NCBI GenBank assembly: GCA_905181635.1
Contig: CAJIYM010000001.1
Location: 1 to 40,748 of the forward strand
DNA length: 40,748 nt
Reading direction: 5' to 3'
Source: an uncultured Flavobacteriales bacterium
GTDB lineage: Bacteria; Bacteroidota; Bacteroidia; Flavobacteriales; BACL11
The stretch's first letter is position 1, and each line of letters opens with the position of its first letter. The position numbers and the translations under genes were made by a program. The notes under the pieces were generated by a model. The model saw nothing but the letters and a program-made list of their open reading frames with translations. It was not told the DNA's origin and ran no database searches. Shown here piece after piece: positions 1 to 40,748 of the stretch.

Positions 1-2
1 CG

Positions 3-386
3 TATCCAACCTGGAATGGATATTATTTAGGTGCGTTATTTGCTAAACGAGATAATAATATGCAGTACACTCTTGAGGAAGTAAATGGTACTATTGGAAT
101 GAATGATACAGCTCTTGTGGCTATAAGATGTTATGTAAAATCTCCTTTCAATAGTGATGAATCAATCTATTTTGGAGGGTTTGATCCAAATGGTAATATT
201 TCTACAAATATGGCTTGGATTTATAAAAAAACTTATCAAAATACTTCTGTGAGTGAAATACCAACAACAAAACAAATAGTACGTATCGTAGATATCTTAG
301 GTAGAGAAACAAAAGAAATAAAAAATACTCTTTTATTCTACATATACAATGATGGTACGGTTGAGAAAAAAATAATTCTTGATTAA
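3..386 (+). CDS. Small T9SS cargo protein, C-terminal part (5' end outside window)
   Basis: The reading frame is open from the left edge of the window, so the methionine at position 60 is probably internal and the true start lies upstream. The visible ~127 residues have no enzyme motif I recognise. The last ~40 residues match, by eye, the C-termini of the proteins at 8907 and 22804: an IVDILGR motif, a variable linker, then LFYIYnDGtvEKKII. This resembles a compact type A T9SS sorting signal, so the protein is inferred to be exported through the type IX secretion system. It ends five bases before a strong intrinsic terminator, so it is the last gene of its transcript. The body of the protein cannot be assigned. 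Confidence 0.75.
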   Translation, partial: YPTWNGYYLGALFAKRDNNMQYTLEEVNGTIGMNDTALVAIRCYVKSPFNSDESIYFGGFDPNGNISTNMAWIYKKTYQNTSVSEIPTTKQIVRIVDILGRETKEIKNTLLFYIYNDGTVEKKIILD

Positions 387-390
387 ATAA

Positions 391-420
391 AAACCCACTC
401 AATTGAGTGGGTTTATTTTT
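391..420 (+). terminator. Intrinsic terminator after the first T9SS cargo gene
   Basis: A perfect 10-bp stem (AAACCCACTC / GAGTGGGTTT) with an AATT loop is followed by ATTTTT. Almost the same hairpin recurs at 9664 and 25586, and in decayed form at 25066. Confidence 0.9.
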
Positions 421-454
421 GGTGGGCCTTACGGTCCTAAGTTCGAACTTTTTT
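416..454 (+). repeat. Terminator-linked repeat block, copy 1
   Basis: Directly after the terminator hairpin comes a conserved block, GGTGGGCCTTACGGTCCTAA followed by AAGTTCGAACTT (a perfect 12-bp palindrome) and a T-run. Related blocks follow the terminators at 9688, 25090 and 25606, and a relic lies at 17536. GGGCC-TTAC-GGTCC can form a second small hairpin. Confidence 0.7.
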
Positions 455-468
455 AGCAAATTATTTCG

Positions 469-476
469 TAATTTTG
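469..476 (+). promoter_or_regulatory. Candidate -7 promoter element TAATTTTG
   Basis: This matches the Bacteroidota -7 consensus TAnnTTTG and lies 56 bp upstream of the regulator start at 533. No clear -33 TTTG is visible. Confidence 0.5.
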
Positions 477-532
477 TTTGAAGAAATAAACTTAATACAC
501 TTATCACCTCGTCATCAAACTTTAAAACTTTA

Positions 533-2299
533 ATGAAAAAAATCTTTTTCATATTATTGCTGTTTCCGGGCGTTGTAATTGGGCAGTTTGATTCTGATTC
601 GCTTTCGAATGTGCAGAGCAATGAGAGCTTGGAAACCCCAGAACAATATGAAAAAGCAAAGTCAATCTGGATTAAATTTCATTATTATTCCAGCATAAAT
701 CATTATGATTCTTGCATGTATTATGGCGACCTGTTCTTAAATCACCGGATTAAATACGGAACAGTCTATCATGCTATTTATGCATATCATCATAAAATAA
801 ACAATTTGAAGAAGTTCAATAAATTGAATGAAGCATTCAAGTTAACTCTCACCGCTTATGACCAATACTGCAATAAAAATATTGACAACATTAATTGTGA
901 AGATTGTCACTTAATATATGATCAATTGTCTCAATTTATGATTACGATAAAAAATTATCGCCAAGGAATTAATTACATTAATAACGGCTGCATTACTCAA
1001 AAAAATGAAATGCACTTTTATTTGAAGGCAAAATTATATGTATTGCTAGATGAGCCTGACAGTGCGCTAATACAAACATTGGAATCAATAAGAATAGCTC
1101 GAGTTCAAAATATCCCAAATAATTTAGTTGCTGCTTACAATCAACATGGCTTGATCAGTAAGAATTTAGAACGATACGATGACGCAATCTTTGCTTTTTC
1201 TGAAGCAATAAAATTAGTAGATAGTCTATCATTGGATGAAAGTAGATATGGCTATATTGTAGGGAATTTGGGATCATGTTATTATCAAAAGGGTGATTTT
1301 GATGCAGCATATAAGTACTTGCAGATAGATGCAGATAAAAGTAAAGAAAGAGATGCAGATAGGGAATCCTATTTAAATGCAGAAATTATGCTTGCTAAAA
1401 TAGACTTAAAAAGAAAGGATCATAAGTTAGCATTGCATAGATTAGATGTTATGATGGAGGTGCATGAATCACTTGTTAGGCCTCTTCAAAAGCTTACTGT
1501 TTTAGAGCTATATATGCAGGCTTTTAAATTAAGTGGTAATAAGTCTAAATATGAATTCTATCTCAAGCAGTGGATAGCTTTAATTAAAACCGAAGCCACG
1601 TTAAGTATTGATGCCAATCAAAATTTGACAGAAATTCTCTCAGCAAATGCACTAGAAGAAATAACCATACAAATAGAGAATGAAAAGCAATTATTGAGCC
1701 AACAACTAGTTATAAATGAACAAGAAAGTAGATTGCAAAAATGGGTATTAATTGCAGGAGCACTCTTTATTATATTAGTTACTTTCTTTTTCCTATCTCG
1801 CTACCGAAAAAGTGCTTTGTTAAAAGATACACTATTAAAATTAGCCAACAAAGAACAAGATTTCCTGAAATTAAAAGTTCAAGAAGAGAGTAGAAATGTT
1901 AAGCTTTTATCTCACGAGTTGATGATTAAACAAGACTTCTCCAAAAAAATTATAGATAAATTGGATCAAATAGAAGGCATTAACAAACCAACCTTAAAGA
2001 AAATTGAATTTTTTATAGATAATGAATTAGATGTCAAATCAACAAGAGCTCACGTTCAAAAAAGAATGGGAGACTTGAGCAGTAGCTTTTATGCAGATCT
2101 CAACATAAAACATGACAAACTAACTGATCTTGAACTTAAGTTGGCATCTATGGTAGTTATGAAGATGTCTAATAAAGAGATTGCAATAAGCAGAGGCATC
2201 ACGCTTGAATCTTCTAAAAAAGCCAAGAATAGATTGAAGAAGAAGTTAGGCGCTCCAGCAGATGGAGAATTGTTGTCATACCTAAATAGATTCCTATAG
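533..2299 (+). CDS. TPR-repeat, single-TM, helix-turn-helix regulator
   Basis: 588 residues. The first ~18 residues form a signal-peptide-like segment (MKKIFFILLLFPGVVIG). Residues ~40-380 are alpha-helical repeats of tetratricopeptide type, for example the stretch around SKNLERYDDAIFAFSEAIKL. A coiled region leads to one transmembrane helix (about 404-424, ending FFFLSRYRK). A cytoplasmic coiled coil follows, and the C-terminal ~60 residues look like a LuxR-type HTH (LTDLELKLASMVVMKMSNKE, then AISRGITLESSKKAKNRLKK). This layout is common in Bacteroidota and suggests a membrane-bound sensor-regulator with periplasmic TPRs and a cytoplasmic DNA-binding end. It sits between a small T9SS cargo gene and the beta-helix/LamG operon, so either could be a target, but that is inference. 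A second protein of this design is at 23452. Confidence 0.8.
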   Translation: MKKIFFILLLFPGVVIGQFDSDSLSNVQSNESLETPEQYEKAKSIWIKFHYYSSINHYDSCMYYGDLFLNHRIKYGTVYHAIYAYHHKINNLKKFNKLNEAFKLTLTAYDQYCNKNIDNINCEDCHLIYDQLSQFMITIKNYRQGINYINNGCITQKNEMHFYLKAKLYVLLDEPDSALIQTLESIRIARVQNIPNNLVAAYNQHGLISKNLERYDDAIFAFSEAIKLVDSLSLDESRYGYIVGNLGSCYYQKGDFDAAYKYLQIDADKSKERDADRESYLNAEIMLAKIDLKRKDHKLALHRLDVMMEVHESLVRPLQKLTVLELYMQAFKLSGNKSKYEFYLKQWIALIKTEATLSIDANQNLTEILSANALEEITIQIENEKQLLSQQLVINEQESRLQKWVLIAGALFIILVTFFFLSRYRKSALLKDTLLKLANKEQDFLKLKVQEESRNVKLLSHELMIKQDFSKKIIDKLDQIEGINKPTLKKIEFFIDNELDVKSTRAHVQKRMGDLSSSFYADLNIKHDKLTDLELKLASMVVMKMSNKEIAISRGITLESSKKAKNRLKKKLGAPADGELLSYLNRFL

Positions 2300-2310
2300 G
2301 TTATTCTAAA

Positions 2311-2345
2311 AAAAAGGGAATGTCACCCTTTAGTCACCCCTTTTT
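2311..2345 (+). terminator. Probable terminator after the TPR regulator
   Basis: AAAAAGGG (2311-2318) can pair with CCCTTTTT (2338-2345). A tighter alternative is AAAGGG with CCCTTT at 2326-2331. The A-rich upstream arm would also let it act on the minus strand. GTCACCC occurs twice in the loop region. Confidence 0.6.
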
Positions 2346-2370
2346 ATTTCTTCACTTAAAAAACTTATTA

Positions 2371-2378
2371 TATTTTTG
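2371..2378 (+). promoter_or_regulatory. Candidate -7 promoter element TATTTTTG
   Basis: Matches TAnnTTTG, 32 bp before the start codon at 2411. It is likely the promoter of the 2411-9659 run. Confidence 0.5.
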
Positions 2379-2410
2379 CTTAACTAAAAAATAAATCAAC
2401 AAACTAATTT

Positions 2411-3664
2411 ATGAAAAATCATATCATTAATTCCTTTTTAACTTTAATCTTTTTGTCATCTTCTGTTAAAGCTGCAGATTTTTTTGTTTATTCTAGTGCA
2501 CAAGCGCCAGATTACAGCACTATTCAATCTGCTGTTAATGCAGCAAGTAATAATGATAATATTTATATCGATTCTACTGTTTTTACAGAAAATGTGACAA
2601 TAGATAAATCACTTTCTTTTTACCCCCTAAATAAAGGTTCTAGATATACAATTAATGGTGGTTTGACACTTGACTTTGTAAATAATACTTCAATCTATAT
2701 TCAAGGACTTGATGGTGGTGGAATCTCATCTACTTTTAGTGGAATTAATACAGATTCTGCTACAATAATTATAAATGATTGTTATTTTACTGGCGTTGTT
2801 GATCTGAATACAAATTCTTCAATCCATTCATTTATTTACTATTCCAAATTTGATGCTAATGTTGAATTTGATCATGCAGAATTGATAGGTAATGATTTTA
2901 ATAATCAAGTGAGAGTATCAATAAATCAAGATGTTGTTACTAACCCTCCAAAGCTTAAAATCTACGCAAATTCATTCTATTTGTTTAATTCTCAAAATAA
3001 TTCATTCCATCAATTGGAAATTGATTTTGCAGAAAATGCTGATATCCATATTGCAAATAACATTTTTAATGGCTATAATAATCTTGGAGATAACATTCGT
3101 ATATTTGCAAGTAGTGGTATTTATGCAAATAATATATTAATAGAGAATAATACCATATATAAATCTAGTTCATCTACTTCAGTTTACGCAAAAAGAAATA
3201 TCAATGTACAATACTGTGATTTCTTAACAGTTCGAAATAACTATTTTAATAATCAAAATTCAGATAGACGAATCTCTTGTGCTTATGTTGGGGTTAGAAA
3301 TATAGAATCTAATGTTTGCAACCTACCATATGATTTCACTTACTGTTTGAGCAGTACTTGTGGTTCAATAATTTCTCAGAATAATCTAGAATCAAATTCT
3401 TTAAGTTATAATTCATCAACAGGTGTAGTAACATCAGCTTGGGGTGGTGGAATTGATAATGGAGCTGATATTTATGAATGTAGAGATATTGACAATACAA
3501 TAAATGATATTGGAACTTATGGAGGACCTCATTCTTGGAGTAATTATCATAATAATTCTAATTCTCCAGCTCAAATAATCGATTTAGAGATACCTTATTA
3601 TATGCTAGTTCTTCCAGGAACTATTCTGGAATTTAATTCAAAAGCAATTCATAAAAACGAATAA
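2411..3664 (+). CDS. Exported right-handed beta-helix protein
   Basis: 417 residues. An N-terminal signal peptide ends near VKAADFFV. The next stretch (about residues 25-60: YSSAQAPDYSTIQSAVNAAS, then NIYIDSTVFTENVTI) is the typical opening of a parallel beta-helix, pectate-lyase-like fold. The body is rich in asparagine ladders such as IYANNILIENNTIY. No catalytic residues were identified, and the C-terminus lacks an obvious T9SS signal. The stop codon TAA (3662-3664) shares its last A with the ATG of the next gene, so the two are probably translationally coupled and may act together at the cell surface. Substrate binding to polysaccharide is possible but unproven. Confidence 0.75.
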   Translation: MKNHIINSFLTLIFLSSSVKAADFFVYSSAQAPDYSTIQSAVNAASNNDNIYIDSTVFTENVTIDKSLSFYPLNKGSRYTINGGLTLDFVNNTSIYIQGLDGGGISSTFSGINTDSATIIINDCYFTGVVDLNTNSSIHSFIYYSKFDANVEFDHAELIGNDFNNQVRVSINQDVVTNPPKLKIYANSFYLFNSQNNSFHQLEIDFAENADIHIANNIFNGYNNLGDNIRIFASSGIYANNILIENNTIYKSSSSTSVYAKRNINVQYCDFLTVRNNYFNNQNSDRRISCAYVGVRNIESNVCNLPYDFTYCLSSTCGSIISQNNLESNSLSYNSSTGVVTSAWGGGIDNGADIYECRDIDNTINDIGTYGGPHSWSNYHNNSNSPAQIIDLEIPYYMLVLPGTILEFNSKAIHKNE

Positions 3665-5319
3665 TGATTGTAAGAAAATTAGTTCTAGTATTTTGTCTTT
3701 TTTGTTCTGTTTTGTTGTCTGCTCAGATAACAGTTCCTAGCAACTCGATAACTTTAGGAGAATATTTTTGGGATACAGATCCAGGAGAGGGGAATGGTAC
3801 TCCTTTAGTTGCTTTTGATGGTAATTGGGATGAGAGTATGGAAAGTGTTTCAGAGTCTATATCTAGTTTGCTATTTAATGGTTATCATACCTTTAATATT
3901 AGAGTAAAAGATGCTGATGGAGTATGGAGTAGCATTTTTAGCAATGTTATATATTTTGATCAACTACAGTCTTTAAGCGCTTCTGATTTTGATTTAACTC
4001 AAGGAGAATATTTTTGGGATACAGATCCAGGAGAGGGGAATGGTACTCCTTTAGTTGCTTTTGATGGTAATTGGGATGAGAGTATGGAAAGTGTTTCAGA
4101 GTCTATATCTAGTTTGCTATTTAATGGTTATCATACCTTTAATATTAGAGTAAAAGATGCTGATGGAGTATGGAGTAGCATTTTTAGCAATGTTATATAT
4201 TTTGATCAACTACAGTCTTTAAGCGCTTCTGATTTTGATTTAACTCAAGGAGAATATTTTTGGGATACAGATCCAGGAGAGGGGAATGGTACTCCTTTAG
4301 TTGCTTTTGATGGTAATTGGGATGAGAGTATGGAAAGTGTTTCAGAGTCTATATCTAGTTTGCTATTTAATGGTTATCATACCTTTAATATTAGAGTAAA
4401 AGATGCTGATGGAGTATGGAGTAGCATTTTTAGCAATGTTATATATTTTAATGATCCTTCAATAATTTACGGTTGTACAGATAGTGCTGCTCTTAATTAT
4501 GTTCCTTTAGCAACATTAGATGATGGTTCATGTTCTTACCCTTGTTTACCTGATACTTCTTTTACTTATATTAATGTAAATGACAGTTTAGTTTGGAATG
4601 GAATTACTTATGATAGCAGTGGTACCTATACTTATAATGGTTCTTCTACAATTAATAATTCTTCTGCAAGCCTTGATGGTATTAATGATTACATTAATGT
4701 CGGCAACAATAGTGTATTAAATATTGATAATTCAGTAACTATTGAAGCCTGGATTAACCCTGCGAATTTGTCTAACCGTCATGCAATTTATTCAACAAGA
4801 AAGAATAACGATCCTGGATCATTTCAACTTGAAATAGGAATTCATCTCGGAACAAATTATGTTGCAGTTACTGGGGTTAATACTAATGTAGCTATTACAA
4901 GTAGTAATTTAATAAATACTAACAGTGGATGGGTACATATTGCTTATACTAGAGATGGTGTAGGCGATAATCATCAAATTTATATTAATGGAATACCGCA
5001 GATAATCAATACTTATCCCTATACATTTATTAATAATAATGCTTCAAAAGAAATAGGACGTGGGATTAGCCTATTGCAATATTATGACGGTCAAATAGAT
5101 CAAGTTAGCATTTGGAATATTGCACTATCTCAACAAGAAATTCAAAATTATATGAACTGCTCACCTCAGGGAAATGAAGTAGGTCTAGTTGGCTATTGGA
5201 ACTTTGAAGAAGGTAGTGGTAATACTGCTTATGACCAAACTTCCAATGGAAATGATGGAATCATTAATGGAGCTACTTATGATACAAATGTGCCATGCAC
5301 AATCTTGTCAATTAACTAA
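3664..5319 (+). CDS. Giant LamG/T9SS surface protein, N-terminal fragment (frameshifted)
   Basis: 551 residues. A signal peptide (ending LLSAQITV) is followed by three identical 82-residue repeats beginning GEYFWDTDPGEGNGTPLVAF (nt 3757-4449). Next come a GCTDSAALNYVPLATLDDGS module and a LamG/concanavalin-like domain from about residue 330 (SLDGINDYINVGNNSVLNID ... VTIEAWINPA, ending near GLVGYWNFEEGSGN). The frame then breaks. By comparison with the paralogous stretch near 6114, position 5297 carries one extra G, after which the frame ends early at 5319. The intact gene would run to 8887. Likely a secreted, possibly carbohydrate- or surface-binding protein. The indel may be natural or an assembly error. 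Confidence 0.75.
   Translation: MIVRKLVLVFCLFCSVLLSAQITVPSNSITLGEYFWDTDPGEGNGTPLVAFDGNWDESMESVSESISSLLFNGYHTFNIRVKDADGVWSSIFSNVIYFDQLQSLSASDFDLTQGEYFWDTDPGEGNGTPLVAFDGNWDESMESVSESISSLLFNGYHTFNIRVKDADGVWSSIFSNVIYFDQLQSLSASDFDLTQGEYFWDTDPGEGNGTPLVAFDGNWDESMESVSESISSLLFNGYHTFNIRVKDADGVWSSIFSNVIYFNDPSIIYGCTDSAALNYVPLATLDDGSCSYPCLPDTSFTYINVNDSLVWNGITYDSSGTYTYNGSSTINNSSASLDGINDYINVGNNSVLNIDNSVTIEAWINPANLSNRHAIYSTRKNNDPGSFQLEIGIHLGTNYVAVTGVNTNVAITSSNLINTNSGWVHIAYTRDGVGDNHQIYINGIPQIINTYPYTFINNNASKEIGRGISLLQYYDGQIDQVSIWNIALSQQEIQNYMNCSPQGNEVGLVGYWNFEEGSGNTAYDQTSNGNDGIINGATYDTNVPCTILSIN
3757..4449 (+). repeat. Three tandem 246-bp coding repeats
   Basis: Units start at 3757, 4003 and 4249, an exact 246-bp period (82 codons). 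They appear identical at nucleotide level, including third positions. The third unit diverges after 4449. This points to recent duplication or gene conversion. Confidence 0.95.
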
Positions 5320-8300
5320 TAGTAATGGCTGTGATAGTATAGCAGTACTTAATTTAACTATTAATCAATCAGATACTTCCTATACCAATATTACAGCTTG
5401 TGATAGTGCGGTTTGGAATGGAACAACTTATACCCAAAGTGGTACATATTCTTATTGTGGTAGCAGTTCTTCTGCAAGCAATAATTACTCTATGAGTTTT
5501 GATGGATTGGATGATTACATACCATTAAACTACATAGATTTGAGTACTGACTTTACCATCTTTCTTAATTTTAAAGCTAATTACACAAGTGGAGATTATT
5601 GGCAGCCAATAATATCTAATATTTGGAATACTTATGGTTTCTTACTTTATCAATATTATAATCCTAGCGATGGACTAACTTATTTAAAATGTTGGAATGG
5701 TAGTTCTGCTACATTCTTATCAAATCTATCGTTAAATACATTCTATTCATTGACATTGAAATATAGTAATGGTTATCTATCAGCATATTTAGATGGAACT
5801 TTAGTTTATGCTGGCTCAATGAATATTCTTTATAGTCCTGCTCCAAATTTTTTAATTGGAGCAAGATATGATCCCAATGGATCGATACACCCTGCTGATT
5901 ATTTTACCGGAAATTTAGATAATTTTTCATACTGGAATACACCACTATCTATGCAAGAAATTCAAGATTACATGAACTGTCCACCAATAGGAACTGAAGC
6001 AGGTTTAGTTGGCTATTGGAATTTTGAGCAAGGTCCTGGAAGCACAGATGTATTAGATCAAACATCGAATGGAAATAATGGAACAATAAATGGAGCTACT
6101 TATGACACAAATGTGCCATCACAATCTTGCTCCTTAACTAATGCTAATGGTTGCGATAGTATAGCTATACTTAATTTAACTATTAATCAATCAGATACTT
6201 CATACACCAACATTACTAATTGTGATTCTTATACATGGTCAGTAAATGGAACTACATATACTCAGACTGGAACTTATACTGATGTAAGTACGAATTCTTC
6301 AGGTTGTACAGAGACTGAGATTTTAGTACTTACAATAAATAACAGTACAACCAATACTAATTACTTGCCATCAAATGGTTTAGTTGGCTGGTGGCCTTTT
6401 AATGGCAATGCAAATGATGAAAGTGGAAATGCGTATAATGGCACTGTTAATGGCGCAGCACTAACTACTGATAGATTAGGTGCTACTAATTCAGCATATT
6501 CATTTAATGGTAACAGTGCTTTTATTCAAACCCCCACTTCTGCTGTAAATTTCCCTTCGGGCTTTACTATAAGTGTTTGGGCAAAAGTTTTAGGTGCAAA
6601 TACAAATACAAATTGTTCTTTTGGATGTGCTGAATTTCTTGTAACAAAAGGGGATGATGGGCAAAGTGGGCGTATTAGTATTCAGTATTCTCAAGACACC
6701 GGAGGAGAAACTTTTGCGGGGGTAACTGATTATAGTTTATCTGTGAGTTCTTTAACACAATATCCATTTCCTCAACCAAATTGGCATCATGTAGTATATA
6801 CATTTGATAATACGAATTACAAAATTTATCTTGATGGATTGCTAATGAATACGATAGCTTCAACAACTGCTATTCCTAATCTGGCAAGCGATATCGTTTT
6901 CGGAAAGATGCCTAATAACACATCCTACCCTTATTATTTTAATGGCTATTTAGACGACATCGGTATTTGGAATCATGCATTAACCCCAGGAGAAATAACT
7001 AATTTATACAGTGCAGTTAATTTTGCCTCCCCTACAGGAACTCATACAATAACAGAATGTGACGCTTACACATGGATTGACGGAAACACCTACACAACAA
7101 GTAACAACACAGCTACTTTTACTATTTTTGGAGGTGCTTCAAGTGGATGTGATTCTATTGTAAACCTTGATTTAACAATTCTTAACTCCTCTACAGGAAC
7201 GGATACAAGAACAGAATGTGATTCTTATACATGGTCTGTAAATGGAACTACATATACTCAGAGTGGAACTTATACTGATGTAAGTACGAATTCTTCAGGC
7301 TGTACAGATACTGAGATTTTAGTACTTACAATAAATAACAGTACAACCAATACTACGACAATTACTGATTGTGATTCTTATGCATGGTCAGTAAATGGAA
7401 CTACATATACTCAGAGTGGAACTTATACTGATGTAAGTACGAATTCTTCAGGCTGTACAGATACTGAGATTTTAGTACTTACAATAAATAACAGTACAAC
7501 CAATACTACGACAATTACTGATTGTGATTCTTATACATGGTCAGTAAATGGAACTACATATACTCAGAGTGGAACTTATACTGATGTAAGTACGAATTCT
7601 TCAGGCTGTACAGATACTGAGATTTTAGTACTTACAATAAATAACAGTACAACCAATACTACGACAATTACTGATTGTGATTCTTATGCATGGTCAGTAA
7701 ATGGAACTACATATACTCAGAGTGGAACTTATACTGATGTAAGTACGAATTCTTCAGGCTGTACAGATACTGAGATTTTAGTACTTACAATAAATAACAG
7801 TACAACCAATACTACGACAATTACTGATTGTGATTCTTATACATGGTCAGTAAATGGAACTACATATACTCAGAGTGGAACTTATACTGATGTAAGTACG
7901 AATTCTTCAGGCTGTACAGATACTGAGATTTTAGTACTTACAATAAATAACAGTACAACCAATACTACGACAATTACTGATTGTGATTCTTATACATGGT
8001 CAGTAAATGGAACTACATATACTCAGAGTGGAACTTATACTGATGTAAGTACGAATTCTTCAGGCTGTACAGATACTGAGATTTTAGTACTTACAATAAA
8101 TAACAGTACAACCAATACTACGACAATTACTGATTGTGATTCTTATACATGGTCAGTAAATGGAACTACATATACTCAGAGTGGAACTTATACTGATGTA
8201 AGTACGAATTCTTCAGGCTGTACAGATACTGAGATTTTAGTACTTATAATTAACAATTCAATATCATTAACTAATACTGTAAGTATCTGTTTTGGGGATA

Positions 8301-8887
8301 GTATAACTTTAGGTAGCAATACATATTCTCAAACAGGAATTTATACTGATGTATTTACTGCAGTAAACGGATGTGATAGTATTATTACAACTAACTTAAA
8401 TGTCTCACAGCAGATTATCACTATTATATCTCAACTTGGAATGGATATAAATGTTAATCCAACTGGAGGTAATATGCCTTATGTATATGAGTGGAATACT
8501 GGTGAAATAATTCAACAGATCACTCCTTTAGTAGATGGAGATTATTGGGTAATAGTAACTGATGCTAATGGATGTGTATCAGATACTTCTTTCTTTAAAG
8601 TTGATTGGATACATACAAGTGTTGAAGATTTTAATATTGATAGACTTAGTATTTATCCAAATCCAAGTAGAGATATATTTAATATTGAGTTCACAAGTTT
8701 ATTAAGACAGAATTTAGAGATTAGAATTATTAATTCTATTGGGGAGATAATTTATTTAGAAAATTTAGAAAATTATACTGGAGAGTATTCTAAAGCTATA
8801 AATTTAAAAGAGTATTCTAAAGCTTTTTATTTCTTAGAGATTACAACTAATGATGGGATTATAAATAAGAAACTTATTTTGCAATAA
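5189..8887 (+). CDS. Giant LamG/T9SS surface protein, C-terminal fragment (continues gene at 3664)
   Basis: This is the +1-frame continuation of the 3664 gene. Only sequence from about 5297 onward is real coding, so the first ~36 residues of this frame are out-of-frame shadow. In order: a QSCQLTNSNGCDSIAVLNLT linker; a second LamG-like domain (about nt 5460-6120); a third LamG domain (about 6360-7020, GLVGWWPFNGNANDESGNAY); seven 51-residue repeats CDSYTWSVNGTTYTQSGTYT... (7217-8246); a final repeat-like module with an SprB-like segment (VNPTGGNMPYVYEWNTGEII); and a type A T9SS sorting domain (IYPNPSRDIFNIEF ... NDGIINKKLILQ). The combined protein would be about 1,740 residues. The T9SS tail indicates export and surface attachment or release. 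Its exact ligand is unknown. Confidence 0.75.
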   Translation: MAIGTLKKVVVILLMTKLPMEMMESLMELLMIQMCHAQSCQLTNSNGCDSIAVLNLTINQSDTSYTNITACDSAVWNGTTYTQSGTYSYCGSSSSASNNYSMSFDGLDDYIPLNYIDLSTDFTIFLNFKANYTSGDYWQPIISNIWNTYGFLLYQYYNPSDGLTYLKCWNGSSATFLSNLSLNTFYSLTLKYSNGYLSAYLDGTLVYAGSMNILYSPAPNFLIGARYDPNGSIHPADYFTGNLDNFSYWNTPLSMQEIQDYMNCPPIGTEAGLVGYWNFEQGPGSTDVLDQTSNGNNGTINGATYDTNVPSQSCSLTNANGCDSIAILNLTINQSDTSYTNITNCDSYTWSVNGTTYTQTGTYTDVSTNSSGCTETEILVLTINNSTTNTNYLPSNGLVGWWPFNGNANDESGNAYNGTVNGAALTTDRLGATNSAYSFNGNSAFIQTPTSAVNFPSGFTISVWAKVLGANTNTNCSFGCAEFLVTKGDDGQSGRISIQYSQDTGGETFAGVTDYSLSVSSLTQYPFPQPNWHHVVYTFDNTNYKIYLDGLLMNTIASTTAIPNLASDIVFGKMPNNTSYPYYFNGYLDDIGIWNHALTPGEITNLYSAVNFASPTGTHTITECDAYTWIDGNTYTTSNNTATFTIFGGASSGCDSIVNLDLTILNSSTGTDTRTECDSYTWSVNGTTYTQSGTYTDVSTNSSGCTDTEILVLTINNSTTNTTTITDCDSYAWSVNGTTYTQSGTYTDVSTNSSGCTDTEILVLTINNSTTNTTTITDCDSYTWSVNGTTYTQSGTYTDVSTNSSGCTDTEILVLTINNSTTNTTTITDCDSYAWSVNGTTYTQSGTYTDVSTNSSGCTDTEILVLTINNSTTNTTTITDCDSYTWSVNGTTYTQSGTYTDVSTNSSGCTDTEILVLTINNSTTNTTTITDCDSYTWSVNGTTYTQSGTYTDVSTNSSGCTDTEILVLTINNSTTNTTTITDCDSYTWSVNGTTYTQSGTYTDVSTNSSGCTDTEILVLIINNSISLTNTVSICFGDSITLGSNTYSQTGIYTDVFTAVNGCDSIITTNLNVSQQIITIISQLGMDINVNPTGGNMPYVYEWNTGEIIQQITPLVDGDYWVIVTDANGCVSDTSFFKVDWIHTSVEDFNIDRLSIYPNPSRDIFNIEFTSLLRQNLEIRIINSIGEIIYLENLENYTGEYSKAINLKEYSKAFYFLEITTNDGIINKKLILQ
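7217..8246 (+). repeat. Seven tandem 153-bp coding repeats
   Basis: Units start at 7217, 7370, 7523, 7676, 7829, 7982 and 8135, each 153 bp (51 codons) and nearly identical. Units 2 and 4 read CDSYAW and the others CDSYTW, which hints at block duplication. A diverged relative lies at 6221. Confidence 0.95.
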
Positions 8888-8906
8888 ATATTAATTAAAA
8901 AAAATT

Positions 8907-9659
8907 ATGAAAAAACTACTTTTACCATTATTATTTCTAATAGGACTACAAACACAAGCTCAAATTAATTGGTGTGATTCAATATCATATCAAATATTAC
9001 CTAATCAAATATTAACTGTAGTTGATGATGCATCCTTATTAGCTCCAGAAGCAATGTTAAATGTAATACCTGGTATTACAAATCAACAGGGTTTTCTTTG
9101 GACCGCATGTGATGCGTCAGCTTGTTATGGAACTTTTAACAATCAGTTTCCGCAACTATCGGTTTTAGACACGGTTAAATTATGTTACGAAGTTTTTGTG
9201 TTTTCAACTAATAATGATAGTATTTATAATTTACCAATGAATTGTCAACATTGTGATTATGTAGTATACGATACTACTACAAGTACATGGGTATTAGTTG
9301 GTAATGTTATTGCACCATCATGGGATTGTAATAATGGAATTTGTTCAGATCCTGGAACTGGTAGTGGTACTTATGCATCATTATCTGCTTGTAATACTGC
9401 TTGTGTTATTACACCATCATGGGATTGTAATACTGGAATTTGTTCAGATCCTGGAAATGGTATAGGATCATTCATAGATTCTCTGCAATGTATTATAAAT
9501 TGTTCCTCAACACATATTACAGATTTTGACAACTTTAATGCAGTTAAAGTAATTAAGATAGTTGATGTGTTAGGAAGAAAATCTAAAGGTCTGAGAAATC
9601 AACCTCTCTTTTACATTTATGATGATGGAACGGTTGAGAAAAAGATAATTATTGAATAA
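8907..9659 (+). CDS. Small Cys-rich T9SS cargo protein
   Basis: 250 residues. The signal peptide ends near LQTQAQINW. The first ~130 residues (NWCDSISYQILPNQ ... LCYEVFVFSTNNDS) resemble the protein at 22208 (LCDSLDYTLGQGQ ... VCYDTYVYLGGQ), so these are paralogs. Two short repeats follow (SWDCNNGICSDPGTGSGTYA and SWDCNTGICSDPGNGIGSFI), each with cysteines that could form disulfides. The tail IKIVDVLGRKSK ... LFYIYDDGTVEKKIIIE is the compact T9SS-type signal also seen at 386 and 23451. It starts 19 bp after the LamG gene and is followed by a terminator, so it closes the 2411-9659 operon. Function unknown; secreted. Confidence 0.8.
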   Translation: MKKLLLPLLFLIGLQTQAQINWCDSISYQILPNQILTVVDDASLLAPEAMLNVIPGITNQQGFLWTACDASACYGTFNNQFPQLSVLDTVKLCYEVFVFSTNNDSIYNLPMNCQHCDYVVYDTTTSTWVLVGNVIAPSWDCNNGICSDPGTGSGTYASLSACNTACVITPSWDCNTGICSDPGNGIGSFIDSLQCIINCSSTHITDFDNFNAVKVIKIVDVLGRKSKGLRNQPLFYIYDDGTVEKKIIIE

Positions 9660-9663
9660 ATAA

Positions 9664-9691
9664 AAACCCACTCATTTGAGTGGGTTTCTTT
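9664..9691 (+). terminator. Intrinsic terminator of the 2411-9659 operon
   Basis: A perfect 10-bp stem (AAACCCACTC at 9664-9673, GAGTGGGTTT at 9678-9687) with an ATTT loop, then CTTTTT. Nearly identical to the one at 391. Confidence 0.9.
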
Positions 9692-9720
9692 TTGGTGGGC
9701 CTTATGGTTCTCGAATTTAA
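9689..9720 (+). repeat. Terminator-linked repeat block, copy 2
   Basis: TTTTTGGTGGGCCTTATGG followed by TTCTCGAATTTAA. It is homologous to 416-454 but the palindrome is degraded. It runs into repeat copy A. Confidence 0.6.
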
Positions 9721-9885
9721 ATTTAATATTTTATAAAATATGAGATTACTTAGATAATCGAATAAATTTATTAAATTTGATTTAGTAGATTGGTTAGCGG
9801 TTCAAAATGTGGTGAAAATTTTAGTTTTAAAGCTTGCTGTAATCTAGTGAAAAGGGTAGGGGTTGCAATCCTGCTACTTCGATTT
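9713..9885 (+). repeat. Dispersed intergenic repeat, copy A
   Basis: The first full copy of a ~165-bp family (A-G). Shared landmarks in order: an AT-rich head (here a perfect 16-bp palindrome at 9726-9741), GATTACTTAGATAATCGAAT, TAAATTTGATTTAGTAGATT, TTAGCGG, a pair of GGTkCAAA-like octamers, and a tail with GGTTGCAATCCTGCTAC. The rest of the 9660-9957 gap holds a promoter-like TTTG...TATCTTTC (about 9899-9928). Confidence 0.8.
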
Positions 9886-9957
9886 GCCATTAAACTATTT
9901 GTAATATCATTTTATTTATTATCTTTCCAAAATAAATACTAATCTTAAAAAAAAATT

Positions 9958-10821
9958 ATGAAAAAAATACTTTTACTAATTTTAATTTACCTACCCTTCC
10001 TTGGCTTTGCTCAGGATAATATTATACTAAGAGATGGTAATGAAATTACTGCTAAAATTATTGAAATTAATATAGATAATATTAAATACAAGAAATACAG
10101 CAATCTAGATGGCCCACTTTATACAACAAACACTAATGATATTTTTATGATAAAATATGAGAATGGAGAGAAGGAAGTGTTTGAAAAAAATCAAGTAACT
10201 AAAAAAGATGAAGTTGTTGAAAAATACACATTAAGAGGTGGAGAATTAATTCCTTTAGTTTTTAAGCAATCTATTTCTTCTAAAAATATTTCAAATGGCG
10301 CTTTGGTTAAACTTGCTGTTAAGGGAGATGTTATTTCAGATGATAATAAAATTATTATAAAGTCAAATACGACTGTTAACGGTAGAATTAGCAAAGTAAA
10401 GAAAGCTGCTTGGGCTGGTCAGAAGGGCAAGATTGATATTCAGATTAATTCTATAAAAGCAGTTGATGGCACTAATATTCCTGTTTATTATAATCTAAAT
10501 TCTGAAGGAAAGAGTAGGCAAGCTGCATCCATTGGTTTAGCTATTATAGCTTGGCCAACTCTTTTTATAAAAGGAAAACAAGCATCAATTGATGCTGGAA
10601 GTGTTATCATGGTTGAAACTATGGATGATGTTAAATTTAATACATATAATTTTGAAGAAAAAGAATTAGTAGTTCCTGAAATTATAACTGAAGATCCTAT
10701 TAAGCAAGATATTATTGAGTTAGAAGTTGTCCAAAAGCCCAAAGCAAAGGATTTCAAGAGCTCATCAGAACATCAAAAAGCTCTTAGAAAATATTATAAA
10801 TCTATAGAAAATCAGAAATAG
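9958..10821 (+). CDS. Exported protein of unknown function
   Basis: 287 residues with a clear signal peptide (MKKILLLILIYLPFLGFAQ). The first ~75 mature residues (DNIILRDGNEITAKIIEINI, then KYKKYSNLDGPLYTTNTNDI) form a short beta-rich module that I recognise as recurrent in Bacteroidota exported proteins but cannot name. The middle section (residues ~95-215) contains GALVKLAVKGDVISDDNKII and a hydrophobic stretch IGLAIIAWPTLFIKGKQASI. This hydrophobic stretch is possibly a membrane or membrane-associated helix. The C-terminal ~40 residues are charged and end in a basic helix. It stands alone between repeat copies A and B. No catalytic motif or T9SS tail was seen. Confidence 0.7.
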   Translation: MKKILLLILIYLPFLGFAQDNIILRDGNEITAKIIEINIDNIKYKKYSNLDGPLYTTNTNDIFMIKYENGEKEVFEKNQVTKKDEVVEKYTLRGGELIPLVFKQSISSKNISNGALVKLAVKGDVISDDNKIIIKSNTTVNGRISKVKKAAWAGQKGKIDIQINSIKAVDGTNIPVYYNLNSEGKSRQAASIGLAIIAWPTLFIKGKQASIDAGSVIMVETMDDVKFNTYNFEEKELVVPEIITEDPIKQDIIELEVVQKPKAKDFKSSSEHQKALRKYYKSIENQK

Positions 10822-10857
10822 CTCTTTTTCTAGTTTAAGAATTCTCATATGTTAAGT

Positions 10858-11007
10858 CATTTTAAAAAATAACTAATTTCTCAGATAGTCGAATTAATTT
10901 CTTAAGCTTGTTTTATAGTTTTGATGTGTAAATAGCGGGGACCTATTCGGGTACCTTTTGGGTTATCATATCTAGTAGAATATAGTACTGCTACCACTAC
11001 TCTTATC
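10858..11007 (+). repeat. Dispersed intergenic repeat, copy B (diverged centre)
   Basis: Head (TTTTAAAAAATAACTAATTT, TCAGATAGTCGAATTAATTT, TTAAGCTTGTTTTA) and tail (TACTGCTACCACTACTCTTA) match the family. The centre, after the shared TAGCGG, is replaced by unrelated sequence with GGGGACCTATTCGGGTACC. Confidence 0.6.
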
Positions 11008-11059
11008 AACTTATTATGCTTAGCATAAGATTTCATTTTTATTTTTTTTTCTTTGCTTC

Positions 11060-11560
11060 ATGAAAAAGCTGTTTTTACTTTTAGTTACATTAATTGCATT
11101 CACAAATATTTGCTATGCTTCATTTCCAATTCAAAGTAATTTGGTTACGTACACAGATACTCTTCAGACTGATAAGATTAAAGAATATCATACTAGTCTT
11201 ATAAAATTGGGTATTGATTTGAATGATTGCAAATGTGAAAATTGTAGAAATGGTATAGTGCCATTGGTAATTAATTCAAATAGTAATGATACTATTCAGC
11301 AGAGTAGTGCTATAGGCTTATATATCTTATCTGGATTAATATTATTAGGTGTTATTATTTGGTTGTCTATTGGTCTTACTCGTGCATATAATTGTGTTGA
11401 TACTGGTGATTGTCCGCAATCATCAGGAGAAAAACCTAATAGTGGAGCACCTAATGAATTATTATGGATGTCTCTTCTTCTATTAATTAGTGCTGGGGTT
11501 GCTATTAAAGCACGTTTTATACAGATTAGAAATAAAAGAAATATTTTAAAAAATATCTGA
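11060..11560 (+). CDS. Small exported membrane protein, family with the pseudogene at 17003
   Basis: 166 residues. The signal peptide ends near CYASFPI. The short extracytoplasmic part has cysteines in DLNDCKCENCRNGIVPL. Two hydrophobic segments follow (about 91-112, LYILSGLILLGVIIWLSIGL, and about 133-150, LLWMSLLLLISAGVAIKA), separated by a loop with another Cys pair. The N-terminal half is clearly homologous to the decayed gene at 17003 (shared YASFPIxxNLVTYT). Function unknown. A promoter-like TTTTCTTTG ends 4 nt before the ATG, so the message may be leaderless. The final codons and the stop codon are made from the head of repeat copy C. Confidence 0.7.
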   Translation: MKKLFLLLVTLIAFTNICYASFPIQSNLVTYTDTLQTDKIKEYHTSLIKLGIDLNDCKCENCRNGIVPLVINSNSNDTIQQSSAIGLYILSGLILLGVIIWLSIGLTRAYNCVDTGDCPQSSGEKPNSGAPNELLWMSLLLLISAGVAIKARFIQIRNKRNILKNI

Positions 11561-11707
11561 TTACTTAGATAATCAAATAAATTTCTTAAGTTTGATTTAG
11601 TTGATTGATTAGCGGTACAAAAAGTGGTGCAAATTTTAATTATAATGCTTACTGTAATTTAGTGTAAAGGGTAGAGGTTGTAATCTTGCTACCTCGACTT
11701 TTTTATC
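11541..11707 (+). repeat. Dispersed intergenic repeat, copy C
   Basis: One of the best-preserved copies. Head ATATTTTAAAAAATAT overlaps the end of the upstream gene. Then GATTACTTAGATAATC (a GATTA/TAATC mini-hairpin), TAAGTTTG, GCGGTACAAA and GTGGTGCAAA. The tail GGTAG...CTACC can form a stem and is followed by GACTTTTTT. Confidence 0.85.
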
Positions 11708-11720
11708 TTTATATTTTCTG

Positions 11721-11728
11721 TAAGTTTG
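11721..11728 (+). promoter_or_regulatory. Candidate -7 element TAAGTTTG, 4 nt from start codon
   Basis: Exact TAnnTTTG match ending 4 nt before the ATG at 11733. The transcript would start at or next to the start codon. Confidence 0.5.
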
Positions 11729-11732
11729 CTTT

Positions 11733-12662
11733 ATGAAAAAAATATCACTACTCTTACTGTTTATACTTTGTTTTGTGTCGTGTATAAAGGACTTACCAGT
11801 TGAGGCTTGTCCAGAGGATGTATTGTCTCTTGATCCAACAATAGGAAATCATAATGTGTTGATTGTAGGTATAGATGGATTTAGAAGTGATGCTCTTACA
11901 GAAAATATAACACCGTTTATGTACGGATTATCTTCAAGGGATGATGTATACTTTACTCCATTTCACAAAACAGAAGAAGACACCTATAGTGGTCCAAATT
12001 GGTCAAGTCTTCTGACAGGTGTTCATTATTACAAACACAATGTAGTAGATAATAGTTTTGTTGGAAGTAGGTTCTCTACTTATCCTCCTTTTCAATATTA
12101 TTTGGAGTTGGCTTACCAACAGATAAACACATTTTCTATTACAAATTGGACACCTATTAATACTTATATTTGTCAACAATATTTAGATTATACATCAGAA
12201 AGTACATTAAATGATTCTATGGTATTTCAGTTAGCAAGGGATTTATTAGTAGATAGTTTTTCAATAGCACCTGATGTTTTCTTTCTTCATTTTGATGAGC
12301 TAGATGCTGCAGGTCATAGTTATGGCTTTAGTCCTCAGGTTAGTGAATATGCGAATACATTGTCTAAAATAGATATTTTTGTTGAGAGTTTATTTAATAT
12401 TATTGAAGAAAAACGAAACGATTTAGGGGAAAACTGGCTTTTTCTTATTGTTTCTGATCATGGTGGTGATGGTACAGGTCATGGTGATACAGAAAACCCT
12501 CATATCAATCAAACAATATTTTTCTCTCAGCACCCAGATTTGAATTTTACACCTAATTATATAACTAATCAAACAGATTTAGCTCCAACAATTTTGGATT
12601 ACATGGGTGTTTCTAGTGAAGAAATTGATTGTAAAATGGATGGGGTTTCAATTATTGAATAA
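11733..12662 (+). CDS. Alkaline-phosphatase-superfamily lipoprotein (phosphodiesterase/sulfatase-like)
   Basis: 309 residues. A lipoprotein signal with lipobox FVSC (Cys17) predicts membrane anchoring. Superfamily metal-site motifs are in order: VLIVGIDGFRSD (Asp48), a candidate nucleophile region GPNWSSLLTG (residues 88-96), FLHFDELDAAGHSYG (Asp188-His195), and IVSDHGGDGTGHGD (Asp242/His243, His250). This set fits a two-metal hydrolase of the type I phosphodiesterase/nucleotide pyrophosphatase or sulfatase group. The nucleophile would be Ser or Thr; no Cys-based sulfatase signature (CxPxR) is present, so a phosphate ester or diester substrate is more likely. It is short for the family (usually 400+ residues) but holds all main motifs. 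It lies between repeats C and D. Confidence 0.8.
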   Translation: MKKISLLLLFILCFVSCIKDLPVEACPEDVLSLDPTIGNHNVLIVGIDGFRSDALTENITPFMYGLSSRDDVYFTPFHKTEEDTYSGPNWSSLLTGVHYYKHNVVDNSFVGSRFSTYPPFQYYLELAYQQINTFSITNWTPINTYICQQYLDYTSESTLNDSMVFQLARDLLVDSFSIAPDVFFLHFDELDAAGHSYGFSPQVSEYANTLSKIDIFVESLFNIIEEKRNDLGENWLFLIVSDHGGDGTGHGDTENPHINQTIFFSQHPDLNFTPNYITNQTDLAPTILDYMGVSSEEIDCKMDGVSIIE

Positions 12663-12663
12663 A

Positions 12664-12821
12664 TTATTTTTAAAAGTTTTTTCTAATCAGGAAATCCAAT
12701 TAATTTTTTAAGTTTGTTTTAGTAGATTGATTAGAGGTGCAAAAAGTGGTGCAAATTTTAGTTCAAAAGCTTACTGTAATTTAGTGAAACAAGTGTTGGT
12801 TTTAATACTGATAATCAATTC
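12664..12821 (+). repeat. Dispersed intergenic repeat, copy D
   Basis: Contains TTAAGTTTGTTTTAGTAGAT, TGATTAGAGGTGCAAA, GTGGTGCAAATTTTAG and ACTGTAATTTAGTGAAA. The tail stem is degraded (GTGTTGGTTTTAATACTG). Remainder of the gap to 12909: AT-rich, nothing else recognised. Confidence 0.75.
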
Positions 12822-12909
12822 TTTACTATTTATATTTTAAGTTCAGTAATTATAAAGTATTATAATTAAGTTTACAGACTTTAAAACAATAGATTAACAA
12901 ACAACTAAG

Positions 12910-15405
12910 ATGAAAATATATTTATCAATTATTATTCTTTGCTTATACTCTGAATCTATTTTATCTCAAACAAGAAATTGTGGCACAATGGAGCATCTTG
13001 AGGTTCTTAAATCTCATGATCCTATATTAGAAAAAACAATGCAAAAAAACGAAAATAGTTTACAACAAAAGATTCATAATCAATCAAAAAGCTTTTTCTC
13101 TTCAGTTTTAACAATTCCAGTTGTAGTACACATTATCTACCAAAATTCAAGTCAAAATATATCTAACGCACAGATATTATCTCAAATAGATATCTTAAAT
13201 GAAGATTTTAGAAAAAATAATTCAGATGCATCATCTGTCCCTTCAGCTTTTGTTGGTATAGCAGCTGATAGCGAAATAGAATTCTGTTTAGCTGTTAGAG
13301 ATCCAATTGGCAATGTTACTAATGGTATCACTAGAACATCTACAACTAATTCTAGTTTTTCTGGTTATACAAGCATGAAATATTCAAGTAGTGGTGGTCA
13401 AGATGCATGGAATACGTCTAACTATTTAAATATTTGGGTTTGTAATCTGGCAAGCGGACTTTTAGGATTTGCTACTTTCCCAGGTAGTAACTCAAATATA
13501 GATGGTGTTGTTTGTGATTACGCATATTTTGGAAATACAGGTACAGCAACATATCCTTATCATTTAGGAAGAACAGCCACGCATGAAGTAGGTCATTGGT
13601 TAAACCTATACCATATATGGGGTGATTCTTATTGTGGTAATGATTATGTTTCAGATACTCCTAAACATGAGGAATCAAATTATGGTTGCCCATCTTTCCC
13701 CCATGCTTCATCTTGTTCTGGGACAGGAAGTAATGGAGAGATGTTTATGAATTATATGGATTATACGAATGATGCATGCATGTATATGTTTTCTACAGGT
13801 CAAAAAAATAGAATGAGAGCTACTTTAACTGGTACTAGATCTTCACTGCTTTCCTCAAACGGTTGTACAGCTGTATTTACTCCTTTTGCATTATCTTCTA
13901 TAGTTACAAATGTCAGTTGTAATTCTGCAAATATTGGAGTGTCGAATAATGGTAATATAAATTTGTCAGTAACAGGTGGTACGGCCCCATATACTTATAG
14001 TTGGAGTAATGGTGCTACAACTCAGAATGTATCAAACTTATCTGCTGGTAGTTATTCTGTATCAGTAGCAGATGCAGTTGGACAAGTAGAAACTGCGTAT
14101 TATACAGTTTCTGCTCCATCAGCAATTACAGTAACATATACTACTAATTCAACTTCAGCTCCTGGTGTAAGCGATGGAGCTGTAAATTTGAATGTTAGCG
14201 GAGGAACAGCTCCGTTATCTTATTATTGGTATAATTCTGTGACTGGATATAGTACTTCAACTCAAAATTTATCCCTTGTACTTGCTGGAACTTACTCTTG
14301 TTACGTTATTGATAGTAATGGTTGTTACGAGCTATTATCAATTCTTGTTCCTGAAGGACAATTAATTCCTATAGTTGTTACAGATAATATTTCTAATATT
14401 AGCTGTTATGGGTTTAGTGATGGGGTTATTGATCTAACTGTTAGTGGTGGCGCAATACCATATAGTTTTTCTTGGAGTAATGGAGGCCTTACTGAGGATC
14501 TGAGTAGTTTAATTTCAGGAGCTTATTCTGTAATTATAACTGATGCGCAAAGTCAAACTTTTTCTGCTACTTATACTGTTTCTGAACCTAATCAACTTAC
14601 TGGAAATTATACGGTAAGTGATGTGACAACTGCTGGAGGGAATGATGGTGAAATTGATTTATTTCCAACTGGTGGCGTATCTCCTTATAATTTTTATTGG
14701 TCTACTGGTAATAATACAGAGGATTTATCAAACTTAATTGCTGGAACTTATGATGTTTGGATTGTTGATGCAAATCTTTGTTATGCTAATATCATTATTG
14801 ATGTAAATGAGTTTATATTGGGTTGTACAGAGCCAGCCGCTGACAACTATGATGCTAATGCAGCTGTTGATGATGGAAGTTGTATATACTCTTGTCTATT
14901 TGATGAAGTTTCTTTAAATTTATTTGACTCTTATGGAGATGGATGGTCGGGAGCAATTATAACTGTTGATGGTTCTGACTATACACTCTTAACTGGAGCG
15001 GTGGATTCATTTGATTTATGTATTGATATGTTAGGATGTATAGATTTAATATATACTCCTGGTTCTTTTTTCGCTAATATTGAGAATTCATGGAATGTAA
15101 CAGATGCTTTAGGAACTATTTTAACTTCAGGTCCAGATGCCAGTGGTCAATTAGGAAATGGATGTGCAGTTTATGGTTGCACTGGCCCTACATATTGTAA
15201 TTATGATCCAACTGCTAATGTAGATGATGGTAGTTGTTGGGGAATGTCTGGATGTACAGATCCTTTATTTGCTGAATACAGTCAATTAGCTACATGTGAT
15301 GATGGTTCATGTGCGACTCTTATAGTATGTATGTGTAGAAGATGCACCTACTGGTTTAAATACTACAGATGTTATCCAGAACAGAGCTACAATCAACTGG
15401 GATAA
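12910..15405 (+). CDS. M43 (pappalysin-like) metalloprotease with SprB repeats, N-terminal fragment (frameshifted)
   Basis: 831 residues. The signal peptide ends near ILSQTRN. The pro-region/catalytic domain (about 60-315) contains the extended zinc motif HEVGHWLNLYH starting near residue 225 and the Met-turn MNYMDY, which fit the M43/metzincin family. Three SprB-like repeats follow (about 330-640; VTGGTAPYTYSWSNGATTQN is typical). Then GCTEPAADNYDANAAVDDGS-type modules and a DSYGDGWSGAIITVDG domain. At 15326-15333 the tetranucleotide TATG is duplicated. Removing one copy restores the frame into the FN3/T9SS part at 15407. As given, the protein ends in ~27 out-of-frame residues and would lack its secretion tail. 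The intact product would be about 1,100 residues, exported by T9SS. Confidence 0.85.
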   Translation: MKIYLSIIILCLYSESILSQTRNCGTMEHLEVLKSHDPILEKTMQKNENSLQQKIHNQSKSFFSSVLTIPVVVHIIYQNSSQNISNAQILSQIDILNEDFRKNNSDASSVPSAFVGIAADSEIEFCLAVRDPIGNVTNGITRTSTTNSSFSGYTSMKYSSSGGQDAWNTSNYLNIWVCNLASGLLGFATFPGSNSNIDGVVCDYAYFGNTGTATYPYHLGRTATHEVGHWLNLYHIWGDSYCGNDYVSDTPKHEESNYGCPSFPHASSCSGTGSNGEMFMNYMDYTNDACMYMFSTGQKNRMRATLTGTRSSLLSSNGCTAVFTPFALSSIVTNVSCNSANIGVSNNGNINLSVTGGTAPYTYSWSNGATTQNVSNLSAGSYSVSVADAVGQVETAYYTVSAPSAITVTYTTNSTSAPGVSDGAVNLNVSGGTAPLSYYWYNSVTGYSTSTQNLSLVLAGTYSCYVIDSNGCYELLSILVPEGQLIPIVVTDNISNISCYGFSDGVIDLTVSGGAIPYSFSWSNGGLTEDLSSLISGAYSVIITDAQSQTFSATYTVSEPNQLTGNYTVSDVTTAGGNDGEIDLFPTGGVSPYNFYWSTGNNTEDLSNLIAGTYDVWIVDANLCYANIIIDVNEFILGCTEPAADNYDANAAVDDGSCIYSCLFDEVSLNLFDSYGDGWSGAIITVDGSDYTLLTGAVDSFDLCIDMLGCIDLIYTPGSFFANIENSWNVTDALGTILTSGPDASGQLGNGCAVYGCTGPTYCNYDPTANVDDGSCWGMSGCTDPLFAEYSQLATCDDGSCATLIVCMCRRCTYWFKYYRCYPEQSYNQLG

Positions 15406-15406
15406 T

Positions 15407-16240
15407 ATGAATAGTGCTACATGTATGGTAGATCAATACCGTATTAAGTATAGAGTGATTGGAACAAGTGCTTTCGATCAGAAAACTATGGGTGGTCCAG
15501 TAAATTCATGTAATTCAAATGGTATTGGTAATCAAAAGATTGAGAAGTTGATTTTAAACTTGCTTCCATCTTCAGATTATGAATATCAAATGAAAGCTTG
15601 GTATTGTGGTGGCGGTTCTAGTGATTGGAGTACAATGGAAACATTCACTACATTAGATGACTGTCCAAATGTAGGTAACTTGACAGTAAGTTCAGGTTCT
15701 ACTACACAAGCTACCTTTACTTGGGATGATTCAAATGGAGCTTATAGCTTTATGAGAATTAAAGCAAGAGTTGATGTTACTGGTTCTACTTGGTTTAATG
15801 TAGGTGGTATGGGAGTTGCTTATGGTGTATATACTAAGGATAAGAATAATCTTAGTCCAGGTACATCATATAGAGGACAATCTAGATCATGGTGTGATCC
15901 AAATGGTGGAGCTTATAAGTCACCACAATGGACTTCATTACTTTTCTGGACACAACCAACTACTGTAAGACTTGAGGGAGGAAGTGCAATTGCTAACTTA
16001 GATGTTTACCCTAACCCATCAAGAGATGTATTTAATATAAGCTTTACAAGTGAAGGAATTCAGAATTTAGAAGTCAGGGTACTAAATGTAATAGGAGAGG
16101 AGCTTATAAACGATAACTTAGAACAGTTCATTGGTGAATACACTAAACAGATAAACTTAACTGATAATGCTAAAGGAATTTATTTCTTAGAAATCACAAC
16201 TAATGATGGAGTGATTAATAAGAAGTTAATTCTACAATAA
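15407..16240 (+). CDS. C-terminal FN3/T9SS fragment of the M43 protease
   Basis: 277 residues. The ATG at 15407 is internal to the original gene: the frame is open upstream to about 15335 and encodes VEDAPTGLNTTDVIQNRATI, the normal start of a fibronectin type III domain. Two FN3-like units follow (ATINWDNMNSATCMVDQYRI and ATFTWDDSNGAYSFMRIKAR). The type A T9SS sorting domain (LDVYPNPSRDVFNISF ... TTNDGVINKKLILQ) is complete and closely resembles the one ending at 8887. On its own this fragment has no signal peptide, so if the frameshift is real it would not be exported. Confidence 0.75.
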   Translation: MNSATCMVDQYRIKYRVIGTSAFDQKTMGGPVNSCNSNGIGNQKIEKLILNLLPSSDYEYQMKAWYCGGGSSDWSTMETFTTLDDCPNVGNLTVSSGSTTQATFTWDDSNGAYSFMRIKARVDVTGSTWFNVGGMGVAYGVYTKDKNNLSPGTSYRGQSRSWCDPNGGAYKSPQWTSLLFWTQPTTVRLEGGSAIANLDVYPNPSRDVFNISFTSEGIQNLEVRVLNVIGEELINDNLEQFIGEYTKQINLTDNAKGIYFLEITTNDGVINKKLILQ

Positions 16241-16409
16241 ATATTATTTTAAAAAATAAGAGATTAATCAGATAATCGAATAAATTTATTAAATTTGATT
16301 TAGTAGATTGATTAGCGGTGCAAAAGTGGTGCAAATTTTAGTTTGAAACTTTGCTTTAATCTAGTGAAAATGGTGTTGGTTGTACTCCTGCTACTCCAAC
16401 TTTTTTATC
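16241..16409 (+). repeat. Dispersed intergenic repeat, copy E
   Basis: A well-preserved copy starting right after the stop codon at 16240: head ATATTATTTTAAAAAATAAG, GATTAATCAGATAATCGAAT, TAAATTTGATTTAGTAGATT, GCGGTGCAAAAGTGGTGCAAA. The tail GTTGG...CCAAC forms a stem followed by TTTTTT. The stem sequence differs from copy C, with pairing kept. Confidence 0.85.
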
Positions 16410-16445
16410 TTCGAGATCTTCATAAATTTTATGTAATTTAGCATT

Positions 16446-16862
16446 ATGAGATACGTACTATATTTTTTATTTATAATGCTCCTTATGATTAGTTGTGAAA
16501 CATCACATACTCAAACCAAAGTAATTATTAATAATTCTGATTATTTTTTTGAATTACATGTTGAAGATTATTATGGTTTTGGTAGTGATACTATTATAAA
16601 TATATCACCTGGAATGCTATTTTATATCTCTTCGTTTGAAAAATTAGGAAATCACCCTAGTTCTTTACCTACTATTCCTTGTTCTATTCATCCTGATTAT
16701 CCTTTGGGAGTTCTTTGTGATGGATATATTTTTACAGGAAATTTCTATGATGAGTATAATTGGGAAGAAGATTTTGATCCTGGCCGAGCATCTCATCAAC
16801 ATTGTAGATATAATATTGAAAATAAAGATTTTCTTATAGATTCTATCCAATTAATTTTTTAA
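16446..16862 (+). CDS. Small lipoprotein of unknown function
   Basis: 138 residues. The lipobox MISC (Cys near residue 17) follows a hydrophobic N-terminus, so it is predicted to be membrane-anchored. The body is beta-rich and aromatic (HVEDYYGFGSDTIINISPGM) with a few cysteines. No family was recognised. It lies between repeat copies E and F. TAATTTAG, a near match to the -7 consensus, ends exactly 4 nt before the ATG. Confidence 0.65.
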   Translation: MRYVLYFLFIMLLMISCETSHTQTKVIINNSDYFFELHVEDYYGFGSDTIINISPGMLFYISSFEKLGNHPSSLPTIPCSIHPDYPLGVLCDGYIFTGNFYDEYNWEEDFDPGRASHQHCRYNIENKDFLIDSIQLIF

Positions 16863-16863
16863 A

Positions 16864-16976
16864 CTTTTTTATAGATTGATTAGCGGTTAAAAATTGAAGC
16901 AACTTTTAGTTTTAAAGCTTACTTTATTTATGTGAATTGGTGTTAGTTTGTTATACTGCTACCTCAACTTTTCTCT
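16864..16976 (+). repeat. Dispersed intergenic repeat, copy F (5'-truncated)
   Basis: Starts directly after the stop codon at 16862. It has TATAGATTGATTAGCGGTTA, then TTTTAGTTTTAAAGCTTACT, and the tail ACTGCTACCTCAACTTTTC. The head seen in A, C and E is missing. Confidence 0.7.
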
Positions 16977-17002
16977 TCCTTTTATTTACTTTTCTTTAGA
17001 TC

Positions 17003-17500
17003 ATGAATAAAATAATTCTAATTGCACTAACACTAAACATTTGTGTAAGTTATGCTTCATTTCCAATTGAGTATAATTTAGTCACATACACACTACAAAG
17101 CGAAGAAATGAAACAATATCATTATAACCCTCTATTTATAAGGTATTGATTTATATTTATGTAAGTGTAGTAAGGTCGTAATGGAATAGCCCACTTTGCT
17201 AAGTAAACCAAAGATCTTAGCCAGGCAAAAAGAAATTGAAATACAAAATAATAAAACCGATTCAAATGGAAATCTATTTTCATTTTTTTCTGTAATTTCT
17301 TATTTAGTGGCTATTGTATTTTCATTTCTTACTTTAGTTAGTGGAATAGTTCCTATTGGAAATCCTAGTCCTTTTTAATATTAACTTTGGTTTCACTAAG
17401 TGCTTCTATTTTAACTGGAATAAAAGCAAAAAAGATGGGTGCTAAAATTGGTAAGGTATTTATAGCTATAGTCGTATTGCTTTTAGGTGTAATATTGTAA
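17003..17500 (+). pseudogene. Decayed membrane-protein gene related to 11060
   Basis: The ATG at 17003 opens a signal peptide and YASFPIEYNLVTYT, which matches YASFPIQSNLVTYT of the gene at 11060. The frame stops at about 17148. Sequence beyond continues the similarity in shifted frames: GIDLYLCKC, then RNGI, matching GIDLNDCKCENCRNGI. At least two frame changes are therefore needed. Further on, the frame at 17196-17378 (FFSVISYLVAIVFSFLTLVS) and the next frame up to 17500 (LTGIKAKKMGAKIGKVFIAI) encode two hydrophobic helices like small DUF4190-type membrane proteins, again interrupted by a frame change. Four broken pieces in order make this a pseudogene rather than separate small genes. Confidence 0.7.
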
Positions 17501-17535
17501 TTAATATTGCTATTGTTTTGATTTTAAAGGGTTTA

Positions 17536-17572
17536 TTTTTGGTTGGCCTCTTGGTCTTAAGTTCTAACTTTT
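17536..17572 (+). repeat. Terminator-linked repeat block, relic copy
   Basis: TTTTTGGTTGGCCTCTTGGT followed by AAGTTCTAACTTTT matches the 416-454 block. Its hairpin terminator is degraded to AAAGGGTTTATTTTT, consistent with decay of the gene upstream. Confidence 0.6.
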
Positions 17573-17701
17573 GAAAGCAAAATAAAATTTAGGATATTTA
17601 GTATGATTAATAGATGTAATTAAGGGTATGTAGTGTCTGAATATGTAAGGAGTATGTTTGTTTTATGATAATTGTGAGTATATTTTGAGTATTATTGTAA
17701 T

Positions 17702-18661
17702 ATGAAAAAAAATAAAAAAGACAATAGAAGAAAATTTTTAAAAAATACCTCTTTGTCTTTATTGTCAGCTGCAGTCTTTCCTACTATTCTTAAGTCAGAG
17801 AATTCTTCATTTTTGTTAAGTAAGAAAGATTCAGTTTCTAATTGTGATCAATCTACTGAAGATGCTTATGGACAAGGACCGTTTTATACAGCAAATGCAC
17901 CTACTATTCAGAATGATCAGCTTGCAGGGTTCAATGAAGTTGGTACACGAATTATTATTAGTGGTCAAGTATATAATATTGAATGTTCAGAAGTTATTCC
18001 AAATACGGAGATTGATATTTGGCATGCTAATGACTCAGGAGAATATGATAATATAGGTTATAATTTGAGAGGAAAGACAATAACAAATAGTCAAGGGTTT
18101 TATGTATTTGAGTCTATTAAGCCTGGATTGTATCTTAATGGGTCTAATTTTAGACCATCACACATTCATTTTAAAATAATTCCTCCAGGATTTAGTACGT
18201 TAATAACTCAACTTTATTTTCAAGGAGATCCTTATATACCTTCAGATGCTGCTGCTTCAATTACTAGTGGGTCATATGATGCTACTAATCGTATTATTCC
18301 TTTAATCTCAAATTCTAATGGAGATCTTGAAGGAACTTGGGATATTATAATTGATGGTGATGGAGTTCCCCTTGGGACCAATAACATTCATCTTGACAAA
18401 GGAATTATTTATAGTGCAAGTCCTAATCCATTTACTAATCAGATTGAAATAAATTATGGTGTTTTTCATAAATCTAAGGTTTCTATATCTGTATATAATA
18501 TTGAGGGTCAGATAGTTGCTGTTCTTGATAGCAGAATATTGGATCCTCAGAAATATTCTGTATCATGGACCCCTCATGGAAATCTACCTAAGGGACATTA
18601 CTTTATCTCAATAATGATAAATGATTTTCAAGTTCATTATCTTAAAATTATTAGACAATAA
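17702..18661 (+). CDS. Secreted intradiol ring-cleavage dioxygenase-like protein with T9SS tail
   Basis: 319 residues. The N-terminus NRRKFLKNTSLSLLSAAVFP has the twin-arginine pattern RRxFLK, so Tat export is likely. Residues ~45-225 match the intradiol dioxygenase fold (GQGPFYTANAP, then IISGQVYN and IDIWHANDSGEYDNIGYNLR). The four expected Fe(III) ligands are visible: Tyr115, Tyr144, His154 and His156 (RPSHIHF). The substrate would be a catechol or protocatechuate-type aromatic, but the natural substrate is unknown. The last ~80 residues (SASPNPFTNQIEINYG ... HYLKIIRQ) are a T9SS sorting domain. Combined Tat and T9SS export of a folded iron enzyme is unusual. It is monocistronic with a probable terminator at 18671. 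Confidence 0.85.
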   Translation: MKKNKKDNRRKFLKNTSLSLLSAAVFPTILKSENSSFLLSKKDSVSNCDQSTEDAYGQGPFYTANAPTIQNDQLAGFNEVGTRIIISGQVYNIECSEVIPNTEIDIWHANDSGEYDNIGYNLRGKTITNSQGFYVFESIKPGLYLNGSNFRPSHIHFKIIPPGFSTLITQLYFQGDPYIPSDAAASITSGSYDATNRIIPLISNSNGDLEGTWDIIIDGDGVPLGTNNIHLDKGIIYSASPNPFTNQIEINYGVFHKSKVSISVYNIEGQIVAVLDSRILDPQKYSVSWTPHGNLPKGHYFISIMINDFQVHYLKIIRQ

Positions 18662-18670
18662 TTAGAATAA

Positions 18671-18698
18671 ACCCTAATTAATAGAGTAATTTTTTTTT
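18671..18698 (+). terminator. Probable terminator after the dioxygenase gene
   Basis: ACCCTA / TAGAGT stem with one mismatch and an ATTAA loop, followed by nine T's. Confidence 0.55.
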
Positions 18699-18733
18699 AA
18701 CGGGATTTATAGTACTAGTTTTAATTTATTATA

Positions 18734-18741
18734 TAATTTTG
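18734..18741 (+). promoter_or_regulatory. Candidate -7 element TAATTTTG, 4 nt from a GTG start
   Basis: Exact TAnnTTTG match, followed by CATT and the GTG at 18746. Likely promoter of the metal-uptake-like cluster, giving a leaderless mRNA. Confidence 0.5.
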
Positions 18742-18745
18742 CATT

Positions 18746-19135
18746 GTGAATAAAAGTAAAAAAATAATCAAACAGAGCATTAGTATTCTAATGTTGGTCA
18801 TTTATTTATTTAGTTCTTTATCTATTCTTTCATCTCACAATCATGATGACGATAAACATCACAATCATCATCATCATCAGGATTTACTAATTTGTGAGAA
18901 TCTTGATGGTAATTCCTTTAATACTTCTGATTGCTCTCACGACTCTCACATAATAAGTACAGAAGAAAGTTGCCCTTTATGTGATCATTTTTCTAATTGC
19001 AAACCAGCAATATTAGATAATCTGATTAACACTGTTTCAGAATCATTTACTTTAAATGAAGTTCAATTATTTACTTCACTTTACTTAATTGATGCAAATA
19101 ATACTCGAAACAAATCCCCTCCTTTCATAACATAG
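18746..19135 (+). CDS. His-rich exported small protein (putative metal binding)
   Basis: 129 residues from a GTG start; no ATG fits the signal sequence. A hydrophobic segment (about 10-30, ISILMLVIYLFSSLSILSS) acts as signal or membrane anchor and is followed at once by SHNHDDDKHHNHHHHQD. Further Cys and His residues occur in CSHDSHIISTEESCPLCDHF. The composition is typical of periplasmic zinc- or copper-binding proteins encoded next to metal-uptake TonB receptors. The next gene is such a receptor, 91 bp away on the same strand. The metal and its direction of transport cannot be read from the sequence. Confidence 0.75.
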   Translation: MNKSKKIIKQSISILMLVIYLFSSLSILSSHNHDDDKHHNHHHHQDLLICENLDGNSFNTSDCSHDSHIISTEESCPLCDHFSNCKPAILDNLINTVSESFTLNEVQLFTSLYLIDANNTRNKSPPFIT

Positions 19136-19145
19136 ATTTATTAAT

Positions 19146-19168
19146 TCTAGATGTAAATTACATTCTAG
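19146..19168 (+). promoter_or_regulatory. Palindrome upstream of the TonB receptor
   Basis: ATGTAA-A-TTACAT (19151-19163) is a perfect 6-1-6 palindrome, flanked by TTCTAG and TCTAG that extend the symmetry with a one-base offset. Its size and position fit an operator for a metal-responsive repressor, but no regulator is identified. Confidence 0.4.
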
Positions 19169-19170
19169 TA

Positions 19171-19195
19171 ATTCTTAACCACAATAGTTAAGAAT
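19171..19195 (+). promoter_or_regulatory. Perfect 9-bp inverted repeat upstream of the TonB receptor
   Basis: ATTCTTAAC and GTTAAGAAT around a 7-nt loop. No T-run follows, so it is not a normal terminator. It may be an operator or an mRNA-stability hairpin between the His-rich gene and the receptor. Confidence 0.4.
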
Positions 19196-19226
19196 AAATT
19201 TATCCATTTTAATTTGTTTCTATTTT

Positions 19227-21443
19227 ATGAAAATCTTTATTTTTTCATCATTTTTTATGATGAATGTTTTTACACTTTTTTCTCAAACAAAGGGCATTAT
19301 ACTAGATGCTTTTGATACTCCAATTAATGAAGTTGCTATATTTTTTCCAGATCAAAACATCATAATATACAGCAACAATGATGGAAAATTTATCACTAAA
19401 TTAGATATTCCTGACAATAGTTATATAAATTTTTTAAAAAATGGATATTCTTCTAAAACTTTAAAGTACAAATCTGATTTGGAATTAAAGATTGTTCTTG
19501 ATAAACTTCATATTACTTTAGATGAGGTGGGTATTGTCGAATCTTACTCTGAGTTAGGAAATAGTAGGCTAATAAATATTGAAAAAAAATCACTGAGTTC
19601 TCAAAATTCTATTTCTATGGTAGAAGACATTGCAGAATTAAGTGGAGTTGATATGATTTCTTCAGGATTAGGAATTCAGAAAGTAGTTGTTAGAGGCTTG
19701 TCTGGTATGCGTGTTGTAACATATTTAAATGGTATGCAAATTAATAATCAACAGTGGGCTAATGATCATGGAATAGGTTTTACTGATTTAGGTTTAAGTG
19801 AAGTAGAATTGATTAAGGGGGCTAGTGCATTAAAGTATGGGTCTGAAGCAATTGGAGGGTTACTGTATTTTAAAGATGCTCCATTTATTGCTAATGATAA
19901 ATTAAAAGGCTTTATTTCTACAGGATTTAATAATAGCAGCATTTTAAGTAACAATAAATTTGGGGTAAAATTTAATAAAAAGAATTTATTTTTTAATCTA
20001 TATGCTCAGTATGCCATTTCATCAGATTATCGACTCCCCGACAATACTTATCTTTTTAACTCAAGATTTAAACAGAATGCAATTAAATTCTCTTTAGGCT
20101 ATAGATATAAGAAATGGCAAAATATTTTTAGGGCCCAAATTCATAATGAAGTTCCTGGTATACCAGGACATGTTCATGGAGACCCTTCTAAGGTTGATAT
20201 TGACGCTATAACATCTATTGAATTAGATTTAGCCGAAGACTTTAGTATAAAGAAGCCATGGCAGGTTGTAAATAATCAACTGCTTATTTATGAGACTAAT
20301 TATATGCTTAATAATTTTAAATTTGAATTTTATGCAGGTCACTTTATAAATAATTTAAAGGAGTATGGTGAAAAATTATCAAGACCTGCTTTTGACCTTG
20401 AACTTTCGAATACACTTTTGTCTACAAGTATCAGATATATATCTGACAAATTAACTCTGCAAATAGGCTCTCAATTTGTTTCCCAAGAAAATAAGAATAA
20501 TATTAATGATAGGTTAGTGCCTAATGCATCTTCTTTTAATTTAGGGCCTTATGTACTAATAGAGTATGAAAAAAATAATTTTGGAATAAACTCTGGTGTC
20601 CGATATGATTATAAAAGATTAAGATCAGATGATAAGGTTTTAGATTTAGATTATGATAATTCATTTAATAGTACCAGCTTCTCTTCAGGTTTATATTATA
20701 GATTTATTGATCATATTTTTAGGATGACATTCTCTGGAGCTTACAGATCCCCTCATGTTTCTGAATTGTTTTCTGATGGGGTTCATCATGGTACTAGTAG
20801 GTATGAAATTGGAGATAAGAAATTGGGGATAGAATATGCTAATCAGATAGATCTTAAATATCAGTGGTCTAATGACCATTTAGGGATTGTTATAAATCCA
20901 TTTATTCAAGATATATCAGATTTCATTTCTTTGGATCCTACAGATTCGGTTATATCAGGATATAAGGTTTACAATTATATGCAATATGATAAAGTTGAGA
21001 TTAATGGTATCGAAATGAACTTACACTATCACCCACATCAATTACACAATTTGCATTTTGAACAATCATATTCTTTTTTGCAAGCTAGAATTAAAAACAG
21101 TAAATATGGATTAGCATTAGTTCCTGCGAATAGTATAAAGACTAAAATATTATTTAAATTCAATGATTATGAAAGGTTATTAAAGTTTGATGATTTTTCA
21201 ATTTATCATATATATAAATTTAAGCAAGATAGTTATGCTGAATATGAAAAATTAACAGACTCATACAATGTTATAAACCTTCAATTAGGGATCAAGTTTA
21301 ATTCTCAATTTTATTGTTCTTTAGGCGTAAATAATATTCTTAATGAAACTTATACGCCACATATCTCAAGAGTGAGAGGAATAGCAGGTGGGGTTCCAAA
21401 TCCTGGAAGATCCTTTAATATTAATTTAAAATATGAATTCTAA
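19227..21443 (+). CDS. TonB-dependent outer-membrane receptor, ZnuD-like
   Basis: 738 residues. The signal peptide ends near FTLFSQTKG. Residues ~20-95 are a carboxypeptidase-regulatory-like beta-sandwich. The plug domain spans about 105-220 (VVVRGLSGMRVVTYLNGMQI ... GLSEVELIKGASALKYGSEA). The rest is a 22-strand-type beta barrel ending in an aromatic residue (INLKYEF). A barrel segment APxxSELFSDGVHHGTSRYEIG-like (here YRSPHVSELFSDGVHHGTSR) recalls zinc receptors of the ZnuD group, and VPGIPGHVHGDPS adds histidines. With a His-rich protein before it and a Cys/His lipoprotein after it, uptake of zinc or copper is the best guess. The stop codon is one base from the first stem of the hammerhead ribozyme motif. 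Confidence 0.8.
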   Translation: MKIFIFSSFFMMNVFTLFSQTKGIILDAFDTPINEVAIFFPDQNIIIYSNNDGKFITKLDIPDNSYINFLKNGYSSKTLKYKSDLELKIVLDKLHITLDEVGIVESYSELGNSRLINIEKKSLSSQNSISMVEDIAELSGVDMISSGLGIQKVVVRGLSGMRVVTYLNGMQINNQQWANDHGIGFTDLGLSEVELIKGASALKYGSEAIGGLLYFKDAPFIANDKLKGFISTGFNNSSILSNNKFGVKFNKKNLFFNLYAQYAISSDYRLPDNTYLFNSRFKQNAIKFSLGYRYKKWQNIFRAQIHNEVPGIPGHVHGDPSKVDIDAITSIELDLAEDFSIKKPWQVVNNQLLIYETNYMLNNFKFEFYAGHFINNLKEYGEKLSRPAFDLELSNTLLSTSIRYISDKLTLQIGSQFVSQENKNNINDRLVPNASSFNLGPYVLIEYEKNNFGINSGVRYDYKRLRSDDKVLDLDYDNSFNSTSFSSGLYYRFIDHIFRMTFSGAYRSPHVSELFSDGVHHGTSRYEIGDKKLGIEYANQIDLKYQWSNDHLGIVINPFIQDISDFISLDPTDSVISGYKVYNYMQYDKVEINGIEMNLHYHPHQLHNLHFEQSYSFLQARIKNSKYGLALVPANSIKTKILFKFNDYERLLKFDDFSIYHIYKFKQDSYAEYEKLTDSYNVINLQLGIKFNSQFYCSLGVNNILNETYTPHISRVRGIAGGVPNPGRSFNINLKYEF

Positions 21444-21444
21444 A

Positions 21445-21505
21445 AATATTCTGATGAGCTTTCATGAAGCGAAATACCTTAATAGTTTCTTAAGGTATCA
21501 ATATT
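21445..21505 (+). ncRNA. Hammerhead ribozyme (type I, open stem I)
   Basis: All conserved parts are present in the right order. Stem I is AATATT (21445-21450) with AATATT (21500-21505), 6 perfect pairs. The core is CTGATGA (21451-21457). Stem II is GCTT/AAGC (21458-21461, 21467-21470) with loop TCATG. GAAA (21471-21474) follows. Stem III is 9 perfect pairs (21474-21482 with 21490-21498) with a 7-nt loop and the required A15.1-U16.1 pair. H17 is C at 21499. Cleavage is predicted between 21499 and 21500, 25 nt before the lipoprotein ATG. It would separate the receptor message, leaving stem III as a 3' hairpin, from the lipoprotein message. Activity is untested; loop-loop contacts cannot be judged by eye. 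Confidence 0.88.
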
Positions 21506-21524
21506 AATAATTAAAAACAAAAAA

Positions 21525-21869
21525 ATGAAAAAAACAAATTTATTAACTGTAGCAACACTATGTCTAGCTTTAGGCTTTACATCTTGTTCAAAAGATGAAG
21601 GTACTGTGCCTGCTGAACTTTGTGCAGATTGTCATATTGCCTTACCTGATAAGTCAGAGACAGTATGGGAAATACTTGATTCTTCTGGAGAGCATATTGA
21701 ATTTTGCGGACAAGAGTTAACTGATATAGAGTCATCAAGTGCTGTTCGCGTCGTTACAGATACTTTGTATTCTGATGCTGGTGATATTCTTTTGCCTGGT
21801 GAATATGGACCAGGAAGTGCTAATTCACTATATGAAATTCATTGTGGAGAAGAAGATGAAGATCATTAA
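21525..21869 (+). CDS. Cys/His lipoprotein of the metal-uptake-like cluster
   Basis: 114 residues. The lipobox FTSC (Cys21) indicates a lipoprotein. A CADCH motif (Cys33, Cys36, His37) follows at once; the CxxCH pattern is that of c-type haem attachment, but the short protein and two more cysteines (in EFCGQE and IHCGEE) equally fit a structural or transport metal site. The tail is acidic and ends EEDEDH. It lies downstream of the receptor in what is probably one transcript, separated by the hammerhead ribozyme. It may be a surface partner that hands metal to the receptor, which is inference from context. Confidence 0.7.
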   Translation: MKKTNLLTVATLCLALGFTSCSKDEGTVPAELCADCHIALPDKSETVWEILDSSGEHIEFCGQELTDIESSSAVRVVTDTLYSDAGDILLPGEYGPGSANSLYEIHCGEEDEDH

Positions 21870-21914
21870 TATTTAAATATTTGATTAATAATTAAATAAT
21901 AACTCTTTTTCTTT

Positions 21915-21947
21915 AAAGCCCACTTTTTTAAGTGGGCTTTATTTTTG
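21915..21947 (+). terminator. Intrinsic terminator of the metal-uptake-like cluster
   Basis: A perfect 11-bp stem (AAAGCCCACTT / AAGTGGGCTTT) with a short T-rich loop, then ATTTTT. Confidence 0.9.
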
Positions 21948-21960
21948 ATAGACTTATGGA

Positions 21961-22040
21961 ATTTAAATTTAATATTTTAAAAAATAAGAGATTACTATGA
22001 AAATCATATTAATTTCTTAAGTTTAATTTAGTAGATTATC
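21961..22040 (+). repeat. Dispersed intergenic repeat, copy G (head only)
   Basis: ATTTAAATTTAATATTTTA is shared with copy A (9717 onward), then AAGAGATTACT and TTAAGTTTAATTTAGTAGAT. The 3' half is missing. The rest of the 338-bp gap (22041-22207) is AT-rich with candidate -7 elements TATATTTG (22141) and TATTTTTG (22173). Confidence 0.65.
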
Positions 22041-22207
22041 TTTAATTGATGTGTCATCTTTTTTAGGAATAACCAAAGAAACCTTAATTAGGATAAGAAA
22101 TAGTCTGAAGATATATCCGTAAATAATTTTAGTTATAAATTATATTTGATATGCTAGTTGAAATAATCTATATATTTTTGCAGTACAAATTAAAGAACTT
22201 AAAAAAG

Positions 22208-22723
22208 ATGAGAAAAGTATTATTAGTATTATTAGTCGCTCTTACACTACAAACTCAGGCACAAAATCCTTTATGTGATTCATTAGACTATACACTAGGA
22301 CAGGGGCAGGTATTTAACGTGTCATTTGATACTTCAGCTATGTTGTTTAGCATGCCAGTAGATTCGATAGAAGTATTATGGTCAGTATGTAATTCAATAA
22401 CTTGTTATAATGAAGAAGGTATGACTGCGTATTTTCAGTTGATACAGCAAACGGATACAATAAAAGTTTGTTATGATACTTATGTTTATTTAGGAGGGCA
22501 ATATGAATATTGTTCAAATTGCGATTCATTAATATATGACCAAAATATTTTCTCATGGGTAATGTTTGGTGTGCAGGGAAATACAACTAACATAAAAGAA
22601 ATTAAGATTGATAAAATTGATGATAATAAAATGTACGATTTATATGGAAGGGAATTGCTTACCATTAGAATTGGGCAAATGTATATTCTGAATAAAAAGA
22701 AGTATGTTAAACTAAATAATTAG
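22208..22723 (+). CDS. Small T9SS cargo protein, paralog of 8907
   Basis: 171 residues from the ATG at 22208. A longer open frame begins at 22151, but only the 22208 start gives a proper signal peptide (MRKVLLVLLVALTLQTQAQ) with an A-rich leader. The mature part (LCDSLDYTLGQGQVFNVSFD, then ITCYNEEGMTAY and TIKVCYDTYVYLGGQYEYCS) resembles the N-terminal half of the protein at 8907, including cysteine spacing. The tail KMYDLYGRELLTIRIGQMYI LNKKKYVK differs from the usual compact type but keeps the LYGRE core of a T9SS sorting signal. Function unknown; first gene of a run with 22804 and 23452. Confidence 0.75.
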   Translation: MRKVLLVLLVALTLQTQAQNPLCDSLDYTLGQGQVFNVSFDTSAMLFSMPVDSIEVLWSVCNSITCYNEEGMTAYFQLIQQTDTIKVCYDTYVYLGGQYEYCSNCDSLIYDQNIFSWVMFGVQGNTTNIKEIKIDKIDDNKMYDLYGRELLTIRIGQMYILNKKKYVKLNN

Positions 22724-22725
22724 AA

Positions 22726-22747
22726 ACTTCACCTTTAGGCGTGAAGT
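22726..22747 (+). terminator. Possible weak terminator or intercistronic hairpin
   Basis: ACTTCAC / GTGAAGT stem with an 8-nt loop just after the stop codon. Only TTTT follows, so it may be partial. Confidence 0.45.
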
Positions 22748-22803
22748 GAATTTTAGATATTTGCCGCATAATTGCATCATTATTAATTATAAAACTAAAA
22801 ATT

Positions 22804-23451
22804 ATGAAAAAAACTTTACTAGCACTAGTTATTTTTTTAGGTCTAGCTCCAACTACAAAAGCACAGGTCATAACTTGTGTTCCTTGTGATCAACTATCTA
22901 TGGTTGTAAACGTAGGTAGTGATACTACTTCACTCAGTATCTATCATGCAGGTCAATATCTAACACATCCTCAAGAACATAATATTTTTTCATGGGAATT
23001 TACAGATAATCAAGGAAATATAATATTTAAAGATACAATAGTGGATGATTCGGATTGTAATTTTTCTCACAACTTTCCAATTACAGATACAATGAATGTA
23101 ACTGTTTATCTAAGAAATGATTCAGCTAATTTAGATAGCTGGTATATTAATCAAGGATTAACCGCTAATGGTAATTCAATTAACTGTCTTTTTGAAGATA
23201 AAATATATTGGATGACAGGCGAATATCCATCTGGTACCCCGTGGGGAAGATGGGAGTTTGTTGCGGGCGATTATTCTAACCCTGGAGTAGATCTGAATGT
23301 TATTTTAGCTGTTGATGATTTCACATATCAAAAGAAAGAACTTGTTAAAATTGTTGATATTCTTGGCAGAGAAACATCTTTTAAAAATAATCACATATTG
23401 TTTTATATCTATAGTGACGGATCTACAGAAAGAAAATATATTTCAAAATAA
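22804..23451 (+). CDS. Small T9SS cargo protein
   Basis: 215 residues. The signal peptide ends near TTKAQVITC. The mature part begins with VITCVPCDQLSMVVNVGSDT and has a few cysteines and a beta-rich pattern, with no recognised enzyme motif. The C-terminus LVKIVDILGRETSF ... ILFYIYSDGSTERKYISK is the compact T9SS-type signal shared with 386 and 9659. The stop codon (23449-23451) directly abuts the TTG start of the TPR regulator, so the cargo and the regulator are almost certainly co-translated. Confidence 0.75.
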   Translation: MKKTLLALVIFLGLAPTTKAQVITCVPCDQLSMVVNVGSDTTSLSIYHAGQYLTHPQEHNIFSWEFTDNQGNIIFKDTIVDDSDCNFSHNFPITDTMNVTVYLRNDSANLDSWYINQGLTANGNSINCLFEDKIYWMTGEYPSGTPWGRWEFVAGDYSNPGVDLNVILAVDDFTYQKKELVKIVDILGRETSFKNNHILFYIYSDGSTERKYISK

Positions 23452-25062
23452 TTGAAGAATCTATTTTTATTATTAGTATTTCTTAGTTTACATAGTCAAT
23501 CTCTTTATTCTAATCAAGCAGATTCTTTAAGATTAATTTGGGAAAATGAAGAGCTGTCAGATTCTCTAAGATTTAATGCATTAGAAGAATATGAAGAATT
23601 ATACTCTCTCGTTTCTCCTGACTCTACACTTGTTGTACTTGATTATTATCATGATTTGGCAATTACAAAGGGTGCAGATCGACAATTATATAGGTCATTT
23701 CTAAGAAAAGGAAATATTTTTCGATTACAAGATAGAATTGATGAAGCAAGAACGCATTATTATGAGGCCCAACTTGTAGCGAAAAAAATTAATAACGCTA
23801 GATTAGAAGCTATCATTATTGGAAACTTAGGCAATCTTCATCTAAATCAGGGTGAATATTTAGAGTCCATAAAAAAATATAATAAAGCAAAAAAGATTTT
23901 TGTTACTGAAGGTGATAAGGATGGTGAAGCTAGAATGCTTAATGCTACTGGAGCAATTAACTCCAGAATAGGAAATCACGATATTGCTCTAGTTCATTAT
24001 GAAGAGGCATTAATTATTTATAGCTTATTAAAAGGTGATGAGTATAATGCTGGTTTAGGTACAACAACGATATTAATGAATATAGGCCTCATACATTTCA
24101 AAAATGACTTATTTATTAAAGCAGAATCATCTTTTATAGAAGCACTTAAAAGACTTAAAACTGATAATTATAAGTACTATATTGCAGGTTGCTACAGTAT
24201 GCTGGCTCAAATATATTTATCATTAAATCAAATCGAAAACAGCTTGCTTTTTGCTAATAAAAATTTTGATATTAATAAAGAATTGGATACTCAGAGTGGA
24301 ATTTTAGAGGCTAAAATTATACTTGCTAAAATCAATTATCAAAAGAATAAATTTCTAGCAATTGAACAGTTAGAGAATATTCTAGAGTCAGTTTTTCAAT
24401 CTCAATCTTTAGAATCAAAAATGGAAGTTTCTGGATTGCTTTATAAAGGATATAAATTTCAAAATAAGTTAGATCTATCTCTTAAAATGTATGAGTTCTT
24501 TAATTTATACAATGATAGTATTAAAGCGAAAATCGACAGTTATGCAATTGCTAGAGAATCAGTAAGAAATGAATACGAAAAAATATTATTTGAAACTAAA
24601 TTAAATAATGAGAAAGATAAAAACATCTTAAAATTAAATCAAATTAAGAAAATAGCTTCTATAATTTTTATCTCTATACTTTTAATCTTGATATTAGTTT
24701 ATTTTACTTTTTTAAGTCATAAAAAAAACAATAAGAATAGAGATGCTTTGTTAGAGGAAATTAAATTCCTTAAAGAAAATAAAGTTAGTGCTATTCTCGA
24801 TTCCAATAAATTTGAATTATCTAAGGAAAAAATTGATAATCATTTGGATAAAGTATTAAATAAAACAGATTGGAATGTTCTTTTAATATTATTAGCTAAT
24901 CCAATGGTATTAAATAAAGAGATTGCTGAAAAGTCTAATATGAGTATTGATGGTATTGGTTCTTCATTAAGGAGAATGTATGATTACTTTGAAATTAATG
25001 AAACTAAATATAAAAAAGTTGCATTAATTCATAAGGTTATTAATATTTCTGAAATGATATAA
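23452..25062 (+). CDS. TPR-repeat, single-TM, helix-turn-helix regulator (TTG start)
   Basis: 536 residues. It starts with TTG directly after the preceding stop codon. This start is chosen because it begins a good signal peptide (KNLFLLLVFLSLHSQSLYS). Residues ~50-370 are TPR repeats (for example GNLGNLHLNQGEYLESIKKY). A coiled segment leads to one transmembrane helix (about 400-422, IASIIFISILLILILVYFTF). The cytoplasmic C-terminus holds an HTH-like segment (LLANPMVLNKEIAEKSNMSI, then SSLRRMYDYF). The design is that of the regulator at 533. It probably senses an envelope signal and controls its own cargo operon, but the targets are unknown. Confidence 0.75.
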   Translation: MKNLFLLLVFLSLHSQSLYSNQADSLRLIWENEELSDSLRFNALEEYEELYSLVSPDSTLVVLDYYHDLAITKGADRQLYRSFLRKGNIFRLQDRIDEARTHYYEAQLVAKKINNARLEAIIIGNLGNLHLNQGEYLESIKKYNKAKKIFVTEGDKDGEARMLNATGAINSRIGNHDIALVHYEEALIIYSLLKGDEYNAGLGTTTILMNIGLIHFKNDLFIKAESSFIEALKRLKTDNYKYYIAGCYSMLAQIYLSLNQIENSLLFANKNFDINKELDTQSGILEAKIILAKINYQKNKFLAIEQLENILESVFQSQSLESKMEVSGLLYKGYKFQNKLDLSLKMYEFFNLYNDSIKAKIDSYAIARESVRNEYEKILFETKLNNEKDKNILKLNQIKKIASIIFISILLILILVYFTFLSHKKNNKNRDALLEEIKFLKENKVSAILDSNKFELSKEKIDNHLDKVLNKTDWNVLLILLANPMVLNKEIAEKSNMSIDGIGSSLRRMYDYFEINETKYKKVALIHKVINISEMI

Positions 25063-25065
25063 AAG

Positions 25066-25094
25066 AAACCCATTCAGTTGAGTGGCTTTATTTT
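25066..25094 (+). terminator. Degenerate terminator after the second TPR regulator
   Basis: AAACCCATTC / GAGTGGCTTT with an AGTT loop: the 391-type stem with one mismatch and one wobble, then ATTTT. Confidence 0.65.
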
Positions 25095-25128
25095 GGTGTG
25101 CATTGCGGTCATAAGTTCTTACTTTTTT
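25091..25128 (+). repeat. Terminator-linked repeat block, copy 4
   Basis: TTTTGGTGTGCATTGCGGTC followed by AAGTTCTTACTTTTTT; aligns with 416-454. Confidence 0.55.
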
Positions 25129-25171
25129 TAAAATTATTTTGTATAATTGTAAAACAATAAAATTAGATATT

Positions 25172-25567
25172 ATGTTTAAAATAAATAGATGGTTTGGATC
25201 ACTTTTACTTTTTAGTTTTATATTCTTCTTTATTTCTTGTGAGAAAGAAGCTGTTATTAATAATATTACTAGTAATGATGGAGTTCAAGCAAGATTAGCA
25301 TATACTGACAAAGGATATACTGAAGTTGAAGTAAGTCCAATTGTTAAGATAACTTGCTATTTTTCAAATTGGGATAAAGATGTTATGACTCCTGTTTCTG
25401 GCTTTTTTGACTATTATGATACCGATGATAATTGGGTTGCTTCTATTGATTTTGGTGATGGCACATGCGATGAGTGGGTGACTAAAACTTGGGATGTTAA
25501 TATTTTCCCTGATTATCCAAGCGGAACTAATAATTTTTCTGTCTTTGATTATAAAGATAAGAAATAG
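25172..25567 (+). CDS. Small lipoprotein of unknown function
   Basis: 131 residues from the ATG at 25172. An in-frame TTG at 25139 would only add 11 polar residues before the signal peptide. The lipobox FISC lies at the end of a hydrophobic segment (GSLLLFSFIFFFISC). The body contains VASIDFGDGTCDEWVTKTWD, a stretch recalling PKD-type beta domains. It is followed by an intrinsic terminator and so probably has its own transcript. No family was identified. Confidence 0.7.
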   Translation: MFKINRWFGSLLLFSFIFFFISCEKEAVINNITSNDGVQARLAYTDKGYTEVEVSPIVKITCYFSNWDKDVMTPVSGFFDYYDTDDNWVASIDFGDGTCDEWVTKTWDVNIFPDYPSGTNNFSVFDYKDKK

Positions 25568-25585
25568 TTAGTTTCCTAAATAAAT

Positions 25586-25613
25586 ACCCACTCAAATGAG
25601 TGGGTTTATTTTT
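25586..25613 (+). terminator. Intrinsic terminator after the lipoprotein gene
   Basis: ACCCACTC / GAGTGGGT stem with an AAAT loop, then TTATTTTT; the same family as 391 and 9664. Confidence 0.85.
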
Positions 25614-25646
25614 GGTGTGCCTCTCAATCCTTAGTTCGAATTTTTA
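25609..25646 (+). repeat. Terminator-linked repeat block, copy 5
   Basis: TTTTTGGTGTGCCTCTCAAT followed by TTAGTTCGAATTTTTAGAGA; aligns with 416-454. As there, a TAATTTTG promoter element follows ~15 bp later (25660). Confidence 0.6.
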
Positions 25647-25659
25647 GAGAATCATTAAG

Positions 25660-25667
25660 TAATTTTG
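25660..25667 (+). promoter_or_regulatory. Candidate -7 element TAATTTTG upstream of the CotH gene
   Basis: Exact TAnnTTTG match. The ATG 4 nt downstream (25672) opens a 29-codon frame that overlaps the CotH start; the CotH start itself is 41 nt away. Confidence 0.5.
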
Positions 25668-25708
25668 CTTTATGAAAATATTTTTTTCTGATTTTTTAGT
25701 GTTCAATA

Positions 25709-27730
25709 ATGAAACAACTTCTATATATCATCTTTCTCTTTTTTTCGGTGCTCTCATTTAGTCAAAATGGAGGAGAAGATTGTGCTACGGCTACAGTTAT
25801 TTCTTCTCTTCCTTATGTTGGGATTGGTAATACTTCTATTGCAGTTGATGATTATTTTGCAAGTTGTGCTGATGTTGGTAATCAAGGTGGTGCAGCAGAT
25901 CAAGTATATAAATTTACAAATGGTCCATCAAATATTTATGTTGATATTAGCCTTTGTCAGAATATTACTGATTATGATTCTCAATTATATGTTTATGAAA
26001 GTACGTGTTCAGGAAATCCAGTAGGCTGCCAAGAAGATGGTTGTCAATCACCAAATTACTCTGCTAATTATAATTCTGTAATTACAGCACAACTATTACT
26101 AGCTAATACCACATATTACTTTGTAATAGATGGATATGGCAGTAATTCTCAAGGTAATTATCAAATAAATATCGAATCAAGTATAGGGTTGGATGCTCCA
26201 GATTCAACTATTCTTCCTCTAGTTTTAATTAACACATTTGGACAAACAATTGTTGACGAGCCGAAAATTACAGCAAATTTAAAAATTATCCATAATGGAT
26301 CTGGATTAATGAATTACTTAACAGATTCTGCCAACATCTATGATGGTAGATCTGGAATAGAGATTCGAGGTTCCTATTCGTCTTCTCTTCCTCAAAAACC
26401 TTTTGGAATTGAAACTAGAAATGCTTTAGGAGACAATTATAATGTTCCTCTTTTTAATATGCCATCAGAAAATGATTGGATTTTAATTGCTAACTATAAT
26501 GATAAATCATTTTTAAGAAACATTCTTGCTTTCGATATATTTACTAAAATGGGTCATTATGCACCAAGAACTGAACTTTGCGAAGTAGTTATTAATGATA
26601 TATATAATGGTATATATGTTTTTACTGAAAAGATAAAGAAGGATGATGGTAGAGTAGATATAGCAAAGTTAGATAATGATGATAATGCTGGAGATAGTTT
26701 ATCAGGAGGTTATATATTTAAAGTAGATTACTGGAACAATTCTAATAGTTGGTTGTCAAATTATAACAATCCTAATTATCCGACTTCTGATGTTCGATAT
26801 GTTTACTCTTATCCTGATGAAATTGATATTACAGCTCCTCAAAAAAATTATATTGAATCTAAGGTTGATGCATTTGAGGATGATTTGTGGGGAGCAAATT
26901 TTAATGATCCTATAATTGGTTATCGTCAACACATTGATGTTATTTCATTCATAGATTATTTTATTGTAAATGAATTTGCACGAAACGTTGATGGTTTTAA
27001 AAAGAGCAGAAGGTTCCATAAAGATAAAGATAGTAAAGACTCTTTAATTTATGCTGGGCCAGTTTGGGATTTTGATTGGGCATATAAAGATCATGATGGT
27101 AATATGTTAAATGGTAGTGGTTGGAGACATAGTTTTTCTGGTGCTTCTGATGTAAAACCCCCTGGATGGTATACTAGGTTACTACAGGACACAACATTTG
27201 CTAATGAATTAGCTTGTCGCTATTTTGATCTAAGGACAACAATCTTAGATACTATAAATATTTTTAGTTATATAGATTCTATTTCTAATGTAGTGAGTAT
27301 AGCTCAAGATCGTCATTACACACGTTGGCCAATTTTAGGCATTAATGTTGGTACACCAGAAGTTGGAACTCAACCATCAACTTACATTGGTGAAATTATA
27401 AAGTTTAAAGGTTGGATATCAGATCGATTAGCTTGGCTTGATAACAATATGCCTGGGCATTGTATTAGTGTTGGAATAGATGAAGCTAAAAACAACGAAC
27501 CTTATTGGGCTATTTATCCTAACCCATCAAAAGACAAATTAAATATTTATGTAGATGAACCTATTTTAACTATTAGTATTTATGATATGTTCGGAGAATT
27601 GATTATTCAACAGAATAAGATATTTAGCCCACTTCAAATATTAAATACGGGAAGCTTATCTGGAGTATATCTCATTGTTATTGAACTGCAAAAAGGTAAA
27701 ACGATTCAATCAAAATTTATTAGCAAATAA
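25709..27730 (+). CDS. CotH-kinase-family T9SS cargo protein
   Basis: 673 residues. The signal peptide ends near LSFSQNGG. Residues ~20-155 are a pre-peptidase-like beta domain (GEDCATATVISSLPYVGIGN ... YYFVIDGYGSNSQGNYQINI). Residues ~165-560 match the CotH kinase-like fold: RSGIEIRGSYSSSLPQKPFG, WILIANYNDKSFLRNILAFD, IYNGIYVFTEKIKKDDGRVD, and GPVWDFDWAYKD near residue 450, where the DFDWA motif carries the expected metal-binding acidic residues. CotH proteins in other bacteria phosphorylate secreted or surface proteins, so an extracellular protein kinase is possible but not shown. The last ~80 residues (AIYPNPSKDKLNIYVD ... TIQSKFISK) are a T9SS sorting domain. Confidence 0.85.
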   Translation: MKQLLYIIFLFFSVLSFSQNGGEDCATATVISSLPYVGIGNTSIAVDDYFASCADVGNQGGAADQVYKFTNGPSNIYVDISLCQNITDYDSQLYVYESTCSGNPVGCQEDGCQSPNYSANYNSVITAQLLLANTTYYFVIDGYGSNSQGNYQINIESSIGLDAPDSTILPLVLINTFGQTIVDEPKITANLKIIHNGSGLMNYLTDSANIYDGRSGIEIRGSYSSSLPQKPFGIETRNALGDNYNVPLFNMPSENDWILIANYNDKSFLRNILAFDIFTKMGHYAPRTELCEVVINDIYNGIYVFTEKIKKDDGRVDIAKLDNDDNAGDSLSGGYIFKVDYWNNSNSWLSNYNNPNYPTSDVRYVYSYPDEIDITAPQKNYIESKVDAFEDDLWGANFNDPIIGYRQHIDVISFIDYFIVNEFARNVDGFKKSRRFHKDKDSKDSLIYAGPVWDFDWAYKDHDGNMLNGSGWRHSFSGASDVKPPGWYTRLLQDTTFANELACRYFDLRTTILDTINIFSYIDSISNVVSIAQDRHYTRWPILGINVGTPEVGTQPSTYIGEIIKFKGWISDRLAWLDNNMPGHCISVGIDEAKNNEPYWAIYPNPSKDKLNIYVDEPILTISIYDMFGELIIQQNKIFSPLQILNTGSLSGVYLIVIELQKGKTIQSKFISK

Positions 27731-27752
27731 TAAACTTATTATTCTTATTTTT
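27726..27752 (+). terminator. Possible AT-only terminator after the CotH gene
   Basis: AATAATA / TATTATT stem overlapping the stop codon, followed by CTTATTTTTTT. No GC pairs, so weak. Confidence 0.4.
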
Positions 27753-27823
27753 TTGTTTAATTTAGTATTTAAAATAATTTAATTATTTTGAAAAGTAATA
27801 TCTTACACATTAAAAATTAATAA

Positions 27824-30800
27824 ATGAAAAAATATTTACTCTTAATTTCCTTACTTCCTCTCTTTAGTATTGCTCAACAATGTGACTCATTTATTACAGT
27901 AATTCCTGCTAATAATGCTAATTCAATTAATTATTGTGTAACAAATACATCTTGTCATGACACTTGTAATGGGACTATATCTATTACAGTTGATGGAATT
28001 AATGGTCCATATTCATATACTTGGTCAATAGATGGTAATACTTTTTTAGGTGGTACTATTCAGGATACTCTTTGCCCGGGAGACTACATTATTACAATAA
28101 CAGATGTAAATGGTGCTTTAGTAGATAATTCCCACATTAATACTGTTGAGGGTCCACCTAACTTTTCAGTTTTTTCTGATTCATTAAATAATCCTTCATG
28201 TTTTAATGATAATGATGGATCTATTTATTTAACTATAAATGGAGCAACTCCATTTGATCCTGATGGTATAGCTGAATCAGGAGATGAATACTATACTTAT
28301 CTATGGGAAGAAGGAACAGCTACAGAGGATAGATCATTTTTAGATAGTGGAATCTATATATTGTCTATGACTGATGCAAATGGATGTAATAGAATTGATT
28401 CTTTTGAGTTATTTAATCCACTAGAAGTGACTTCTGAAACTATTACTGATACATTGAGTTGTATTGGTCTTTGTGATGGTAATGGGATTGTAACACCTAA
28501 TGATGGGATAGCTCCTTACACATTTGAATGGAGTGATGGTCAAATAGATTCAATAGCAATAAATCTCTGTTATGGAACTAATACTGTTACTATAACTGAT
28601 GCAAATGGTTGTGTTGCCACAAATACTATTGATATTGCTAATCCTGATACTCTTCAACTAAGTAATATTACTATTGATAGTACTTGTTATCAAATTTGTG
28701 ATGGACAATTGTCAGTTACGATACAAGGTGGTAGTTCTCCTTATGGTACTGAATGGAGCTTTTTAGGCAGTATATTTAATACTTCTGATACTATTACAAA
28801 TAATGATTTGTGTACAGGTGATTATCAATTAATTTTTAATGATGCTAATAATTGTTCTGACACTATTATAATTCCTTTATTTGAGAGGGATTCTTTTATT
28901 GTACAGGATTGGATAATTGATGATAGTTGCTATAATAGCTGTACAGGTCAGATTACAGTTCAATTACTAAATCAAGAATCTCCTTCTTTTATTTATGATT
29001 GGAGTAATGGAGGTAACGATACTATTATTTCTAATCTTTGTTCTGATACATTTTCGTTAATCATAATTGATGATAGATTATGTAGAGATACTTTTGAGTT
29101 TTTTGTTGGTCAAGGCGATTCGATGTATTTTGATAGTTTAGCTGTTACTAATAATAGTTGTTATGGTTATGAAGATGGTGCTATTTCATTAATTAATTTT
29201 AGTGGAGGTACTCAGCCTCTAGCTTATTTATGGTCAAACGGCCAAACAACTTCTGGAATTAATTCATTACCTACAGGCTCTTATATTGTTACCATTACTG
29301 ATGCAAATGGCTGTATAATGGACTCTTCAAATATTCAAGTAACTCAACCTGACTCACTTTTTATAACTGCTAGCTCAGAACACGTAAGTTGTTTTGGTGG
29401 TTCAAATGGGTTGATTGATATTGATATTTTTGGGGGAATAGAACCTTACTTTATTTCATGGGATAATCAGATTCTAGATTCAACATTAATTGATACCGTA
29501 ATAGCAGGAGAATATTTATACACTTTAGTAGATTCAAATGGATGTATACTTTCTGATACTATTATTATTGAAGAGCCTGACTCCCTAATGATTCAAGTTA
29601 GTGTTTTAAACGTACTTTGTAAAGGAGATTCTACAGGTGAGATTAATTTAACAATTACTGGAGGAACAATTCCATATGAATATTCTATTGATGGGGGAGT
29701 AACTTTTCAGTCTCAAAACTATTTTGGTAATTTAATAGCAAATAGTTATTCAATAATTGTAAAAGATGCCAATGATTGCATTTTAATTTCTCCAACTTAT
29801 AATATTACTGAACCTTTAACTACATTGAGTGCTGGTTTAACAACTGAAAATTTATTGTGTTTTTCAGATACAGGAAGTGTTATTCTAACTGTTGGAGGAG
29901 GTACGTTTAATTATTCATTTATTTGGAGTAATGGTGCTCTTACTCAAAACCTGTATGGAGTTGGTTCTGGAAACTATTCGGTTGATATATCTGATGGGAA
30001 TGATTGTATGCTTACTAAAAACACAATAATTACTGAACCAAGTGAAATTATATCATCACCATTACCAATTATTACAGATTTAAAGTGTTACCAAGATGAA
30101 ACAGGAAGTATTGATATATCAATAATTGGTGGTACTCCAGGATATACTTATGCTTGGGATAATGGAGATACTACATCTGATATAAATAATTTATCTATTG
30201 GAACTTATGAGATTACCGTTACTGACGATAATGATTGTCCTTATGTTGCATCTTTCATAGTTGAAGAGCCAGATTTATTAGCAGTTTCTTATAATCAAAC
30301 ACATGTCGATTGCTATGGTAATAGTACAGGAGAGATAGATGTTAATGTAAGTGGTGGAACAGCAACTTATACTTATGGCTGGTCAAATTTGTCTAACGAT
30401 GAAGATTTATTGAGTATTCCTTCCGGTAATTATAATTTGTCTGTAACAGATTTGAATAATTGTTCTACTTTAATTTCAGTCATTATAAATGAACCATCTG
30501 ACATAACGTATACAATGCTTTTAACTGATTTAATTTGTAATAACGTAGATGAAGGTGAGATTTCTATTACTGCTTCAGGAGGGACTCCTGGATATAGCTA
30601 TTCTATAGACGGTGGAGCGTCATATCAAATTGGAAATGATTTTATGAGTCTTCAGGCTGATAATTATTCTGTATGGATAAAAGATGAAAATGAATGTACA
30701 AAAAATCAAATGGCGGTTATAAATCAGCCAATTGGTTTTTCTACAACAGTTGATATTAATAATATTGTAGGTTGTAATGGTGATGCAACAGGAAGTATTA

Positions 30801-31465
30801 TACTTTCCACTAGTGGTAACACTCCACCTTATTCTTATAATTGGATTGGTAATAATCAATCTTCTTCATCTATATATGATTTACTTTCAGATGATTATGA
30901 AGTAGTTGTAAGTGATGCTAATAATTGTGAGATGACTTATTCTTATTTAATAACTGAGCCTGAAAATATTTTTATAGACTATGATATTCAACTTACTAGT
31001 TGTGAAGAAAAAAATGATGGATCCATCACAACCATGCTTATAGGAGGAACACCTCCTTATTATTATTTATGGGGTACAGGAGAAACTACTTCTGATATAT
31101 CTAATTTATCTAAAGGTCAGTATTCCTTAGTTGTTTTAGATTCTAAAGGATGTACAACACCAATAGAATATTTTGACGTCAGCTTTGATGGTTTTAATAA
31201 CTGTGTTGAAATCCCATCTGGATTTACACCTAATAATGATAATATTCATGATGAGTGGATAATATATGGCTTGAATGATTTCCCTGATGTAGTTGTTTCA
31301 ATTTATAATAGATGGGGACAAGAGATATATAGTTCACAAGGCTATTATAATCCTTGGGATGGAAAGTATAATGGCGTTGATTTACCAACAGCAGCATATT
31401 ATTATGTAATAGAATTGAATGAATCAGATAAAGTGTTTAACGGAACAGTAACAATTAAAAGATAA
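27824..31465 (+). CDS. SprB-repeat adhesin with gliding-motility-associated C-terminus
   Basis: 1213 residues. The signal peptide ends near FSIAQQCDS. Residues ~35-1120 are about a dozen or more SprB-like repeats, each with an NxSCxGxxDGxIxLxxxGGxxPYxYxWxxG pattern (for example SGGTQPLAYLWSNGQTTSGI). The C-terminal ~85 residues (VEIPSGFTPNNDNIHDEWII, YNRWGQEIYSSQGYYNPWDG) are the type B T9SS sorting domain typical of gliding adhesins. It is inferred to be a mobile or surface adhesin. The stop TAA shares its last base with the ATG of the PorP/SprF-OmpA gene at 31465. This mirrors the pairing of adhesin and SprF-type partner known from flavobacterial gliding operons. Confidence 0.88.
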   Translation: MKKYLLLISLLPLFSIAQQCDSFITVIPANNANSINYCVTNTSCHDTCNGTISITVDGINGPYSYTWSIDGNTFLGGTIQDTLCPGDYIITITDVNGALVDNSHINTVEGPPNFSVFSDSLNNPSCFNDNDGSIYLTINGATPFDPDGIAESGDEYYTYLWEEGTATEDRSFLDSGIYILSMTDANGCNRIDSFELFNPLEVTSETITDTLSCIGLCDGNGIVTPNDGIAPYTFEWSDGQIDSIAINLCYGTNTVTITDANGCVATNTIDIANPDTLQLSNITIDSTCYQICDGQLSVTIQGGSSPYGTEWSFLGSIFNTSDTITNNDLCTGDYQLIFNDANNCSDTIIIPLFERDSFIVQDWIIDDSCYNSCTGQITVQLLNQESPSFIYDWSNGGNDTIISNLCSDTFSLIIIDDRLCRDTFEFFVGQGDSMYFDSLAVTNNSCYGYEDGAISLINFSGGTQPLAYLWSNGQTTSGINSLPTGSYIVTITDANGCIMDSSNIQVTQPDSLFITASSEHVSCFGGSNGLIDIDIFGGIEPYFISWDNQILDSTLIDTVIAGEYLYTLVDSNGCILSDTIIIEEPDSLMIQVSVLNVLCKGDSTGEINLTITGGTIPYEYSIDGGVTFQSQNYFGNLIANSYSIIVKDANDCILISPTYNITEPLTTLSAGLTTENLLCFSDTGSVILTVGGGTFNYSFIWSNGALTQNLYGVGSGNYSVDISDGNDCMLTKNTIITEPSEIISSPLPIITDLKCYQDETGSIDISIIGGTPGYTYAWDNGDTTSDINNLSIGTYEITVTDDNDCPYVASFIVEEPDLLAVSYNQTHVDCYGNSTGEIDVNVSGGTATYTYGWSNLSNDEDLLSIPSGNYNLSVTDLNNCSTLISVIINEPSDITYTMLLTDLICNNVDEGEISITASGGTPGYSYSIDGGASYQIGNDFMSLQADNYSVWIKDENECTKNQMAVINQPIGFSTTVDINNIVGCNGDATGSIILSTSGNTPPYSYNWIGNNQSSSSIYDLLSDDYEVVVSDANNCEMTYSYLITEPENIFIDYDIQLTSCEEKNDGSITTMLIGGTPPYYYLWGTGETTSDISNLSKGQYSLVVLDSKGCTTPIEYFDVSFDGFNNCVEIPSGFTPNNDNIHDEWIIYGLNDFPDVVVSIYNRWGQEIYSSQGYYNPWDGKYNGVDLPTAAYYYVIELNESDKVFNGTVTIKR

Positions 31466-33105
31466 TGAGAAATATAATTTTAATACTATTAGTTAGCTTT
31501 TCATCAACTCTAGTTTATGGGCAACAATTACCACACTATTCATTATACATGTTAAATGAAGTGATTGTTAATCCTTCAGCTTTAAGTAAGGAAAAAGATA
31601 ATAAATTAACTTTAATGCTAAGAGATCAGTGGAGTAGCTTTGAAGGAGCACCGACTACTCAGTCAATATCGTATAATCACTTAAATCATAATAAGTATAA
31701 GAAAGGGATTAGTATTTTAAATGATAGAACTGGACCTATTTCTATTATCAATGCAACATTGTCTGGTGCTTATTTAGTTTCAGCTCAAGGAAGAAATAAA
31801 CTTTCAATTGGTGCTTCAGCTACTGTGATGCAATATAAAATTGATAATTCTCAAATTACTCTGGAGGATGATGGTGTATTTGATCCTACTTCATATGGAG
31901 GTGTAGATAAAGCAAATGGTACTAGTATTGCAGTTGGAGCTTATTATTATAACTCTGATTATTTTATTGGCTTAGCAGTACCAAATATTATTGGTAGTTC
32001 TTTAAATATTAGTGATAATAAAAATAGTAATAATGCTGAAAATCATTATTATCTAAATGGAGGGGTTAATGTAAATTTAGCAAATAATAATAAAATAATC
32101 CCTTCTTTTATGATTAAGAAAGTTGGAGCACTACCAATACAGATTGATGTTAATATAAGAGGAGTGTATAATGATTTTCTATGGGCAGGTTTCTCATATA
32201 GAACTGCAGATGCTGTAGTCGTACTTTTTGGTTTAGATTATAATCAATCAAGTTTCGGTTATAGTTATGATATTACTAATTCTAGTATAAGAATTCCATC
32301 TGCTGGATCTCATGGATTACTATATTCCTATAGATTTAAAACTAGGCAAAGAGATAGAGATAATGATGGAATATTAGATGAATCAGATGATTGCCCTAAA
32401 ATACCAGGAATACTTGCTTTAAATGGGTGTCCAGATAGAGATATGGATGGGATAAAAGATAGTGAAGATATTTGCCCAGATGATTTTGGTTTAAAAATTA
32501 ATAACGGTTGTCCTGACATGGATGGTGATGGAATTATAGATAAAAATGATGAGTGTCCCGAAGTTCCTGGTTTAAAGAAATTTAAAGGTTGCCCTGATAC
32601 AGATGGAGATGGATTACAAGACAAGTTTGATGACTGTATTAATGAATGGGGTCCTATAACAAATAAAGGATGTCCTGAATTTCCTGGTCAAGGCACGGAT
32701 ACAGTATTTATTACTAGAGTTGACACTGTCTATGTAACTATAGAAGATAATAATTCTTTAATGAAAGCATTTGAGGATGTCAAGTTTAATTTTAATGAAT
32801 CTACATTAATTCCTAATTCAAAAGTTGTTCTAGATCGAGTAGTTATATATTTAAATAAGAAATTAGCTTTGAGAATTCGTCTTACTGGGCATACTGATGA
32901 TGTTGATACTCAAGAATTCAATATGAATTTATCTAAGGGAAGAGTACAAGCTGTAAGATCATACTTAGCTGATAATGGAATATCTAAATCAAGAATTGAG
33001 ATAAATTGGAAGGGGGAAAAAGAACCTCTTGTAGATGGAAAAACAAGTGAAGCTAGAGCTAAAAATAGGAGAGTAGAATTAATAATACTAAATAATGAGA
33101 ATTAA
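31465..33105 (+). CDS. PorP/SprF - TSP3 - OmpA fusion protein
   Basis: 546 residues. The signal peptide ends near LVYGQQLPH. Residues ~20-290 are a PorP/SprF-type outer-membrane domain (HYSLYMLNEVIVNPSALSKE, LMLRDQWSSFEGAPTTQSIS). Residues ~293-400 hold thrombospondin-type-3 calcium-binding repeats (DNDGILDESDDCP and three more). Residues ~435-546 are an OmpA-like peptidoglycan-binding domain (LTGHTDDVDTQEFNMNLSKG, ARAKNRRVELI). The fusion would tie an adhesin's outer-membrane partner directly to the cell wall. The 11-bp overlap with the next gene supports an operon with the adhesin and the NlpC/P60 lipoprotein. Conventional PorP/SprF proteins end after the first domain, as at 35117. Confidence 0.88.
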   Translation: MRNIILILLVSFSSTLVYGQQLPHYSLYMLNEVIVNPSALSKEKDNKLTLMLRDQWSSFEGAPTTQSISYNHLNHNKYKKGISILNDRTGPISIINATLSGAYLVSAQGRNKLSIGASATVMQYKIDNSQITLEDDGVFDPTSYGGVDKANGTSIAVGAYYYNSDYFIGLAVPNIIGSSLNISDNKNSNNAENHYYLNGGVNVNLANNNKIIPSFMIKKVGALPIQIDVNIRGVYNDFLWAGFSYRTADAVVVLFGLDYNQSSFGYSYDITNSSIRIPSAGSHGLLYSYRFKTRQRDRDNDGILDESDDCPKIPGILALNGCPDRDMDGIKDSEDICPDDFGLKINNGCPDMDGDGIIDKNDECPEVPGLKKFKGCPDTDGDGLQDKFDDCINEWGPITNKGCPEFPGQGTDTVFITRVDTVYVTIEDNNSLMKAFEDVKFNFNESTLIPNSKVVLDRVVIYLNKKLALRIRLTGHTDDVDTQEFNMNLSKGRVQAVRSYLADNGISKSRIEINWKGEKEPLVDGKTSEARAKNRRVELIILNNEN

Positions 33106-33877
33106 TATTAGTTTTCTTCTTGTACTTGTACTAATTCTATTTTCTGCATGTAACACATCTAAGGCATTATTGGTTAATGAGATAGAACAATTAAGAAAAG
33201 AGAATATTTCTCTAGTTAAAGAAAATGATAACTTAAATAATAAACTAATATTACTTGTTGATGCATTTGATGAATTAAGCAATGAAAATGCACAACCAAT
33301 TAATATTAATCCTACTATAGATTTAGAGGTAATGTCAACTACTTCTCAGTTAAGTGAATTAGAAAGTTATTTAAAACCTGATTCTCAATTAAGTGAACTA
33401 GAGAATTATTTAAAATCTGACGCAGTCTTAAATTCTAAATTCCGAACTTTTAAAAATGGGGGAATTGAGAAAAATTTAAATGTTTCATATTCTATTATGC
33501 AAAGAGTAATTGCAACAGCAAAAACATATTTGGGTACAAGCTATTTATTTGGAGGTACAAATAAGAGTGGAATTGATTGCTCTGGATTATTATATGTTTC
33601 TTTTAAAGCAAATGGTATTACAAATATACCTAGAGTAGCACAAGAATTTTCTAGATTCGGATCAATAATAATTAATACTAATGATATTAAGGCTGGTGAT
33701 TTAGTTTTTTTTACAAATACTTATAAAACATCTAAGCTAGTTACGCATGCAGGTCTATGTATTGGTAACGGTGAATTTATTCATGCTTCATCAAGTAAAG
33801 GGGTTATGGTAAGCAGAGTTAATGACCCATATTACTGGCGTAAGAAGTTCTTGTTTGCGACAAGAATTATAAATTAG
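33095..33877 (+). CDS. NlpC/P60-family lipoprotein (cell-wall hydrolase)
   Basis: 260 residues. The lipobox FSAC (Cys19) marks a lipoprotein. Residues ~25-65 form a coiled coil, followed by two near-identical SQLSELESYLK / SQLSELENYLK segments. The C-terminal NlpC/P60 domain has catalytic Cys162 (GIDCSGLL), His218 (VTHAGLCIG) and a second conserved His230 (EFIHASS). It would cleave peptidoglycan stem peptides. Its start lies 11 bp inside the PorP/SprF-OmpA gene, so it may open the wall locally for that protein or the adhesin. The stop codon is 1 bp from the stop of the convergent gene. Confidence 0.88.
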   Translation: MRINISFLLVLVLILFSACNTSKALLVNEIEQLRKENISLVKENDNLNNKLILLVDAFDELSNENAQPININPTIDLEVMSTTSQLSELESYLKPDSQLSELENYLKSDAVLNSKFRTFKNGGIEKNLNVSYSIMQRVIATAKTYLGTSYLFGGTNKSGIDCSGLLYVSFKANGITNIPRVAQEFSRFGSIIINTNDIKAGDLVFFTNTYKTSKLVTHAGLCIGNGEFIHASSSKGVMVSRVNDPYYWRKKFLFATRIIN

Positions 33878-33878
33878 A

Positions 33879-35117
33879 TTATCTCCTGAAATTCTTTCTT
33901 TTACTCTGTTTACTTAATAGACCATTCTTTTTTAAATCTTTAAATAGAGAATTATTTTGCATTGTACCGTACTCAATACATTCTTTTGCTCCTTTGCCTC
34001 CCCACAAGTGAATTGTAAAACCTATCTCATGAGTAAGTCCTGTATTACCAATGTAAAGATAATCATCACTATTTATTGCTCTTTCATACTCATAATAGAT
34101 GTATGTGATCTGATATCCATGATTAACACCAAATAAATTAAGTCTAATAAAAGGTACATATGTTTGAAAGTGTAAGTTATTATTAGGTAGATTTGTAGAA
34201 AATCTAAATAGTTGACCTAGTTCAATTGGACTACTTCTACCAATGTCAATTGACTGTCCAATTTCATATTTTCTAGATCCCCAGCCGTTTGTTTTATAAT
34301 GCTCAGATTTATAAAATACTTTCCAATGAGGAATCATTTTTTGATTCCAGATAGGGACTGTTCCTTTATGTTCAATATGAAAAGTATGTTTTGTTGAGAG
34401 TGAAGAAGATAATTGAAAATTTTCATTAAGAGTTTGAAATGAATAACCTAAGATTGTCTTATTTTGTTTTGTGGATGAATTATTACCTAACATACTAAAA
34501 ACTATTCCAGTACTAAATCTTGGAAAGACTTTATTATTATTACTACTGTAAGGTAAATTTGTTGCTAGGGGGTAGGTTCCTCCATATGCATCAATCATAT
34601 TAGAGAAGATAAGATTATCAGTATTTAAACCAAAACTTGTGCCACCTAATGAAAGACCAAATTGAAGATATTTCTGTTGAAAAAATATTGATTTCTTTAA
34701 TAGTTTGATGTTGTCTAGCTTTAATAAAAAAGATATATAAGCTGAATAATCTGCTCTTCTAATAAATACGGATCCTTCAAGGTTATCATCTAGTAAATTA
34801 TCTTCACCTAAATATGAAATACCAAAATTAAAGGCTTTTATACCACCACTTCTGCTATTATCACCATAAATTCCAAAGCTTGTTTCAACTAATGTGGTTG
34901 TAAATGGAGAACTTCCACCAATTGCAGCTTGATTTCCACTACCATTTATTCCTTTCCATTGCTCTCTTCTTAATGTCAGAAATTTTGGATGTCCACTTGA
35001 TCCACAAAATGCAGGGTTCATATACATAGAGTATGCATCAATTTGAGAAAAAGACGGGTCTTGACCATACAAAGTGCCAGATATTAAAGTTATTAATATT
35101 AATAAATTCTTCGTCAT
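33879..35117 (-). CDS. PorP/SprF family T9SS outer-membrane protein
   Basis: 412 residues. The signal peptide ends near GTLYGQDPS. The sequence FSQIDAYSMYMNPAFCGSSG, then LTLRREQWKGINGSGNQAAI is the classic PorP/SprF opening. The remainder is a beta-barrel pattern with many aromatic-ended strands. The family average is ~300-350 residues, so this member is slightly long. Its ATG shares one base with the stop of the giant adhesin gene upstream on the minus strand (TAATG), the same arrangement as at 31465. It is inferred to help secrete or anchor that adhesin. Confidence 0.85.
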   Translation of the reverse strand: MTKNLLILITLISGTLYGQDPSFSQIDAYSMYMNPAFCGSSGHPKFLTLRREQWKGINGSGNQAAIGGSSPFTTTLVETSFGIYGDNSRSGGIKAFNFGISYLGEDNLLDDNLEGSVFIRRADYSAYISFLLKLDNIKLLKKSIFFQQKYLQFGLSLGGTSFGLNTDNLIFSNMIDAYGGTYPLATNLPYSSNNNKVFPRFSTGIVFSMLGNNSSTKQNKTILGYSFQTLNENFQLSSSLSTKHTFHIEHKGTVPIWNQKMIPHWKVFYKSEHYKTNGWGSRKYEIGQSIDIGRSSPIELGQLFRFSTNLPNNNLHFQTYVPFIRLNLFGVNHGYQITYIYYEYERAINSDDYLYIGNTGLTHEIGFTIHLWGGKGAKECIEYGTMQNNSLFKDLKKNGLLSKQSKRKNFRR

Positions 35118-38100
35118 TATCTTATAAGATATACTGTTCCACTTTTCTTATTTCCACTACCTATTCCATTCCATGGACCATTTATGAATCTAGCTGCTAT
35201 TTTCCAAACATAAGTTCCTTGAGAAAGTATAACTCCATTTGAAGTTCCATCCCATCCAATTTTTGGAGATCCATCTTCTATATTAATCTCATCGTTTTCC
35301 CACAGTAGATTCCCAAATTTGTCAAAGATTTGCAGATTATATTCTACAAGTGATTTTCCTTTTGGTAAAAATAAACTAGAACCATAATCTCCAGACTCTG
35401 GATATAGTGCATTTGGCACAAACAATTCTCCCCAAGCTTGAATTCTTATATTTTTACATACAGTATCTTTACAAGTCTTTGTAATTCCTGAATATATATT
35501 TATTTCATTGCTTACTATTAAACAGATTTCTGTATAATCATTTTCACCATATAAGAAATAGTTAAACTGGTAATATAACGAATCAGCAGATGGGAAATAG
35601 TTTTTATCATTATCTCCTTCAGAATTTAATATGCTAACCAAATCATATGGACCATCTGCTATTACCCAGTTATAATCATAATACTCAGGATTTGCATAAC
35701 CACCTGTTGTTGTTGTTGTTGAAGTTGCATTAAGTAGATATGTGCCGTAATTAGGAACATCTTCTATTATTGGAGTAACAAAATTAGCTATAGGTGTAGG
35801 TAAAACAGTAATTTTTCCAAAAGCAGTATCTAAGCATCCAAAATTTGTTTCAACAATTAATTCAATTATATATGAAGTAGCAGAATCATATAGTGATTCG
35901 AAGATTGCAGATGTATTTTGATTAATATCAATATTATTTGATCTATCTGAATCTAAATTCCATTGCCATTTATTTATTTCTGTTGAAAAAGAAGTATGTA
36001 AGTCGAATAGATCTTTATTTTCTATTCTAGATGAGTCAGTAAAAGATATTTCTTTTGAACCTTCATAGCAAAAAACAGAATCATTTGGTTCAAATATTGC
36101 AGTAGGGTATGGGTAAACTTCAACTCTAATTGCAGAGTCTATTGAACATTCATCATTTTTTAAATATATGTTTAAATCAAATATACCGGAATGTGGTGAA
36201 ATATCATTAAATGTTTGATTATTATATGGAGAATTACTAAAACTATTTGTGTGGATAGGGTCATTTAATGAAATACTAATAGAATCATAATCTATAGGTA
36301 TGCTGTTAAAGTTAAATCTTACAGTATCACCACATTGCCCATTTGGATATGTAACTAAAGGACCAAAAATTTCAGGTAGTTTATTGTATTCAATGATATT
36401 AGTATATTCATTTGAGCATCCCCAGTCGGTAAATGCTTGTAATGTAACATAATGATTTGAATCTGTGGATAAGTTGAAAGAAGGCGTATATGTTGTTGAA
36501 TCAAACATACTGATTGAATCACCATTGAAATACCATACATGATAGTCTAGCTCATCATCTATACAAGGATCTATTATAAATTGTGTAAATTCTTCAAGAA
36601 CGAGGTATTCTCCTTGGCAAATGGAAGGTGTAGCAAAGAAATTATCTACATATGGTATTGGGTGAATTTTAACAATATCTGTATGATTCCTTGAACATCC
36701 TAAAGAGTCAGTTACAGTAAGTATAACTTCCATACAAGCACCTGTAAAAGGATCTACGCTATCAAAGTAATGACATAAAGAGGAATCGGACCCATATCCA
36801 TCACCAAAATCCCAAACATATGAGAATAAAGGATTACCATTATTAGACTGTGTAGACAAACTATTAAAGCATACTAATGTATCTGCACATCCACTACCCG
36901 GTATATCTAACCATTCAAAATTAACGTTAGGTAAATTGTCAATTTCAATCGTTACAAGTGTATCATCTAAACATCCATGCTCATCCATTACATTTAATTG
37001 TATATTCCAATTTCCAAAAGAAGGAAATATGACAATTGGATCTGGTGAATTTGAAATTGATGGATTTGCTGTTGAGAAAATCCAGTTTTGAGTTTGTATT
37101 GTGCCATTAGTAAAACTATTTTCAAAGAATTGAATTGGAGTATTTTGACAATAATTTGTATCTACTGTAATGAATGATGCATTTGGTAAATCTCTAACAT
37201 AAGCGAAGTGAACAATTGTATCGCTACATCCAAAAGGATCAGATACAATTAGCCTAGTAGAATCCTGAACACCAATAGAATTAAAGAGAAAGTTTGAATA
37301 ATTAATATTAGGATTAGAGCCATTTGGAAAATAAGCTCCATTTCCGTAATTGTACCAGCTATAATTAATAATATCAAAAGTCCCATAATCAGAATCATCT
37401 TCAAAATAACTTTCTACTCCAATACATGCAGTATCTATTTTAAATTGAGCTGTAGGAGGACAGGAAATACTAATACTCTTAGTAATGATATTAGAGCAAC
37501 CTAGATTGTCTTCAACTCTTAAACTAACATTGTGAATATTCAAGCCACAAGAATCAAAAATTTGTGATACATCTATTAATGTAGCATCAATTAAGGAATC
37601 ATTGCCAAAATACCAATCTCTTGTAAAAAGTAAGTTTGATCCAGGCTCTCCAGCAAAAGAAGAATCTGTAAGAATTGTTTCTGTTTGCCAGCATACGGTA
37701 TCAGCTGTAAAATTTACAATTGGTAATGCGTTTACATGTATTGTGTCTGTATATATATCCATGCAAGATGTACTGTCAGTATAATTTGTGTCAGATACTA
37801 TTAGTGTAACTAAATAATCACCTGCAGAATTATATGTGTAGTTAGGGTTTTGAAGGTTAGATAAACCTAAGTTATCGCCAAAGTCCCAACTCCAGCTATT
37901 TGCATTAGGAGAGCTTAAAGGATAAGCACTCTCAAAGCTTGTTATATTACCAAGACATTCAATTGTTGCACTAAAATAAGATGTCATCGAATTATTTATT
38001 GTCACTGTATTAGTTACAGTATCTCGACAACCATAATTATCTATTACTGTCAAATCAACAAACCAATTTCCATTTACTAAGAATTCTGTAGAGACATTTA

Positions 38101-40279
38101 TTCCACTATTATTACTTGGGTTTGCATTTGTAGAAAAATCCCATAGGTATTGAATGATTATACCAGAGCCATTTAATGATAAATCAGCATTAAAATAAGT
38201 TAGTCCATTACCCAAACATGATGAATCAGGAATAATAGTATAATTAGCTAGTGGAGGTTCATGTACTAATATTGAATCAGTGTATGATTTAGAACACCCT
38301 CTATTACTTTCTACAATAATTGTTATTGTCCAACTTCCAATAGTATCAACAAGAAAATCTAAGTCTATACCAGGATTTCCAATAATAGCTGTTGTATCAC
38401 CACCTGGAGATATGACCTCCCAGAAGACATTAGTTATGAATTGCCCTGATATTCCAACCACAGGTAATATCTCTGAGTCATATTCAAAAGTTGCAATTTC
38501 TCCTAGGCATACATCGTCTCCAATAGGATTAATAAAATGTGCTGTAGGTTCAGGGTAGATAATGATAGTATCTAATATTACATCATCATAGTCAAAATTA
38601 CATGGTAGCACTGGGCCAGTAACCATTTGATATAAAGCAAAATATACTCCAGGCGTATCATACTGATGGCAAATCTGATATCCTGTTCCACTAGTTGATT
38701 GATTGTAAGTAGTATCTGGACAATCAGTACCGTTACAATTTTGTATTAAATTATTTTGATAATTATTTGGATCTATATCCCACCACCAATGAATTTGAGT
38801 TTGGTTTGGTGCAGTGAATGATGAATTGTCAGAAAATATAATACATTCATTAACGCATGCATTAGTAATATCTAATTGAACAGAAGCTAGATTATTAGAA
38901 TTAATAACTTCAATAGTGTCACATGTTGTTATTGAATCACAATTGTTATACGCTGTAACACAAACATCGTATGAGCCAATTTGTAAGTACTGATGATTTG
39001 CATTATTAAAACATACTAAACTCGAAGATGGGAGTAGATTACCACAATCTGCTGGCCCAGAGTACCAATCTGCAGTACCATCTCCCCAATTTATTTTTAT
39101 AGAATCATTATAATTATTATTTGCTGTAAATGGTGATGGAGGTGGTGTATTTCCGTAGCTTACTGTAATAGATGATCCTAGGCAAATGATATCTGTTGGG
39201 TTACTACCCAAATAAAAGTCAAATGATGGGTCTGGAAGAGGCTCAATAACTAATCTATGTGTATCATTTGGTGTGCTACAAGCGTTTTCTACTGATAATA
39301 TAAGATCATATTGTTCGTAACCATCTGATTGACTTCCAGCTGGTAGATTTGGAATTATTGGAGCACTGTAGGATGTAAGTGTTGTAGGTCCGAATACTGT
39401 TGTAAATGTATTAGCATTTATTATTTCCCAGGTATATGAGCTGATATTTACTCCTGAACTTTGATTCAGCCATATAGGATTTTGATTATGGTTTACACAT
39501 AATGTATCTGTATTAAGGCTTGACCATAAATCAAAATTAGCTGTTGGATCTCCAATAATAACAATTTGCGCAGAATTGGATATTGCATCCTGACAATTAT
39601 TTCCATCAAAACTAATAATAGCATAATATGAATATGTACCCAATGATAAGCCTGTAGTTACTGGCATATATGTATCAGTTGTTGCGCCTGTACCTGTTGT
39701 TACTGGTGTTCCTAAACCAACTATCCCATTATACCATTGATAAGTTACATTACCTACACCAGTTCCTTGAGTATAGCTTACTGTTAATGGTGTAGCTATA
39801 TTTCCTCCTTCACATATTGTATCTGTAGCTAAAGGTTGTATATCTACAGTAGGGTCTGGGTTAACAACTATCTGAGCACATTCTGATGTTATTATATCAC
39901 AACCACCCATAGGTAGTGATATAGTACAGTAGTAGTATGTAGTTCCTGCTATTGTTGTACTTGGTGTGTACGTATTTGTATTATTTCCTGGTCCTGTAGA
40001 AGCTATAGCTCCAATAGAGTCACATATAGAATTTTCCCACCATTGGTAAATAGGAGTTCCAGTTCCATTAGTATAATCTACATTTATCGTAAGGGATGCA
40101 TCCACACATACGCTAGAGTCTTGTGGTTGTATAGTGAAATTAGGTCCAGGCACAATAATTACAGTTGCTGTATTAGATATTACTTCACATCCCTGTCCTC
40201 CTAACTGTGTAATTACGCAGTAGTATTCAGTTGTGTTTACTGTAGTATGTTTGTGGTGTATAGCAATCAGTGTTAGCAC
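35117..40279 (-). CDS. Giant Ig-like/PKD-repeat adhesin with type B T9SS tail (main fragment)
   Basis: 1720 residues in this frame. The nominal start is not real: the first ~11 residues are out of frame and the gene continues upstream past position 40247 in the frame listed at 40227. In order: Ig-like repeats (VSYTQGTGVGNVTYQWYNGI type, each ~90 residues), then about ten PKD-like domains (SWSWDFGDNLGLSNLQNPNY, YVWDFGDGYGSDSSLCHYFD) and a C-terminal gliding-associated sorting domain (FVPNALYPESGDYG ... LQIFDKFGNLLWENDE ... VWKIAARF). The layout fits a very large surface adhesin exported by T9SS. The PorP/SprF gene at 35117 overlaps its stop codon. Confidence 0.85.
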   Translation of the reverse strand: MLTLIAIHHKHTTVNTTEYYCVITQLGGQGCEVISNTATVIIVPGPNFTIQPQDSSVCVDASLTINVDYTNGTGTPIYQWWENSICDSIGAIASTGPGNNTNTYTPSTTIAGTTYYYCTISLPMGGCDIITSECAQIVVNPDPTVDIQPLATDTICEGGNIATPLTVSYTQGTGVGNVTYQWYNGIVGLGTPVTTGTGATTDTYMPVTTGLSLGTYSYYAIISFDGNNCQDAISNSAQIVIIGDPTANFDLWSSLNTDTLCVNHNQNPIWLNQSSGVNISSYTWEIINANTFTTVFGPTTLTSYSAPIIPNLPAGSQSDGYEQYDLILSVENACSTPNDTHRLVIEPLPDPSFDFYLGSNPTDIICLGSSITVSYGNTPPPSPFTANNNYNDSIKINWGDGTADWYSGPADCGNLLPSSSLVCFNNANHQYLQIGSYDVCVTAYNNCDSITTCDTIEVINSNNLASVQLDITNACVNECIIFSDNSSFTAPNQTQIHWWWDIDPNNYQNNLIQNCNGTDCPDTTYNQSTSGTGYQICHQYDTPGVYFALYQMVTGPVLPCNFDYDDVILDTIIIYPEPTAHFINPIGDDVCLGEIATFEYDSEILPVVGISGQFITNVFWEVISPGGDTTAIIGNPGIDLDFLVDTIGSWTITIIVESNRGCSKSYTDSILVHEPPLANYTIIPDSSCLGNGLTYFNADLSLNGSGIIIQYLWDFSTNANPSNNSGINVSTEFLVNGNWFVDLTVIDNYGCRDTVTNTVTINNSMTSYFSATIECLGNITSFESAYPLSSPNANSWSWDFGDNLGLSNLQNPNYTYNSAGDYLVTLIVSDTNYTDSTSCMDIYTDTIHVNALPIVNFTADTVCWQTETILTDSSFAGEPGSNLLFTRDWYFGNDSLIDATLIDVSQIFDSCGLNIHNVSLRVEDNLGCSNIITKSISISCPPTAQFKIDTACIGVESYFEDDSDYGTFDIINYSWYNYGNGAYFPNGSNPNINYSNFLFNSIGVQDSTRLIVSDPFGCSDTIVHFAYVRDLPNASFITVDTNYCQNTPIQFFENSFTNGTIQTQNWIFSTANPSISNSPDPIVIFPSFGNWNIQLNVMDEHGCLDDTLVTIEIDNLPNVNFEWLDIPGSGCADTLVCFNSLSTQSNNGNPLFSYVWDFGDGYGSDSSLCHYFDSVDPFTGACMEVILTVTDSLGCSRNHTDIVKIHPIPYVDNFFATPSICQGEYLVLEEFTQFIIDPCIDDELDYHVWYFNGDSISMFDSTTYTPSFNLSTDSNHYVTLQAFTDWGCSNEYTNIIEYNKLPEIFGPLVTYPNGQCGDTVRFNFNSIPIDYDSISISLNDPIHTNSFSNSPYNNQTFNDISPHSGIFDLNIYLKNDECSIDSAIRVEVYPYPTAIFEPNDSVFCYEGSKEISFTDSSRIENKDLFDLHTSFSTEINKWQWNLDSDRSNNIDINQNTSAIFESLYDSATSYIIELIVETNFGCLDTAFGKITVLPTPIANFVTPIIEDVPNYGTYLLNATSTTTTTGGYANPEYYDYNWVIADGPYDLVSILNSEGDNDKNYFPSADSLYYQFNYFLYGENDYTEICLIVSNEINIYSGITKTCKDTVCKNIRIQAWGELFVPNALYPESGDYGSSLFLPKGKSLVEYNLQIFDKFGNLLWENDEINIEDGSPKIGWDGTSNGVILSQGTYVWKIAARFINGPWNGIGSGNKKSGTVYLIR
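39548..39859 (-). repeat. 312-bp direct repeat within the giant adhesin gene, copy 1
   Basis: Nearly identical to 40437-40748 with an offset of 889 bp. It encodes one Ig-like unit (SYTQGTGVGNVTYQWYNGIV ... SNSAQIVI). Confidence 0.9.
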
Positions 40280-40748
40280 CTGTACCTGTTGTTGCTAGTG
40301 TCCAAACTCCATTATTTATATTTTCCCACCATTGGTACTGGTATGTACCTATTCCACCATTAGCTACAACGCATATATCTGCTATTGCAGCACTTTGGCA
40401 TAATGTTTGTGATAAAGGAGATATTGTTACTGCTGGATCTGGAATAATAACAATTTGCGCAGAATTGGATATTGCATCCTGACAATTATTTCCATCAAAA
40501 CTAATAATAGCATAATATGAATATGTACCCGATGATAAGCCTGTAGTTACTGGCATATATGTATCAGTTGTTGCGCCTGTACCTGTTGTTACTGGTGTTC
40601 CTAAACCAACTATCCCATTATACCATTGATAAGTTACATTACCTACACCAGTTCCTTGAGTATAGCTTACTGTTAATGGTGTAGCTATATTTCCTCCTTC
40701 ACATATTGTATCTGTAGCTAAAGGTTGTATATCTACAGTAGGGTCTGG
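40227..40748 (-). CDS. Giant adhesin, upstream frame (5' end outside window)
   Basis: The reading frame is open to the right edge of the window, so the ATG at 40556 is internal. It encodes an Ig-like unit (DPTVDIQPLATDTICEGGNI ... NSAQIVIIPD) and the start of the next (AVTISPLSQTLCQSAAIADI). It then runs out of frame near 40247, where one extra base in CAAACATACTACAG (minus strand) breaks the link to TTVNTTEYYCVITQ in the 35117 frame. It belongs to the same gene as 35117-40279. Confidence 0.8.
   Translation of the reverse strand, partial: PDPTVDIQPLATDTICEGGNIATPLTVSYTQGTGVGNVTYQWYNGIVGLGTPVTTGTGATTDTYMPVTTGLSSGTYSYYAIISFDGNNCQDAISNSAQIVIIPDPAVTISPLSQTLCQSAAIADICVVANGGIGTYQYQWWENINNGVWTLATTGTGANTDCYTPQTYYSKHN
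40437..40748 (-). repeat. 312-bp direct repeat within the giant adhesin gene, copy 2 (cut by window end)
   Basis: Matches 39548-39859 with very few differences. It continues past the window edge. Confidence 0.9.

Follow-up and report, generated by a model that had tools for sequence, protein, structure and literature searches.

A type I hammerhead ribozyme conserved between a TonB-dependent receptor gene and a lipoprotein gene in Flavobacteriales

Introduction

The glmS ribozyme is the known case of a self-cleaving ribozyme that is kept in a bacterial host mRNA. Bacterial hammerheads are known mainly from phages and mobile elements. Intercistronic type I hammerheads have been described in phages and prophages (Perreault et al. 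2011, PMC3088659), where some of them cut in vitro and in E. coli, and where their proposed role is to cut long transcripts into gene-length mRNAs (PMC3088659). What hammerheads do in bacteria has remained an open question, and they show a persistent link to bacteriophage genomes (PMC6155905).

Here we analyze a hammerhead found between a receptor gene and a lipoprotein gene in the window, by which we mean the whole stretch of 40,748 nucleotides of DNA from an uncultured Flavobacteriales bacterium. The element resembles the phage and prophage hammerheads in its core, its type I order, its 6-bp stem I and its pentaloop II, as well as in its position, which immediately follows a stop codon and precedes the next ATG by about 20-40 nt. 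In phages, however, there are often several hammerheads per element and the neighboring genes vary, whereas the bacterial element occupies a single site in one host metal-uptake gene pair and is kept over three families. With glmS it has in common that a self-cleaving ribozyme is retained in a bacterial host mRNA, but glmS has another fold, lies in the 5' leader of one gene and needs a metabolite cofactor, while the element studied here is a hammerhead located between two cistrons and gives no sign of an aptamer.

Results

The receptor-lipoprotein junction contains a complete type I hammerhead

Read directly, the forward-strand sequence from 21445 to 21505 of the window is a complete type I hammerhead (Table 1). 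All of the elements that an earlier note on this DNA had listed (CTGATGA, stems I-III, GAAA and C17) are present, and the type I order it assigned is correct, because stem I is open and stems II and III are closed by loops. The same note placed the element 1 nt after a stop codon and 20 nt before the next start codon; the first distance holds, but the actual spacing between stem I and the ATG is 19 nt. Across the 26 bacterial copies that we tabulated, the distance from the predicted cut to the ATG is 22-27 nt in 25.

A descriptor scan of the window returned this site alone. When dinucleotide-preserving shuffles of the window were scanned on both strands, stems of at least 6, 4 and 9 bp occurred in 0 of 12,985, and stems of at least 5, 4 and 5 bp occurred in 4. 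This chance test was made on shuffles of the window only and not of the whole genome. Stem I of the window copy consists entirely of A-U pairs, and the predicted minimum-energy fold contains stems II and III and lacks stem I, so cleavage may be slower in this copy than in those of its relatives.

Table 1. Features of the receptor-lipoprotein locus, in coordinates of the window
Feature	Coordinates	Strand	Basis or remark
Small His-rich, probably exported protein	18746..19135	+	ORF list; start at GTG 18746 or ATG 18791; sequence HNHDDDKHHNHHHHH
TonB-dependent receptor, heme/ZnuD type	19227..21443	+	Pfam Plug and TonB_dep_Rec barrel
Receptor stop TAA, 1 nt (A) 5' of stem I	21441..21443	+	sequence
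Type I hammerhead ribozyme, whole	21445..21505	+	descriptor and shuffles; covariation; order-wide matches; phage-only model, 34.4 bits
Stem I 5' strand, AAUAUU	21445..21450	+	pairs with 21500-21505 (6 bp); double changes in 3 of 6 pairs among relatives
Catalytic core, CUGAUGA	21451..21457	+	U at position 7 here, replaced by C in G021 and G119; aligned rows and later loci
Stem II, GCUU/AAGC, 4 bp and a possible U-G; pentaloop UCAUG (21462-21466)	21458..21470	+	double changes in G016, G070 and G131; phage-subtype pentaloop
Core GAAA (G12 A13 A14 A15.1)	21471..21474	+	invariant across all copies
Stem III, 9 bp counted from A15.1-U16.1; loop UAGUUUC (21483-21489)	21474..21498	+	double changes in 5 of 6 scored pairs
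Predicted cut after C17 (21499)	21499..21500	+	C17 in all aligned rows and all 26 tabulated copies; site of the cut inferred from known hammerheads
Stem I 3' strand, AAUAUU; predicted 5' end of lipoprotein message	21500..21505	+	covaries with 21445-21450
A/U-rich rest of leader, to ATG at 21525	21506..21524	+	25 nt from cut to ATG here
Lipoprotein, CxxCH, acidic C-terminus HCGEEDEDH	21525..21869	+	lipobox-like FTSC; small CxxCH ORF after the receptor in relatives

The hammerhead helices covary around a nearly invariant core

We gathered receptor homologues by protein similarity, independently of the RNA. Where the receptor was at least about 49% identical and its 3' junction was on the contig, the RNA was present at the junction, with a single exception (G097). 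Alignment of 23 loci at the receptor-lipoprotein junction gave a hammerhead pairing in which 99.1% of cells are paired, with compensatory double changes in 10 of 16 base pairs, distributed across all three helices. None of 500 shuffles matched either the paired fraction or the double-change count, and pairings of the alignment that were slid out of register were only 25-39% paired. Examples of compensation are the change of stem II from GCTT/AAGC to GTCT/AGAC in G016 and G131 and to GCCT/AGGC in G070, and that of stem I from AATACT/AGTATT to AGCATT/AATGTT in G070, a member of family f7.

The earlier note had proposed to look for covariation of stems I-III in related genomes, and double changes were found in all three. 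It also held that changes of core bases amid kept surroundings would refute the assignment, and no such loci appeared: the core is invariant except at position 7, where U is replaced by C in G021 and, in the wider set, in G119. Position 7 is left free in known hammerheads. The alignment carries a risk of circularity, as a regular expression that demands the core was used to gather the rows, and a loose stem I pattern set where each row was trimmed at its 3' end. No requirement was placed on stem III or on the 5' strand of stem I, and loci without a core were inspected and scored as absent. The core, the covarying helices and the open stem I together support the identification of the element as a type I hammerhead; self-cleavage itself is inferred, there being no RNA or cleavage data.

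Recognition by Rfam and by covariance models

No Rfam model matched the window at the gathering cut-offs. In a permissive search, the top match was RAGATH-1-hammerhead (RF03152) at 30.5 bits against a cut-off of 56.3, and Hammerhead_3 (RF00008) scored 19.5 bits against a cut-off of 48.5. The lack of an Infernal match had been named beforehand as a result that would count against the element, and at gathering this result did arise. Rfam showed the same blindness toward hammerhead-bearing IMG/VR phage loci, which it missed at gathering in 12 of 12 cases. As these phage loci are clear, Rfam is insensitive to this subtype and its silence on the window is not decisive.

The best Rfam resemblance is to RF03152, with which the element has a common CUGAUGAG...CGAAA layout and an open stem I, but the upstream hairpin of that model corresponds here to the last codons of the receptor and is barely formed. 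Given this and the score of 30.5 bits against 56.3, we ruled out filing the element under RAGATH-1-hammerhead. Across the order, RF03152 had no match above its 56.3-bit cut-off in 196 genomes and one sub-threshold match. Hammerhead_3 aligns with the core and stem II, but it represents a circularly permuted type and remains a poor match below its cut-off.

We built three covariance models, R1 from the aligned bacterial rows, R2 mainly from phage hammerheads together with eight bacterial rows, and R3 from phage copies alone. R3 recognizes the window copy at 34.4 bits with the expected pairing when filters are off, and it recognizes 26 related loci at 28-57 bits, so the element qualifies as one that a phage-only model can identify. 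Under default filters the window score is 20.1 bits, because the long stem III is misaligned, and the near-identical copy in G008 also has a low R3 score with filters on.

The element is confined to one gene junction in three families

Of 396 genomes of the order, 27 gave strong R1 matches, at 28 places and with 57-84 bits; these 27 represent three families and 14 genera (21 genomes in f1, 3 in f7 and 3 in f9). R1 gave nothing further in 395 genomes of the class. In the order, R2 recovered the 28 places of R1; it found nothing additional in sampled Flavobacteriales or in a sample of 296 genomes from the phylum. Weak R1 matches of 23-31 bits (G001, G007, G018, G019, G002, G046 and others) were rejected as chance; a core scan found no full hammerhead around the eight inspected, and one weak match lies inside an ATP-binding-protein-like coding sequence (L064). 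Public records list the relatives as marine Flavobacteriales assemblies and as genomes whose names are of single-cell style.

All 28 copies lie just 3' of a ZnuD/heme-type TonB receptor, at one common junction, and a CxxCH lipoprotein gene comes next in 27 of them (26 seen in the wider set, plus G057). The remaining copy is the second one in G025, which follows a receptor fragment and has an unidentified downstream gene. This further receptor end, accompanied by a ribozyme copy of its own, is situated at a contig end (L122, G025:C3:29000-29057). Elsewhere, in G014 (L020), the receptor frame is split in two in its 3' part and the ribozyme is intact, which could be an assembly error or a pseudogene.

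The ribozyme is absent from four f9 genomes (G059, G072, G083 and G091) and from G097, all of which retain both genes, so it is not essential to the pair; in three of these five, the intergenic gap is just 6-9 nt. On the receptor tree, the presence or absence of the ribozyme requires three changes of label. Two copies are on contigs of 1.39 and 1.06 Mb, indicating that these copies are chromosomal. With host genes around it, the element does not qualify as part of a phage or mobile element.

The window ribozyme is near-identical to that of G008 (L005), yet the two receptors are only 69% identical, and the receptor of G013 (L003) is 89% identical to that of the window, yet its stem III is different. 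This pattern suggests, from sequence comparison alone, that the ribozyme-lipoprotein junction may have been exchanged between strains.

Phage hammerheads have the same stop-codon-anchored layout

Pattern scans of IMG/VR yielded 155 distinct hammerheads of type I, each having 16 or more stem pairs. Since this set was selected by its stems, its pairing statistics are not evidence; its stop-codon and flank statistics are independent of the selection. The stop of an ORF of at least 40 aa falls within -6 to +10 nt of CTGA in 122 of the 155 phage copies (79%), compared with 4.1% of random same-strand positions, and an ATG follows the cut by 10-40 nt in 59%, compared with 7.3% of random positions. 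The window copy has this same stop-codon-anchored layout.

Phage copies with a tetraloop II carry a 3' TA stem I flank in 53 of 88 cases, and those with a pentaloop II have a 3' AA flank in 35 of 57 and a 5' A in 56 of 57. Among the 26 tabulated bacterial copies, the pentaloop and the 5' A are found in all 26 and the 3' AA in 23. The correlation between loop and flank suggests, by indirect evidence only, a putative contact between stem I and loop II, an interaction that gives fast cleavage at cellular Mg2+ (PMC6155905). In the phage set, it looks as though stem I and loop II make contact in two alternative ways. As a separate observation, five IMG/VR contigs (L182, L186, L215, L279 and L254) have three to five type I hammerheads each, most of them at ORF ends, as if every few genes were separated by cutting.

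The surrounding genes point to metal or heme uptake

The nearest NCBIfam models to the receptor are TonB-hemin and ZnuD, both below cut-off, and its best solved relative is ZnuD (4rdr, E 1.5e-9). The lipoprotein matches no Pfam or NCBIfam family; its relatives have HDHDDDH-type tails. Directly before the receptor, the small protein encoded at 18746-19135 has a dense His/Asp stretch and no Pfam or NCBIfam match, and an orthologue is found at the matching place in G013. In f7 and f9, a gene next to the receptor encodes a Fur-family regulator. The theme of the operon is likely to be the uptake of a metal (zinc) or of heme, the substrate not being established. We also observed a GCAACTnAGTTGC-like palindrome, a candidate Zur/Fur box, close to the receptor or to a divergently oriented Fur-family gene at five loci (L010, L018, L024, L028 and L029); no Zur-box-like palindrome was found upstream in the window.

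Discussion

We conclude, with a probability of about 0.7, that a type I hammerhead is kept by selection in one host operon and that its co-transcriptional cut splits the message. The ribozyme exists at this junction, is conserved there, has covarying helices and a core unchanged but for position 7, and is specific in location to one gene pair. That it cuts in cells, and what cutting does to the two messages, is inferred.

The receptor and the lipoprotein would be co-transcribed, as inferred from a junction of about 60-100 nt that is almost all ribozyme and leader. Once transcribed, the ribozyme would fold and cut after C17, an inference that rests on core conservation, on covariation in the stems and on the relatives found in phages and prophages. 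Hammerhead products carry a 2',3'-cyclic phosphate and a 5'-OH (PMC6155905), and from this chemistry the two messages are expected to have differing ends. The receptor message would have stem II, the hairpin of stem III and a 2',3'-cyclic phosphate at its 3' end, an arrangement that should shield it against 3' exonucleases. The message for the lipoprotein would start with a 5'-OH and a short unstructured leader of 22-27 nt, with its start region freed from stem I, and should avoid decay that depends on a 5'-triphosphate. By inference only, the two cistrons might then be translated and degraded at different rates. The position of the ribozyme and the length of the leader fit such an operon-splitting role, which remains an inference.

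Cleavage could also be gated by translation, with a ribosome that ends at the receptor stop covering stem I and the core, so that cutting occurs mainly on messages whose receptor is untranslated and would depend on translation instead of being constitutive. The stop lies 5-9 nt before the core in most copies, and the phage copies are anchored to stop codons far beyond the random expectation (122 of 155 against 4.1%). Against this, in three g9 genomes the ribozyme lies about 35 nt past the stop, outside the footprint of a terminating ribosome, and proximity to the stop may merely reflect compact genomes; we regard gating as possible but improbable. We hold, slightly more tentatively still, the wider proposal that a hammerhead, probably taken over from a phage at one time, now serves as a lasting control of the operon, in which ribosome-gated cleavage would report receptor translation and set the supply of lipoprotein. 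Type I architecture is common in IMG/VR phages, which makes a phage origin long ago plausible. The same abundance could be taken to favor a recent phage or mobile-element insertion that carries the hammerhead without any host role, but the element occurs at one gene pair only, with just three label changes on the receptor tree and with copies on megabase contigs, ten scanned neighbors contained no phage-like Pfam families, and the R2 searches found the ribozyme neither with integrase genes nor at unrelated host sites. We consider recent insertion the least credible of the explanations weighed here. A prophage origin of the locus is likewise unsupported by the neighboring genes.

A switch in which the cleavage rate tracks free Zn2+, Mn2+ or Fe2+ and thereby tunes the lipoprotein/receptor ratio would suit an operon that looks like one for metal or heme uptake and that adjoins Fur-family regulators in relatives, and hammerhead rates are known to depend on the divalent ion (PMC7151607). 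There is, however, no extra conserved aptamer-like domain, the junction having little beyond the ribozyme and the leader, and the same architecture serves unrelated phage genes, which leaves a metal-responsive switch very unlikely. Even less weight can be given to a plain stem III hairpin that acts as a decay barrier or attenuator and for which the hammerhead core is decoration or a fossil. Stem III is good on its own and dominates the predicted fold, but the sequence has no U tract 3' of it, stems I and II covary too, and the unpaired core is unchanged except at position 7 even where the receptors have diverged to about half their residues. The reading that we prefer remains a selected hammerhead that splits the message of this operon.

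The earlier note knew of no described hammerhead in such a setting. Intercistronic ones have in fact been described in phage and prophage operons since 2011 (PMC3088659), so this held only for the host-chromosome metal-uptake locus, which looks new. We found no published description of a hammerhead tied to a host operon and retained across families and, in the open literature searched, no paper that links hammerheads with Bacteroidota; literature linking hammerheads with TonB or Bacteroidetes, as judged by titles and abstracts, did not concern such a site. Our coverage of the older literature is incomplete and a prior description is not excluded. What appears to be new, in the literature searched, is a hammerhead that is host-chromosomal, gene-specific and long conserved; intercistronic hammerheads as such were already known.

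The restriction of a covarying structure to one locus and one gene pair across three families is strong evidence that the host benefits from self-cleavage in a defined mRNA. The element would join a very short list of self-cleaving ribozymes that are kept in bacterial host genes. The stop-codon-anchored layout that it has in common with the phage copies suggests that such elements may work by a general rule, and a single conserved locus makes the function of bacterial hammerheads testable.
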